Positions 1-64,000 of a stretch of DNA of 64,000 nucleotides are shown here, in pieces (the first letter of the stretch is position 1; each line of letters starts with the position of its first letter). Below the pieces are notes generated by a model. That model made no database searches and was not told the DNA's origin. It worked only from the letters and a program-made list of their open reading frames with translations. The translations under genes were made by a program, and so were the position numbers. The stretch comes from Mycteria americana. Taxonomy: Eukaryota > Chordata > Aves > Ciconiiformes > Ciconiidae. The stretch covers positions 84,365,062-84,429,061 of the forward strand of contig NC_134367.1 in NCBI RefSeq assembly GCF_035582795.1, in the 5' to 3' direction.

Positions 1-1979
1 AGAAGCCTTCAAACGCTGAGTATATGGCCGAGGGAAGCAGAAGCGGAGAAGGTGGGACAGGATGAGGCACCAAGGGAAGAAAGACTAGAGAGAGGGACTG
101 TGCCAAAAGGGGCCACAAAGGAGAACTAAGACGCATAGAGAAGGGGCATTGATTTGACCTTTTGTAACTGATAGGGAGAGAAAGACTTTCATCCTCTACA
201 ATTTACCGTTGCCAGTGACAGCTTCTGGAAGAAAAGTCCATAAATCATGTTGCTTTCCTTAGTGGGAAGATGCAGTTTTGAGGGAGGAATCTCGCCAAAC
301 CTATGTTCTAAGCCTGTGTGAGAGGGAGCGCTCTGGCAATGAAACACTGACATCAGGCAAGCAGCTGCCGCTACGCACTGAGCTCCCACCTGAATCGCTG
401 CTTTGAGACTGTGCCTGCCCTTAGGAACTGATGAAGAGGGGCCTCATTTTTAGAATTACCATGCATAACCTCTTAGTAAATGCGGTGTATTTGCTCCTGC
501 AAGCCATAAACAGAACCATAAATAAAAAGCTTTGCCTGCGTACGTGGGCCGTAACTAGTGAGCATCCACAGTTACCTGGGTCCTTCCCCGGTGACAGATA
601 GCAATGTCTATTTGAGTCTCCTTCACCCACGGCATTAGCCGCACTAGCTTGTTGTGCAAAAGCTGACACACATCATTTTGCTGTGCAGAGAAATCCTTTC
701 ATTTATACCCACTGTTTTCTGACGTAAGACTTGCAAAAGCACTTAACACTCAAACACACCACTTTTAAATAGCTAGGAACTGGGCTTCAAAGCTAGAGGT
801 TGTGTCTAGAGGATGTGGCACTTGGGCTACGAGAGGGATGGCGCTCACTTGCATAATGCAAATACTGCAATCCTTTCTGGCTCTCCCAGACCTACTAGAT
901 TGCCTAGAATATCTGAATTAGTTCAAGTGTCACCATGTCCCCAGCACATCAGTATAACTATATAATTATCGCATATTACAAGTTTGTTTAAGTGCTCTAA
1001 AAGGAGAAATCCTGCCTGTCTGAAGCTGACCATGCGATGAATGGATGGTCTGACATTTCAATTTCTCTTGATCCTCCACCTGTAAAAAGGGAGAGAAAGT
1101 GAAACTCCCCCAATATCAGACTGCTGTGACAGTAAATTTACACCTATTTATTATGTATTCAGACATTATAGTGTGAGTGTGCAGAAAAGTGCAGGAGAAG
1201 CGACAATTCTCCTGTCATGAAAGAACAGAAATACCATGTGGTTAGACAAGACCATGAAGGTGAGATAAAACACTGAATAGCTGTGTCAAGCGAGCTCCTA
1301 GTTTGTCCAGTGTACAAATGGGTCCTGCAGAGAAAAGCAAAACAAAAAGCAGAAAGGATCCTGTAATCCAATACATTGTTTGAACAAATGACCTCAGTTG
1401 CAGTGTCTCCTAGCATCCGAATAGTTCAACCAATCTTACGAGACCATTAACGTCATAGTGTATGTTTTATTATACTCATAATCCAAGAAAAGGGAAGGAG
1501 AAAAGAGATTTGTCACGGGCGTGTTCAGTAGAAATTCTCTACAAAGGTAAATGGCTGACATGCCAGGAGATGGCCTGTCTTAAATTTATGGCCCTTCCCC
1601 TAGGACTTTAGGACCAAATAGTGCCTGCACTGCCAATGCCGCGCAGTATGCTACATATTTGGCACGATGGTTAAAAGGAAGGCTGTAAATAAAAGTGATA
1701 CAGCTGAAGCAACAGCTAAACAGTATTTTGGAAACTGCTTTCAGTGTGGTAAAGCATATCATTTGAATGATGACAGGACCTGATCGACGGAAGGGGTAGA
1801 GGAAGAGGCAAGGGAGAGTCGGATGTAGGTCTGGTTTGTCTATTCATCGCTCGCCTCCTCTGTACAGTCAGCATCACACAAGGCAGACTCTCTCATACAA
1901 TGGGTCATCAGCCGCTGCCTACTGCCTGGGTAGAATTGGTAATGGATTGGGGTTCTTCCTCATGGTTTGATGACTGAAC

Positions 1980-2006
1980 AAAAAAAAAAAAAAAAAAAAG
2001 AAAAAA
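1980..2006 (+). repeat. poly-A tract
   Basis: A run of 20 A, then G, then six A. It could be a plain homopolymer or the remnant of a retroposed tail, but the sequence 5' of it shows no recognisable source gene. Confidence 0.9.
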
Positions 2007-4628
2007 GTACTTGAATCTGAAATCTACTTTCGTTCAGGTTTGTGGGTTCTTGACAAGACTGTTCAGTATGAAAAGTAATCCTGCTGTGAGGGGGAGCTCT
2101 TTAATCACCTTTTTCTTTATCGAGTATTATCACATATTAGGAGAGTTATAAATTTGATCTTTTAAAATTAATCGAAGGTTTTTCAAAACATACACATTAA
2201 AAAAGTAACCATTTCTGAAACAAAATCATGGTCTTAATCCCCCTTTTTTTTTTACTGTGTTCAAAACTAGCCACTTAATTTGACCAAAATTCATAGATGA
2301 AGTTCTCCTGGAGATTCTTTGAACACGGGGAGGGATATGGGAGATATCAGATAGCAGCTGCAGCCACCATTCCTATGGTATTAGCCCATCTGACACAAAA
2401 AATGAGTATGAGTGCTTCTTCCCTGGATACAGAGACTTGTTTTTCCATCTTTGCAACAGGAGCAAGGAAGCACATTCATCGGGCACAGCCATGGTCCTGA
2501 GGGAGGGTGGTGTCACCATTCTCAGTTCTTCTTCCAGCTTTCCACTGCACCAACGTTAGCAGATACCGCCCGTGGCTCACCTGATCACTTTGGGCACTTG
2601 GCTATTCCCTGCCCTTGTCCTCAAAAGGAGACACGTGCAGTGGGTGGAGGCTTGTTTCTGCACCTTACCTGAATGCTTTCATTCTCCAGCAGGTCCTCAG
2701 TACTAGTCTGGGACCAGTGCCTTCACACCTTGACTTTTCTCAATTAGTTGAGCATACAGGATGCCATAACTTGCTTCCCAGGCAGATGTTTTTACTTACT
2801 TTGGAAGGATGATTCTTGTCAAAATGATGGTTGTCTGCTCACTGATTGCCCTAAAAATCACTGGAAGATTATCCCCTGGCCAGCTCTGTCCTGATTTCAC
2901 CATCACGGGCCCCCTGTCCTTCTGCTGCTCAGGTCATGTATCTTAGTGCTCCTTTTCAATTTTAACAGGATTTTGCATTCAGTTTGACCTGCTAGCAGAT
3001 ATTTCCATCCTTTAGTCACAGCTAAGAGACTCTCCTTCTCAGGCTGAGGCTTTCTGGCACACACAAAAACCCACCATCACCACCGGTTGCTTATAGACAA
3101 GCTGAGCAGCCTTCTTCATTTTCTTTTTCCAGAAGAGCATGGCCCAAAGTCTGTGCAATATGGAAGTACTGTAAGACACTAGATTTGGTGGAGACCTATG
3201 GAAGTCATATATAATCTCTATTTGTTTTCTGCCTTACTTTATACTCACAGATGAGGTGCATTGACTTAATAAGCATGGAGAAATTCTCTTACAGGGAGAA
3301 AAAAAACCAGGAGGTGAAAACATACAGCCGATACAAAACCTGGAAATAAATAGTCAGAAACTGTGCTCATGCATATCTAGTGTATAAAAGTAGCATGTGA
3401 AAATAGGATTTATAAATCCCATTAGCTCTTGAAAGGAAGACCTTCTGGCATTGCAGTTTCCATTGCAAACTTCATTATATATGTATCACATATACAAGTT
3501 TTCAAGTGCCTCAAGTGAGAAAGTAGCCTGAGGTTCAAAAGCTGCAGACCACTTGTGGTTTTCAGAAGTTGAAATTAGCTGTTGAGTGCCTAATGAAGAT
3601 TTTTGAATAACAAACTCTGATAAACAAGTCGCTCTGTATAACAATATGTGGAAACTCTTTCATAAGTCTCCCTTCCACTGATCTAGAAAAAGAAATGCAG
3701 TAAAAATGGCATGCAGATAGTTTCCATAAAGTCATAACATGCTGGGATATCATCTGCAGTTTGACCTAAATCTGGATCTATTAATGTGTTGGAATTTCTT
3801 GTTTTTCTAAGATACACTCTCCAAGCTAAAAAGGAAAAAAAACGGGCCTCCAGTGAACCACTGGCTGGTGAAAGGCAGAAGGGACTGGCACTTTGCACAG
3901 GGTGTGATGTTATCTGCTGTCACTATTGACAAATTGAAAGGGAAGGCGTAGAGCACCCCTGGTGCAGTGATGGGACTTGCAAGGGTTCCCCAACCAGGGG
4001 AAGGACCTAGATAAGCAGCTCCTTCATATGCAGAAAGGATCTGCTTTGCAATGGGTAATTTAAGTCTAAAGACACATACCATAGGGCTATCCCTGCCAAT
4101 GGCAAAATATCTGTCAAGTCTCTAAATGTGATTTTTCCAAACAAGGTATTGCCACCAGCTCAGGATTAGTCTGTGTCTGCTAGATAGAATTATCTCTAAA
4201 AAATGTTTCTAGTTTAATGATTAATTCCTACAGCTACCTATGAGCAAGGCATGATCACAGTACAGCTTCATGGAGGAAAAGAATGTGGTTCTGGAACAAA
4301 TAAGAAAAGCTCAGGGGTAGTGCTCAAAAGGCAAACGGGCTTCAGGGAAACTGAGTGGGGGAGGATTATGTCACAAAATATCTATGTTGATAAAGATTTT
4401 AAAAATAATTCTTTTAGTATCTAAAAAGTGTAATTATTTCAGATTGATGTTGTGCCTACAAGTACATATTTAACATATGTTAATATACCAATTAACATAC
4501 CTATTAACGTGCATATTTTATATATGTGTAGGAATATATACGTTATCGCGTTTTTTTCACTTCCATTTTGAAGACATTTGCATAATGGAAGCATGAACAG
4601 AGGGAGTATTTAGTCAAGATATTAAACT

Positions 4629-4652
4629 GACAGGTCCAGGTATGGACCTGTC
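4629..4652. repeat. perfect inverted repeat (9-bp arms)
   Basis: The arms GACAGGTCC and GGACCTGTC flank a 6-nt loop (AGGTAT). The arms are GC-richer than the surrounding AT-rich sequence, so the stem would be comparatively stable. No function is assigned. Confidence 0.85.
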
Positions 4653-4679
4653 TCGTATTCCGTAGACAATATTTAATTT

Positions 4680-4710
4680 AAAAACAACAACAACAACAAC
4701 AAGAACAACA
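4680..4710 (+). repeat. (CAA)n microsatellite
   Basis: Tandem CAA units, with one AAG/GAA interruption near the 3' end. Confidence 0.9.
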
Positions 4711-7700
4711 GTCTATGGTCAATCAATATTAAAGACAAAGAGAGGGATTGAAATCTGATTAATTAATGGATTTGTATTTTGCCTCCTGAGCGAGAGGGAA
4801 TCACGCAGCACGCTGCGCTGATGTGCCCTGTCGCAGTATTCAGATACCTACCTGTGACAATAAAGAATCGGCCTGGCACTGTGTCAAAGGATGCACAAGC
4901 AGGGGAATATCACACGAGCAGAAAGAGTACGTTGTTTCTGTACAGGACAATAATACCACCGCTGCAGGAATATTACGACCTGTTCTAGGGCTAATACTCT
5001 TTCTTAGCATGCTTTGTGCAAAAGGATTCAAGAAAGATTTTAAAATGGGGGGAAAAGGATAGAAAGTTTAATCTATTTGCTTACTGCAGTTGAAGGTTAA
5101 GAGGTGACTTGATCGTGGTCCACGTGTATGTGAATAAGAGAGGGATTTGAATGTTTAGGGAGAAAAGCACAAAAAAAAAAAGAAATCTTCGGTGCTTTAA
5201 TGATAAGCTATCACATCTCTGGATTCCCTGATCAGTTTGAATTCAGAGAACTTCTGCAACTTAACCTATAATCTACTAATAGAGATGTGAAGCAATTCTG
5301 AAATCCTCTTCTTATCTCATGAATGTTCAAAGAAATATTAAGCTGTTAAACTAAAGGCATCATGAATTAGGTAAACAGAAGCATCTAACTATAAAAATGA
5401 TTTATCTGTCCAGTTTAGAGCAGAGTCTCCAAAGACCGTGCTTTAATTCTTGGTCTTGTTCAAACATCATAAATCAGGTTCAGTTCTGGCCAAAGCTAAG
5501 CTGTCATCCCCCTGGCTGAAGTGTTTCCCTGTACTCTTAAAAGCTCTGTTTCAGGGATTTATGAGACATATCTGAGGCAGGGGGAAATGCTGGTATAGAA
5601 AAGGTGCAAGTAAATTCGTAAGCTCCATCAAGAAGTAGGATTTTCAGAAATCTCTTTGCGTCACTAAGACCTCTTGTTTCAAGTCTGTTTTGGAGTTGTG
5701 TAGGAAAATGAACGACATACAGATGAAAATCTGAATTTTTTTACTGTCCTCTTCCATGGTGAACTATTGAGTCTTGCTCCCTGTAGAATCAATGTTTGCA
5801 GTTTGGAACAAAGAAAGAAGTCAGCGTAAAGTAAGAAAAGCATAATAATAGGAAAAACACTTTTTAAACACTCTGGTACTATTTTCTGTCTAATTCTTTA
5901 AATAAGCTCTTACAGGACTATGGAAGGAAGAAGTAGTGTTCAGAGCTACGCTCTGCTGTGCTGTGTGAAGAAGCATCCTGGTAAACGAAGGATTATTTCC
6001 CATGATGGTAGTGAAAAAATAGCAGATTGATCTGTGAGCAAACTGGATGACCAGTGATAGATTTGGCTGAGCCCTGGTTGTCCTGGCTGTGCAGGGGGAA
6101 CCACAACAACATGGGGAAAGCAAGGAAGGAAGGGGGAGGCATTGTAGGAAATACTCTTCTGGCAAATACTGAAACCATGACAGAGCAAGGCAGGTAACTC
6201 AGCAGTGCTCTGAAAGAAACGCAAAAGCCTGTGAGTTAAGGACGCCTCCAGTTTTTATTTACTGTAAACATATACTTGCCCAGGACTGGGCTCACTCTGC
6301 AGCGCGGGGCTGCAGAGACAGCTTGGAGGAGTGGGGGACAGCTGCGTCCTCGTAAAATATTATCACCAGAGCAGTAACTAGCAGGAATCTGCAAGTGGAA
6401 GACTTTTCTCAGGAAAAGGGGGAGAAACTTGAAAGCAGTAATTAACTTGAGAGGGAATGGTAATTAAAGATCGGTCCATGCGGCCAGGCCTGCAGGCTGG
6501 AGGCTGAAGAGAAGTCCCTAGAGACATGCTGGTAAATTCTGTAACATCTGGATGATGAAGTACTGCAAATGTGTTCCCCAACTGCTGTCTCATTTGTCTG
6601 GAAATGGGATTATTTATATATATTTAACTCTCCCTGACACCACCAGCTTCCTATAATTCACTCTCTTTTCAGCGATCTTGGTGCAAAAATTCAAGTAACT
6701 TTAAAGCCTATAGCAGTTAATACAGCTCTGCAAAATTGTCTCCAAAAGGTACCAGTATAGATCCTAAACATGACACATACTTCATCTTAGTCAGATGCAA
6801 GGAAAATAAATCCAAGCAACTCAAAAGATTGCTGTAGGTTGTTTTCATTAAAGGTAAAGTGTACATCTCTTCTGTGGCTGAGTCTAGCAGAAAGTTCTCT
6901 TTTCTGCCATATACAAACTACAGCCTCATTGAATATACATTTTAAGTCTTATTTTTAGGTGTTTTAGGCTCAATTTATCCTTTTAGCAGGTCTACAGCAG
7001 TCAGGGTGATTATTTGTGGCTAGGATCATTTCTCTACATACGGAAATGTTTTCTGAAAGAATAGAGCAGATTATCAGCCTTGTCTCCTGTCAAAGTGCTA
7101 GCTATTCGTTACATATTTTCAGTCTGATACATATGATCCGATGCTAATTAAGCCCCTGCTATCTGTGCTTCCATGAAAAGTGACTCCCTGATGTTTCTTG
7201 CTGTCTTTCATTTGCAATTATGTGAACTCAAAATGAATTGGCTTTTTCTCTTTCTTTCTTTTATATCATACAATTTATATTCTTAACTTGCACAATGGTT
7301 ATCTGCAGAATTGACATGATTGCTCTGAAAATTGCACCTAGCTCATGAAAGCTACAATTGATTTTAAAATAGTGACTATTCTCACTTCCTGGGATCTCGG
7401 AGCAGGCTTGAATACAGTAAACTCTGTCTAAATTTGCTGGGCATCACTGTAGAATTATTTCATTGATGGGAAGCTATGGTTTTCATTTGCAAATTTTAAT
7501 GGGTCTGTCACCTCCCATGATATCAGCTTGGATCTCCTATTGAAACTAATGAGAGTTGCTTTGAGAAAGTAATGGCTTCCTAAGAGTACCTGTGTGCAAA
7601 GACTTTCATGTAGCTTGTGAAGATGGCTCTGAGTTGTATTAACACCCACAGTGCCCAAATAAATACGGTTCCGATAGTGTGTTTCTGTACAAATTGGCTC

Positions 7701-10700
7701 TAACCCCCACCAGAGGCAGTCGTGGTTGCCTACCATACTTCAGATCTTCGGTCTCCTTCGTCCTATTCCCGCCTCTACCCTCAGCATCTATGAACAGCTG
7801 TGAGCGAGTAAAACGTATTCATCTAAGCCCACCTGCACATGTGTTTTGCAGAAGAGCTCAGGCCACACACATAGTAATTCAACATGGCTCTGTGATGATT
7901 TGTAGAAAAACCTTACCAGCTGAGTGAAATCCGCCCGCCAGGAAGCCCTGTGAAGTCTTCTCATTATGTTAGATCTTACACTTCGGGACCCCAAACTGGT
8001 GGCTAGGGAGTAACTAAAAACCTAGTGACTGGACTCATTACTCAGTCAACGCATCCACTGATACACTCCATCAAAACCTCCTGGTAAGCCGAGCTTGGCT
8101 GTATTTTTTCCCCTATCAATGCATGGCAAAGTGACATCTCTATACTTTAGCTTTGCCTCAGGCTTAGTGTGGCTCTGGTAAATGTTATGCTGCAGTTGTT
8201 GCCTGGGCTGCAAATACAGTGCTGTTCTGCTACAGCTGAGGTATTTCTCCTCTAGTGAGTTGCACTGATATTTTGATGCAGTGTTCAAACGTGCAGTGTT
8301 ATGCTGGTTGCTGTCTTCTTGCTGGTTGTATGTCTTCTGGGATGGTTATTTTTTTTGGCCAGCACCTTCATGAAGGTCAAAATTGTTTTTTTCATACTCC
8401 CCGCAGAGCTTGCCATGGTACTGTTGCAATAGCCATCTACATGAATGCTCTCTTTGTAGTGACTATAATCCTTTGCTTGCCAGCTCAGATTAGGTACAAA
8501 CTGTTAGCAGTGGGTATGTTGTGTTTGGTAGATCAAAGTCCAGGTGTGCTTGTAATGTAATGGATGTATCTGGAAAGATCTGTCCCCTTTAGTCATAATT
8601 ACAGCTGCACTGTGCAGTCTTGTACGTAAATTTGCTGCAGTAGGGTCCAAACATTATATTGATGGGACCATATGACAACAGGTGCCTCCTTCCCTGCAAT
8701 GCAGGTAACAGGGGAGGTCGCCTCAGACACATGGGGTGGTCCAGATAGGCAGGTGGTACCAGGACATCCAGAGAAGCAAAACTATCGTTGCAGTGAGAAC
8801 TTTTGCACTGGTGGGCACTATGGGACATGGTGACAGCATTTGGTTGAGGAAACCTGGCTTAATCTCTGCTTGCCTTTCAGAACCTTGACTAGGGAAAAAG
8901 ACCAATTTCAACGTGGAAGGACTCTTCTGACACCTGGGTGTAAAGAGCTTCTTCTTCTCAGGCTGTCTTATCTCCTGCTGCCAGATGTGGTGCTCTGAGC
9001 ACACCAGGCTCCCGTCTCTGCTCTGTGTGCCAGACAACACTGACCAGCATTTTCAGTCCCATTTGCTACTTCAAAAATGCCAAAGAGACAGCACTGGGCA
9101 TAGTCTTGAGTGGTTGGTAGGTTCAAGGGAAACACTAAAAATTTCTGTGGTTTATCATCTTAGGATCTACACAAGAAGGGAAAAATATTTTGGAATAAAA
9201 CTCACATTAGAGTATGCTTTGTACTACTGTATATGTTTTAAGAGTCTGAAAGAGCTTTGCTGTTGCTTTTTGTCTGGTTATACTGCAGCTCTTTTAGGAT
9301 TATCAAACACACACTGAACAAACAACTAAGGTACTGCATGAGCTTGAAGAAGTAACAACTTACATAGCACATGAGTTACTGGGAGCATTAATTCTTGGCA
9401 ACACACTGGACCTGGTCGCCTGGTCAATCTGTACCTTCCAAAACAAAAGCTTATTGAAAGTTAGCCAAACGTCTATAAAGATTTCTATTAGTATTATACG
9501 TATAATATTCTGCAAGGATTCTTGTTATTGTAGCTATAAGATAAATAATACTAAAAAATTTATATCAAATGAAAGTGCAATTGAGAATAACTTTAAAATC
9601 ATAATTTAATTTCTAGCTTGTTTTGAACGTACTGAAGTTAAAGCAATGATGTAGATTAGATTTCTGCTCTTCCCAGGAATGAATATTACTGATACATCTT
9701 TCAGAAGTCGTAGGCTGCAATGTATGTGGGTTTTAAAGCTCTGTCTCTTTGCTAGTGCACTCTTCAACAGCATAGACTTTGGACAGCCAACTTAGTTTCA
9801 ACAGCAGTGAATTAGTAAAGTTAGTCTGGCCTGAAACTGTTTGGTGATTTGAAACAGACAGGATTGTCCTGCTACAACAAAAATACTTTATTTGATAAAT
9901 TTATTGTGATTATTACAAAAAGAATATTGCCAGTATTGTCATCTTGGACTCTTAATATTTGTTTGTTGCTTGTATTTAACAGTTCATTTTTTTATTTATA
10001 TGAATTCTGTTCTCTGAATTAAAGCAGAATGACAATGTTCACATGAAGTACTTGGGTCCAAAGAAATACGTAAGGAACTGTGAGCTCTAATCTGTCTGCT
10101 TAACCAGGTTTTTAGTCAGCTTTCATATCTTCCTCTGTTCTCTTGTCCTTACAATAAGATCATTACCTCCAATTTGCTTAAAAGACTCACTGGTCTTGGG
10201 AACGTGAAGGACTGCACTAAGAAAGCTGGAGAATGCACAGTCTCAAAAAGTCTTATGAGAAAGCGGTACTAGGAGAAGCTACGTATCAAGTCATAATCTT
10301 TTCTTTCTGATTCAGGTTAAGGCTAATCAAGAAGACTTAAGTGTGATTGTCTTCATCCTGATACCAGTTTGACTTAGAGTTTATACAAGCCCGCCCTACC
10401 CACCCTCTGTAATACCAGTTAAAGGCCACTGAAGGCAGTGGAGGCTGGAGCAGAGCTTGTATGGATCAGGGGATCATGGAAGAAAAAGTAGTGTCTGGCA
10501 TGAGTTTGCCAGGTGAACAGTACAGATCTTGTAGCTTGAAAATCTTGCACATAAAGACTAAATTAAGGCATCCATAGGCAACATGACAGTATTACAGTTT
10601 CACAGCCTGTCACAAGGCCGAGGCTTCCTGTATGTTGGTGTTTGGCTTGCAAAAGTAACGCTATTTGAATGCATTTCTCTAGCAGCACAGAGGCTACTGA

Positions 10701-11989
10701 TGCTGGAAAACAGCTGAAAAAAAATGAACTACGGGCCACCCTTAAGGGTAGTTTCCATTCTGCTGCTGGTCCCAGGCTAGATTAGAAAGACGTTAAGTGT
10801 TGTTTGGGCAAAACGAAATAGCTGGCAGCTACAGCAGCTCCTCCATACCGCTCACATCGGTGCCTTCAAAGTGGAAATGTATATTTTTGTGGCATTGAGA
10901 GCTCTAATCCATAAGCTCTGTGGTCTTCCTGTTCATAATATTAGCCTGATGAAACATGCAGAAGGGCAATCCTGAATATAGAGGGACTTGTGCACATTAC
11001 TACCCACGTTTTTTTCTGGTTTTAAGGAGTGCCTAGGTCAGTAGGACTAGCCTGGCTTTCTGAGAGCACTCGGCGCCGTGGGTGCTAACCCCATTTGCAG
11101 CTCAGCACTTGGGCAAATCAACCCCTGGATCACATCAGGCGCAGCTTATTAGCGTCTGCAAAGAGCTCCACTGGATGACTTGTGGCACTTCACAGAGATG
11201 TCTGTGGCTGAGGCAGCGACAGAAAAATTGTATCCTGGGCAGCATTAATCTGCCTTAACCATGAGCTCATCCTTTCTGACTCATCCACTGTGTGCCTTCC
11301 AGTTCCTACAACCAGCACCGGAGTTGTTTTTAGTCCTTTTCCTTGCACAGCCTTGATTCACTCCGTGAGCAGCTCCGTCCTGTGATCTGAAGGTGGAAGG
11401 GCCTGTGCAGAGCGCTGCCGATGAACACATGCCATGGCCCACAATAAAGCGCGTATATAAGCACACCACGGTAAGGCTGCAAGGGCAACGTTAATTCTCC
11501 CACCTCTTAATTTCCAAACACGTTCTTTTGCAACCCTCTATTCTTACACACTCTCTGGTGTGTAATAATTTTAAGCGCAATGTCTCACCTTCCCATACTG
11601 AACACTCACTGCCAAATAAGTAGTCCAAAAATGAATTAATTTGTGCTTAATCAAAAAATGAAACCTGCACTGTCTCGGATACGCAAGTCAACTGCTTCAT
11701 CTATTCTATTTCTTGCTTGGAGGATTTACTGTGTCTCCAAATTCCTGCTGCTGCTTCAGAGAGTACCATGAAGAAAGGCAATAAAATGCATCCAGGTATA
11801 ATATTCTGTGCTATAGGCAGATGATTACAATTATACTTTTAAATATCTTTCTGTCTCTATACAGAACACATTACACTCAAAATTAAGTATTATTTTTATA
11901 TGATGAAAATCAATGAAAACATGTGATGCAAGTATGGGCTTATACAGGCATGAAATGAGTCACACAAGACTCCTTTTGATAATGACATC

Positions 11990-12003
11990 TTTTTTTTTTT
12001 TTT
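11990..12003 (+). repeat. poly-T tract
   Basis: Uninterrupted run of 14 T in AT-rich non-coding DNA. Confidence 0.9.
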
Positions 12004-13213
12004 ATTCAGTCTGTCACAGCTCTTTAACTTCATCCTCCCTCAGATAATGCTATTTGAATAAAGGGTTGTTTTCATGAAAAGTCTTGTGACAAGGAAGAGT
12101 TATATTAAAATGACACAGCTAACAGAAAGGCAGCATAGCCTTCATTTTGCATGTGATGTTGGCAGTTCGAAACCCTTGAGCTGGTCATATACTTTGGAAC
12201 TGTTTTGCTTCATGGCTTAAAAATCCCAGCATTTTGCTTTCTAATACCTTAAAATAGACAGGATAGCTTAGCTTACTGCTCCCTCAGAGGCTAGTGAGAA
12301 TTCAGCGAGATCGAGCCAGACTCAAAGCCAGATCCCAACAGATTTCAGGAGAAAGTGGGTTGTTGGGTTGTTCACAATTTGGAGAGCAGCTGGGATGCCT
12401 TTCCAAGGCATTTGCTTGACCCAACACTCGGCTAGGATAGTCTTGAGAGAAAAAACATAACTTTTCACAAAGTTGCAAGTGCACCTGTAGAAGAGAAGTG
12501 CTGAAAAGCAGGACTCTCCTGGCTGAAGTAGCCGACATTTGGTCTAAGCAGAAGTGGGGACATAGCATAAAAAGATTCTTACTGACCCCATCAATTCTGA
12601 TTGAACCCATAGAAATGCGTAGAGAAATTTTAACAGGTATTATTAGCACTTTGTCTTGGTTTGCACACCTAATCACAACCCATCCATTTGGAGAGCACTG
12701 GTTTTATTTCAGGCAGTAGGGAGAACTTGACAGATAAGACAGAGAACATGTATATTGAACAGCAAATGCTTAACTACTCTTATGAACACTAGCAAACCCA
12801 AGTAACAGTCTTCAAATAAAAACAGACTATTTTCTCAGGCAGAATTTTGATCTCTGCCTATTTCCCAGGATTTCACTGACACTTAAACTTTCTGTCCACA
12901 TCAGTATGAATACTGTATTATGCACAGTCATTGCGAAGTTATCCCTCCACTTCTCCAACTTACTTTTATTATCCAAAGTAAAATACAGCTATAGTGATGT
13001 TTCTTACGTATAGAAAAATAACACACACCTTCTATAGTGCCTTTCTTTCAGGATAAGAGAAAATTTCACCTGTATTCCAATTCAGTGGAAGTGCTCAGAA
13101 GAAATGTAATTCTTCAGCCTATTTTATGGACACAAAAGACACTGAAATAGGCAAATCCAAAGCCTTGGGCCATACTGCTCAAACTCTACGAAGAAAGAGA
13201 TGGACACTGTAGG

Positions 13214-13265
13214 CTTCAGTCTTCATACCAGTTTTCAACTGGTCTTCAGTCTTCATAACAGTTTT
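13214..13265 (+). repeat. short tandem duplication with internal hairpin
   Basis: CTTCAGTCTTCATA followed by C or A and then CAGTTTT occurs twice with a 30-bp period. Between the copies lies a perfect inverted repeat (ACCAGTT, 3-nt loop, AACTGGT, at 13,227-13,243). Confidence 0.75.
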
Positions 13266-14604
13266 GGTTGTTTTGTACCTGGCTTCAAATACCAAAAGTG
13301 TGGATCCGAAAGGAAGAAAATAGTTTATTAGACTGAAATCTTGCACATTGCCAGCTTAGAAACAAGTAGTACATAGATGACTGGGCACATTTGGAAGTAA
13401 TAATCGAAATCATGGCAGAAATTCTGTTTTCTATGAGGTGATGTAAGTGTGATTGGCAGTCTCTGAATGTTATCCTGAAAACTCGGCAAAGAAAAATACT
13501 TAAACCCAGGACAAATTTAGTACAAACAAGTAATTCCAAGTTCTCTTACGCAGAGCTATTCCCAAGTTTGTATGGCTGCAAAATCAGCCATGCAAAGATA
13601 TTTGGCTCCATGTGTATGAGCCATGACATTGACAACTGTCATATCCACAGGTGCTCCCATGCGGAGAACTACCTTTTTCACTTTCCCAGCTTACTAGTTT
13701 CTTAACACTCATTGCGACAGTTTTTGCTTGCCCAGATTGACACTATTGTCAGAGCATAAGTGAAAGTATTTACGGAGTGTAAAATGCAGAAGATCATAGA
13801 GTATATTGCACTTGTAGTGGCTCCTTTCACATGGTTCAGGATCTCTCTGTGTTCAGGCATTATTGCTTGCTATTTGTGTTCAGAAACTGCACCTTTCTCA
13901 CTGCTTTGTGTTTCTTTGCAAGTTTAATACACTTGATTAGTAATAATGAAAAGGGGGCGTGTGTTATTATTCCGTTAGGTCATTTAGTAATGCTTATCCT
14001 AGGTTTTATGCAACAGTTTGACCCTATTTTTTTTAAGCTGGTAAAATGTGTATGTTTATCTGTGTATGTATCTGTTTAGGTGTATCAACCAACAGCTATG
14101 TGATACTGAAAACTGGAGACGGAGAAGAGCTCAGTAGTGTTTTCGGGGCATCTAGGATATCAGAGGATTCTGCATCTTACTGGCAGACCTCCTAAACTCA
14201 CCCGGTGAGCCACCTCAGCCTTTCCTCTATCTGTTTCAGATCCCTGCAGGAGCAGACGATGGCACGACCGCCCCAGGGCCACCTGGAGCGTGGGCATGAG
14301 GTCCCACAGCAGCGCACAGCACATCTGGCAGAGCTCTGCTGCTCGCCTTGCAGCACGCTGGGTGTTACCTCCTCCCAGGTAATGAGAAGAATTGTGTTTT
14401 CCCTGGTGACTTCTGCACATCCTCTGTAATGTCTTTATGTGTCTCTCCTTGCCTCCCGCTAGCTGACAAGCTTCTGTCCCCCGTGGCCAGCATTGCACAA
14501 AATGAGCAGGTGTAACAAGAAGTCTTGGCCTGGTCTTACAGCTTTGAGATGCGTGGGAGCACTGCTGCAGAAAGCAGCAGGCAAGGCAGAAAATAAAACC
14601 CTCC

Positions 14605-14765
14605 GATCACAGAATAGTTGAGGCTGGAAAGCACCTCTGGAGATCGTCTAGTTCAGCCTCCCTGTTCAACTCAGGTCAGCTAGGTCATGCCCAGGATCGT
14701 GTCCAGATGCAGTAAAGTTTTTAAGATACAGGTCAGAATAGTCTCCAACACCTTTTAGAATAGCT
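14605..14765 (-). mobile_element. CR1 LINE 3'-end remnant
   Basis: On the plus strand this begins GATCACAGAATAGTTGAGG, then reads as a degraded form of the usual bird CR1 3' untranslated end read antisense: 'acctctggagatc', 'ctagttcagcctccctg', 'cccaggatcgtgtccag', and 'agtctccaacacc' near the far edge. The element is therefore on the minus strand with its 3' terminus at the left. Only the 3' untranslated tail remains, as in most CR1 copies, which are 5'-truncated at insertion. Divergence is higher than in the copies at 17.6 and 60 kb, so it is probably older or from another subfamily. The right boundary is approximate. Confidence 0.8.
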
Positions 14766-17342
14766 TTTTAAAAAAAATTTCATGGTTAAAAAACTTCAAA
14801 ATGCTGCAGGTTTTAGGGAGCCTATCCTATTAGTATTCTCAGGGCCAGTCCAGAGGCCCCAGACGTGTACCAGAACTTGCCCTGCAAGGGCACACAGGGT
14901 GTTGCATAGGTCGAACTCAAACAACCTGGGTCGGTAAACTGCACTGACCCTTGATATCCACAGTCGAATTACTGGAGGGACAACCCACCTAAAAGGAGGA
15001 CAGTTTAGTGCACCTTCGGCCCTGAAGATCTCTTAAGACAGGGAGAAAAGGCATGGAGCTCATATTTAGAAAAAGAAATCTTTATTCTTTTAAAATATAA
15101 TAAAAGAAATGGAAAGAATTAATCCTCTGCTCCACAAAGTATTTTCAGCACAATGCAGAGACTGACTCTGAAACACATTGATCCTTTCTGAAGGCGTGGG
15201 GGACCCCCTGAAAACAGCCAGTGTGATGGAACTGCATTGTGTGATTTTCTGTTGTCAGGGCAATGCAAAAGAATGTCAAAGTGTTTGTGGAAATTCAAGC
15301 AGTTTGTATATCACATTGACATAAAAACACATGCTCCTAAACGCCTGTATGAATACACCTGCAAACAAGAAAAGTGACTGTCAAAAACTGCATCTTATGA
15401 AAGAGAGACTATATGGTATTCTGGAACGTATGGAATGGTTTAATTGGGAACTAAAGTGATTGCTTTTTAGAAAAAAGACCTTTTCTTCTTTTCTTGTCAT
15501 GAGACGATGACATACTCTACCAAATGAAAAAAAACAATCCCTTCCCACATTCTTACAAGCATATTTCAGAGATATTCCTCTCATGCTTCATTATTTTGGG
15601 GTGCGGAGGGCTGGTTTGGGGTGTTTGTCGGCATTACAGAATTGTAAAAATGTCCTATTTTGGTAATATTAAATATCAGACAAAATGTTCTTAAATTTTG
15701 GTTGTTTTTTATGAGGGAAACAACGATCTGGTTTCTGTGATGCAGAAAGATGCTTTAAATTCCAAATATTGTAAGACTCCACAGAATTAACCCAGGAGAT
15801 AAACCAACAAATTCTTTTGAAGACATTATTGTTACTATAGAAACATGCCTAAATCCAGAACTTCATTGTGAGGTAAAAAGGGACAATTTGCTTCATTAAT
15901 CATTTTTGCTCTCCTGTCACTACTTGCTTGATGGGGGCTCTGGTAACCACAGCCCAGAGAGTCATACGGGTAGAGAAGCGTCTCCTGCCCTCTCCAGAAA
16001 AAACAGACCGACAGAGATGCAAGTTGTTCTTCAGAGCTGGGTTTGAGGGGGCCTTTCCTTCAGCCACCAGGTTGTGCGGTACAGAAACCGACCCCAAAAA
16101 CGGTCTTATTCACCTTCCACCAAAAGACAGCTACAACTTTGTAGTTATTGCTTCAAGATTAAAAAAAAGTCAGCCTGAACCTCTTGTGAACCTGCAGTGC
16201 TGGCACAGCCCTGTCTTCTTGCATCCTCAGTCCCAAATGGGCAATTTTTGTATTCGATGCTCCTTTACACAGTTTTTCTTTAATTGGTGGATTGCGCTGC
16301 TGCAGGAGGTCACTGGGGCAAGTACTGCAGTATGAATTTTAAAAGCAGATGGAAAATATTATTACTAAAGCTTTATCTAATATAGGAGCACAGGCAAAGG
16401 TGTAACTAAATCCCAGGCTTCAGGGAGTATGGCTGCTTTCCTCTGCCACTACTGCTCTCTTTTAGGTTTTAATAGCACTGAGCATATGCTTCCACCTTGT
16501 CCGTTGTCATTTTCCCAAGGGACGTCAAAGGCAGTCCCCTACAAAGGCAAAACACCTCCAAGAGCCAGAGCTGGTCCATTATTTCCCTTAAGTACCATTT
16601 TAGTGATTTTGTTTGAAAACAACAGGCTATGAGTCAGGTTGTTGGCCAAACAGTGCACAGAAAGGCAGATCAAGGATGTGCCCAGGGTGGCATGGAGACC
16701 TGCAACGTTTTTGCTTGTGTCTCTCCACAGCAGCTTCCAGAAGCAGGGTCATGCCAAGATGGCACCCATGGCATCCCTTGCTGGGAGCTTGTAGAAAGGC
16801 TGGCTTCCTGAGGTGGCAGCTGTTCTCTCTGGCAAGTGCATTCACTTGCCCGGAGCTTGTAGGATTTAGAAGTCAGGGAAGAGCTAGGAGCACCCAAAAA
16901 CATGCCTGTTGAACTCCCCATTAAACTTTTTACATGCTCCCTGCAAAGTAACACGGAAAATCTTGTGTCAAAGCAGGAAAGGATCTTTTGGTACAGCTCC
17001 TTGGGGCTGAGTTAGAAAGGAGAGGCCACTTGCAATGGCCATTTCTAACCTGGGGTTCTCCCAGCTTTTCTGAGCACCCAGGCCTACCACCCAGCCACAT
17101 CCCCACGCTCATGACTTCAAAGATAAAAACACATCAACGTGTGGCCTGGAAGACATCTGCACTGCGCTCCGTCCAGCCATGTCCTCAGCCTGGCTGCGCA
17201 GGAGGCCAGGGCTCACCACAGACCTGCTCAGTCGAGGCACACCACCACCCCGGCGTCACCCGCACATCGACGGACAGCGTGCCATTCCACAGAGAGGCAA
17301 ACTGACCTGCTGACTCCTCTCAGCACATCATGAAGAAGGTAA
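14766..17342. other. non-coding DNA with a GC-richer patch
   Basis: No gene is recognised. From about 16,430 to 17,330 the GC content rises and several open frames of 60 to 105 codons overlap on both strands, the pattern expected when stop codons become rare by composition. The 135-codon plus-strand frame at 15,928-16,335 resembles nothing I know. The patch could hold an exon of a non-coding transcript, but I see no splice-site or poly(A) combination that demonstrates one. Confidence 0.5.
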
Positions 17343-17401
17343 AATGTAAAATTATGCAAATATGTAAATGTAAAATTATGCAAATATGTAAAATTTTGCA
17401 A
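17343..17401 (+). repeat. 24-bp tandem repeat carrying octamer motifs
   Basis: The unit ATGTAAAATTATGCAAAT is repeated with a 24-bp period, and a third, degenerate copy (ATGTAAAATTTTGCAAAA) follows. Each of the first two units contains a perfect ATGCAAAT octamer (17,354-17,361 and 17,378-17,385), the core site for POU-family factors such as Oct1. The array lies about 200 bp upstream of a CR1 insertion. Whether the octamers are functional or incidental to an AT-rich tandem repeat cannot be judged from sequence. Confidence 0.8.
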
Positions 17402-17599
17402 AAGCTGACATGATTTCAACCATAGTTAAGCTCTTTTGGAAAAATCTTTACAGGGTTTAATAAAGATTAAACCAGTAGACTGCTTGAGAAACTATTGTCA
17501 TAACTACAGAACTTAATAAGAATACCTTCTCTATTGAGCTATTTCGAGAACACCAATTTAAAAATACAGTTGGAAGGATGATTTGAGTTCCCCATGGAT

Positions 17600-18338
17600 A
17601 TTCATGCAACGTTACAGGCTTGGGGAAGAGTGGCTGGAAAGCTGCCTGGCAGAAAAAGACCTGGGGGTGTTGGGCAACAGCCGGCTGAATATGAGCCAGC
17701 AGTGTGCCCAGGTGGCCAAGAAGGCCAATAGCATCCTGGCCCGTATCAAAAATAGCGTGGCCAGCAGGACTAGGGAAGTGATCGTGCCCCTGTACTCAGC
17801 ACTGGTGAGGCCGCACCTCGAATCCTGTGTTCAGTTTTGGGCCCCTCACTACAAGAGGGACATTGAGGGGCTGGAGCGTGTCCAGAGAAGGGCAACGAAG
17901 CTGGTGAAGGGTCTGGAGCACAAGTCTGATGAGGAGCGGCTGAGGGAGCTGGGGTTGTTTAGCCTGGAGAAAAGGAGGCTGAGGGGAGACCTTATCACGC
18001 TCTACAACTACCTGAAAGGAGGGTGTAGAGAGGTGGGGGTCGGTCTCTTCTCCCAGGTAACAAGTGATAGGATGAGAGGAAATGGCCTCAAGTTGCGCCA
18101 GGGGAGGTTTAGACTGGATCTTAGGACATTTTTCTTCACTGAAAGGGTTGTCAAGCATTGGAAGATGCTGCCCAGGGAAGTGGTGGAGTCGCCATCCCTG
18201 GGGGTATTTAAAAGATGTGTAGATGTGGTGCTTAGGGACATGGTGTAGTGGCGGACTTGGCAGCGTTAAGTTAATGGTTAGACATGATGATCTTAAAGGT
18301 CTTTTCCAACCTAAACAATTCTGTGATTCTATGATTCA
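17600..18338 (+). mobile_element. 5'-truncated CR1 LINE copy
   Basis: This is the 3' end of a CR1 non-LTR retrotransposon: the C-terminal part of ORF2 (stop at 18,246-18,248), a short 3' untranslated region with the usual 'gatcttaaaggtcttttccaacc' sequence, and an octamer-type tail (ATTCTGTG, ATTCTATG, ATTCAGTA). There is no poly-A tail, as expected for CR1. It is in the opposite orientation to the long CR1 at 60,071-64,000 and closely related to it: the shared ORF2 tails differ at only scattered residues. The left boundary is approximate because the first bases do not align well with the longer copy. Confidence 0.93.
17604..18248 (+). pseudogene. CR1 ORF2 C-terminal fragment
   Basis: This open frame encodes the portion downstream of the reverse transcriptase catalytic core. 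Recognisable stretches include [63 protein letters not shown] and the terminal LRDMV. In a full element these form the thumb/C-terminal part of the polymerase. No endonuclease and none of the catalytic RT motifs ([17 protein letters not shown]) are present, so the fragment cannot encode an active enzyme. It is still free of stops, which implies a fairly recent insertion. It retains no start codon of its own; nearby ATGs belong to flanking sequence. Confidence 0.9.
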
Positions 18339-19299
18339 GTAGACTTTCTAAGGAGATCTGCCAGGGAGAAAACCTATTAACTTTTTTATCAGACTGTCTA
18401 GGAATCTCCCATAAATTGATTAACATCCAAACCAGAAAGTACACGACTTTGCCTCTATTTCCTCTGAGAAGGAGCTTATTTCTAGCCCTACCCCACCTCT
18501 TAGTCCTAAAATCTCTTTAGAAAGTTACAGTCCTTTCTAGAAAAGATATTCAAAATTAGATTTCTGCCAAAGTCATAATTAATAGTCAAGTAACCAGGCT
18601 CACATACTTGCCTCATTTTTCTGTGTTTAATAGAATTTTACCATATAAATATTCTAATATTTATAATTTAAGATAATCAGTTTTATTGATGGCATAGAGG
18701 TATATTGATTTTTATATGAATAAAACCAGAAAGTGCTACCAAGTTATAACGTCTGAAATTATGAAGATGAAAACTGAAAAAAGGAATACATTAATTTTCT
18801 TTGTGGGTGGTTTCTTGAAAATTACATTTCATGCAAAATTAAAACATAAGCCTTCTCATTTGAATTTTTTTATACTTCTGCATTACAGAGATCATGAATA
18901 TTGATTTTTTTTTTGTTTCCACACAGACAGCTATGTACTACAGTCCATGTTCCTCTCAAGCTCTTTGTTGACAAAATAAACTACCTCTTAAAGTCTTTCA
19001 CTGTGAGGAATTTCCTCCAGCCCTTCAATCACTTCACAACGGTTCTTTGCACTCATTTGATTTTGCAACATTCTTTAAAAAAATGGGAGTAGTGGAGCTG
19101 AATACTGTATTGCCATATCAGCCTCAGCAGCCCACAGAGAAGTTCTCCTGCCTTCTGCATGCTTCACCCCAGGAGTCATGCCAGCTCACTTAGCAATGCA
19201 ATTATAACAACAGCTCAAGTTTGGCACGTAGTAACCCACGTGGAGGTACAAGCACCCTTTTCTTCCCCCTGTAGGAGCCTGGAAAGGGTTAAAAGAAGT

Positions 19300-20730
19300 C
19301 TACTTTCTCCTCTTGCCCAAACTGCCCATTAGGCACGACTGCTCTAAAAGGGAGCTCTCAGGGCACCTGTGAGCAGTAGGTGGAGGAGGTTGCTCTGGAG
19401 AGTCCCCAGTGAGAAGAGTGGAGGGAGGCTTCTTGGAGAGCACTGAGGGAAGGCTGTTGCATGTGGAAGGTAGGAAAGCAGCCTTGGACAAGGGTGAAAA
19501 AGGAGAAGGGTTCATATGAGATCTGCATGTAGGAAATGAATGCAACACAACCCATTGCAGGATCTTATGGAAGGAGCAAGTGATCTTATTTTAAGCAAAA
19601 CTGATCTTGCTCACCCATGTTCTCTCATATATGTATGTATTGCTTATGTTTTCACACCCATGTACTGTAAGCAGAGAGGGGGTTGCACAAGTAATGGGTG
19701 GCCAGGAGCAATGGTGTGGAACGTGGAGGGCAAGGGATGCAGGCTATCCAGTCTTTTGTCTTTCTTGTCTCCCACCTATGTTTGGGAGATCAATGGTACT
19801 GGGCCACAGTACTTTTTTTTGTTCTCAGTGTTATAGGGATACTGATGTACATAGCTCATATTGTGAGTTGGAGTCTCGAGGCTGGGACTTATAAAATCAG
19901 TTTTCCATGTGCCTCATACCAACAAAAAGGAGGTCCAGAGCTTCAGCCAGGTGCCATGGAGGTGGAAGAGTGAACTGATTGCAGCTCTTGAGACTGCTGT
20001 TCTCTGGCAGTACTTTGCCTGCCTAAACTTGCCTTTAGGCTCTTTGAGAGGTAGTGAGGAAGTTCTTGATCCATGTAAACATTTTGGGATGGATTTGTGT
20101 GGATCACAGGACCTCTGGGGCTCTCCTGGGGCTGCCAAACCCAACAGAGCTAAGGGCTGCAGCTTCCAGAGGTCCACCCACTGGTGTGAAATTCCCATGC
20201 ACTCTTGCTCTGGTATCTGCCAGTGTCTTGTGGTGCTAACTTGTGGCCTCTTATTTAGGGCTAGGTGGTGGGATGATGTGTTTCTGTGCCCCAGACAACC
20301 TGGGGAGACTGAGCCCCAGAGAGCCCTTGTTCGGGGTTTCTGCAAGTGGCTACGGGAAAAGCGCGCTGCTTGTGCTAGGTCGCACAGCAGGTGGAGGATC
20401 CTGGAGGAGGTGCAGGTGGGAGGTTTCAGCTCCGAGTCCCTGCTCAGAAGCAGTGTAATCAGCAGAATTGTGTTTCGGGAAGCTGGCAGTTGCTAACCTA
20501 GTGACAACTGGTGGGTATAGATTAATTAATTACTTGCGTGGGTCCTTCAGCCTGCTCTTGCATATGATCTCTTCCTCTGGCTTGGTCTAGTAGTCCAGAG
20601 CAGCTCCCTACCCCATCTCCTCCCAAAACTTGCTGGCTGGCACATTGTGGTTCAGTGTGTGGGGGGACTGTGGTTTCCTTGCCCTAGTCTGCCTCTTTCA
20701 AATGTATGAAATAAACTTTGCTTCTTGGGG
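19300..20730. other. GC-richer unassigned segment ending near an AATAAA
   Basis: Composition is visibly richer in G and C than the flanks, and several overlapping frames are open on both strands, the longest (195 codons) at 19,909-20,496 on the plus strand. Its translation matches nothing I recognise and has no obvious domain, repeat or signal peptide. An AATAAA hexamer at 20,710-20,715 is followed by a T/G-rich stretch, the arrangement of a poly(A) site. A plus-strand non-coding transcript or decayed retrocopy would fit, but so would chance. Confidence 0.3.
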
Positions 20731-23700
20731 TTTTGGATGTTAGGAACACAATGGTGAAAAGTTGGATGTGAAAAGAAATTACTCGCAGCAATTATCAGTT
20801 CAAACTAATCCTTTGTTATGAATCCCTGTTTCCTACGCAATCTTATTATTGCAAGGGTCCTGCACTAATTGTAATTGCAACTTAAAGATATTAAATTTTA
20901 AAATAATCAGAATAAACAATTTCTCAAATTGTGTTTTAAAGCAATATAACATTATTTGTGTTATGGATTTTTTTTTTAATAAGGAGATTTAAGACAAAAA
21001 AAATCATTGAATGAAGCCTTATTTTCACCCAGGAGACTGTTTTTTGTCAGAAAGACAATTGTACTTCTGGCAGTGTTAGGCTGTGAAATTTGTAGAAAGC
21101 GTTTGCATGGACCCCAGAGAGATCTAAACTCATCTGTTGGGTCATGGCTTATGTTGTGTAAAGCATTATGGTTTGCTTTTTTTCTTTTGTCTTTCATAAA
21201 GCTCTAATAATGGTCCAGGTCACAAAGAACTGCACAGATCTAGGAACAAAGCCGTAATTGATTCTCTCATGATGGAGAAGCAAATCGTATCAAGATAACT
21301 GACATCTTTCTTACTTCCCTACCCTCTCCACCTAATATTTTCTGAGTATTGTACAAATTGATTTAAGCAAAGTATCCTCCTATTGGCTAGCTTGGAGAAT
21401 GCCAACCACTCTTGCTAAGTTTGTTAGTACTCTATCATCTTATGTTAGTCATACCAGAGGTAAAAAAGGAGATATATCTGCCAGTGAAGACTGTGTCTAT
21501 CAACTCACTTAGACCAAGAGAAGACAATAAGCCAAAAACTGTGAAGGAACTGGAAAGGGAAGAACTAAGTTGTACCTGACTGAACTGTGTAAGACCCAAA
21601 GGTTCAGGCCCCTCTTCTAGTGGTTACACCTCCCTTGTATAGCAGGAAGCAACCGAGTGGAATTTTGAAATAGCATGAATGAAAGCATTGGTCTGATGAG
21701 GTTCAAGGGAGACAACTGTGTGTGCTGGGGCAGCAAGGAATAAATATTCTTGCTTGAGCGTATGTTTCAGTGGAAACAAAGATCACGTCTGAGACAGGTG
21801 CTGCTGGTGGAGGGATGTGGGTAGCATACATGGTTAATCATGTGTTGAAGCCAAGTTGTATATTCAAGCCTTTGCCTTCATTCTGCACGTATGATTTCCA
21901 CGTTCCTTCACTTCATTAAGCTGTTTTGCTAGTCAGGCATTTTTTTTGAACAGTCTGCCAGACCACAGGCAGCATGTTCTTCTCTTGAAAGTTAAACTAG
22001 AATTTCATGGCCTTACAGTGCACAGTCCCTAGAGCCAGAACACCTGCGGATGAGGATTCTGGATGTGCAGCGTACCTCGGTCCGTCCCTGCTGTTCTGGG
22101 GCGAAATGAAGACAAAGCCATCCTGGGAATCGCACCCAACTGATTCCTGAAGAATAGGTTTTTATCTGCCCTCCCTCACAGTTCCCCCACCCCACACACA
22201 TTGACTAAGGCGCATGAAAAACATTATTTATGAGGGGTGCACAACTCTATTAGAAGCTGTTGTCAGTTTAAGTAAATTGGCACGTGCTCCCTCTCCTACC
22301 CAAAGAAGTAATAAGGAACTACAGAACAGGGTATGTGATAGAGATTTGTTTTGAGATTTGCCTTTGAGATTTGTGTCAAATGCTTCAGCAATGGTTTTAA
22401 GCTTGATTTAATTCCCTAAATGTGTTAACAAGTAACAACCGTTGAGTTTGTTTTCTAATGCAATTCTTTAATTCACAGTATAAAATACAGTAAGGATTGA
22501 ATTACATGGGTATGCGATTATGCTTGCAAAAAATGTATTGCAATGAGCTTTTCAATTTCTAGGCAGGAAATGAAGCTGTGCAATTATGGGACAACATAAA
22601 ATCAGAGCAGTGAAATTGGAATTTAGTCCTTTCTTTTTCTAGGTCTACTGTCAGCAAACGTGACCTTGGCCCATCCTCACTTCCATGTAGCTCTAATGAG
22701 ATTTCTGGTGAGGATCCAGTGAGAAACTGGTGATTTAGAGACTTCTGAAGAGTGCATCATAGTGCCGAGCACGCAGGGGTATCCGGCTCCAGCACTGGTG
22801 AGCAACAGGGCAATGCCCCACGGTACCTCAGCTCCCTCATTCAAACGTAAGGCCTTCTAGGACATAAGCACATATTTTAATCACAGTAAAGCACCCCTCA
22901 ACACAGATAGACCACTTTAAGCTAGTTTTGGAATCTGCCTTGTTCTGAGGTGCGATCATGCTGTACGATATACTTGTGAGAGGGGAAAGGACAAACTCCA
23001 CAACCCTCCCTGTCCCACGCCAGCCATCATTTCAAGACTTCAAATAGTAAGCCACAGAGGCTGAATGTGTTGAACCTTTCATGCTGCTTAATAACTGTGA
23101 AAGTGTGGTTTACAAAATACAGTACTGATACCAGGAGGACATGATATCTGTTTCGTATAACCCTTTTTGATTAAGTAATTTATAGAAAGAATAAGGCTAA
23201 AAGAAAACCAAATTGATACTTAATGAGTAAGGCATTATTTTTTATTTTGGAGAAAACACATTTAATAAGAATTGTACCTACAGTATAATTCGCTCTTTAT
23301 AACAGTGGTACTCTCTGAAGTATAGCTTCCTTTAAAGACCAGTTAGCTTAATGTTTCCACGGAATATACTCTGGATTTATTGCATCTGTATGAACACTTA
23401 CTAACAAAGGGTATGAGCTTCAGAGTAGAAAGAGCTGTGTCTGAATACTCTCACTAGGAATTCTGCTTCAGCTGAAGTAATCTGTGGTTGCCTTTGTGAT
23501 CATCTGACTGTGAACAGAGACTGGAAGACAGAGGAAACAAGTGGAACAAGGTCTTTGCTGGTGAGGGCTGAGAGAGGCTGGACCTCCAGCCTGCATGGGG
23601 CTGCTGAAGGAAAGGCTGGGCTGCCAGAGGAACTATTCCTGAAAATGTCTGCACCTGGGCTATGGCTGGGGATCTTGTGCCAAAGCTCTGTTAGGAATAC

Positions 23701-26700
23701 GCTGAGAAATACTGATAATGAATCTAGGACAGGGCTTTCTCATAGAAAGTACAGAAACGCAGTTAACTGCGAGCAAAACCACAACCCCCAAGTCTTCCCT
23801 TTAAAGCAGCCCTTACAAAGAGATACTTTTACTGACCTCTCCCCGCAGAAGCGGACACACTTTGGGCACACGTCTAGCTCTCTGGAAGATGTTTTACGTG
23901 ACCACTGAATATTAACTGGTTTCTACTACAGAACTGCAGTATTTGATGATTAAGTGGATCAATGCTGATTCCTATTTTCAGTTACAGAATTCTTAGATGA
24001 AATTTCTTTGTACTTGCATAATTGTTTTTCAGTAATATGAGAATAAAGGGTATTTGTGGTCCAAACACTTAATCTTGATTAAGCTGGAAGGGGAAGTCAC
24101 TTATCACATACATAATGCATAAATAAGCTATAAAAGCTTCTGAATCAGTGATCTCTAACAGGTCCATTCGGTGTTACACTCCTGCTAGCGTTATGGTCAT
24201 CCTGGTTCAATAGGAGGAATATATTAACAATTTTTTAAACTGTCTTAACAAGAAATACACATATCCTATTTTTTTCTCTTCATGTTCATAGAACCTATAA
24301 CTTGTCACTACTGGAATACAAATATTAATTGTGTTAACAAGAAGTAGGATATGTCTTTGTAATACAGAATATTGAATATTGAAGTATAGATGTTTAAGGT
24401 AATAGAAATTGCATAATCTGTGTTAGTAACGAGGAACTTTCCAGATGTCTCGAACTGTATTGCAAATGAGAACAGACGGCGGGTCTCCTCTTCAGATGGA
24501 GAAAAGCACTTGCTTACTCCAAAGTCCTGCTTGTTTCCTCTTTGTGTAAGAGGACTTGATATTCATATAGGAAAAGTGGGACTGTGAGAGTCATGTGTAT
24601 CTCAGTAACACTGGCAGGTTATTGTTGGAGCCTTTACTCCTACCCAGAGTGAGAAGGAGGAGTAACGTGAGGCTGTTAATAAGGCTTGCTTTGGCATGTG
24701 ATCTGTGTGCTCAACATTGATTGCAGATGCTCTAGGTTTCTATTATCACTGTTGAGGGAACCATTTGAGTTCTAACCCATCTATTTCAAACCATCTGTTT
24801 GGGTAAACTACGTTTGATCTTTAGTTTGGTTGGAAACTAAGCGTTGTTGCTGTGTCTTACAAGCTGCAGTACAAAGTCAGTGAGATCTCTGCACTAGTGA
24901 ACACTGATCTGATGGAACTGTAAAATTAAGAGATCCGTCTTGTGGAGATATGAAAGCTTTCAAAAAAGCTCAATAAAGGTAACCTCTCTAAGCAGTCTGC
25001 TTTTATTTTCCTGTGTGTACTGGTTTCTCAGATTGCCCTCTCTTCCTGTCCTTCAAAAAAAGCAGGAGGTAAAATTGCCAGACCTCCTTGATGTTGCTTT
25101 AATATTTTTTTTTTCTCGCTCCTGAAGACAGATAATCTATAGAAAAGTCTCCTGAAAGCCCTGTGAAGCCTGTTGAATGAGTCAGAGCTGAATTATCTTC
25201 TCAGCTATCTCAGAGGATATGCCTGACTTCAAATCCCAGCAATTCTAGCTATCTGTCACTGGGCATGCTTACTAGGGGCTGCAGCCCCCTCAGCCAGCTC
25301 GGGACTCCAGAGAGCATCCAAAGCGTGATGATGGAGTACTGAGCTCTTCCCTATATCCCTTTCAGAATTATGAACTGCAGTAGATGACTACTGCTGAATA
25401 CAGTACTTCATCTTCTAAAGTAGTCCTAAATAGGCAGCAGTAGATGTACACACACACAAAAGCAGCTGGCTTTATATTTTCTGAACTTCCTATCTTGGGA
25501 AAAAATATATTAGATATCTATAAATCACTATTTCTGAAAGATTTGGGCAAACACCCCTTGTTGTAACTGATCAAGGTTTTCCAAATACTACTTAAGACCT
25601 AAACAAGCTCATATATTAACTCTAACATAACTGCAGTACCTGCCTAAATTATTGTCCATATTTGTGCGTCTTCTGTTTAATATGAAGAGTAGACAAACAC
25701 TTTAATACAAGAATACAGTTTGATTCTACTGTACTCTAACAGGGCTTTTTAATTAAAATTAAGAATTGAGCAGCTAGGAATAAGTATAACAAAGTCTCAA
25801 TTTTTTTATTTATGTCTAAGCTAAAGTTCTTAAAAAATCAGAACTTGGATGTAGTCTTTCTAGTTCCAGAGTGATGATATTTGAGCTTCCAGTTCAGGCC
25901 AGGATAGTGAAAAGCTACATGGTCCTGTCAGGAAAAACAATTCTCTATAGGTTGCATTTTGGACATTAGAACAATTTTTCTACTTAATGTCTCTGACATT
26001 TATTGATATTTATAAATGCCAACTATAAAATAGTCTTACTTTGAGAAAGATGATACTCTGGACTGTATGAATGGTCAAGTAAATGCTTTCAGAGGTGTTA
26101 ATTGCGCCATTCATCTCAATAGGATTTTAGTGCTAAAGCCAAACAGCAAGGGCCTTTTTAATTTCCTCACAGCTGCTCAAAGCATGCAAGAAGAGAGAAA
26201 TTCTGTTAATTTTTTAAAGATCTTGACAAAACCTCACTTAGCTTAGGCAAGTAGATGGTATTTTGGAAAGTCAGATCTGCTTTCCCTCCTGTTCAACTGC
26301 ATTTTTCTCCCTATTCATGAAACAAGTACACATGTGCCAATGTTGGCCTTGACATTATAACAAGCAAAACAATTCTTAGCATTCAGGGAACTTGATACTC
26401 TTCAATACTGAAATTCTTTTGTGTTGATGGCTGAGTAGACAAGCACATGCATTTATCTTAAAGGTAAAGTTTGAGTAAATTGTAAATAGCTTTGAAATTA
26501 GATGTCTGGCTTCTTCAGCTTGGCTTCTAACAGGACACATAAGGTCAGATGAGTTGCCCGATTTATTTATTTTTTTAGTGGAAGCAGTGTGTGTCTCTCT
26601 AAGTACGGAGCACACAGATACCAAGAGGAGATGCCAGAGTGTACCATGCAAACGAACCGAGAGCTCGGAGGAACCTCTGTGCTTGCACCTTCTACATACT

Positions 26701-29325
26701 GAGGGAGAGCAGGTCGCACCAGCGATGTGTTTTTCCTACTCTGTGCTCTGCTGAAGACTCATCCTTAAAATTTGATTCTGGTTTCACTGAGCCAGTCAGC
26801 AAGGAGAAATTGAAGTAAAAGCTGAGAGAGAGATCAGACTCAGGTCCTTCAAAAGTCACTGAAGGATTGGAGGAGTTTGTGCAAGCACTTCTCACATGAC
26901 TGTGTTGTACTGTGAGTGAGAGTACATGAACTTCAGAGAGAAAGCAATCATGGCAGAACAAGACTTTCACCTCAAATTAATTTCTTCACTACTAAGCGTG
27001 GTGCTGCTTTTATTTCTTAAGCCAATTGTAAAGTCTTCTAAATATGATGCTACAAATGCATGAACTCAGAATCATACAGTTAAGTGTGCAAAGATAAGAG
27101 CTATCTTAATGTTCATTTTCATGTAAAATCCTTTGGTACTTGTTTACTACAGGTTCAGGGACTTTATCCTTTAATGTATTTAAAAACATCTGGACTTTAT
27201 TTTTAATACAGTATTATTCAGCTGGGTGATCCTTAAACATTGCTTCATAGTGTTGGAGACTTAAGATCAGATGTTGATTAAAGTGCTTAGAGCAGGCCTG
27301 CAAGTGCTGGGGAAAATAATACTACAGTGTTTTCAAATGTCTGCCCATAGTGGGTCCTGAGATAAACAAGTGCAAGTTCTCTGGCCACAGAAAATGGATT
27401 ACTGCTCACATTGACTTTAGCCCTATAATTGGATCAAGGATCAGTTCTGAAGCTCTTATTGAATTTCTGTGATGGATAAAAATGATGATTAAAGTCTTGA
27501 ATATGCAAGAAAAACAGATACTGAACTGCAATATTCTAGAAATTACCTTTATTGAGCCGGTGCATGTTCCTTTGGTCAGAAATCTCAGCTGTGCAACTCT
27601 GTCTCTAGCTCACATCAAAGTCTCCTTGGAATCCAGAAGAAATATTGGTCTTCCAAGGCGGGGGGAGTAGTTACATTTTCAGAACCTCAGTAGCAGACTC
27701 TAGTCCCTCCAGAAAATGCACGTCTGGCCACTGATTTTAAAATGTCAGGACTGCGATGGTGTTGTGATAAAAGTGGCGCAAGTAGAAGATCTGTTCTCAC
27801 ATCCAATGTCTGCTGGAGGATGTTCAATCTAATTTTTTTCCTAGGACAGTGCTATAGCCATGTCTGAGATGCTTAGGAAGAGCAAAGCTCATCCAAGCAA
27901 GCCTGTTAAGTTCTTTTATTCAGGAACAGTCAGTGAGCCATTGGGGGAGAGAAGTGAAAGGAGGGGAACACAGAATCCTGAAACTCAGTCTAGCTGTCTC
28001 ATTAGCGATTAGGCTACCCTCCGGTGAATGGACAGGCGGATACCTGTGTCCTGTTCTTTTTAAGTGTGAAATGTTGAAAAAGTCCTGAGGAAAGCTACAG
28101 ACAGGGTCATGAGAGAAGGAGCTAAATATTAGCTCACTGCTATGATACATAAATGTGAAGCACTGATTAAAGGCATATTCAGGACATGTTTTAAAAGCAC
28201 TATCTTCATGTCAGAATGCAGGCATGAGGTATTCTGCTCTATTACGGGTTTTTTCATTGCTTTGAGTATGGAGTGCTAACATAAAACTGCCTCTTCCACA
28301 AGCACTCAAGAAACAGAAGATCTAATTGTTTACACCATCGTGTCCATAAGAAAGCTTTGGTGGGCTTTTTCCTAGCAGTGCTGGAGGTACTAGATGAACA
28401 CCACCACCAGCATGAGGAAAGACACATGACAGTCCCAGCCAGCCTGGGAATCCAAGGGTTTTGTCTGTCTTCTGTAATCTTTGCCTTCCTTTCTCAGGGC
28501 TTTTATCTGTCATCTTTGTTCTGGTTCTTTGTTTTTATGTTTAGAATTTACCTTTATCTGTCCTCTTTGAACTGTTTTGCACTCGGATTATGATGTTTGT
28601 AATGAACTCTGCAATTAGTAATCAAAAGGCCCCAAAGTCCAGAGTTCAGTGCAGAGTTCATATTCCATGAAATACAAAAGTGTGTGGACCCAGGCCAACA
28701 AACTCCACTTTTGTATTTGCAAGGATAAGAGCAGTCTAAATTTCTGTTTCTGTATTTCTCCTTCCTTTTGCTATGACAGATTGAGTGGTATAGATGTTAC
28801 CCTCTATAATATGAGCTAAGTCATCTAATTAGCTCAATAGTCAAATAGTCTGGCAAATACTCCCTCCCTCTAGTTGCATTGCCTTCCTTCTGAACTATGT
28901 CTTCTCTCCTTGCTATGGCACTGCATAACTTTCACATTCACCAAATCAAAGGCCAGCAAGCACCCTTATCTCCCCTCTCAAAAGTTTCCAAGTCATTAGG
29001 ATGCAGCCTAAAAAACTCAAATGAAAGCAGATGATGTCCATGTGATTAAAGTCACAAACAACTGTTATACTTAGGGGCACTGGCAGTTACACTACTGCAC
29101 TATGTAGGCCATTGGGCCAAAGGATTTTGCTGTTTCAGGAGATTATTCTGATCACAGGTTGTGTACTGGGATGCACAAGTACGCCGTTTTGTCGTTCTAC
29201 TCCAAAGTTTGTGCTCTGAGGCTCATGATTCCTACGAGTTTTCATAGTACTAGAGGTAGAAATCGCTCACTTAAAGGGTTCAGAGTTTGCTTTGGTGTAA
29301 GCACGGAGTGCTGGCTTTTACAGTT

Positions 29326-29389
29326 GATGGAGTTATTTGATCTAAATCTTTGTATTTGATGGAGTTATTTGATCTAAATCTTTGTATTT
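29326..29389 (+). repeat. exact 32-bp tandem duplication
   Basis: A 32-bp unit starting GATGGAGTTATTTGATC and ending CTTTGTATTT is present twice, head to tail, with no mismatch. The perfect identity indicates a recent slippage or duplication event. Confidence 0.95.
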
Positions 29390-30696
29390 GGTCTAGTAGC
29401 CTCTGTCATGTTTCTGATTTACTCTAAAATGAAGGCTCAGCTTCTTTTAGCTCTATGTAGAGGTTAGTGCCCACAAGCAGCCCCTTGACATACCAGCTAG
29501 GATATTAGTATGCAGGTTTTTTCACTGCAGAGCTCTTTTGCAGAGTTTTGTATGTGTGCATGTGAGAAAATCAATACAATCATTATAATCTTCAAAGCAG
29601 TGGAAAACTATAGGTGCACGAACAATGGAAAACAAAGTTAGTATTCTTCTAACAAATGTGTACCTGATGGAGTGAAGAGGATTGTGTTAGTGTGGTATTG
29701 TTCATTTTCATTCTAACACTGAAATTTGTAGATATGTTTAACTAAGCTAATATTATAACTTTATAAACAAATGAATAGAGTTCATTATACAGGCAAGAAA
29801 TATATTTGCACAAAACCATAGTAATTTATCGCATCTTGAAGCTTGTATAAACAACAAGAAATTGTTATGAGGAAGGAAAAAAGAGGATGAATAGTAGAGC
29901 TACCAGGGGAAACAGCTAGAAGTGCTGGTAATTTAGTGTGGCAAAGTGTGGCAGCAGCAGAAACCTTCTGCATGGTGCTTTGTGCTAAATTCACCTGTTC
30001 AAAGCCTTGCTTTTGCACCACCTGGGGGGTGTAGGCTTCTCTGAAATGAACCTCTCCCAACCAAGAGAAATACAGTTTTTCACTTGTGTCCACTGAGACA
30101 GCCTAGTGACTTGCTGCTATTTAGCACCAAACCTCATTCCACTGGGATTCTTTTTTGCTGCCTGTGCCCATTGTCACTAGAAATGATGTTACTTGGCATA
30201 ATGTTGCCAACACTACTATGGTAAGCAAGTCCGAAATTCAGGTCCTCTTCTATTTCCCCTCTGTTCTTCCTGACAGCAGACTTGTGCTATTGTTTGAATG
30301 TCAAACTATTCTTACCTCCAAGTCTTCGACATCAGGTGAGCTCACCTGAGGAGACTGTTACTTATTGATTTTTGGGTGGGTTTTTTTTGGTTTGGACAAG
30401 TTACACAAGGTGATCCTATAGCAAAGTAGACAGGATTAGAGTTAGCACCAGTGAAAAGTGCATGTTTGAAGATTCACTATCATCCACTGGGTGTCACGGG
30501 TTAGGTGCCAGAACTAGGAACTGGGCTTTCATTTCCGTGCCCACCACAAAGTTTTGGTGATATTAATTAAATCTCTCTCTTATGCTGTACTGTTACCATT
30601 TAAAAGATAGAGTTGAAACTACCTACAGCACAGAGAAATGCTGTTTTCACAAAAGTGATTCTTGGATAGAAAGTATCGTAGAAGTACCAGTGATGT

Positions 30697-30756
30697 GCAG
30701 GTTGCTGCCAATTCACATATTCGAAACGCAGGTTGCTGCCAACACATATTCCAAAC
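30697..30756 (+). repeat. imperfect ~31-bp tandem duplication
   Basis: GCAGGTTGCTGCCAA, then CACATATTC and GAAAC or CAAAC, occurs twice in tandem with a 2-bp indel and a substitution between copies. Confidence 0.85.
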
Positions 30757-33700
30757 AACTCTCTCTTGCAGTTTTAACCAGGTCCTTGATTACCCGCATA
30801 TATTGCCTGCCGGTCTAGAACTAAGCACCCAATGTGAAAGGAGGTTATTGCACTTCATAGTGAAGGAGCTGCCTCTGGGATGGATTTACGACTTTAATTA
30901 GCCCCCGGAGGTGTTATCTTGTTGCAGATAAGCTAGGACTGTTAATTCATGTGGATAATGCTTGTAATTGCCCAGAAATTATTTAAACACAGTTTAAACA
31001 TCTGGTTTCTCAATAAAAAGGAAACTTTCCTTATATTACTTTCAGCCACCACCTTCCACCAATACTATGTTTAGAAAAAGAAAATCTAACCCAAGTGTTT
31101 ATGCATAAATGACTCAAATTTTGAACTGAGCTCATTATATTTGCATTTAATGATGGTCCATAGAGTTGGGGTGGTGGAGGGGAGAGGGGGAAGAAGGCGA
31201 CCATTTCCAGAAGCTTCTCTATAGCTTGACAATTAGAGCAGGAGCTGCAAACTAGCCAGAACTAGAAGCTGCACAATGAATTACCAAAGCCTGCAAAGCT
31301 TCACCTCTTCTCACGAGACAAGCAGAGCCGAAAGTTTCCAATTGTTCTATGAAGCACAGAGACTCCCTGGCCTCTTGTCCAGAAGGGGATCTGGTCCTTC
31401 TCCAGATTCTCGGCTTGCTGCTGGGGAGAACAGCCTCAAAATGAAAGCCATGTCACCCGCCCACAACTCTGCAGCACTTGTCGGTCTTCATTTGTGTTTC
31501 AAATGATGGTAGCTCAGCATTCCTACTAAATGTTGTTATGGTGACAGTGGAAATCTAACAGTGAGCACTACATCTGTCTGCTTATCTACCGCTAATGATC
31601 CTGCTGTGTACAACTTCAAAAGGAAGGGAACCAATGGGTTGTTTTTGAAAACCTCCTCCATGATCAAAGGGGAGAGAGACTACAAAACTGTCGTTCTATT
31701 AAAAAACTAATGCTCGAGTTTGATCCCAGGTAGAGGAAAGGAGGGAAGATAAGCCTCTATACACCTCTACAGCTAGATCCTTTGCTTATTTAGGGCCTAG
31801 CCATGTTCCTGCAGAAGATGGTAAAAATGCCCTAGCCCCACATGAGCAGCCTGCAGTGGGGCCCACAGCTGGTACGGCAGCTCGGAGAACGAGCTGATCA
31901 ATGCCGTGGTCTGGAGCTGTGTGTGTACGTGTGTGCAGACACACGCACCTTGTTGGGAAGGCACTAACAGAGGGTACGAACACATATACGCTGGCACTAG
32001 GCAGTTTCACACCCCAGAACTACAGTTTGCTCTCGGGGATATTTTCCTGTCCCTCCCTTCAGCTCTTACTGCCCTTTGCTTAACATCAGCAGCGATTGTG
32101 TCTGTAGGTAAATACCTTAAATAAAATCAACTGGTGCTTAGGAAAGGTACAGAAATGAAGTGTGTGGGGGGGTGAACTCTTTTAAACTCAAGTTAAAAAT
32201 ATAATTGATATGTTTAGTGTAGGTGAACACCATAATTGCACATTACCTTTTTATTCCCAGTAAAAAATGGCCACAGCCATATGAGGGGCTCATTTCCCTC
32301 CTTCTGGACCTTTACATCACGTGCACTTTCTGCAAATCAGTTTAGTTGGTCTCTTGTGGACTTCTCTGCTGTTTGTGTGCTTGTCTTGTTGGTCTGTGTC
32401 ATGCAGTACCACAACACAGGCGGCACTAGATGAAAACCTCTGCGGTCAGCTGGACCTCAAGGTGACGAGTGGGTGCTCTGCAGTCACCCTGCCTATTCCA
32501 AAACAAGGTAACAGAGGGCAGGCTGAACTTTGGAAGAAAATGGCATGCTGATAACTGTTACCACTGGTAGACAACCATAGCCCTTCTTGTCTGATGCTCA
32601 GCAATTTAGATTCCATGGTAATCTGAGTTCTTAAGGATGTTCAGGGTTTTTCTCCTCCCAAAGCTTCCTTTCCTGCTTCTGAGTAGTGGGAGGAGGTTCT
32701 GTGTTTTTCTTGGTACTTTCTACTTACATCAGAGGCTGATGAAGAAATCATGGCCGCCCTTCATCTGGATCCTGTTCCTTCGTGATTTGGCTGCTTCTGT
32801 TTTGTTGCTTTGATGACTACCTCTTGCATGTGGTGAAATCAGAGCCAGGGAAGCAGGCAAGCAGCACTCCCCCTTGCACCTCCCTGCACTGCAGTCTTCA
32901 GAGGAATCTCTTTTGTGCTTCATTTGTATCTTTACAAAATGTCACCAAAGAATCTCTTCAAAAGTTAGTGCTACAAACTGCATTTCTGAAAGGCATGGTG
33001 CAGGTAATACTCTCTGAAGCTCTGAGCTGGGTCATATGGGACAGACCTGCTGAGCATCCATGGGTAAGGGATGAGAATCAGGAATAATTTAATTTTATCA
33101 GATTAAATGATAGCTTAACTCTGGGAGCGGGGGAAGGTTCATTCTTAACCGGAGAATGAGCATTCAGGAAAGGGAAAACAAATCATTACCCAAGCTCCAG
33201 GATTTATTTCTTTCCAATCTTGTTTGACAACTAAAATATAATAAAATGGAAAAAACAAGGAAGCTGCAAATAATGAGGTAGCTATTGACTAATGCAACAC
33301 AAAACATTAAATGGAATAATAGGAGCAACTGCAGCAACACTTCTCTAGAAATCTAATATTGAGTCTGTGTGTTGCCTGGCACATGAAATGGCTGCTGCCA
33401 GGGAGCAATGGAGATCGGGGCCTCCACCGTGGAGAACAGAGCTGGACAGGTCAGGATTCACCCCCTGACAGGGGTGTGTCTAGCTGCTTAAATACCCGTG
33501 ATGGAGGCTCCAGCAAACCTCGTAAGCGAGGCACTTCTCTGTTGGTAACTATCCTTACCAAAACAAAGTTCGGCTCAGTATCTAAACTGTAAGCTTTTTG
33601 CTGATATGTAAGCCCCTTACTTCTCCTGTCCCAGGCAAACAGGAAAAATAATGTATTGTCTCTTTCTCATAACAAACGGCTGTAAGGATTCGTATTAGTA

Positions 33701-35677
33701 TCTTTCTTCTTTTCCTCTGCCCAGTCTCTCAACTACAGCACCGTGAGACTCTGTAAAGATGTCATCTTCTTGCCGCATCCTGTCTGTTTATAATCTGATC
33801 TGCTAACTTAAAGGACACGTTACCTTGTGCAGTCCTATTGCGCCTGGGGGAATAAAATAGGTGAGAAAGTGAAAACAATTCCCCTTTTTAATCCTTTCCT
33901 GAAGCGGTAAATATCTCCTAAATGGTGAACCTTTGTTCGTGCTCCTGATGCACAAGCCTGAAAAATAGCTTTCGTCCCTAGCCTACCTCATGGGGAGTGC
34001 GTGTGGGTTTTTTTCATAAACCTTTGCATATGATCTGGTGGTGTGCTGTCATGATAGATGCAGATTCCCTTAATTCCACGAAGATTTTGTCTTTGGAGTC
34101 TAAGTGCACTCTGGAAGAACTGGCAGGCACCTTGGATTTTTGCATGTTTTCTCCTACTGCAGATGTTCTTGTTTCTGTCATTTTCTGTCTTGTAAGGTCT
34201 AGACACTAATTGTAGAACGGTCTAATAAAGTCACCACTCGGATTTACTAACTGGCAAAATTGTTAAATAAGCACAAACATTGTTCATCAGTTTAATTTAA
34301 AGATCCTGTTTCAGTCAGTGGAAACTTTTCATCAGTTATTTTGTAGATATTTTTTTTTTTTACTTGTCCTACTATCACAAAATACCTCAATACTAAAAGA
34401 AGCATGTGCTACAAAAACTACTGATCGCAGAACAAAGATGAATATTTAATCTTTAGTGGGAGATGTACCAGAGCCTAGAATTAGCCTACTAGCCCACGGA
34501 TTACAGTGTCAGAAAAATCGCTGTTAATAACTTGCATGTTTATTGTATATCTCTTCAACTTCATGAGCAGAGCTGGAATATTTCCGTTGAGGTTTTTTAA
34601 TTTGACTGTTAAGATTAGGCTTAAAAAAGAAATGGCTTCTGTACACTACAATATCTCTGCTTGTGTATAATATTAAGGTGTGTTACGCCTGACAAAGCAG
34701 AGAACGTCCACAGCTACTGGAGGAGAGAGAGAAGGGAGCTCTTGCTTAGCTCTGCAAGGAGAAGGTAGTTGTTTTATGGACTCACGCAGCATGAAGTGAA
34801 CTTGAGGGGTGAGGAACGACAGGACCACCTCAGTAACTGCATGGTCTGAGGGGGCTTTTGTCTCAAATGGTATCATAGTACCTGACAATAGAGCAGGTGG
34901 GAGGAGAAGCCACAAAGAAGGCCCTTTTATTTATGACAATCAAAGGAATAAATACAATTTTGGTCCATAATTGGTGCCAAAAGGAAACTAAAAACTGTTG
35001 TGATGAGGATTTATTTTGTTTTAGTAGAGAATCACCGTATTTAAGGTTACAAGACATTAATTTTAGTAGCGGCTGAGAGCTAAAACTGTTGGTATATATG
35101 TGTGTGAGTACTGGGGGATGGGAAAACATTGTCTGCAGCTCAGTGTTCAGACAGTAATGACGACTGTGTTTTATAGGGGCTATTTTAATTCCCTTTCAGT
35201 GTTTACAAAAAAATACATTGAAAGCAATATAAAAATCCCATGTGAGATACAAAGGGCGCAAATTACCTCTTCACTGTACAGTAAAGCATAAAATGTTGCT
35301 ATTTTTCAACTTTTAATGTCTGAAATCGCAACTGCTCCATCCGTATGTTGTGTAGGAGAAGAAAAAATAAAATAAAAATGACGTATTCTAATTATTCTTT
35401 CTTTAGTTATTTGATAAAACTAAAATTGATATTTCTGGCAGGCATTGAAAAAATCCTATTAGGGAAGTTCGCAATCTCCTTGTTTTTTCTCCTTATTATG
35501 GATTCCAACAGAAGAATATCAAGGCTAGCACTTTTGCTTATCTTTATAGCCAAATATTCTATTAAAAAACCCCACAGCAGCCTGAAGAATATTTCTCTCC
35601 TCCAGTCTTTCTCACAGCTCCTCAGTCTCACACACCACAGTAATTTCCTGAAGTGCCATGGAGCCCTATAGCCTAGG

Positions 35678-35726
35678 AAACCTTTTTGTAATAGGTTTAA
35701 AAAACCTTTTTGTAATAGGTTTAAAA
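35678..35726 (+). repeat. 24-bp tandem duplication with internal palindrome
   Basis: CCTTTTTGTAATAGGTTTAA occurs twice with a 24-bp period. Each unit holds the small inverted repeat AAACCT / AGGTTT around a 9-nt loop. Confidence 0.9.
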
Positions 35727-38313
35727 GTCTGTGGATTACTTTGCCGAAGATGATTTCAAGATAGTCAAGGCAAGTGTCCCTTTCTTAACGAAGATATCTA
35801 AGCATAATGTGATCTCCTTCTTACCTTCATGTATGGTTTTAGTTTGCCTTCCGCCTACTGCCTCATGTTTATCACATTGCTGATATGGCTTAATTTGTCT
35901 TTGGGGAAATTCCTTACATTCCCTTATTTTTACTTGAATAGGAATTTTGCATGGACCAACAAAGGAAAGCTATATATAAAAGGAAAACATTTAGCTCGAA
36001 ACCAATAAAGGTAGCCTAGAAAAAGGAATATAAAAATGCACTTTAGAGGAAACATTACCACTAAAGGAACACAAGGACCTACTTATTTTTAAGAAGTTTT
36101 TATGTGTTTAGCTTAAGCAAAATTAGAAGTTAAGATACTTTCAGTAAAATTTTCTTGCAGTCACATTTCTTTTGAAAATATGATGAAGCGATCGATCACA
36201 AAAACCATGCCACTCTTCGAAATGAGTGCCTACCGGTGAATTCAGAAGCTATATGTTTGAGGCAACTCCACTAAGCTGGTGAAGTTGCCCTAGCATGAAA
36301 TAAATTAGATTAATTGAGCTTGGTGGATAACTTTGCCTTAAATTTTAATGACTTGAAACTAGTTTGCTTGAGCACTTCTCATTTCTGTTGAAAAATGCAG
36401 CTGCTTGTGTCTACATACAAAGAACTATTTCCATCTGGACAACCAGTTGTAAAGGATATTTTCATTATCTGGGATGTTCACACTACATGTCTAAGTAAAT
36501 AATCTAAACAGTGTTTCCAAAACAGAAGTTTGAGATCTGTTTTATAGCCTGTTGTGTATGAGAATTATAATGCAATTTACTTGACAATATAACTTTCTGT
36601 AGTTATGTCTGCCTGCACAGATGCATGATTTCAAATAGCAATGATGACATTAATCTTGATCTTTGTAATGTTTTGACAGGCATGATTATGCACGACTACT
36701 GGTGCTTTTCATCTGCTTTCCCCATGTCTTTCTGAGCGGTAATTGCTTCTACAGAGTGTGAGGCACTGGTGAAAGTGGTGTGGTGGTTCTGTATCAGTTA
36801 TCGTAAATGAAAGTTTACCTTTAGACCATCAGGTGATGTGAGTGTACTTTCAGCCACCAAAAAAATGCTAGAGGATGCTAACATATGTGGCTTTTTCCAA
36901 ACTAAGCTTTTGCATCTAGCTTCCCAACCAGCATGCACAGCAAAATAAAGTTTGATGCATTGAATAACCCAAGGAAAAGGTATATTATTTAACATATTGT
37001 TCTGTGCAGTAAGCAGCTCTAGCATGAATGGGCCAGGGGGGAAGTCTGGACAGTTCAGGACTACAGCTTTTGCAAGGTCATCTTCTCCTGACTCAACCTT
37101 TAAAAATATGATTTAAAAGCTTTCTGACTTTCCTCAGCAAATGCCCTTTGGCAGGATTAAACTGCACTGCTGCCAATCCAGCTCAATACCAAGCATGTTA
37201 ATGAGGTGTCTTGGCCTTTTTATTAATTCTACAAGCAGGGCAGTCCATTCAGCAGTGACTGAGAAAGTTTAATCAAATAATCTCATTGTTCCAAATTTAT
37301 CACCACAATAAAAGAATCTACTAAAGAAATAGAAGATGAAAGAACTTATTTTTTAATGTTATAACATTTCATACTAAGAAGCAGTGCAGCCTGGAGGCTC
37401 ACAGTAGTGCTAACATCTGCCCCTATGTGGGTATACAGTATATAGGGATGTTCTTGTCTACAAGAGAGACCTGCATAGTACCTCTGCAAGTTGTCTGCCT
37501 GAAGTTCTTACTGTTACTCTCACTACAAATTTTTACTGTTAACAGTTTTGGTTTTTTAATGAAGTCTTCTAATTTCAAAAAACAGTTGGAAAAAAGTGCA
37601 GTGAGATACTGTCTTTATGATATGATGAAATATAGCCATTGTAGGTGACAAAAGGTGAAGAGAGGAGGGGGAGAAGTAGGGGTCTGGGTTTTTGTAGGGG
37701 AGAAGTGGGGTGTGGGTTGGCGTAGCAGAATAATTTTGGAAGCTACTACAAACATTTCCAGAAGATCTGGAAAAATAAGTGTGGTTAACTTAAGAATAGG
37801 ATTGAAAATGGAAGTAAGTGGCTATGCGCCACACCATAGAACCATGTGGCAAAAGCGTAATGCTCCTTGATCTTCTAGCTCCCAGATCAAAAATTCACCT
37901 GTGGGATTTTTAATGTTCCAGACACATGAGCAGCTTCAAACAGCTGCCATTAATTTTATACAGTAAAAATTGCCTGTCAAATCAGTCTCCGAGTGTTCCT
38001 TTTTCAGAAATTTCTCCTGCCGAGAAAGCTGCACAGTCCAAGGCTAGCAACCACATTTTCTGCATCAAAAAAATGTCAACTTTAAAAACCGCCTTCAAAA
38101 CCAGAAAAACAGAAGTTTATCTGAAGGGTGAGAATTATCAGATTTTTCTTGGGGCTAGCACACCTTCCAGATAAGCAACTTTAAACATAATATGAATGTT
38201 GTGCTCTGATTCACTAAAGCAACTGCCTTCCCTGAGCACAAATCCATTAAAAGTTTTCTTTCAAGTTCTCTCCAGAGTCCTTCATTCTCTCCACTTATCT
38301 TTGTGGCTGTTGC

Positions 38314-38331
38314 TTTTTTTTTTTTTTTTTT
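38314..38331 (+). repeat. poly-T tract
   Basis: Uninterrupted run of 18 T; no retrocopy is recognised beside it on either strand. Confidence 0.9.
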
Positions 38332-39213
38332 ATCCTTGTGGGTTTTCATGGGCTGGCCAGGGTAGATAGTTGTTGCTATGATTCCCCCTTTTCCTTATTA
38401 CCTGATTTTTTTGGCTCGCCTCTCAGCCAAACTCATGTGAAAAGGACAAACTAGGAATGATACACAGATAAATACAGAAAAGTTGCAAGACCAGTATCTA
38501 GTCTCTTTAACCTCTGTTTTGTAGCTCCTTATTTCTGGTACAAATTACTTGAAATGGCAGAACATGAAGGCTATGTAGAACACAGATTGACTTTGAGATT
38601 CGAGCCTCTGGCATTGCTCAAAATATGGCGTATTGAAGAGGTCTGCTGTTCTGTATTTTCTGTCATCTACACCTCCTACAGTCCCTTTGAGGCCTCTTGC
38701 TGGAGGAAGGAAATGTTACTATTTTTTTGCTTTTTGCATTTCAGTGTTTCATTTGAACAGGGAAGAGAGGCAACGGCACAGCTCATACACCACCAAGACA
38801 GGATGAGATGTCCTAAATTATTTTCTTTCCTGTACTTCTCATCTAACAGTGGATAGCAAAACAACCAATAGGCCTATTTTCAATTCCAAATATAAAGGAC
38901 TTCCATTTTTCCACTGCATCTGGCAAAGAAGAAACTGAACAGTTTATATTCAACAGCTTCAAAGTAGCAGATTAAAACCAGCTTTCTATAAAGCAGAATA
39001 CCTCCCAGGAACCGGGACACTGACTCTCTGTGTCCCTTCCTGACTACAACAGGCAGCTACATCATAATTTTCAGAGGTTTCCAGTTGCTTTCAGCAAAGA
39101 GTCACGTTGGAAATTGATGCTTGTTTGGTTTTGCCTGTGCGTTGTAGGGGTCTCAGAACAACGTGGGAGCTTACATGAAAAATGTGCTGCAACTTGTCTT
39201 AAATTCATCTGAC

Positions 39214-39256
39214 TGCTCTCTCAAGCACAGTCTCTCTCTCGCTACTTGAGAGAGCA
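39214..39256. repeat. perfect 12-bp inverted repeat
   Basis: The arms TGCTCTCTCAAG and CTTGAGAGAGCA flank a 19-nt loop that is itself a CT-rich run. This is the longest perfect stem I found in the window. It is too short for a typical microRNA precursor unless the helix continues imperfectly, and flanking bases do not obviously pair. Confidence 0.85.
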
Positions 39257-42200
39257 AGTGTGAGCCTGTTGAAGGTAGTTGGACGGATTTTTTGCTTATT
39301 ATTCAGTCTCGCATTTGGCCGTTCTCTGTCAGCTCTATGAGGTTTATTTTGGTTCTCTGGGTTTATTTACACCATTTAAAGGTGGTACTAAATATTTTAA
39401 AACATGAATGGAAGCAAAATTATCCAGGATAGATGAGAAAGTTTCTAGCTATTTTTTATTGTTGCCAATTCAAAATATTTTGTGTGTGAAATAGATTATG
39501 TTCAAAGTTGCACTTCTGTCCAGTCCGAATGGCATACTAAAATTAGTCCCACTGATTCAGCTGGAGCCACTTTGGATATACAGTAGCATTATATTCCTGT
39601 GGATGTCAAATTTGACCTCAGCTAGAGAAAATTAATAGTTTTGCCCTACAAGCATTTCCATGTATTATATAGGACTTTTATCAGGTATATTGTATTTCTG
39701 TCGAACACCCCAAAACCCTTGGGGCAGGAACATCTGATTAATGGCTTGGGTATATACCTTCAGTGCTAAGCATAAAAATACTAACACGCAGGAACATACA
39801 TCAGCTACAGAAGATTCAGTTAGAAGAGTACTTGCTTAAGGAGGGAGTTGGGTTGTCTTCCAAAGACTGAGTTACTACAGGTGATTTTGATGAACTGGAG
39901 AAGAGGGAAGATGTTAACTTCATGCTGTAATTTCTGTAGCTGTGATTATTTTGTTGCCCAATGAAATATCTTTGCTATCTTGTCCTACTACTGTCACTGT
40001 ACCCTTTAAATGTAAAACTTTTATCTTGGGGGGTGGGAGTTACCTTTCTCATGCAAGGAGTAGTATTTTGACAAGTGTAAACTTCCATCCCAGAGAAACT
40101 TCTGGCAAGCTAGTATTGATGGGAGGTGAAAATAAATACAGTTTAAATTATATTTTCCTCTGACATGGCATCACATTGTAGACAACATAATGCTAATATA
40201 TCTTACTGGCTGTGCCTTTTAAGAGCCGACTATCAGTCAAGCATATAATTTCATGTTGTCTGGAAAAAAATAGAAAGGTGTATCTAACAGGACAGAATAA
40301 GTCACCACATTCTGGAGTAAGTACTAATTGTTCCCTTGCTATAGGGCTCTGCCATTTTAAAAAAATACACTGTTTCCCAACTATTCTGTGCTTGAATGAT
40401 TTGTAGGTGTTTTATTAAAGTAATGCATGAGTACGAGGTTCAGAAAAGCTGTTTATAGTGGCTCCAGCTTGTTGTGTTGTGTACAGTGTACCATGCTAGG
40501 TGGCTCCAACCTAAACTGAGTCAAATCCTGCTCCATTTTGCCCACTATTCCTCAAATAGGTATATACTGTTTAACAAATTTTTTTTAGCTTGTTCCTTAC
40601 TCTTGGTAGCATTGCTAGTATACTACAATACTTTTTCTCTCCTCATATTAAAAATCTTAAGTAGCTCCATAAATCTACAAATTCCAAATCATGTGGGATC
40701 CCATAGTTTATCTTCTAATGTCCAACACCATATTGTCATGCTTCAGTTTTAGCTGCAATGCTTAAACATAATTAAAATAATATGCACAAGTATTTTTAAT
40801 TGCATGTCTCTAGCAGCTGCTATTTCTTAAGAAGAAACATCACTTACAGCAAAGTTTGATAAGAACCTAAGAGCTAGCTATGTTGTTGCCTCTTACTACA
40901 ATATTGAAATGTCATCTTTATTAAACATTTCGGTGAACTTTAAAATTTTCACTCCCATGCATCTTTTTTCTCTCATAAGATGCATGCTCACTTCACGTTT
41001 GTCAGCACTGCTACCCAAGCTGTCCAGAGTCACTTGCCTGCATGACAGGAGAAAGTATTAACACCCATCTGTCATTTAATTTACACCTTGAAATGACAGC
41101 AGCTGGGAAAGAATAAAACAGCAGAAAAACAATATTTATTGGACAGAGGAATGAGGTGGTTCTGGCATATTAAAGTGGAGATTTGTGTAATAGGGCCTCT
41201 GACTTCCATGGCTCCTTTCTGGGGCTACAGAAAACGGGCAGCTAAATCTTTCAGTGATGGAGGCAAAATTTCTAGCAGGGCTGACCAAGCCCCTGCTACT
41301 CTGCACCAGCCTGTGCTGAGAGGTAGGCAAGTGCTCAGCATATGTCACTACTTGGCTGGTCAACAATGTCACTGGCTTGGTTGTTGGAACCTTTGCTTGC
41401 TCTGAGACTTAGAACTTTATACTAACTGTCTTCTCATGCCATTGTGAAATAGTCCTGTACTAAGCACAGCCAGCCCAGACTTAAATTTCTGGATCTGCAT
41501 GATGTTATTTTTAGTACACTTTGAGAATCTTGTACCTGTAATAATGGAGGAATTTGACACTAGATACAAGCAGTATTACAGGCAATTCTCAGATGAAATC
41601 CTATCCTTGTCCATCCCTTAAAGCTAGAGAGAACATGGACTCTGCATATGCAACGATGCTGGACTTCAGAGGCCTGACTGAAATTTTTAATCCCATTCAT
41701 GCCCGTTATCACTACTCCTGCCCTGAATGCCCTAGAGACTTAAATCAAGCCAGTAATCAGTATCTGTAGATTCAGTGAGCATTCTGTTTTCATCCTCTCA
41801 TCTTAACCTAAATCATCCTTCTGCATTGGTTTGCATACCTTGCAAGGAGCTCTGTCACTTGGCAGGGAGGCAGCGTCAAACTCCTGCACAGTTACTCTCT
41901 GCTTGCACGGCTGGACCACTGCTGTTCACCTGTATTTGATTTTGGAACTGACCTCCACAGCAACAAACACTTTCACAGGCTCAAAGTAAGGGTGGCATAA
42001 GAAATAAAATAAATTTAGTGCATTATTTAGTACATGTTAATTAAGCAGATAATTAGTTTGGCTTTCATCTGCTGGAGATTTTTTACTTTCTCTTTCTGAT
42101 AACGGTGCAGTGAGCCTGTAATGTTACCTTCAGTGACAGTGAAAGGTTGCACTTAACTGATGCCAGCTCGCTTCCACATTCAATACCATGGTGTTTTAGT

Positions 42201-43089
42201 ATTCCGGGTAAACTGAGCTTGTGCAGTGGTGAAAGGGAACAATTTTTTCTCCTTGGACTTCATTTTTTTCCTATGAGACACATACATACACACAAAAAAA
42301 TTCTTTAACATCAACTGTCTCTACTTGTAGGCGATCAAATTTTGTCTAAGTATCTATTACTGGATTTTAATTTTTTTGTTTGTGAATAAGGTGTTTGTAT
42401 AAGGTACACACCTACGCTCACACACTTACTTAAGCTTAACTGTATGTTTTCCACTTAAGTTAGGCGGTGTGTTTAAAAAAAAAACCACGTTGCTTGATAA
42501 AAGGCCGGGTGCCTATGGTACTGGTAAACAGCATGACGGGGAAAGCGGAAGGGTGCTCCTGCCAGACCGGGCCCACGGTCCCTTCAGGACCGTCACTGCT
42601 AGGGTGGTCACACCCACCCCGCCTCAGCCCTAGTTCGGTCTCGGTGAAGAGTGAACCCCCTCCGCCTCGGGGCTGCGGCCCATCACCTCACCCGCGGGCG
42701 CCCCCTTCTGCCGGGGCAGCCGGAAACCGCCCCACGCAAACCCGCTCCGCCCGCCCACCCGTGCCCCGGCTCCCTCGCACCGCTGCTCCTTCACTCCGTC
42801 CTAACGGACGCCGGACGAGGAGACACGCGACGAACGACGCGGCCCCAGCCTGAGCCGCCCTCCCTCCGGGCGGCAGCCGGCCGGCCCCGCGTCGCACCCC
42901 AGCGCCCCACGGCTCGGCTCCCTCAGCGCCGGGGCCGCGCCCCGAGCACCCGGCCGGGGGCCCGGGACCCGCACCGGCGGTGCGAGAAGAGCACGGGAGC
43001 GGGCACCCAGCGCGCCCCGGCGGCCCCTCGCTTCGCTCCTCGGCTGAGAGGGAGCGGGTGGGCCTGCCCGGGGGAGGCGCGGCCCCCCT

Positions 43090-43120
43090 CCGCCCCGCCC
43101 CGCCCCGCCCCGCCTCGCCT
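43090..43120 (+). promoter_or_regulatory. tandem GC-box (Sp1/KLF-type) array
   Basis: Pentamer CCGCC/CCCGC repeats give several overlapping CCGCCC sites in a 31-bp stretch. They are typical Sp1/KLF binding sites of TATA-less promoters and lie about 370 to 400 bp upstream of the predicted start codon. The same pentamer periodicity makes the tract prone to length change. Confidence 0.75.
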
Positions 43121-43129
43121 CAGGGCCGG

Positions 43130-43144
43130 CCGCCAGGGGGCGAG
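43130..43144 (+). promoter_or_regulatory. CTCF-like motif (plus)
   Basis: CCGCCAGGGGGCGAG is a close match to the CTCF core consensus (CCASYAGRKGGCRS-type). It lies in the CpG island and pairs with an opposite-strand motif 33 bp away. Binding is inferred from motif match only. Confidence 0.7.
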
Positions 43145-43177
43145 CGGCACGGGCCGTTGGCGGCGGCGGGGCCGCGG

Positions 43178-43195
43178 GGCTCCCCCTGCTGGCGG
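43178..43195 (-). promoter_or_regulatory. CTCF-like motif (minus)
   Basis: Read on the minus strand this is CCGCCAGCAGGGGGAGCC, a textbook-like CTCF core. With the plus-strand motif at 43,130-43,144 it forms a facing pair about 300 bp upstream of the start codon. Confidence 0.7.
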
Positions 43196-43491
43196 CCGGC
43201 GGCAACGCGCGGGGTGGGGGGCGCGGAGCGCGCCCTGCCCTGCCCGGCCCGGCCCGGCCCCCGCCGCCGGCGCTCCGCAGGCGGCAGCGCCTCGCAGGCG
43301 GCAGTAGCTGCCCGCCCGCCTGCCTGCTTGCCTCTCCCGCCGGCGGCCAGCCCGGGGACCCTCTGCGGCGGGGGCCGCCGCCTCCCCGCTCCCTCCCTGC
43401 CTTCCTTCCCGCCTCTTACCCGGCCGGTGAGCGCCGCCGGCTCGCCCCGCCGTGAAGTCTGGGCGCCCCCCAGCCATCGCTGCTGCTCCCC

Positions 43492-43544
43492 ATGGGGATC
43501 CGGGAGTTCCCCAACGGCTCCGCGCGGGGCAAAGCCGCCACCCT
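43492..43544 (+). CDS. coding exon 1 of an unidentified vertebrate gene
   Basis: The ATG at 43,492 begins MGIREFPNGSARGKAAT and the exon ends with two bases of a split codon at a consensus donor (CT|GTAAGT). An in-frame TGA lies 39 bp upstream (43,453-43,455), so this is the first possible ATG of the frame; it has G at +4 but C at -3, a moderate initiation context. Splicing to the acceptor at 43,877-43,878 restores the frame as Leu-Gly-Met and joins directly to a conserved-looking exon. That three-way agreement of start, donor and frame is the main evidence. I do not recognise the protein. An alternative is that translation starts at the ATG at 43,883 in the next exon and that this exon is 5' untranslated in some transcripts. 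Confidence 0.7.
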
Positions 43545-43557
43545 GTAAGTACTGCTG

Positions 43558-43600
43558 CGGGGCCGGGCCGGGCCGGGCGGGAGGGCTGGGAGGGACGGGG
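43558..43600 (+). repeat. G-quadruplex-forming run
   Basis: Eight or more runs of three to four G separated by one or two bases (GGGCC repeats, then GGGA, GGGCT, GGGA, GGGAC). It begins 14 bp downstream of the exon-1 splice donor on the non-template strand, a position often associated with R-loops at CpG-island promoters. Confidence 0.8.
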
Positions 43601-43601
43601 A

Positions 43602-43675
43602 CACCCCACCCCACCCCACCCCACCCCACCCTACCCTATCCCATCCCATCTCACCTCACCTCACCTCACCTCAGC
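43602..43675 (+). repeat. graded pentanucleotide array
   Basis: About 15 consecutive 5-bp units change stepwise along the array: CCCCA units, then CCCTA, then TCCCA, then TCTCA, then CCTCA. The complementary strand is G-rich in the first half, so strand G-richness switches from plus (preceding run) to minus here. Confidence 0.85.
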
Positions 43676-43878
43676 CGCCGGCGCCGCCCGCCCCCGGGGG
43701 TCGGTCCGGCGGAGGGCGGCGAGGAAAGTTTGCGGCGCGGCTGCCGCGGGCGCCGGGGCCGCTCACCTGCCGGCGGAGGTCCCGCCGCCCGCCGCCAAGT
43801 TCGCCTCGGGCCGGCGGAGGGCGGCGGCGGCGCTGCCAGCCGCGGCCCCCCCGCTGACGCCCCTCTCCCGGCCCCCAG

Positions 43879-44108
43879 CGGCATGCGGCGCTCCCCCGAT
43901 GTCAGCCCCCGGCGGCTGTCCGACATCAGCCCGCAGCTGCGGCAGCTGAAGTACCTGGTGGTGGACGAGGCCATCAAAGAGGACTTGAAGTGGTCCCGCT
44001 CCGTGGAGGACCTCACCAGCGCTTCTGTGGGGCTCACCTCCATCGAGGAGCGGATCCTCCGCATCACCGGCTACTACGGCTACCAGCCCTGGGCCGCCAG
44101 CTACAAAC
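43879..44108 (+). CDS. coding exon 2 of the same unidentified gene
   Basis: The exon is bounded by a polypyrimidine-CAG acceptor and an AAAC|GTGAGT donor and contributes residues 18 to 94 plus one base of the next codon. It opens with an arginine/serine/proline segment (RRSPDVSPRRLSDISPQ) containing two Ser-Pro sites and an RRLS motif suited to basophilic kinases. It then has an amphipathic, probably helical segment (LRQLKYLVVDEAIKEDLKW) and a compact segment ending ITGYYGYQPWAASYK. There is no signal peptide or membrane span. The sequence has the look of a conserved intracellular protein, but I cannot assign a family with confidence. No further exon is visible in the remaining 20 kb, so the next intron is long or the continuation lies outside the window. 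Confidence 0.8.
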
Positions 44109-46424
44109 GTGAGTCCCCGGCACGGCCGGGCGTGGGGCTGCGAGGAGGGGGACGAGCGCCGGGGCTTTGCGTGGGGGCCACCACGGCACAGAGACGGCTG
44201 ATGAGTGTGGGTTCGAGGGGCTGGTCGCTTTACCCGTGGAAAAAACTCGCCCCATGGAAGCGCTCTCACTCTCTGCAAAGAATTCTGTGCCCGTGTTGCA
44301 TTAGTCCTTAGGCAGTTGTTGGCTCATAGGAACATAGTGCTCAGAATCACGACAGCTAAATTCTGCTAAGAAAATAGGTCAAATATTTGTCTGAATGTTG
44401 CAGACACACTTTGTGATGCTGATTACCGTGTTTGTGGCAGCTGTGTATAAGCCCCAGCACATTCACGCGCATACTGTTTTCACAAACAGTTATCCATGTG
44501 CCTTTCCGTTGTTTTGGGAGTCTGTTAGATTTTCACAGCAGTTGATCTGAATGTTATGCCTTTTCTTATGTCAAGTGGAACTGTTTCTTCCATATGCCTG
44601 CACTTGAAAAAGAAACTTCCTATGATGTCCTTCCAAATGTCAACAATATGAAGAGAGACATAGCTGTATTCCTCCACAGAGGTGATTTACAAAGGAACCG
44701 ATACCTTGAGTGGTTGTAATGTATCGACTAGTATTTTTGCATGTAATGCCTTATTTCTTGTCCATCTTTCATCACCACGATGGCAATTGCATGAAATAAC
44801 AAGTTCTAAGAATAATTTACCAATTAACTGAAGTCATAAAAATATTTTGGTTGTCTTAATGTCGTTTGTAACATCAGAGGGGTTTCTGTTGTAAAAAGGA
44901 TTCTGCTGTACAGAAATCATTGCTTTGCTGGGAAGACTGGCTCTGATAAAGTGATTGTTTTCATGTTGTACTTTCCTAAGTATTAAGTGTAAACGTTCTG
45001 AAATGTTTACTCATGGATTATCTGTTTGGCAGTGTGCTTAATAATGGAAGAAAATGATACAAGAAAGCGTGGTAGACAGTACTAGTTCAGTTTTTCTGTG
45101 AGGAAGAGCCACTCCTGATTGCCTGATAATAGGACTTTACTAATAAATATTCTAAGACTTCTTCTGTAAGAGCCTTTTATTTTTCTTGATTGTGATTATG
45201 ACGGAAATATCTGGTATTTGCTACTTTACTCACAGGGAGTATGGGATTTCTCTAAGAGCAATTCCATTGCCTGGATTGGGACCTTTCTTGAGAGTAAAGC
45301 TTATTCAGGTCAGTTCTCAGGATCAGATCATACGCTGATGCCAGACTGAGTTGGATGTTAGTGCTTCTATCTGACAGAGTGACTAATAGTCCAGCTGAAG
45401 TCGCACTGAGCTGCTATGGCTGAACGTTCTGAAATAATAAAGGACATGCTGGCTCCTCAATTATAACCTCTATGTTGAAATTTATAACTGTGTCTGAAAA
45501 AGTTAATTGCAAGCCTAAGTCTGCTATTCTAGTTATATTTTCTCTCATAACTCGTTCTGAATAACAAAATTACATACTTGAGTTGTAATGGTGGGGGATA
45601 AATATACAAAGTGTCTGAGTTTCATAAATGTATGTCTAAAAATAATAGGTTATGTGAAGTCATTGCCAATTTAAAACCTGAGTTGCTAGAAAGTAGAAGA
45701 ACATGCAGAAGAAAAGACCCATCTCTCTAGCTGGTATAATATGGCATGGCTGAAGCAGAGCTGTGTTGATCTGCATCAGCTGAACAGCTGACTGAATGCA
45801 TGTAAATGGGGTAGATCGTCAAAAGTGGGAAGTCAACTTTGTAACAGCTACTTTGAAACCTCTTTGAATACTCCTTCAAGCTGGGCTTATGCCCAGTTTT
45901 GGAACACGGACTTGCCCTGTGACTTTCCAGTTAAAAGGTTTAATTGGCCCAAGAACGGTGAAAAAATGATTTTTACTAGGTTCAAATTGCACCCTGGGTA
46001 CTTTTTGACATCTTATTGTGCATGCTTATAGACATTCAGGTGCTGTTGGCACTATGAGTATAGTTATGGAGTGCATTAATGATGGACCTGCTTTATGGAA
46101 AATAAGTCCGTAATCTAGTCTGATCTAGATTTGGTCTCTCTCTCTCAGCAGCATTCTTTTTATTGTAACTAAATCACCTGTAGGGCCAGATCTGTTTTTT
46201 TTTTCACTGGAGTGTATTCCTCTGATACGTCATTTAGGCTGTTTATATATATTTATGTATATATGTATAAAATTGTTTGAGACATTCAGAAAGTTTTTGC
46301 TTTTTTTTTTTTAACAAAACTCCATGAGGGAAACTACCAGAGATAATCAGAGATAGTGTTGCCATGACCCCAAAACTTGCTTGGAGACTAGTTTTGTTGG
46401 GGTAAAAACCTGACCATTTAAAAC
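44109..46424 (+). other. start of a long intron
   Basis: After the donor at 44,109 the sequence leaves the CpG island and becomes AT-rich. I see no exon with acceptor, open frame and donor, and no recognisable repeat. Confidence 0.6.
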
Positions 46425-47390
46425 ATACTGGGATACCTCAAGGTTATGTACTAAGTCCAGTATTTAATATACTTATGAAGTCGATGGAAAGAGGGGAGGA
46501 AGAAGTGAAAATCTGCTGAAGACACAAACTGATACAGATTGGACAGAACGGGAAAGGACTCGCCATTACTCTAGGGAGACCTGATCCAGCCAGGTGAATA
46601 GCCCAAATGTCAACAAATGACATTCAGTTATCACAAATAGAAGTCTCATGTTTCCTGAAAATGCTAAAATTACCTGCAAAATTTCACATCATTACATCGG
46701 CTGGTGAGAGGGAATAGTTTGGGACTGTACACAGCTCAGGGAAGACCTCTGCTGTTTGACTGCTCTTGCAAACCGGATTTTAGGAACTGGAATAATGAAT
46801 GTACTTCTGTGTTATCATGCCTTCAGAGAATTTAGTGGTACAGCCTAGTGAAATACTGTGTAATATTGGTTATCTCCTCTCAAAAAAGATTACAGAAGGC
46901 TCTGAGATGAGTAAGGAGAAAGAGTATAGACTATCTATAAAAAGTCTCGAGAGTTTTAGCTGTTTACCTTAAAGAGATTGAAACAAAAGCATGGAAAGTA
47001 CTGGCACATATTGCTCAGGCAGATAGAAGAGTTTTTCTTCTTATTGTGTCATAAGAGAAAAACAGGTGGACAGTCAATGAAGCTGAAAAGCCATCAATGA
47101 AAAACTGATAGAAATAATTTTTAAGAAAACACGTAATTTGTTCTTGAGATCAAGAATTCAAGGGCTTGTAATTGATGGCAGTGACAAGATCTAGAATTGT
47201 AATAAGTTGGGAAAAATATTGGAGAGAATATTAAACTTCATTATTCAGAATTCAGATTAGCCCCTCTTAGGCTGGGAGGGGGCTGCTTCTTGAGGGTTTC
47301 TTGCACTTTCCTCCATAGGGTCTGCCCACCTTCAGAAAGAGGACAGGAGTGTGTCCTGATCCAATCTGGCAGTTCTTATTTTTCTGAAAT
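46425..47390 (+). mobile_element. ancient, heavily decayed CR1-type LINE
   Basis: Translation of the left part shows the remains of reverse transcriptase motif B and the following strand (GIPQGYVLSPVFNILM, from 46,428) and, about 70 bp later, a decayed catalytic motif (KSAEDTN). Frames are broken by stops and indels after that. The right end, 'ctgatccaatctggcagttcttattttt' in pieces around 47,355-47,388, resembles the 3' terminus of old amniote CR1/L3-like elements ('tctgatccagtatggcagttcttatgttc'). It is far more diverged than the other copies, so it is an old insertion. Both boundaries are approximate. Confidence 0.65.
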
Positions 47391-49631
47391 TCTCACTATT
47401 GATTTTCAGGGTAACTAATTATGTGAATAACTGCTCTCCAGTCTAAATCAAATACTCATATGTGTCCCATGGGGACTATTTTGCAGCATCTGATCTGATT
47501 TCTCAAATGCAAAGGCAGAGGGGAAGAAACACACGTAAGATGCAGGCAGTTTGTAGAATCATACTCTGACGCAGCTATCTCAATAACAGAGCTCAATATT
47601 TGTGAAATCCTAGTTATCGACAAGAGGTATGTTAATTGACTTTTAAATTTTTTTAATTAACACATAGCGATCAAAGAATTTGATTTAAAAAAAACCAAAA
47701 CTAAAACACCGCAAAATTTATAGATCCCAGTGACAGCCTTTTTGTTGTATGGAGATCAAACCATTGTTAGGGCTGTATTAGCAGTGCTGTTCTCTTCCAC
47801 GAAGGTGAAGTAAATTACCATGATTTCTGCCTCTAAAAGAGTGTGACTTCAGTTTAATAGCAGAGACAAGTTTGGAGGTGAGCAGCCATATTTTAAGTTT
47901 CCATTTTGCACCATTATTAGTAGGAATTAGGTTTCTAAATATTTTTAGAAGTATAGTCCCTAGGAGCTTTTCGGCACTTGAGAAATACAGGTGTCACTGA
48001 ACTCTTGAACTGTCTTGCTGATCTGTATGGAAGACTTGTCTATTTTAATTACTGTAGCAACTGGCAGGGCACTTGTTTCCACCTGAAATGTGCACAGCTA
48101 GCACCTTTGTGAAACATTCATTTTTCTCTACATTAACTAGGTCTATTTTGTGGTGATTCAATATCACAGTCTGTCATTATGTGATTAGTATTTTAAATGC
48201 ATTCACGTGGGCTTGAGCCAGCTATCCCTATTTTGCAATCTTTGCCTCTTCCTACAGATCACCCGCTTCTACTCCTTGTTTAAGATTAGGGTCTTTCTTC
48301 TAAAGCAGGGACTTTCAAATGTCCTTAGCAAGTCTTCCTAAATACAGACTGGTTATGGACAAATCAGGATAATATGGGTCCCTCCCTCCTTTTAGATGCC
48401 CAAGAGATGACCTGGCCTCCCACTTCTATTCGCTTCCCTTTGTATGCTTACAGATGTTACTCTACCTGCAGAAAGAATATCAGGAGAATAGTATGTACTT
48501 TTAACTCCTCTCAGTTCTATTCAGTAGGAATTGACCGCAGTCTGTAGTTCATGGCTGTGAACATACATTTCTATGTGACTTTGGCCTTGTGAATAATTCC
48601 AGGTTGTTCCAGTGATGACTTTTAAGTGGCATGCTGTTGTTCAGGTGAAAGTGAAAGATTGTGTCCAGTAACTGAAGTTCTCTGGCTCTGCTCCTCCCTG
48701 CTACTTTAAATATTAGTTTCCTATTTTTAATGTTTTTTCATAATTATTTCAACAATAACAAAATAAACCATACAGTTTTAATGCCCAGAATTTCAATATA
48801 GTACTTATCCAGCATGTAGCACAGTAGGTCTTGACCTGGACATGGAATTTTAAGTATTATCACCAATATGAGTAACATATTGGAACACACTGGCTTACAA
48901 ATATCCTGAACATTGCTCAGAAAGCATAATTGTCTGAGTATGAAAATGCCCTGGTTACTGAACTCTGATAGCCTTTCAAAGTAGTTTAGTGTTGGCTTTA
49001 GCTAATTAAAAGTATGAGCATTGTGCCCTTATAAATATTGGAGTACCAGTTATACAGCTAAAGACCAGTGTTTCCAGCTGATCCCCAGTGTTCTTCCTTG
49101 TAATCTGCTTTTCATGTGCCATTTAATGCTGTAACTTTCGCACTCGCTAAAAGCAAATCCAGTGGGGATATGAATCAGGATAAAAATATTAATGCTTGAA
49201 ATTTGTGCAAATACTGTTTTTGCGTATTTGCATCTGAGCAAGAATTTAACTTACTTCTTGAGGTGATATACAGGAATCTCCAGAAGTTCAAAGACAAAAG
49301 CTGAAGAGTATTGTTTTCTCTGGGGAAAGCCATTTTCAGGCCAGCTGTAACTGATTCATTTAAAACTGATTACTTGCTTTCCAATACGTAAATACTGAAT
49401 GTAATGCTCCTATAAGTAATGCAAGAATTGGTGGTATCATTCATGTTGCTGTTTCTGAGGTCAAATGATTATGTGAGAATCTCGCTTTTCAGGTGAAAAC
49501 ATGGAGTAACCTCTAGATTTCTTGCTCTGGGGGAGAAACTTGGATAGCTGCCCCAGGGTCTCAATCTATAGGTCAACACCCCCTGCCCCAAGCTTAGAAG
49601 ACAAGTAAAAATATGTGCTTTATCTGCTTTC

Positions 49632-49651
49632 TTTTTTTTTTTTTTTTTTTT
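49632..49651 (+). repeat. poly-T tract
   Basis: Uninterrupted run of 20 T. On the minus strand this would be a poly-A tail following sequence to its right, but that sequence (49,652-49,760) is not recognisable as a retrocopy. Confidence 0.9.
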
Positions 49652-50469
49652 AGCCAGGCTCATGGTGTCTGAGGCCTGATTCATTTCCTTCTAATGCTCT
49701 TCATTGGCAATCCTAACATAATTAATTGTTATGGTAGCAAGAAAAGCTAAGAAAACATGGTAACTCCTACAGGTGAAAGAAAGCAATGGTAATGAATTGC
49801 ATTGCAGAATTAAAAGTACTGTAGCATTGTTGTTTCAAATGTCAGCTCTGGTTGTCTGCTGCAAGCTAAACCTACCTGTGGTTATACACAAACCAGGGAT
49901 ATTACTGATTTATATCCACATGATAGCTCACACAAAACCTCCTAAGGCCATTTCCCCATATGTATCGTCCTCATTGTAACTGAGAATAAATGTCCCCAGA
50001 GACAGTCTCTTAAAGTATTTCAGAGACCTAATCATAAGCCTGCAGTGGATGTCCCAGAATATTACAGGAGATGTTTCTCTTTGGGACGGGAACCCATTGG
50101 CCCCTGTGGGCTTTAAGTCTTTGGGTGGTCTCGCAACTGAGAATGAATATAGAATAGCACAATCTGGCCACGTGAGACAGGGCAGAGAAGTACAGGTGAT
50201 GAATACTGAGCAGCTGCAAAGATACCACATGAATATTTAAAGAAAAAGGGAGATTGAAATATAGCCAGCCTTTCAGAAGTTTCTTTTTCAAGACAATTCC
50301 AATGGAGAAGAGACGTGTGGGTCCTTTGGCTTTTTTCAGGTGGTAAGAAAAGTATTTTTTGGCCAATGCTAAGCAGAAAACTGGTTCGTGTTACAATATA
50401 GAGCTTCGTTAATCACAAAATTTAAGTTTTAAATTGCTTGCTGGCAAGCCAAGCAAATTGTGATTTAAA

Positions 50470-50560
50470 CTGGTTTACTAAACACTTTGAATTGTTTAGT
50501 AAATATTTAGTAAATGGTAAATGTTTAGTGAACATTTAGTAACTTGTTTACTAAATAATT
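50470..50560. repeat. cluster of TTTAGTAAA / TTTACTAAA inverted and direct repeats
   Basis: A perfect 11-bp inverted repeat (TTTACTAAACA, 8-nt loop, TGTTTAGTAAA, at 50,474-50,503) is followed by four further variants of TTTAGTAAA or GTTTACTAAA within 60 bp. Two copies include GTTTAC-like forkhead-type cores. It could be a decayed tandem array or a binding-site cluster. Confidence 0.7.
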
Positions 50561-53500
50561 TTAATTGTGTAGTGTTAATTAACTATCACTTTTAACTACA
50601 CAGCTGGATAAATATTTTATATTTTGTATCTTTGTTGGTTAAACAAATTAATTGGTTGCTTTAAACTTTTTTTTCAGTGCAGCTTTGATTACATGTCATC
50701 TGCAATATGGCATTTATGCAAAGCAGTCCATGGGACAGCAATTAGGGGCCTGTTGGCTTCCAGCATTCATTTTATACCCTTAACAAATGTTATCATTGAA
50801 TGTTGTTATTCCGGTAGAATATACCACTGAAGTCTCCATCGTGAAAACCTACTACTAAAGGTGGTTGTACGTCTTTGCAAAGTTAGGGCCCATGTTAGCA
50901 GTTTTGAAGAGTGTTATCTGGCATTTGAGACTCCTTTTACTGGTGAACTGTATTTTTTTAAAATAGAAATGTGAACATGTTCACTAATCAATGTGTTGAA
51001 TCCATAATAATGGATTGTTGCTAAAAACACAAACTACACTGTGTTGACATGGAATAATGAGGGAGCAAGCTAACTTGTTAAAAAAGAATTTGGAGACTAT
51101 CAAGAATTATGAACAAATGTTTATTTTTGGAACTATCTTTATGGGAGGCTCTTCCTTCATCAGTGAAAATTTCTGTAATAGTTCTGGAGTGTACTGTGTG
51201 GTGTCTACTTGCAACTTAAATCAATGATTTGTTTAATAAAAACAATTAATTGCATAAGATAATGGCATTGGAATCTGGCTGCAAAGTCTGTGCTGGTCTA
51301 CTGTAGTATCAGATACTGTTCTGTAACTGGAGTGTTACTGAAACACAAAGCCACAAAAGGACAAACGCTCTTGGTCCCAGATGTTTGTGCCTCTTGAAAT
51401 TGCTTAGTGCATTGCTGGCGATGCTCATTAGCCTTATAGCTAATTTTACCAGATTCTGGCTCATCAGGGCTGTCTTCAAGGGGGTTTTTTGTGCCCTAAT
51501 CTCTCTTTAATGTAATGAGGTGTTGGTGTTTCCTGTTCCTGGTGTAAATCAGAAGCTGCTGATAATTGCTGCCATTTAGTTGAGGTCAAATAATGCTCAG
51601 GATAAAGAGAGGGATGGAAAAGTTACATAAAAGCAACTTTACCCCTTTGGCAAAGTGCCCTCCTCTGGAGCATCTGAGGGTGTAGTTCTGGCTCTCTCTT
51701 TGTTTTGGAAGCTGAAGCCATAGACTTTGGACTATTGCTAGTGAATGATGACTACTCTGAGAACAGTAATACAATGAGCATTTATGCTTGGAGAAATTTA
51801 TCAGCGGATCGTGGTTCCTACCTAGGGAGTAGCTAGCCTTTATGCAATATATCTTGTAGAACATGCTTCCCTGAGCATTTTTGATTCTCTGATTATCTTC
51901 ACTTGGCACACGTTATTTTATTCCCAGCATATCCGTGTAAGAAAAAAGATGCTGTGATTGCATATAAGGCCATAGAGAACTATTTGCTTTATGAACCACT
52001 CCATGAAACATGTCATAGATAGGAGGGATGCAGGGGTGTAGTATTCCCTCATTTCATTTTCTTTAAACTTTGGCAAGCTTGTGCCTGCACTTGGCCAGCT
52101 CCCCTTATAAAAAAAGGTCATTTAAGTGGTTTCAGACGCCTCTATTTTCTCTTGAACTTGGGGATCTCATGAAGTTTATTTTTGTACCAAAGCTGCCTTA
52201 TTTTGCTTCCTGTCACTTTGTTTCCATGAGTATATCTGGCCAACGTACGAATCAGGCTTTTTCTGAGCTGGAATGCTATTCCAGTAGTGTAGGAATTTAG
52301 GTCCCCTAACATTGAGAAAAATAAGGATGACCTCACATAGCCAACAGGAAATATTAACTCAGCAAGCTAGTTGTACAAGGCAATGGAATTTAGATCTTTG
52401 AGCTCCTCCAGGACAAGGGAATGTAACTGGCTGCTAGTGAAACAGGTGCATGCTTCCTAGTAAGGCCTTGATCTTGCATTTAAATATTCTTTTTGCTTTG
52501 CTATAACTGGTCTCTGCACAATAGTTCAAGAAAAGGGGTCTTAATGTCTAAAGGGAGCAACCAGATTTTCAGTTTTGAACCATGGTGCAAAGTCCTACCA
52601 GTCCCTCTGCAATATAAATAATAACTAGTACAGCTGATCCGATAGTGATAACCCAAAGGGTTTTATCTTTTCTTTCTTGACTTTTACATTGCAAATAGCA
52701 CAGATTTGATGTTTTTTCTCACTATCTCTTCTTCACACCAGCTAAGGTACCAAAGTAGCAAGAAAGTTGAACTTGCTGTCCACTGTCCATGTATGCTAGA
52801 GCAGGCCAAGCCATTTGACTCTCATACTCATTGTCAGTTGTGCTGTCTGTGAGCCCTGTGGCCGTCTGGGTGCTCTAACTCATCCGAGGTGTCTTGCTTT
52901 GGCTTTGCCAGATCCATGCAGTTGGGTGAGCAGAGCACAGGCTTGTGCTCAGGTGGGAAATGAACTGAGGACCTGCCCCTTCAGAGGTGTCGCGCTTGTG
53001 TGAGGATGATGATGATGGTGTCTTCACGATCATGTCCTGAAAGCCTGAAGTTGGCTCTCCTTTTTCAAACAGTAACTTTTATCCAGACAGTGTGGTTTAT
53101 TGAGTGTTCAGTAAGGATTATCTGCTTGCAAGTTTTTGCCCTAGCTGAAATACTCAGTGCCAGGATTAAGGTCAACCATCCAGTGTTTGCACCATGAAAC
53201 AGGAAATACATTTTCATGGCTTTATAATTCTGTTGGTTCTCCTGCTCACTTCATGCAATGTCTTTTGAAAGCTTTGAGACTGGTTTGATAAAATATGCAT
53301 CCATTTATACTAGTATTTGTTTGAGCAAACTAACATGGTAATAGTCTTATGGTAATCATGTTTAAGTTTTCAGCTTAGACACTAGGTACTGCTTATGTTT
53401 TCAGGTAGCACTTTCCATGGAACAGTAATTAATAACAGAAAACATTGTTCCTTGTACTTGTGCTGAAAGTATTTTTTGCTGTATAGCATTTAGTTTTACA

Positions 53501-54413
53501 GTGTCCCACTGGCCTGGTAACTTCTCAGTTGTGGATCTTTCTTCCTTTCAGAAACAAGACATTTATAATGCGAAGAAATATGTTTAGGTTTGATTTTCAG
53601 AGGTTAGTTAAAGAGAAGAAATTACAAAATAATGTGGAAGTAGAAAAAGGCAGGCAAGAAAAAAAACCCTAAAAATCAGTAGAGCCATGGAAAATGTCTG
53701 TAATCAAAGTTAGGAGTTTGGATCACTTTCAAATTGAGGAAGAGGAGGGAAAAAAGTGCAGAAAAGGCTTTTTTTCCCTACAGATTCGACTTCCTGGTAC
53801 TTCTACGTCACGTGTTGTGACTAGGAGGAGCCTCCATTGTTCAGGACTTACGTTTCAGCTCATTCTTACATATATTACAAGTGTATGCTGTGGGCCTGAA
53901 TTTGGGAGCCCAGGTTTCACGCAAGTCAGACATTGTGCCCAAAGTGAATTATGGTGCACCAGGAGTTCAAAAACAATTGAAGCTGTCTCTGTAGCCATGG
54001 GAATGGCAAGTAGGTCTGACATGAAAATGAATATAAGCCCACATTTAATTAGTATAGTATGTATATAGTGGGACTCCTGCATCTAGCCACATGAACTTTC
54101 TCCCAGTATATATGGAGTAAAGCCCTTTTTCCAAAGATTCTCTTCTTCAGTCTGGGAAACTATGCGAGTTGGAGTGAAAACCATATTCACATGGAGGAAT
54201 AGAGCTACTCTATGCACGACTTCAGGGATTTCAGGAGTCTATCTGACTCCTGGATGGTTTCTCCAGCTTGCTAGGTTATCCTGGGAGGAATGTATGAGGA
54301 GTGCACAAAGACATCTTAAATCACCACATTCCCACAGCTGGCTTGTAAGACTTCTGAAGATCCTCTTAGAGGGTGTAGCATAGAATTTAACCTCTGGTTC
54401 CTGCTCATAAAAT

Positions 54414-54436
54414 TACTTCCCAGTCTTTGGGAAGTA
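54414..54436. repeat. perfect 9-bp inverted repeat
   Basis: TACTTCCCA and TGGGAAGTA flank a 5-nt loop (GTCTT). The TTCCCA...TGGGAA core resembles a STAT-type palindrome, but the spacing is wrong for a classical site. Confidence 0.75.
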
Positions 54437-57400
54437 TTGTTTAATAGACAACTTCTTTAATAAACAACGTATTTATTTGCTGCTTTTTTTAAAATCAAAG
54501 ACAGAAAGAAAATATAGTATCCTTTGCTATTTCAAACTTTACACCTTAGTAATGTGTAGTTCAATATCTGTAGGAAATTCTTTGTCTTTTGCAAATAGTG
54601 AAGTCAACAGGTAGAGAGCTCTATGTGTGTTCTGACTTCATACAGGGTGAGAATTAGTTTTGTGTTCTATAATATTTCTCCAAATGGAAACAAAAATGGG
54701 CAGTGAATCACAGAAGCATGAACGAGTATATTCTTTGTAGAGAAATGAATGGACAAGAAACAGGTCTTGAATCTTGTACTGGGAGCAATACTTTGGATCT
54801 TCTGTTTCTGGTATGTGCATAGTACAAGTTGAATCTCACTGGAAATAATTCTGGCAAACAGTATTAGGCATTCTGTATTTATTCCTGAAAAACTCAGAAA
54901 ATGAAAATATTTTTGCATGGCATCTTTATAGGAATCTTTGCTATTAATATTACTTTAAAATGACAGTCATATACCAGACGGTGTTTTCTTTCTGCATGTC
55001 AAATTCTTTTACATCCTACAATAACACTTCTTTAAAAGCACAATATCTCTCTTCTACATAATAAAAATACATTGGAAGTGGGAATGATATCAGAACCTCC
55101 AGAGTGTAAACCTAGACTCTCTTATGACTCCCTAGGTACTTTTCATTTCTTGATGAAACTGTTGCACAAAGGAAACAGGAAAATGTGCCTCCAGTAGAGC
55201 ACTTCTGGCTCAAAGTAATATATTATTCAGCTCTGCACTTGTACTAATATTGCAAATATGAGAGAATTAGAAAAGCTGTTGGGATGAATCCCTGACTCCA
55301 ACCAAGTCCATGGCACTTTTGTCAGTAATTTCAGTCAAGCCAGGTTTCACCCACCACGCTTAAGTCTGTGAGTTTGCCTTTTAAGCAGGCTTCCTGCTTT
55401 ATATGCTGAACATCTGTTCCTAAGGCAACTGCTTCCAATTACACCTACCCATACATGGTCTTTATTATATGTTCCTGAGCACTATTGAGGAGCTCTGTTT
55501 AAATTATAGAACAATTATTTCTTTTAATAGATGTGCAGTTTTAATTTTCTTTCATCTTGATTGTCTTGAACTTGGTATTTAATTAGTACTTAATAGCTTG
55601 TCCCAACATGGGTAGAAAGCATCTACAGGAATTGAGAAGAAGAGACTACTCTTTCTTCCCATTGCCTAGAAAGCTGACTGCCCAGAGCCTAAGTGCTGAA
55701 AGGATAAAGAACATATATACAGTCATTTGTAGTTTTAGGTTAGGAGTTAAGAATTGAGACCTCTAACAGGGCATACTATAGAGGCCCTGGGACAGGAGGA
55801 GAAGGTCCTTAAACAGGTCTGTTACCAGTAGAAAATTCCTATTTCCCTAAGCCCTTTGTTTATGCTAAATGATAAATCATTGTTCATGTCTTTTCACTTC
55901 AGATGAGGACAAAGAATCCTGCTATGCTAGTGTGGGGGACAGTGAATGGGTCTGAGGCAGGACCCTTTAAAACAAACCAGAAAGGCATTCTAGTTCATCA
56001 TTGTATAAACTATAACTTGGAAGCCAGTTAGGCTTTGATAGCCCTAACTCAGTCAGCTGAGGAGTAAGAGCATATAAAACCAGGCCTCTCTGCAAATGTA
56101 GACAAAGGACAGCGTGCAGTGGGATAATTACATTGTTCCTGGAGAAATTTGAAATGCTAAAGATAACAAAATGTATGTGCAGCTTAGTTTTTTTGGTTAT
56201 TGTTTAGTTTAAACTATTCCATCACAAAAGCATACGAGTAATACACAGGATGCAGCTTGGAGAAACTCCTAGGTAAAGTTTAAAATCCATCTAATGAAGC
56301 TGGTTGATTGGGTTAGTGCATTAACCTCTTATCTCTTTATTTTCAAAGACCAAAATCATTCAGTCTTCACATTGGTAAAACTCCGATAGAAGCTAAGAGG
56401 TATTTTGCCTGACTAAAACCAGCAAGTAATAGTGTGAAGGAATACTGCGGTCCTGAAGGAAAGTGAGGATTCCGGTCTAACTATGGTTGTAGTGGGTCTG
56501 TGAAAGCTGTGCAGTTTGGCAGGCTTGGACACTCATAAACCTCTGGAGAGTCCCAGAAGTAAACTAGCCAAAGTATTTTTACAAACACAACATGCTATCA
56601 CAAGGCCAGAGTCTCTTTTGCTATTCTAATGCATTCTGCACTTTTCAAATGGAAGTGCAGAGTGGCTGGATCTGGTCCCAGCTTCCAGCTGAGAGTATTC
56701 CTGTTGTAGCTATCTGTTGATGTAAACAGGTATAGTAAATTCACTTCCAGCTAAGAGCATTCCCTTTGAAAATGTCTAGTGAATTCCTTTGTTTTCTTCA
56801 CTTTGTTTCCATGCAGGAGGCAATTAGTAGGTATTTGTGATCCTCCAATTATTTATAAGAAAATGATTCTTCTTATTTGTGCTAGGTGAGGACAGCATGA
56901 GACCAATGAAACTGCCTTTCTATCTGGAGCAGTTCGAAACAGGAATAGGTAAAACAATCTCAAATGTTGAGACAATTTGGATCTCGAACCACTTTTTTGG
57001 AGGGAGGCTTGTAGAACCTTAGCCAAAGTTGCATGCCCAGCTGTAGGAATTGTACCAGAGGAATAAGAGAGATCTAGATCAAGAGATTTAATATTAGTTA
57101 ATACCTTGGATATTAACCGCTCTAGCTGAATTACTGGGCATTGAAGAATAATTGGAAGGTACAAAAACATCAGCACATTGCAGAAAGGCTTCTTTCACTT
57201 GAGATGTATAGCTCTCAGCTAGTACAAGGTTAAACCAGTTGCGCTGTAATCGGCTTTGTGCAAGAGCAGCTAATTTTACTAAAAGAAAATTGATCGTATA
57301 AATCTGAGCTCAGTGTTGAAGCTGGAGAATTTCTCTGACAATAACGAACCTTGCAAGTCCTGATCTTTCTTGCTTTTTTGTTGCTGTTGAATCATTTCTA

Positions 57401-57563
57401 ATAAGCTGAATTATTCTGTCATTTCATAAGGATAGTTTCATTAGATCTTTTTTTTTTTTAGTTAAAATTAGAGCAATTCTCAACCATTGCCTACTTTAAA
57501 TAATATTTCTCAAATAATTTTGCATTTATAAGCTTTTGGGACTAACTAATGAATTAAGTTTAA

Positions 57564-57587
57564 ACCTTATAGTAGTTACTATAAGGT
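57564..57587. repeat. perfect 11-bp inverted repeat abutting a CR1 tail
   Basis: ACCTTATAGTA and TACTATAAGGT flank a 2-nt spacer (GT). The palindrome ends where the CR1 remnant at 57,588 begins. Confidence 0.85.
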
Positions 57588-57741
57588 AATGCCCCATGCC
57601 TGTCAGTGTTGAAAAGGCATTTGGAGAATGCCCTTCATAATATGCTTTAAATTTTGGTCAGCCCCAAAATGGTCAGGCAGTTGCACTAGATGATCATTGT
57701 AGGTCCCTTCCAACTGAAACTATTATATTCTGTTCTACTCT
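57588..57741 (+). mobile_element. CR1 LINE 3'-end remnant
   Basis: Contains 'ttggtcagccccaaaatgg', 'caggcagttgcactagatgatc' and 'gtaggtcccttccaact', followed by a TATTCTGTTCT-type tail, which is the 3' untranslated end of a bird CR1 in plus orientation. No ORF2 sequence remains. The tail type differs from that of the copies at 18.3 and 60.07 kb, indicating another subfamily. Confidence 0.8.
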
Positions 57742-60070
57742 TCATCTCTCTGATAATTTTTATTATGCTGATCTTATACCATTAAAATATTAAGGACCTT
57801 ATCCAATAACCAAAATAATAACTGAAAATACCCATGGGTGTAAGTACAGGGTCATGCATCTGCTTTATATTTGAAAGATGGGTCTTCAGTGTTTTTCGAT
57901 TCAGTTAAATAATGAGGGAGCTATATTTCCTTGGAGCTACTGAGTTCCAAGGAAATGTCTCTGCAACTATTTGATACACAAGTTTCAAGCCTGCCAAATT
58001 ATATATGAGTAACTTAAGCTGTGCAGCAGCTGTGCGACTGAAATTATTCGCTTGTATATATTCACTTTTACGATGTTAATTATTTGTATTGCCCCAAATA
58101 GCTGGTTTCTACTTACTGTGAATGTAAAATTTTTTTGAAAATACTAATTTAATATTCTTCACAACATAAAATATCGTTTTTGTTTGTCTATGCTAATTAT
58201 AGTGATCTAGAAGATTTCATCATTCCTATTATATATACATTGTAAGTCAATTTATGTGTGAATAAACCCAATTTTTCTGTGCAAACAGAAATAATTCCAT
58301 TCAGTGTCAAAATGCTTCAGTTCTCTTAATCATTTTGTCCTTTCCAATGTAATCATTGATCTGTGTTTTAATTTTTTGTCATCAATCTGATCTTGTCTTT
58401 TTTCCAGAATGTAATATAATCCAAAGTAATTCATGTGTGCTGAGCAATTAAGTTTGACACAACGGTCTGTCTATAAGGAAAAATCCTTGTGACAGGGTTT
58501 CTTTGCAGTTTGTTTAATGCAAATTAAAACTGGTATAAATTAGTGTTTTGATGAATGTTTTATTTATTTGAGAAAAATATATTTCTCCTGGTAATATTTC
58601 TGAGTGAGCAATTAAACATTATAGCACCATGTTGTGAAATTAAGTCTTTGATATCTTGTTTGCAATAAGCACTATTTCCTTAAGCATAAAACCCTCTTCA
58701 AACCAAGTACATCATTCATTTTATTTAAATTCTTTCTCTGTTGATTTCAGTGGAGTAAAGTACTACTTTACTCAAGCAGCACAAGCTTGTAGAATCCAGC
58801 TTAAAATAAGTAGCCTGAAGAAGATGAATAAGACAACTATCAGTTGTAGAGTTTGGGGGAAACAGCGTTAAATTTTCAAATACCTAGCTGAAAAAAATAA
58901 TAATTCAGATGTCCTGGATCCCAAATGTGGCATGTGACAGGAAACTGCAGTTACCAAATTTTTTGTGATGGAATTTAACTCTGTGTCAGGTTTTTGGAAA
59001 AAGGAAAAATCTTGGCACGCACAAGTCCATATAAGACTTGTAGACTATAAGAGACATAGTCTCTTATATAGAACACCAGTCTTCGTGTTCTAGATAATCC
59101 TCACCTAAGGGACTGTCATCTTTAAGGAGCCACTAATAACCACACTTTATTTGCAAGTGATTATGATTTGAACAAGTGGAATGGGGGGAGAGGAAAGAAA
59201 TTAATCTTAGCTACTGGGAGGTGAGTTGTGGGAAGTTGTACTGTCACTTTCTGTTCTCCAAGCACTGCCATTTTTGCTTGAGTGCTAGATTTATCCACTT
59301 CGCATGGGAAATGAAGAGCAAGGGAGGGTTCTGTGATGAAGATGATGCAAAAGCTTGGACAAAGACTCCCATGAACATCAGGACAAAATACTCTATACAA
59401 CTTTCCTTTTTCTTTTTCCTTCCTAAAAGACGAGTCACTTCATTGATGTGACGTACAGTTGCAAGTCCTCTGTTGATATGTTAGCTGATTGTCATATACA
59501 AGTGCAGGCACATAAGAATCAGTCTTCCTAATTGAATTGCACCGCAGTGTCACTTGGGTAGCCATCTAATGACCTTCCTGGTATAGACTTTGGCAAGGAA
59601 AGGAAATTGGCAAAAGCAACAAAAGGAAAGGTACCTGTTTTTATTCTTAGATCAAACACACCAGTTTATCAGTGTTTCAGATAATAAGTGCCAGCAAGCA
59701 GCAGCCTGGAAAGCTAGAAGTAGATAAGCTTCTATTACCTAGACTAATTTTCAAGTTCTGTGTGGTTGGGCAGAAGACTGAGATCCCCAAAAGTTTTGGT
59801 AAGTCTAAGTTCAATTAACTTCAGTGAGAGTTAGATGCTCAAATATAAGGGTTTGCATCTTAGATTCATCTTACTGCTTTGGTCTTCATTTTCTTGTTAG
59901 TGGAGTTTCTCTAAGTTGTAGCCTGGGATCTGTGACTACCTGCATGTCATTCTTCTCTGAGAGGGACTTTGTTGCCTAATTTGGCACCATGTTTGATCCC
60001 TAACTTGTAGGTCATTCTTTCACCCCATGTCCTCAACTCCTTCATTTCTGCTATCTCTGCCTCGTTAACA
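57742..60070 (+). other. AT-rich non-coding DNA
   Basis: No exon is recognised; frames reach only about 90 codons (59,176-59,451) on either strand, apart from one that is the edge of the CR1 element. A group of three adjacent hairpins lies at 59,022-59,090. Confidence 0.6.
59022..59090. repeat. three adjacent perfect hairpins
   Basis: Stem 1: CAAGTC / GACTTG, 7-nt loop (59,022-59,040). Stem 2: TATAAGAGAC / GTCTCTTATA, 3-nt loop (59,046-59,068). Stem 3: GAACAC / GTGTTC, 8-nt loop (59,071-59,090). They are separated by only 5 and 2 bases. Confidence 0.8.
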
Positions 60071-60151
60071 GATTCACAGAATTGTATAGGTCGGAAAAGA
60101 CCTTTAAGATCATCGAGTCCAACCATAAACCTAACACTACCAAGACCACCA
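60071..60151 (-). other. CR1 3' untranslated region and tail
   Basis: Read on the minus strand, the ORF2 stop is followed by 'gatgatcttaaaggtcttttccgacc' in two pieces and a short ATTCTGTG-type tail. The 3' end is where the reverse transcriptase starts copying in this family. Confidence 0.85.
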
Positions 60152-63127
60152 CTACACCATGTCCCTAAGCACCTCATCCAAACGTCTTTTGAATACCTCC
60201 AGGGATGGCGACTCAACCACTTCCCTGGGCAGCCTCTTCCAATGCTTGACAACCCTTTCAGTGAAGTGAAATTTCCTAATGTCCAGTCTAAACCTCCCCT
60301 GGTGCAACTTGAGGCCATTTCCTCTCATCCTATCACTTGTTACCTGGGAGAAGAGACCGACCCCCACCTCTCTACAACCTCCTTTCAGGTAGTTGTAGAG
60401 CGTGATAAGGTCTCCCCTCAGCCTCCTTTTCTCCAGGCTAAACAACCTCAGTTCCCTCAGCCACCCCTCATAAGACTTCTGCTCTGGACCCTTCACCAGC
60501 TTCCTTGCCCTTCTCTGGACACGCTCCAGCACCTCAATGTCTCTCTTGTAGTGAGGGGCCCAAAACTGAACACAATATTCGAGGTGCGGCCTCACCAGTG
60601 CTGAGTACAGGGGCACGATCGCTTCCCTAGTCCTGCTGGCCACACTATTTTTGATACGGGCCAGGATGCCATTGGCCTTCTTGGCCACCTGGGCACACTG
60701 CTGGCTCATATTCAGGCGGCTGTCAAACACCACCCCCGGGTCCTTCTCTGCTGGGCAGCTTTCCAGCCACCCTTCCCCAAGCCTGTAGCATTTCATGGGG
60801 TTGCTGTGGCCCAAGTGCAGGACCTTGCACTTGGCCTTGTTGAACCTCATACAGCTGGCCTCAGCCCATCGATCCAGCCTGTCCAGGTCCTTCTGCAGAG
60901 CCTGCCTACCCTCAATCAGATCAACACTCCCACACAACTTGGTGTCATCTGCAGACTTACTGAGGGTGCCCTTGATCCCCTCATCCAGATCATTGATAAC
61001 GATATTAAACAGAACTGGCCCCAACACAGAGCCCTGGGGAACACCACTTGTGACCGGCCGCCAACTGGAGTAAACTCCATTCACCACCACTCTTTGGGCC
61101 CGGCCATCCAGCCAGTTCTTAACCCAGAGAAGAGTACGCCCATCCAAGCCATGAGCAGCCAGTTTCTCCAGGAGAATGCTGTGGGAAACCATGTCAAAGG
61201 CTTTACTGAAGTCTAGGTAGACAACATCCACAGCCTTTCCCTCATCCATTAGGCAGGTCACCTTGTCATAGAAGGAGATCAGGTTGGTCAAGCAGGACCT
61301 GCCTTTCCTGAACCCATGCTCGCTGAGCTTGATCCATTGGTTATCCTCTACGTGCCACGTGATGGCACTCAGGATGATCTGCTCCATCAGCTTCCCCAGT
61401 ACCGAGGTCAGGCTGACAGGCCTGTAGTTCCCCGGGTCCTCCTTCCAGCCCTTCTTGTAGATGGGTGTCACATTTGCTAACCTCCAGTCAGCTGGGACCT
61501 CCCCAGTTAGCCAGGACTGCTGGTAAATGATGGAAAGCGGCTTGGTGAGCACATCTGCCAGTTCCTTCAGTACCCTTGGGTGGATCTCATCAGGCCCCAT
61601 AGACTTGGGTGTGTCTAAGTGATGTAGCAGGTCACTAACCATTTCCCTCTGGATTATGGGGGCTCCATTCTGGTCCCCGTCCCTATCTTCCAACTCCAGG
61701 GGCTGGGTGCCCAGAGAACAATTGGCCCTGCTATTAAAGACTGAGGCAAAGAAGGCATTAAGTACCTCAGCCTTTTCCTCATCCTTGGTCACTGTGTTCC
61801 CTCCCCCGTCTACTAGGGGCTGGAGATTCTCCTTAGCTCTCCTTTTGCTGCTAATGTATTTGAAGAAGTGTTTTTTGTTGTCTTTTACAGCAGCAGCCAG
61901 ACTGAGCTCTAGCTCAGCTTTGGCCCTTCTAATTTTCTCCCTGCACAGCCTTGCTACACCTTTGTAGTCCTCCTGAGTTGCCTGCCCCTTCTTCCAAAGG
62001 TCGTAGACTCTCCTCTTTTTCCTGAGTTCTAGCCAGAGCTCTCTATTCAGCCAGGCTGGTCGTCTTCCCTGCCGGCTCGTCTTTCGGCACCTGGGGACAG
62101 CCCGCTCTTGTGCCTTTAGGACTTCCTCCTTAAAGAATGTCCAGCCTTCCTGTACTCCTTTTCCCATAAGGGCTGCCTCCCAGGGGACGCTGTTGACCAG
62201 TCTCCTAAACGGGCCGAAGCCTGCCCTCTGGAAGTCTAAGGTGGCAGTTCTGCTGAACCCTCTCCTCACTTCTCCATGTATCAAAAACTCTATCATTTCA
62301 TGATCGCTCTGCCCAAGATGGCCTCCAACCATCACATGGCTCACAAGTCCTTCTCTGTTCATGAACAAGAGGTCCAGCGGGGCACCCTCCCTAGTTGGCT
62401 CACTCACCAGCTGTGTCAGGAAGTTATCTGCCACACACTCCAGGAACCTCCTAGACTGTTTCCTCTCTGCTCTATTGTATTTCCAGCAGAAATCCGGCAG
62501 GTTGAAGTCCCCCACAAGAACAAGGGCTAGCGATTGTGAGGCTTCTCCCAGCTGCTTATAGAAGAGTTCGTCAGTCTCCTCATCCTGGTTGGGTGGTCTG
62601 TAACAGACTCCCACCACAATATCTGCCTTGTTGGCCTTCCCCCTGATTCTTACCCATAGACACTCCACCCTATCGTCACCATCATCGAGCTCTAAACTAT
62701 CCAGACACTCCCTGACGTATAGGGCTACCCCATCACCTCTCCTGCCTTGCCTATCCCTCCTGAAGAGTTTATAGCCATCCATCGCCGCACTCCAGTTGTG
62801 CGAGTCATCCCACCACGTTTCCGTGATGGCCACCATATCATAGTTTTCCTGATGTACAATGGCTTCCAGCTCCTCCTGCTTGTTGCCCATGCTGCGTGCA
62901 TTGGTGTAGAGGCACTTCAGCTGGGCTGTCGTCCGCGTCTCCTTCATAGAAGAACACCCCTTGCGTGCTTTGAGGCGTTTCACTGGCGTTTCCCTCTGGG
63001 CTCCTATTGCCTCAGTATCCCCTAGCTCAACTCTGTTTGACTTCAGCTGTGCCCCAGCGTACCCCGCACATCTCAGAGACACAGGCTGAGTGCCCTCACT
63101 GGCACCCGCTCCCTCTAACCGTGGCAC
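60152..63127 (-). CDS. CR1 ORF2: endonuclease-reverse transcriptase polyprotein
   Basis: 991 open codons from the GTG used as start here. Endonuclease (about residues 70-270), AP/exonuclease III-like: N75 in TNARS, E103 in ITETWWD, Y166 in CYRPPN, D197 and N199 in VGDFNLP, and S264-D265-H266 near the end, so all expected catalytic positions are present. Reverse transcriptase (about 510-760): NYRPVSLTS (557-565), HGFRKGRSC (594-602), motif A LDFSKAFD (628-635), motif [12 protein letters not shown] (684-694) and motif C SADD (715-718), where the usual residue before ADD is phenylalanine or tyrosine and here it is serine. The aspartates are kept. The C-terminal part to LRDMV matches the fragment at 17.6 kb. 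No ATG occurs before residue 61, so initiation is unclear; the open frame continues upstream to the end of ORF1 (see the frameshift entry). Confidence 0.93.
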
Positions 63128-63193
63128 ATCGTCCCTCAGCTTCTCTCGGGCAAGCCTGATATTATCCCCCTCCCCCTTCGAGTCTAGTTTAAA
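63128..63193 (-). promoter_or_regulatory. candidate -1 ribosomal frameshift site joining ORF1 to ORF2
   Basis: On the element strand ORF1 ends GCT TTA AAC TAG. The heptamer T TTA AAC (63,193-63,187) has the X XXY YYZ form of a -1 slippery site in the ORF1 reading frame and sits directly before the stop. After a -1 slip the next codons (CTA GAC TCG AAG and so on) are open for 20 codons up to, and then in frame with, the ORF2 GTG at 63,127. A G-rich stretch begins 14 bases after the heptamer, and a small bulged stem (CAGGCTT / AAGCTG) lies about 30 bases downstream. T TTA AAC is an established slippery sequence; its use here is inference. Confidence 0.6.
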
Positions 63194-63909
63194 GCTCTGT
63201 CAATGAGCCCTGCAAGTTCCTGAGCAAAGATTCTCTTTCCCCTTTGAGAAAGATGAATCCCATCAGACGCCAGCAAACCTGGTGCTGTGTAGGCCATCGT
63301 GTTGTCAAAAAAACCAAATCTGTGGTGATGACACCAGCCATGGAGCCATGAGTTGATAGATTGGGTGCCTCTGTTCCTTCTAGTGTCACTGCCCCCAACT
63401 GGAAGGAGAGAGGAGAAAATAACCTGTGCTCCAGCGTCCCTTACTAGCCGTCCCAAGGCCCTGAAGTCTCTTTTGATTGCCCTAGGACTTCGTGTTGCAG
63501 CTTCATCGCCCCCCACATGGAAGAGCAGTAGTGGGTAATAGTCCGAGGGCCGTACCAGGCTAGGGAGTATCCTCATGGCATCCTTCACCCGGGCCCCAGG
63601 GAGGCAGCAGACTTCCCTAAGAGGAGGGTCCGTCCGGCATATCAGACCCTCAGTTCCCCTCAGAAGGGAGTCACCCACCACTGTAACCTGTCTTCTCTTC
63701 CTTGTGGAGGTGGTGTTAATATGAGAAGTATGTTCTTCTGACCTGGGCGACACCTCTGGTGTAGGTAGACTGTCATCCCCATCCTCCACTGACTGGCCTT
63801 CCACCTCCAGGGCCTCATACCTGTTGTACAGAGGCACCTGGGGGGGCGAGGTGGGCAGGGAGGGAGGGAGGGCCTTCGCCTGCCACCACGAGCGTGGACT
63901 TGCCTGCAT
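63184..63909 (-). CDS. CR1 ORF1: SGNH/GDSL-esterase-like protein
   Basis: 241 residues are open here. After a poorly structured N-terminal 70 residues comes an SGNH hydrolase-like domain: block [10 protein letters not shown] (catalytic Ser81), block II glycine in LPGARVKD (G105), block [11 protein letters not shown] (131-138) and block V SDGIHLS with D216 and H219. In canonical SGNH enzymes block III carries a catalytic Asn (GxND); here that position is Asp (GGDE), while Ser, Gly, Asp and His are retained. Esterase domains in CR1 ORF1 are known; the protein is thought to act as the element's RNA/chaperone partner, possibly with lipid or membrane affinity. The ATG at 63,909 directly follows an in-frame TGA (63,912-63,910), so this may be a shortened form of a longer ORF1 whose start was lost or lies out of frame upstream. 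A long C/G run at 63,941-63,961 is a likely frameshift hot spot. Confidence 0.85.
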
Positions 63910-64000
63910 TCACTCTCCGCCTTTGAGCTGCTGCCTTCAGCCCGGTGGGGGCGGGGGGGGTAGAGGATTCCCTTGATTGTGGGTTCTTTCTGGTGGCTGC
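63910..64000 (-). other. 5' part of the CR1 element (truncated by window edge)
   Basis: Upstream of the ORF1 ATG on the minus strand: includes a run of eight C and neighbouring C-rich sequence (plus-strand G-run at 63,945-63,960), then sequence reaching the window edge. It may be the N-terminal coding part of ORF1 in another frame or the 5' untranslated region. Confidence 0.5.

Follow-up and report, generated by a model that had tools for sequence, protein, structure and literature searches.

A slippery heptamer against the ORF1 stop of a young bird CR1 LINE and a predicted -1 frameshift into ORF2

How vertebrate LINEs begin translation of ORF2 is a standing question, and the locus considered here raises it for a bird: it is the ORF1/ORF2 junction of a young CR1 LINE in the stork Mycteria americana, at which the enzyme-encoding frame is open across the end of ORF1 and its first ATG comes late. 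By the window we mean the whole stretch of DNA analysed, 64,000 nucleotides in length, of which the last 4 kb hold, on the minus strand, a piece of ORF1, ORF2 and the 3' end of the element. The 3' part of ORF1 (63184..63909, minus strand), delimited by Pfam and by its translation, encodes an esterase of the GDSL/SGNH type, an assignment that combines a weak Lipase_GDSL_2 match (E 1.8e-6; 29.0 bits, below the cut-off of 32.9) with alignment to 20 other ORF1 proteins; an esterase-type ORF1 is given as typical of a vertebrate CR1 subgroup in the accessible part of the relevant study (PMC4120745). ORF2, taken from stop to stop (60152..63199, minus strand; 1015 aa), lies in the -1 frame relative to ORF1 and carries, according to Pfam, the Exo_endo_phos domain of an APE-type endonuclease and the RVT_1 domain of a reverse transcriptase. 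The 3' end of the element is marked in the sequence by a single CR1 3' octamer, (A)TTCTGTGA, at 60074..60082 (minus strand); the octamer has been defined previously, and a lone octamer is described in the same available text as the mark of the youngest copies (PMC2612034). With the endonuclease and reverse transcriptase, the esterase-type ORF1 and the 3' octamer all present, membership of the CR1 clade is sound. Among the matches listed, the top protein matches to ORF2 come from Mycteria americana, at 92% across residues 1-330.

This copy is not intact, because its ORF1 switches frame and its reverse transcriptase box reads SADD in place of the consensus FADD of eight aligned elements. The switch falls between about 63,881 and 63,849 (minus strand), within a G/C-rich run, and the upstream part of ORF1 runs in a different frame and leaves the window at its edge; that upstream frame corresponds to the N-terminal region of ORF1 in other birds. 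Elsewhere in the window, a second CR1 piece (17603-18330, plus strand; 728 nt) matches the 3' part of this element at 92% identity; as a second copy of the junction it is ruled out, since the 3' part of CR1 is all that it covers. A GC-rich block at about 42650-44310 (the 40-44 kb bin has 53.5% GC) holds a long open plus-strand frame, which has no Pfam match and ends in a non-repetitive stretch (MRRSPDVSPRRLSDISPQLRQLKYLVVDEAIKEDLKW...); the block is perhaps a CpG island with the first exon of a host gene.

On the minus strand the ORF1 frame terminates as CTC ATT GAC AGA GCT TTA AAC TAG, and the heptamer T TTA AAC (63187..63193) directly adjoins the TAG stop (63184..63186). The initial annotation of this stretch had read the junction in this manner, with the ORF2 frame at -1 and open through the heptamer, and both readings hold, the ORF2 frame being open from 63199 to 60152. 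It had also placed the first in-frame ATG of ORF2 late, about 237 nt past the ORF1 stop; the late position stands (62945..62947, minus strand, at 236 nt), and the residue number of 61 gives way to residue 85 of the stop-to-stop ORF2. Two out-of-frame ATGs, at 54 and 112 nt past the stop, come earlier, and the codon 2 nt past the stop is TCG (63179..63181, minus strand). Upstream, the ORF2 frame is shut 9 nt 5' of the heptamer by a TGA (63200..63202, minus strand), which is probably a private change at a CpG, since most other stork reads have Arg at that position. The junction in the window has two features of a -1 cassette: a heptamer of the form X XXY YYZ, placed in the zero frame ahead of the stop, and an ORF2 that is open in the -1 frame across the heptamer and is without a nearby start of its own, although this last feature is lacking in one related read, P0228, and probably in turkey and swan too.

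The position of the heptamer is unusual relative to shuffled sequence. When the ORF1 codons were shuffled 20,000 times with the stop kept, a slippery-class heptamer stood against the stop in 0.125% of shuffles and within five codons of it in 0.465%, while 19.8% had one anywhere in ORF1. The other slippery-class heptamers in frame number one in ORF1 (TTTTTTT) and one in the ORF2 frame (GGGAAAA), and the TTA codon is rare in this element, serving for 6 of its 138 leucines.

How the ORF1 end has fared in relatives can be followed in proteins. A search found 342 relatives of ORF1, of which 120 were listed, and 20 of the 120 were dropped because the C-terminus was not reached. Among the matches listed, LN precedes the stop in 91 of the 100 homologues that reach the C-terminus, ALN in 81, and LN is missing at nine of these ends; RALN is invariant in 21 chosen ORF1 proteins. 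The LN end is found in 16 of the 18 named bird species among these matches (Grus, Tauraco, Pygoscelis, Pitangus, Morphnus, two species of Anas, Charadrius, Chaetura, Pelecanus, Nipponia, Calypte, Hirundo, Limosa, Lagopus and Rissa), whereas in Apaloderma and Zosterops the C-terminus is reached without it. The 96 listed proteins that share the same end have L in 94 and N in 92, and D at residue -5 in 42; elsewhere in the last helix of ORF1, L is kept at -7 in 92 and at -10 in 95 of the same 96. Since these other positions of the last helix are kept equally well, protein constraint alone could account for LN.

The same nucleotides are also read in the ORF2 frame. Gene models from stork, crane, ibis and godwit cross the heptamer in that frame as FKL, usually followed by x-x-K-G-E-G. 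With K-L required at the site, F stands at the heptamer in 45 of 48 reads among the matches listed (the ORF2 search had 250 further matches beyond these), the exceptions being L in two of the eight godwit reads and C in P0228. Under a looser filter FKL is present in 39 of 46 reads, the rest being P0012, P0027, P0037 (which is not a leader), P0073, P0228, P0242 and P0244; in P0030 and P0266 the leader of ORF2 is present without FKL, a gap that the edges of splice models likely explain. Gene models are picked for open frames, and the ORF2-frame reads carry that bias. Six bird proteins named after host genes (P0098, P0158, P0211, P0244, P0280 and P0290) contain CR1 ORF1 or ORF2 sequence, under names that include mitochondrial enolase superfamily member 1, suppression of tumorigenicity 5, adaptin ear-binding protein, nucleobindin-2 and unspecific monooxygenase; with CR1 sequence inside them, these gene models look chimeric or mislabelled.

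The two frames can be taken together. An ORF1 that ends in ALN-stop and an ORF2 that reads FKL permit two of the 48 codings of ALN, GCTTTAAACTAG and GCTTTAAATTAG, both of which are slippery and both of which use TTA. For crane and godwit, with the two frames taken from the same species and from different copies, the protein reads permit just GCTTTAAA[C/T]TAG; for ibis the ORF1 end belongs to Nipponia and the ORF2 read to Theristicus, and for stork the DNA is that of the window. From these paired frames we infer the heptamer DNA of the other birds, and the heptamer appears to be conserved in relatives beyond what the protein needs. The initial annotation had looked to conservation of the heptamer, of its frame and of the -1 offset for support, and to broken heptamers in intact copies for the contrary. 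At the level of protein the former is borne out, by the LN-stop ends (91 of 100 among the matches listed) and by the decoding of crane and godwit; as to the latter, three of the 48 junction reads are without F at the heptamer. These comparisons cover birds. Three protein scans of viral contigs, and one pattern scan, turned up no relative; the one locus from the genome-contig scan (L001), with 43 residues matched at a contig edge, was set aside; plasmid DNA gave no match; and eight phage records found by tblastn were rejected, the match being limited to ORF2 residues 502-814 at 24-31% identity.

We regard -1 frameshifting at U UUA AAC, yielding an ORF1-ORF2 fusion, as the probable route to ORF2. 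The majority of ribosomes would terminate at the TAG, yielding the ORF1 esterase protein; a smaller share would move back by one base on U UUA AAC, changing UUA-AAC for UUU-AAA, and would then translate the ORF2 frame, first the conserved leader and after it the endonuclease and the reverse transcriptase, the product being a fusion of the kind known as Gag-Pol in retroviruses. The lineages share U UUA AAC, the stop and an ORF2 at -1, but share no start codon, which is what one would expect if ribosomes came to ORF2 by a step back of one base. With mammalian ribosomes, U_UUA_AAC ranks among the heptamers most prone to shifting, according to the part of the study available (PMC5009743). That the slippage takes place, at what rate, and that the fusion serves as a working enzyme are predictions from the arrangement of the sequence.

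No stimulatory structure was found in the 117 nt from the stop onward (fold z -1.23, with 21 of 200 shuffles as good), and a search for an H-type pseudoknot there found none, the shuffles averaging -2.5; the latter is a weak negative because the search was crude, with fixed energies and no bulges. Rfam had no match at the junction, and sliding folds gave nothing firm. A hairpin within ORF1, 5' of the junction (63228..63260, minus strand; z -2.83), is stronger than the downstream fold. The fusion by a -1 shift, which the initial annotation had proposed, is upheld in part: the conserved site and frame speak for it, and the negative searches for a stimulatory RNA speak against.

The stretch between the heptamer and the endonuclease bears on every account of how ORF2 is entered. 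In the window this leader comprises 91 codons (62921..63193, minus strand), as delimited by in-frame conservation with crane and ibis. All three crane reads have 91 codons as well, and align to it without gaps with 40-45 of 91 residues identical; in one crane read, residues 11-91 reach a score of 117, where 500 shuffles gave no more than 14. The ibis leader has 97 codons owing to one six-codon insertion, and is identical at 55 of 91 residues, as against 131 of 227 in the endonuclease region (the crane comparison of the endonuclease spans 60-114 residues), and the godwit leaders are shorter, at 28-50 codons. The leader looks to be under protein constraint. Pfam names no domain in the leader of this copy, and NPGP, the motif of 2A-type recoding, is absent from it.

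Start codons do not follow this conservation. The leader ATG lies at codon 17 in crane, 82 in the window, 93 in ibis and 20-25 in godwit, with none in two of the eight godwit reads. Although conservation of the leader begins at the heptamer, no ATG is common to the stork, crane and ibis leaders. At the codon 2 nt past the stop, 27 of 35 stork reads have S, 7 have L and 1 has A; all three crane reads have S, the single ibis read has L, and of the eight godwit reads seven have V and one has L. A tree of 35 endonuclease regions (from stork, godwit, ibis and the window, crane being left out) has 21 of its 32 inner branches open, the bootstrap not being settled; on it L at this codon is scattered, with 8 changes and 500 of 500 shuffles as low, and S is weakly clustered (21 of 500 shuffles). 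These patterns fit, and do not prove, an ancestral S in stork, with TCG changing to TTG more than once at the CpG.

The main rival to frameshifting is termination-reinitiation, by which ribosomes would stop at the TAG and restart either on a near ATG, 2 nt on, or on the first in-frame ATG, 236 nt on in this copy, the heptamer being a by-product of the ORF1 C-terminus; we consider this unlikely. The initial annotation had counted an ATG just past the stop as evidence against frameshifting, and such an ATG does exist: it stands 2 nt after the ORF1 stop in P0228, and the models P0290 (turkey) and P0271 (swan) start at the matching Met, from which a near ATG is deduced, the models beginning there. 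The stork, crane, ibis and godwit reads lack it, so a mechanism that uses the near ATG cannot serve these birds; where the ATG exists, reinitiation on it is plausible, and in the present copy, with its TCG, it cannot work. The near ATG in P0228, P0271 and P0290 is possibly a reinitiation site that other birds have lost, or an independent gain. For the more distant ATG, a Met within 16 residues of the endonuclease is kept in all 29 measurable stork reads; against it, the downstream ATG varies by lineage, being missing from two of the eight godwit reads and from the last 16 leader residues of all three crane reads, and at 236 nt it is preceded by the two out-of-frame ATGs. The conservation of the leader as protein ahead of the ATG would also be left unexplained. 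A further point in favour is a TGGGA beside the upstream hairpin (63258-63262, minus strand), which could be a reinitiation element: it lies 76 nt upstream of the stop, inside the 40-90 nt region where the TURBS of caliciviruses is located (PMC3542737, in its available part). However, UGGGA is encodable at its place in only 44 of 95 ORF1 tails and is not conserved. A coupled form of reinitiation has been reported for SART1, as far as the text available goes (PMC5972666).

An entry into the ORF2 frame within a few codons of the stop, by non-AUG initiation or otherwise, would give an unfused ORF2 that includes the leader, and we hold it to be quite improbable. It accords with the conservation of the leader from about the heptamer, and the V or L that these birds have 2 nt after the stop would be compatible with GTG in godwit and with TTG or CTG in ibis, the codons being deduced from protein; but the window has TCG there, and S predominates in stork and crane. 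Of the near-cognates, AAG (leader codon 5), ATC (11) and AGG (12) are the closest in this copy; these are weak start codons, and FKL at the heptamer would go unexplained. Reinitiation of the non-AUG kind is known in caliciviruses, according to the same partial source (PMC3542737). Lastly, a pure coincidence, in which ORF1 keeps its C-terminal ALN as protein while the heptamer and the -1 offset have no role, agrees with the general conservation of the last helix among the listed ORF1 ends (L at -7 and at -10, as given above) and is yet very improbable on account of the two-frame result, for each junction readable in two frames uses one of the two codings in 48, slippery and with the rare TTA, and ORF2 would have no conserved start whatever.

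Returning to -1 frameshifting, a broader version of it would hold for bird CR1 in general, with an esterase-leader-endonuclease-reverse transcriptase fusion made by a -1 shift at a U UUA AAC-UAG site that would date from before the split of waterfowl and gamebirds from the remaining birds and would have been retained; the near ATG of some waterfowl and gamebird elements would be a second or older route, lost in others. For this extension we see the chances as evenly balanced. In the open-licence literature we found no report of frameshifting as the route to CR1 ORF2; in the accessible portions of the CR1 ORF1/ORF2 papers checked, mentions of frameshifts refer to decay mutations or to the gag-pol of LTR elements.

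If the frameshift reading is right, the CR1 reverse transcriptase would be joined to the ORF1 protein and produced at a set ratio to it, which would bear on cis preference, on particle assembly and on the relation of Gag-Pol logic to LINEs. It would follow, too, that models of CR1 ORF2 proteins which start at a convenient Met are without the natural N-terminus. The heptamer is a short signal and is directly testable in bird cells.

The junction can be set beside several known systems. The CR1 elements of chicken and turtle, in which the family was reportedly first described (by Haas in 1997 and 2001 and by Kajikawa in 1997, one title of 1997 being said to call the ORFs 'closely spaced'), belong to the same element family as this copy. 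SART1, a non-LTR element of the silkworm, and the caliciviruses resemble it in having two closely set ORFs on one RNA; the UGGGA and hairpin upstream of the CR1 junction recall the TURBS, and some CR1 relatives carry an ATG next to the stop, whereas none is present there in this copy or in the reads from stork, crane, ibis and godwit. The L1 of mammals is likewise a LINE, and its ORF2 start is called unconventional or unknown in the available text of reviews; its ORFs are described there as separated by a 63-nt spacer, in contrast to the CR1 frames, which overlap at the slippery site. Retroviral and LTR Gag-Pol differ in that CR1 is a LINE, that no stimulatory structure was found at its junction, and that the CR1 fusion is a prediction; they share with it a first ORF that has a slippery heptamer at its 3' end, an enzyme ORF at -1 and a stop directly after the heptamer. 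Gag-Pol synthesis by -1 frameshifting is well known from retroviruses, and in Rous sarcoma virus the slippery site abuts the gag stop; it is this virus that comes closest in layout to the CR1 junction.
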